Made by a program: the position numbers and the translations under genes. This document shows, one piece after another, positions 1 to 6,436 of a DNA stretch of 6,436 nucleotides. This DNA is from Candidatus Zhuqueibacterota bacterium (lineage in GTDB: Bacteria; SM23-31). Location of the stretch: the NCBI GenBank assembly GCA_022562855.1, contig JADFON010000112.1:1-6436 (forward strand), given 5' to 3'. Position 1 is the first letter of the stretch. Each line of letters opens with the position of its first letter. The notes under the pieces are model-generated. The model saw only the letters and a program-made list of their open reading frames with translations. It was not told the DNA's origin and did not search any database.

Positions 1-78
1 TAATACGTATGGAAACATTTAGAGTTTTTGCTATTATCCTCAAGAACACGACAGGTACATGCGCCGTCCACTGACCCT

Positions 79-116
79 ATAACGGGGGCAGGCCCCGAAA
101 AAAAGGGACAGGCAGG
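79..116 (+). repeat. Probable decayed copy of the GC-rich intergenic repeat
   Basis: This GC-rich island in AT-rich DNA contains ACGGGG, then GCAGGCCC, a spacer with seven A's, GGG and finally CAGGCAGG. The same blocks in the same order (ACGGGG, GCAGGCCC, spacer, GGGG, CAGGCAGG) occur on the minus strand at 4356-4326. It can fold as CGGGG (83-87) with CCCCG (93-97) around a 5-base loop. The relationship is inferred from ordered short matches; the spacer differs in sequence and length, so this is either a diverged copy or a similar but independent GC-rich dyad. Confidence 0.45.
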
Positions 117-346
117 TATAAAGCGGTCAACGATACCGGATTGTGCATGTACGTTCGTTTCTTTTTCGGAATTTTAAATTTCGTTTATTAACCCCGTTAT
201 GCCGTACCGCACAAAAAACCACACCAGATAAAACAATAAAATTTTCATGAGCCAAAAACTTTTGTCAGAAGATATGAAGCGGTCTACATCATATGTTAGT
301 TTTTCTGTTTCGGCTCAGTTCCCCGATATACGTTTGGTATAATCTT

Positions 347-369
347 ACCCCGTCATTTTTTTCCGGGGT
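347..369. other. Small hairpin, 6-bp stem with T-rich loop
   Basis: ACCCCG (347-352) is the exact reverse complement of CGGGGT (364-369), with an 11-base T-rich loop between them. No T-run follows the stem on either strand, so it does not read as a normal intrinsic terminator. It shares the CCCCG/CGGGG theme of the other dyads in this intergenic region. Function is unknown, and it may be another repeat remnant. Confidence 0.4.
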
Positions 370-737
370 TCAAAAGTAGATTTACTTATAGGAATATATT
401 CTAAATTTTTATATGATACTCTTTTTTTAAATCGCGATAAAAAACACTAAAGAAAAGTTTGAATTATTCTAAATCAGTGTGAGTATAAATAATTTTAAAA
501 TTAATGTCAAGAAAAAAATTTAATCTTTTGAAATTTTTTGTATTAGTTTTAGCTTGAGATTATGCGATGAGCGCAAGATATTTTAGCAATATTTTAATTT
601 TCTAATAGTGGAAACGTATTTGAAAATCGTTGGTAAATTTAAGTGAGAAGCATTCTATTCTCCAGTTTTTCGTATCAAAATATTCTTGTGTATTCAAAAA
701 ATTGTAAGTATCTTTCGACAATTGAAAGCATATTAAC

Positions 738-743
738 AGGAGT
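738..743 (+). promoter_or_regulatory. Shine-Dalgarno site that sets the start of gene A
   Basis: AGGAGT lies 4-5 bases before the ATG at 748. The frame stays open upstream to a GTG at 643, but that start has no comparable site, and the extra 35 residues would push the signal peptide away from the N-terminus. Both facts favour 748. Confidence 0.8.
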
Positions 744-747
744 ACTA

Positions 748-2154
748 ATGAAAATACGAAATTCAATTATTTGTATAGTGCTGGCTTTTACTTTTTTCCC
801 GCATAGCGCTTTTTCGCAGGGCAGATTGAAATTCGCATTGGATATAGCAAAGTTCAGGGCAAAAAACGGGCTGACCTATCTTGAAATTAACACTTCCATT
901 CCGAGAAATATTTTAAAATATGAGCTGGTAGAAGACAGACTGGAAAGTAACTTCGAAATTGAAGTGAAAGTTTTTATGGGTGAAACGGAGATCTTTAACG
1001 AAACTTATCTGAAAACTGCGATTGCTGGCAACTTAGCTGAAATTGACGACACAGAGAAGATTCTGAACAGGGTCAAGCTCTATATGAAAAAGGGCGAATA
1101 TGACCTGAAAGTAAAGGTAACCGATCTTGGCGCGCAAACAACTTCCGAGTTGGTCATACCCGTTTCAGTGGATCCATCCGACTTTGAAGGATTTGCTTTG
1201 AGCGATATTGCTTTGGCGACATCTATTCAAAAATCTACAACTGAAAACGAATTTTACAATAACGGTTACATGGTTGTTCCGAATCCTGAGGGGATTTTCG
1301 GAAATGAGCTGCAGCTTCTTTATTTTTACACAGAGATATATAATTTAAAATTTGAAAGTCCTTCTGACGCGGCGACGTACAATGTTTCTTACTTCATTAC
1401 TTCGGGTACAGGGGAAATTGTAAAAACATACCCTCCGAAAACCCGAAAAAAACCGGGCGATTCAAGCATCGAGGCAGGCAGGATAAGCGTCAGGGGATTC
1501 CAATCGGGGAGATATAATTTACATCTCAAGATCGTGGACAATGAATCGGGCGATACGGTAGAAAAGCAGAAGGAATTTTACATTTTGACCAATAATGCAG
1601 CTGCAAATGTTACCGGTGTCACTACCGGCGCAACACTCCAGGAAAGAATCGCGATGGAAGAGTCACAGCTTGCCAATATGGATGAGGATGCCTTGAAAGA
1701 ATTTTTTGAACAAATGGTTTACGTTACTAACAACGATGACAAAAATGCATTCAAATCTTTTGCGCTGCCGGAGAAGAAAAGAATGCTTGCCGTGTTCTGG
1801 GCGGAAAGGGACCCTCAACCGGAGACACTTGTCAATGAATTCAAACAGGAGTATTTTGCGAAAATTACGTATACCAACAATCAATTCAGAGAATTCAGAC
1901 CGGGATGGAAAACCGACCGGGGCAAAATACATATCAATTACGGGAAACCGGATTTTGTTGAATATTTTTCCAATACTGCCGGTATGAAACCTCACCAGAT
2001 ATGGTATTATTACGACTCTACAATTGAGACCACCGACAGAGTTTTACAATTTATATTTGCCGACATGAGACAGGCTAATGTTTACGATCTAATTCATTCT
2101 ACTGCGGTAAGAGAAATGCATAATGAAGATTGGAGGGAATTAATTATAAAGTAG
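748..2154 (+). CDS. Gene A: secreted GWxTD domain protein, beta-domains first
   Basis: Exported 468-aa protein of unknown biochemical function. Residues 1-23 form a signal peptide (basic MKIRN, hydrophobic core, likely cut after AFS before Gln24). Residues about 28-145 form beta-domain 1, with motif KFRAKNGLTYLEI (35-47) and closing strand KKGEYDLKVKV. Residues about 150-280 form beta-domain 2, with LSDIALA (151-157), FYTEIYNL (193-200) and a closing GRYNLHLKIVD strand. After a linker (about 281-300) comes the GWxTD domain: FWAERDP (350-356), NE (363-364), GWKTDRG (386-392), YGKPD (398-402) and IWYYY (418-422). The domain ends close to the C-terminus. It has no TPRs, unlike the two neighbours, and its domains run in a different order from theirs. 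It converges on gene B with 25 bp between stops. Family assignment is strong by motif; an envelope or periplasmic location is inferred from the signal peptide. No lipobox cysteine is seen at the cleavage site. Confidence 0.92.
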   Translation: MKIRNSIICIVLAFTFFPHSAFSQGRLKFALDIAKFRAKNGLTYLEINTSIPRNILKYELVEDRLESNFEIEVKVFMGETEIFNETYLKTAIAGNLAEIDDTEKILNRVKLYMKKGEYDLKVKVTDLGAQTTSELVIPVSVDPSDFEGFALSDIALATSIQKSTTENEFYNNGYMVVPNPEGIFGNELQLLYFYTEIYNLKFESPSDAATYNVSYFITSGTGEIVKTYPPKTRKKPGDSSIEAGRISVRGFQSGRYNLHLKIVDNESGDTVEKQKEFYILTNNAAANVTGVTTGATLQERIAMEESQLANMDEDALKEFFEQMVYVTNNDDKNAFKSFALPEKKRMLAVFWAERDPQPETLVNEFKQEYFAKITYTNNQFREFRPGWKTDRGKIHINYGKPDFVEYFSNTAGMKPHQIWYYYDSTIETTDRVLQFIFADMRQANVYDLIHSTAVREMHNEDWRELIIK

Positions 2155-2179
2155 AATACGTGTTGCAGATTATCCACGA

Positions 2180-4264
2180 TTATTTTCTTATCGTAATCTT
2201 TCTTGTTGAGGTTGATTTTTCACCGCTGACCTTGTCTTCCACGGAAATTGTTATGTTGGTATTCATTTCCGGCAGGTTGCTGATATCAAGGGCAATAAGC
2301 TCGTGAACTATTGTCTTATTTCCTCTTCTTTGTTCGGTAACCGATATTTTCTCGACACCACCGCCCGTAAAAAGTCCGCCGATTTTTTTGAATAACCCGG
2401 TTACGGTACCGGAATTCGATTTATCCCTTTCAATACTATACTCTATATCATACCTGGTTGTATTGTTCCGGTCAAGGCTCAGATTATATATCTCGAAATA
2501 CATTACCAATTGCTGTGATTTATATAAATACGAAAACGGGTACGGTTTCATTGTGAGTTGTTTCCGTGTGTCCGTATCGGTAAATTCTGCCTGCCTGGTT
2601 CCGGTCGATATTCGGATGTCGCTTATCATCAGACTATCCGCACTGTAGTCTTTGATAGTAATTTCCGGCTGATAGATGCCGAGAAGCGGTGTGTTTTCCT
2701 GGATTAACTGTATTCCAAAAGTATAATCGCCGGGTCTGAGTTCAAGGATCTCCATGTTCAATACATATTGGTCTTTGTTGTCATCACGCGACCGCGCCAG
2801 TTGACTGTACGTGATTTCGTCACTCCTTGCGAAATTCGAATCGAGAGCGACGACGTGTGATTCTACATAAACCGACGGAGACTCCTCAATCTCACTAAAT
2901 TGAAGATTTTCAAGCGGTATACCGATGTATACTTCAATGTCTGTTTTGCCGTCTTCGCCTTTGAACTGCGAGTACGACCAGGGAAAATCAAGCGGTTTTT
3001 CTTCAAAATCGAGAATAAAATTTTGAGAAGGGGCGTTCGCAATAGCAATTGTGCGGAGCTCACTGTTGGAATAAGCAATCCTGTACGGCATAATTCCACG
3101 TGAAGAGGTAAATTGATACGTCAAATACTGGTCAATCCGAACATATTGCCACAATTCACTTAGTTCTCTGTCATCGGAAGTAAAACTCCTGTACCTCGGT
3201 TCTCCGAATTTTATATAAATCTCACCCCGGTCGTCGTATCCCCGGTAGTTTTTTTCATCAAATATTGTCTTCGCATACATGACGCGCCTGAAGTGTTCCA
3301 ACAGGCGTTCGTTATCCTTAGTCATCACGTTCGGATCGTTTTTTCGCCAGAAACCGGCGATGTAGGTTCCCCGTTGTTCGAAAGGCAGAGAATCATATTC
3401 CTCCCGTTCTATATCTGTCAGGACCCACTTGAAGTCCCGGAAGATGTCATTCAGAAGATCGCGGTTGTCCAATTCGTCAAGCCCTTCGAGATAAGTTCTT
3501 GTGGCGTCCTCTAACTGACCGGTATTGAAATAAGTAAGACCGATGTAAATTTTTGCCGGGTTGTGATTTTTGTTTAACCGGAGTTCCTTTATTAGATAGT
3601 CTTCCGCTTCTTCATAGCGCCCAAGTTCGTAATGTGCTTTTCCAAGTAAGAAATGAGTTTCCGGGAAAAAGGGTTCTCTTTTTATCAGGTCTTCCAGAAC
3701 AATTATTGCGTTGTCAAAGTTTTTCCCTTTGCTCTTAGCGGCGTCGGCTTTTTCCATGTGGGCTTCGGCAATATGCAGAACGGCTTCATGATAGGTAGAG
3801 TCTATACTCAATGCTTTTTCAAATTCTCTTATCGATTTTGAATAATTGTCTGAATTTGTTATTCTCCTGAATGCCCCAAGAAGCGACAGGTAATTAGCGC
3901 CTTTTTTCAGATAAACCAATCCGAGACCATTATGAGCCGGCGCTTGGAGATCGTTTATTTTGAGAGAAGATTTGAAAACCGCCTCCGCCGAATCGAGATT
4001 ATCGTACTCGATGAGTATTCTGCCGAGACCATTGAGAGCACCGGTGTCCATTGGATCAACGTTCAACCGTTCCATGTACATACGATAATCGGGGGCAAAC
4101 CGCATTTCCTTTCGGAGTTTCAGACCCTCTTCAATAAATAACAGACTGTCGGATACTTCGTCCTGGATAAGCGCAGCTCCCCGTGAGGGCATCGATATTA
4201 ACATGACTACCGCTGCCAGGAAGGTAATTACTAAATTAAATAGACGATCTTTGGCTTGATTCAT
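2180..4264 (-). CDS. Gene B: exported TPR-GWxTD protein with degenerate GWxTD motif
   Basis: 694-aa protein. Residues 1 to about 31 form a signal peptide (MNQAKDR, then a hydrophobic stretch ending near SRGAA). About five TPR-like units span 75-267; the clearest are 201-233 (HFLLGKAHYELGRYEEAEDY) and 235-267, and the second unit is split by an insert near 121-140. The GWxTD-like domain follows: FWRKNDP (305-311), NER (318-320), RGYDDRG (341-347) in place of GWKTDRG, IKFGEP (351-356) and LWQY (371-374). Beta-domain 1 (about 427-540) has QFKGEDGKTDIEVY (433-446) and RPGDYTFGIQL. Beta-domain 2 (about 541-694) has ISDIRIS (547-553) and YFEIYNL (589-595). The start at 4264 is chosen because the signal peptide begins there; upstream only a weak GGAAAG (4282-4277) is visible, about 12 bases away, so translation initiation may be weak or coupled. 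It is a paralog of gene C, lying 205 bp downstream of it. The role is not known; TPRs suggest protein-protein contacts. Confidence 0.92.
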   Translation of the reverse strand: MNQAKDRLFNLVITFLAAVVMLISMPSRGAALIQDEVSDSLLFIEEGLKLRKEMRFAPDYRMYMERLNVDPMDTGALNGLGRILIEYDNLDSAEAVFKSSLKINDLQAPAHNGLGLVYLKKGANYLSLLGAFRRITNSDNYSKSIREFEKALSIDSTYHEAVLHIAEAHMEKADAAKSKGKNFDNAIIVLEDLIKREPFFPETHFLLGKAHYELGRYEEAEDYLIKELRLNKNHNPAKIYIGLTYFNTGQLEDATRTYLEGLDELDNRDLLNDIFRDFKWVLTDIEREEYDSLPFEQRGTYIAGFWRKNDPNVMTKDNERLLEHFRRVMYAKTIFDEKNYRGYDDRGEIYIKFGEPRYRSFTSDDRELSELWQYVRIDQYLTYQFTSSRGIMPYRIAYSNSELRTIAIANAPSQNFILDFEEKPLDFPWSYSQFKGEDGKTDIEVYIGIPLENLQFSEIEESPSVYVESHVVALDSNFARSDEITYSQLARSRDDNKDQYVLNMEILELRPGDYTFGIQLIQENTPLLGIYQPEITIKDYSADSLMISDIRISTGTRQAEFTDTDTRKQLTMKPYPFSYLYKSQQLVMYFEIYNLSLDRNNTTRYDIEYSIERDKSNSGTVTGLFKKIGGLFTGGGVEKISVTEQRRGNKTIVHELIALDISNLPEMNTNITISVEDKVSGEKSTSTRKITIRK

Positions 4265-4329
4265 TCTTGTATAATTCTTTCCAGAGATTGTTTGTTGGCG
4301 GAAATACGTTTTAAAGATTTCTCAGCCTG

Positions 4330-4380
4330 CCTGCCCCGAAGTAGGGCCTGCCCCGTAGTAGGGCTTGCCCCGTAGTTGGG
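4330..4380. repeat. Three tandem 17-bp repeats, each a small hairpin
   Basis: Three head-to-tail 17-base units: 4330-4346 (CCTGCCCCGAAGTAGGG), 4347-4363 (CCTGCCCCGTAGTAGGG) and 4364-4380 (CTTGCCCCGTAGTTGGG). Neighbouring units differ by one or two bases, and a partial fourth unit (CCTGCCA) starts at 4381. In every unit GCCC pairs with GGGC across a 7-base loop (4333-4336/4344-4347, 4350-4353/4361-4364, 4367-4370/4378-4381). The differences between units fall in the loop or outside the stem, and none breaks the stem. Confidence 0.9.
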
Positions 4381-4383
4381 CCT

Positions 4384-4456
4384 GCCACTCTGTGGCTCCG
4401 TTTTTCGGAGGCTTCGTTCGTCACGTAGTGATCCCTTATGGGAAAATGACATTTTC
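4384..4456. repeat. Chain of five short dyads next to the tandem repeats
   Basis: Five perfect small inverted repeats follow each other almost without gaps: GCCAC-TCT-GTGGC (4384-4396), CTCCG-TTTTT-CGGAG (4396-4410), TCAC-GTA-GTGA (4421-4431), TCCC-TTAT-GGGA (4432-4443) and GAAAATG-A-CATTTTC (4442-4456). With the three tandem units this makes eight dyads in about 125 bases. The pattern suggests a structured interspersed element or a folded RNA region in the C-B transcript. I do not recognise a named family. Confidence 0.75.
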
Positions 4457-4469
4457 TAAAGTCGAATTA

Positions 4470-6436
4470 TTAATAAATCAGGATTTTCGACGATTTTTCG
4501 ACCGTTTGACCGGTGCGCAAATCGGTTATTGTAATCGTAAGGTTATATTCTCCAACATCGGTTATGGAATGTTGAATCGAGAGGATACGTTTATCGGTAC
4601 TTCCCACGGTGGTAATTTCGGATGACACTGTTATCCTGTTTTCTTCTGTTTCACTTCCGAGTAATCTTGACAATATCCCCTTCTTTTCCTCTACCGGGTA
4701 GAGTGAATACTCAATCCGGTACCGGCTTTGGTCTTGTTCATTAGCCGAAAAAAGATTGTAAATCTCGAAGTAAAAATATACGGGCTGTTTTTGCGCAAAC
4801 CGGTGATAAGGATTTGCCAGTATATCGAGATTCTCTCTTGAAGGAAGCGCCTCCGGTTGTGTCAGCCGGATATTATCCGCAATGAGTATATCGCTGATTT
4901 GCAGGTCTCCGCCGGTGAATGATTCGACAATCAATGTGCCGCGAAAAGTTCCCGTGTTGCCGGACGCCGGGTCGACAAGTTCAACAGCGAGATTGTACTC
5001 GCCTTCGTCAAGCTCAAGAACCCGGTCGAGTGTGAAAAACCGGTCTGTGACCGATTCAACTGCGGTTTCATTGAACCTGAGATTTATCGTGTCGATATGT
5101 TCCTCTATTTTATCCCAGTCTTTGTCAAACAAAAAGACACCATGTTTCAGCGACCCTGTCAACTCACCCATTCTGTCGGGGGCGGGATCAAGTTCGATGT
5201 CGTTTAACCGGGAACTGTAATATACCATAACATCGGTTTTATCTTCATTTCCGCGGAATTGAACAATGTCGACAGGGAATGAGAACATCCTCCCTTTCGG
5301 CTTGTATGTGTAGAGATCATTGTATTGTTTGAACAATTCTTTCTCGTCCGGAAAATCGGGCTCCATTGTTTCCCTGGTATGTAGTTCGAAAATTTCTGAT
5401 ATTTCTGTAAATTGGGTAGTAAATTCAATTGAAAAACCATCGTAATACCAGTACCGATATTTATGATAAGCAGCTGAAAACAATCCCTTTTTTATCACTT
5501 CTCTAATCCTGTTCGGTCTGCCGTATCGTATCCATATCCTTCCCCTGTCTGTTTTCCATCCCGGCAGGTTTCTTTCCGGTACGGAGAACCGCAGGTTTGC
5601 TTCCGCTACCCTTCCGTAGTGCTCGAGTTCCCGTTCATTGTACGGTGTTAAAAACAACGGGTCTTTCGGTTTCCAGAAGTTTTCCTCTGCAACTACCTGA
5701 AGTGTTTTTGTCATTTTCCATAGATCAAGATCGAAAAACGGATGCACATAATCGACACTTTCAAATATTTCCCGTTCATCGGGTGTCATTAGTTTTTTAG
5801 CGGTTTGATAATACATGTTCGATGTGTCGTGTTCCCCTTTAAGAGCGTAACCCAACCCGAGAAACAAGTTGGCGTCTTTGTCGTCATCGTAGAGGGCTAT
5901 TATAGTCTTAAACATTTCAATAAAGGTGTCGTAATCCCCAGCTTCCAGCGTGATCTTTCCTTTCCTGAATAAGGCTCCCCTGTTTTTGAAATCGAGATCA
6001 AGAATCCGGTCGTTCATGTATAACGCACCTTCGTACTCCTGCATAGCGAACCCACTGAAACCGCGTTCGGAACGGTACATCCATTGATCGAATTGATCTG
6101 CATAAAATAAGGCAAGTTTTTCCATTACCGATACGTCTTCCGGATCCAATTCTAAAATATTTCCGTATATTCTGCCGGATTCCAATTTGTATTTTTGCTT
6201 TTTGCGAACGTCCCCAAGCGCATGAAGATATTTCGTATTCTCCGGATCGATCTTCAAAGCATCTTCAAGCGCATACTGCGCCCTCATTCTCGCATTTATC
6301 GAACTCTTTACCGAATCAACCGCCATGTAACACAACCCTATTGCATAGTGCGCATCGGCAAATTTTCTGTCCTTGCCGACTGCTTTGTCGAATAGTTTGA
6401 TAGCGGCTTTGAAATCGCCTGACTGCTGCAGGGCGA
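4470..6436 (-). CDS. Gene C: TPR-GWxTD protein, 5' end outside the window
   Basis: The frame is open to the window edge, so this is a partial gene: 654 residues are visible (numbered here from the edge) and the N-terminus, including any signal peptide, is missing. A TTG at 6335 is an internal Leu codon within a TPR, not a start. Residues 1 to about 215 are TPR-like (for example DFKAAIKLFDKAV at 7-19, ALEDALKIDPENTKYLHALGD further on, and LFLGLGYALKGEHDTSNMYY near 190-209). The GWxTD domain has FWKPKDP (253-259), NER (266-268), GWKTDRG (292-298; codons 5561-5541), IRYGRP (302-307) and YWYYDG (328-333). Beta-domain 1 (about 385-505) has QFRGNEDKTDVMVY (392-405) and DEGEYNLAVELVD. Beta-domain 2 (about 507-654) has ISDILIA (513-519), YFEIYNL (555-561) and a final GEYNLTITITD strand. 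It is the closest relative of gene B in the window and keeps the canonical GWKTD that B has lost. Function unknown; a TPR scaffold and export to the envelope are inferences from the family and gene B. Confidence 0.9.
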   Translation of the reverse strand, partial: ALQQSGDFKAAIKLFDKAVGKDRKFADAHYAIGLCYMAVDSVKSSINARMRAQYALEDALKIDPENTKYLHALGDVRKKQKYKLESGRIYGNILELDPEDVSVMEKLALFYADQFDQWMYRSERGFSGFAMQEYEGALYMNDRILDLDFKNRGALFRKGKITLEAGDYDTFIEMFKTIIALYDDDKDANLFLGLGYALKGEHDTSNMYYQTAKKLMTPDEREIFESVDYVHPFFDLDLWKMTKTLQVVAEENFWKPKDPLFLTPYNERELEHYGRVAEANLRFSVPERNLPGWKTDRGRIWIRYGRPNRIREVIKKGLFSAAYHKYRYWYYDGFSIEFTTQFTEISEIFELHTRETMEPDFPDEKELFKQYNDLYTYKPKGRMFSFPVDIVQFRGNEDKTDVMVYYSSRLNDIELDPAPDRMGELTGSLKHGVFLFDKDWDKIEEHIDTINLRFNETAVESVTDRFFTLDRVLELDEGEYNLAVELVDPASGNTGTFRGTLIVESFTGGDLQISDILIADNIRLTQPEALPSRENLDILANPYHRFAQKQPVYFYFEIYNLFSANEQDQSRYRIEYSLYPVEEKKGILSRLLGSETEENRITVSSEITTVGSTDKRILSIQHSITDVGEYNLTITITDLRTGQTVEKSSKILIY

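Follow-up and report, generated by a model that had tools for sequence, protein, structure and literature searches.

GWxTD proteins fall into two classes with three common modules in rotated order

The GWxTD proteins are a family known from models in NCBIfam (TIGR04514) and Pfam (PF20094) but otherwise unstudied, and a literature search on the domain found no paper. Besides the family itself, three described systems come closest to the proteins analysed here. Natural circular permutation, which passes through duplication, fusion and truncation, leaves the same modules in cyclic order and takes tandem copies as its raw material. RbmA of Vibrio cholerae, a biofilm scaffold (PDB 4kkq, 5g50), is made up of two successive FnIII-like sandwiches. 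The type IX secretion system (T9SS) has the SprA/Sov translocon, the PorV shuttle and PorZ among its outer-membrane parts, and SprA and PorV are established parts of the translocon (PMC10994853).

The stretch of DNA analysed (hereafter the window) spans one whole contig of a draft genome, 6.4 kb long, and carries three genes. Gene A (748-2154, forward strand) encodes a protein of 468 amino acids made up of a signal peptide, two beta domains (beta1 and beta2) and a GWxTD module. Genes B (2180-4264) and C (4470-6434) lie on the reverse strand. The 694-residue B protein starts with an N-terminal signal or transmembrane segment, followed by a TPR region, a GWxTD-like module, beta1 and beta2, and the C protein (654 residues, its N-terminus cut by the contig end) comprises TPR, GWxTD, beta1 and beta2. 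A and B are convergent, and the same convergent layout is seen in another genome, G011 (L129 1902-7480).

We consider it probable that these proteins represent two ancient GWxTD classes, in which the same three modules were rotated relative to one another by one swap and which would serve as exported outer-membrane adaptors. The domain swap itself is a new and well supported fact about the family, and our literature search found no description of two domain orders among GWxTD proteins; the mechanism of the swap and the function of the swapped proteins are what we infer from the material below.

Homology and fold of the modules

The original prediction held that A, B and C have three modules in common that can be matched by short motifs, and every motif it quoted was found, in the order given. 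In A, KFRAKNGLT (residue 35), SDI (152), EIYNL (196) and YNVSY (211) precede FWAERDP (350), DRG (390) and YGKP (398). The two sets are exchanged in the other proteins: FWRKNDP (305), DRG (345) and FGEP (353) come ahead of QFKGEDGKT (433), SDI (548), EIYNL (591) and YDIEY (605) in B, as do FWKPKDP (253), DRG (296) and YGRP (304) ahead of QFRGNEDKT (392), SDI (514), EIYNL (557) and YRIEY (572) in C. The literal GWxTD motif is present as GWKTD at residue 386 of A and 292 of C; B lacks it and reads GYDDRG instead.

The GWxTD module spans residues 308-450 of A (1669-2097, forward strand), 262-400 of B (3065-3481, reverse strand) and 216-345 of C (5400-5789, reverse strand). All three proteins pass the 28-bit cut-off of TIGR04514 (102, 59.7 and 62.4 bits, respectively), whereas the 26.9-bit cut-off of PF20094 is exceeded by A (62 bits) and C (31.3 bits) and missed by B (21.8 bits), which is called GWxTD-like because of its TIGR04514 score and its homology to A and C. 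Both models cover just the GWxTD module in these proteins. The beta pair is matched by no Pfam or NCBIfam model at its cut-off, and constitutes a conserved part of the GWxTD family for which there is no existing model. Pfam TPR models pass their cut-offs in both B (about residues 60-262; 3479-4087, reverse strand) and C (residues 1-215; 5790-6434, reverse strand), and the AF2 helices of the latter resemble TPR structures. The original prediction needs two small corrections: the motif of B is degenerate, and the TPR region is an optional N-terminal addition that lies outside the swapped core. At four loci elsewhere (L044, L124, L130 and L109) the module HMMs match GWxTD in two separate stretches, which suggests an insertion within the domain.

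Beta1 occupies residues 28-143 of A (829-1176, forward strand), 427-540 of B (2645-2986, reverse strand) and 385-505 of C (4920-5282, reverse strand), and beta2 follows at residues 148-281 of A (1189-1590), 541-694 of B (2183-2644) and 506-654 of C (4473-4919), on the same strands. Both domains of B were recognized by HMM, beta1 also by BLASTP to A, and those of C by BLASTP to A. In pairwise BLASTP the beta domains of A (residues 24-279) align with residues 380-653 of C (E 1e-11), and its GWxTD module (317-429) aligns with residues 221-339 of C (E 4e-12), so that both parts are paired in opposite order, just as had been proposed from beta1-beta2-GWxTD in A and TPR-GWxTD-beta1-beta2 in B and C. 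A and B are matched in GWxTD (E 3e-11) and more weakly in the beta region (E 4e-5). Judged from the sequences, the motif and module matches between A and B/C are far above chance.

Comparison of profiles, each built exclusively from rows of its own class, extends this result. With hhalign the beta pair of the A class matches that of the C class at 99.95% probability (E 1.8e-37) over 260 columns; profile similarity, whose absence would have spoken against the original prediction, is clearly present. Against the C-class profiles of the separate domains, the probability is 99.3% for beta1 with beta1 and 99.7% for beta2 with beta2, with the crosses at 30-94%, and the internal order of the beta pair is therefore kept in both classes. 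Beta1 and beta2 may themselves be old duplicates of each other. Could the beta domains of A and B/C instead be unrelated sandwiches, alike through chance or a generic Ig/FnIII resemblance? The fold is a common one, and the moderate crosses between beta1 and beta2 (up to 94%) are what such a resemblance would give, but like-with-like matches lie far higher and keep their advantage in independent profiles. The pair is moreover aligned end to end, the SDI, EIYNL and YxVxY motifs are common to both classes, and A and C already find each other by single-sequence BLASTP, leaving this explanation with next to no chance of being correct.

Predicted structures agree with the sequence comparison. In the AF2 models of A (mean pLDDT 88.8, pTM 0.61) and C (mean pLDDT 84.6, pTM 0.75) the two beta pairs contain an identical run of strands, located at residues 30-141 and 155-280 of A and 388-503 and 517-653 of C. 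According to these models the beta pair is an FnIII/Ig-like tandem with RbmA as its closest counterpart. Tandem FnIII structures of RbmA are among the best Foldseek matches (E 1.6e-9 for A and 3.4e-8 for C), and A compared with RbmA gives a VIA Z of 10.7 over 197 residues (rmsd 9.7), single sandwiches giving Z of about 10-11 at rmsd 2.5-3. Two successive FnIII-like sandwiches are thus found in both, but identity is 9-14% and the inter-domain orientation differs (rmsd about 10 Å across both domains). The Pfam model for RbmA-like FnIII domains (PF22021) scores 12.8 and 14.1 bits against a cut-off of 27, and the beta pair is therefore described as fold-like and not placed in that family; the likeness is one of fold alone, with no sign of a shared function. 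When the profiles of GWxTD and of the beta pair were searched against PDB sequences, no convincing relative emerged. The helix-plus-strands pattern in the second half of GWxTD raised the suspicion of a BamE/SmpA-like fold, which was rejected (hhalign probability 0.1 against one E. coli BamE sequence).

Two domain orders and their inheritance

Per-module HMMs were run on loci of the window's genome and its relatives, together with 80 loci from named genomes that were the best matches to the GWxTD module of A and were retrieved with the GWxTD alignment. Among 159 proteins with both modules the order is strictly one or the other, 92 being beta-beta-GWxTD and 67 GWxTD-beta-beta, and a beta pair flanks GWxTD on both sides in none of the 159. 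This split into two classes supplies a basic architecture for the GWxTD family. The named loci were picked by similarity to the GWxTD module of A, and the phylum distribution that follows is therefore biased and no unbiased census. Beta-beta-GWxTD proteins were found in Bacteroidota, Ignavibacteriota, Calditrichota, KSB1, Gemmatimonadota, Kryptonia, Marinimicrobia, Zixibacteria, Cloacimonadota, Fermentibacteria and Eisenbacteria, and GWxTD-beta-beta proteins in Acidobacteriota (including the isolate Pyrinomonas methylaliphatogenes), Aminicenantes and Coatesbacteria. Both orders occur side by side in the window's own class and in a few other genomes.

The rotated proteins vary at their N-termini. 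Some have no N-terminal module (L196, L176), others carry CarboxypepD_reg ahead of GWxTD-beta-beta (L120 243-3377, on contig C286 of the window's genome, and L111 97-3486), and one carries a beta-propeller in this position (L112). Two subtypes of beta-beta-GWxTD protein can be told apart at the C-terminus, one having a tail with the pattern HS[TN]...E...W (A-like) and the other being tailless; the tailless subtype frequently takes the upstream position in tandem pairs.

How often has the order changed? On the tree of the GWxTD module it switches once, against a mean of 51 with shuffled labels, and the core-GWxTD and beta-pair trees show three changes each, of which the strongly supported (starred) branches force a minimum of one. 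In AU tests on balanced 84-row sets, a tree with all rotated proteins in one clade was not rejected (p 0.67 for the beta pair, 0.27 for GWxTD), and a deliberately mixed control set was (p 2e-52). From the one to three changes and the AU results it follows that the order is deeply inherited and not freely flipped, and we infer that the swap happened once. The module trees are unrooted, with weakly supported deep branches, so neither order is callable as ancestral.

The original prediction had also suggested that the modules work as a unit, perhaps packed together, whose order can vary. A tight unit with an order free to flip often would account for the existence of two orders and for the several combinations in which the modules occur. 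The order is, however, inherited near-perfectly, with one to three changes in 150-159 proteins where shuffled labels give about 50, and linker lengths are strongly variable. Repeated reshuffling is rejected on the number of changes on the trees, and we would give it a very slight chance at best. Packing of the modules as a unit also found no support. The linker between the beta pair and GWxTD measures 0-34 residues in one order but can reach 268 when the order is reversed (negative lengths reflect overlapping HMM edges), and the beta pair also occurs without GWxTD. The model of A, with its low pTM (0.61) despite high local confidence, does not suggest a fixed module arrangement either. A single, deeply inherited swap remains the probable reading. 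The modules are homologous and stand in cyclically rotated order, as expected of whole-domain circular permutation, and the GWxTD proteins provide a clean natural case in which whole domains were rotated, apparently once, and the result was then inherited.

A possible route to the rotation

The rotated order could most simply have arisen if two tandem beta-beta-GWxTD genes fused, which would have brought the GWxTD module of the first copy ahead of the second copy's beta pair. Once the outer parts of the fused protein were lost, GWxTD-beta-beta would have been left, and the GWxTD end freed by the swap could have taken N-terminal partners such as TPR, CarboxypepD_reg or a beta-propeller. Gene arrangements make this route from tandem genes through fusion and trimming a plausible one: head-to-tail pairs of beta-beta-GWxTD genes on the same strand are found at 7-8 loci from several phyla, and in these pairs the GWxTD module of the first gene lies directly ahead of the beta pair of the second. 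The duplicated or fused ancestor that had been proposed is compatible with these present-day tandem genes and with the clustering of the orders on the trees, but a fused beta-beta-GWxTD-beta-beta intermediate was found in none of the relatives surveyed. The cyclic order of the same modules and the tandem copies as raw material are shared with natural circular permutation as outlined above; the rotation of whole domains and the lack of an intermediate among these relatives set the present case apart.

Module distances have the sign predicted by tandem fusion. The GWxTD module of the rotated class is 26.8% identical to that of upstream and 25.5% to that of downstream tandem genes, and its beta pair 16.7% identical to that of downstream and 14.4% to that of upstream genes, differences so tiny that the comparison is too weak to use.

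Alternatively, the two classes may have been assembled independently, free GWxTD and beta-pair genes having fused twice, once in each order, with no rotation involved. Candidate pieces exist, in the form of free-standing beta-pair proteins with signal peptides and no GWxTD (L099 3303-4301, L046 1411-2385), a TPR-beta-beta protein without GWxTD (L099 4358-5707) and possible GWxTD-only ORFs, and the unrooted trees fit two opposite fusions equally well as a rotation. Free modules are nevertheless rare, the genomes that have them are rich in fused proteins, and they look as though they arose by secondary loss; tandem beta-beta-GWxTD pairs, the raw material for a rotation, are commoner. We hold independent assembly to be possible but unlikely, and rotation through tandem genes remains the reading followed here.

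Genome neighbours and a possible role at the outer membrane

GWxTD genes of both orders adjoin genes for outer-membrane proteins. At eight loci a beta-beta-GWxTD gene is preceded, at a distance of 16-244 bases, by a PorV/PorQ-family gene. At seven Marinimicrobia loci the gene immediately upstream encodes a PorZ-like propeller (under its Pfam cut-off), and at seven acidobacterial loci (Terriglobia) the rotated gene is followed directly by the gene for a CarboxypepD_reg protein. PorV-family and PorZ-like neighbours recall the outer-membrane parts of the T9SS. A contig of G011 runs from PorV through two successive beta-beta-GWxTD genes to a convergent TPR-GWxTD-beta-beta gene, an order that resembles A and B.

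The window's genome contains SprA and eight PorV-family matches. Across 59 genomes, GWxTD is present in all 15 with SprA (SprA_N over its cut-off) and in two without an SprA match (G005 and G039), and 42 have neither protein. The association has a Fisher p of 3e-12 when genomes are taken as independent, and shared ancestry confounds it. Both GWxTD classes occur in bacteria with type IX secretion machinery. No T9SS sorting domain was matched in A, B or C with NCBIfam, and the literature search turned up no paper in which a GWxTD protein is counted among the T9SS components.

The outer-membrane neighbours and the co-occurrence with SprA favour, at modest confidence, a role for GWxTD proteins as exported adaptors of the outer membrane with a link to surface-protein export. 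The FnIII-like pair and the GWxTD module would act at the outer membrane by binding partners there, in the vicinity of PorV/PorQ-type barrels, of CarboxypepD_reg outer-membrane proteins and of the type IX secretion translocon. The SprA co-occurrence and the PorV, PorZ and CarboxypepD_reg neighbours together give this widespread family a testable function. More speculatively, both orders might be unrecognised outer-membrane accessories of a T9SS-type surface export that extends to many phyla beyond Bacteroidota, with one rotation having enabled the uptake of N-terminal TPR, CarboxypepD_reg or propeller modules for different substrates; we regard this wider reading as doubtful.

Two of the beta-beta-GWxTD genes, one on contig C280 of the window's genome (L117 935-2358) and one at L163 1698-3081, are split into two overlapping frames, through either assembly errors or frameshifts. 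Past L117, C280 carries a TPR-GWxTD gene on the same strand whose product is 42% identical to B.
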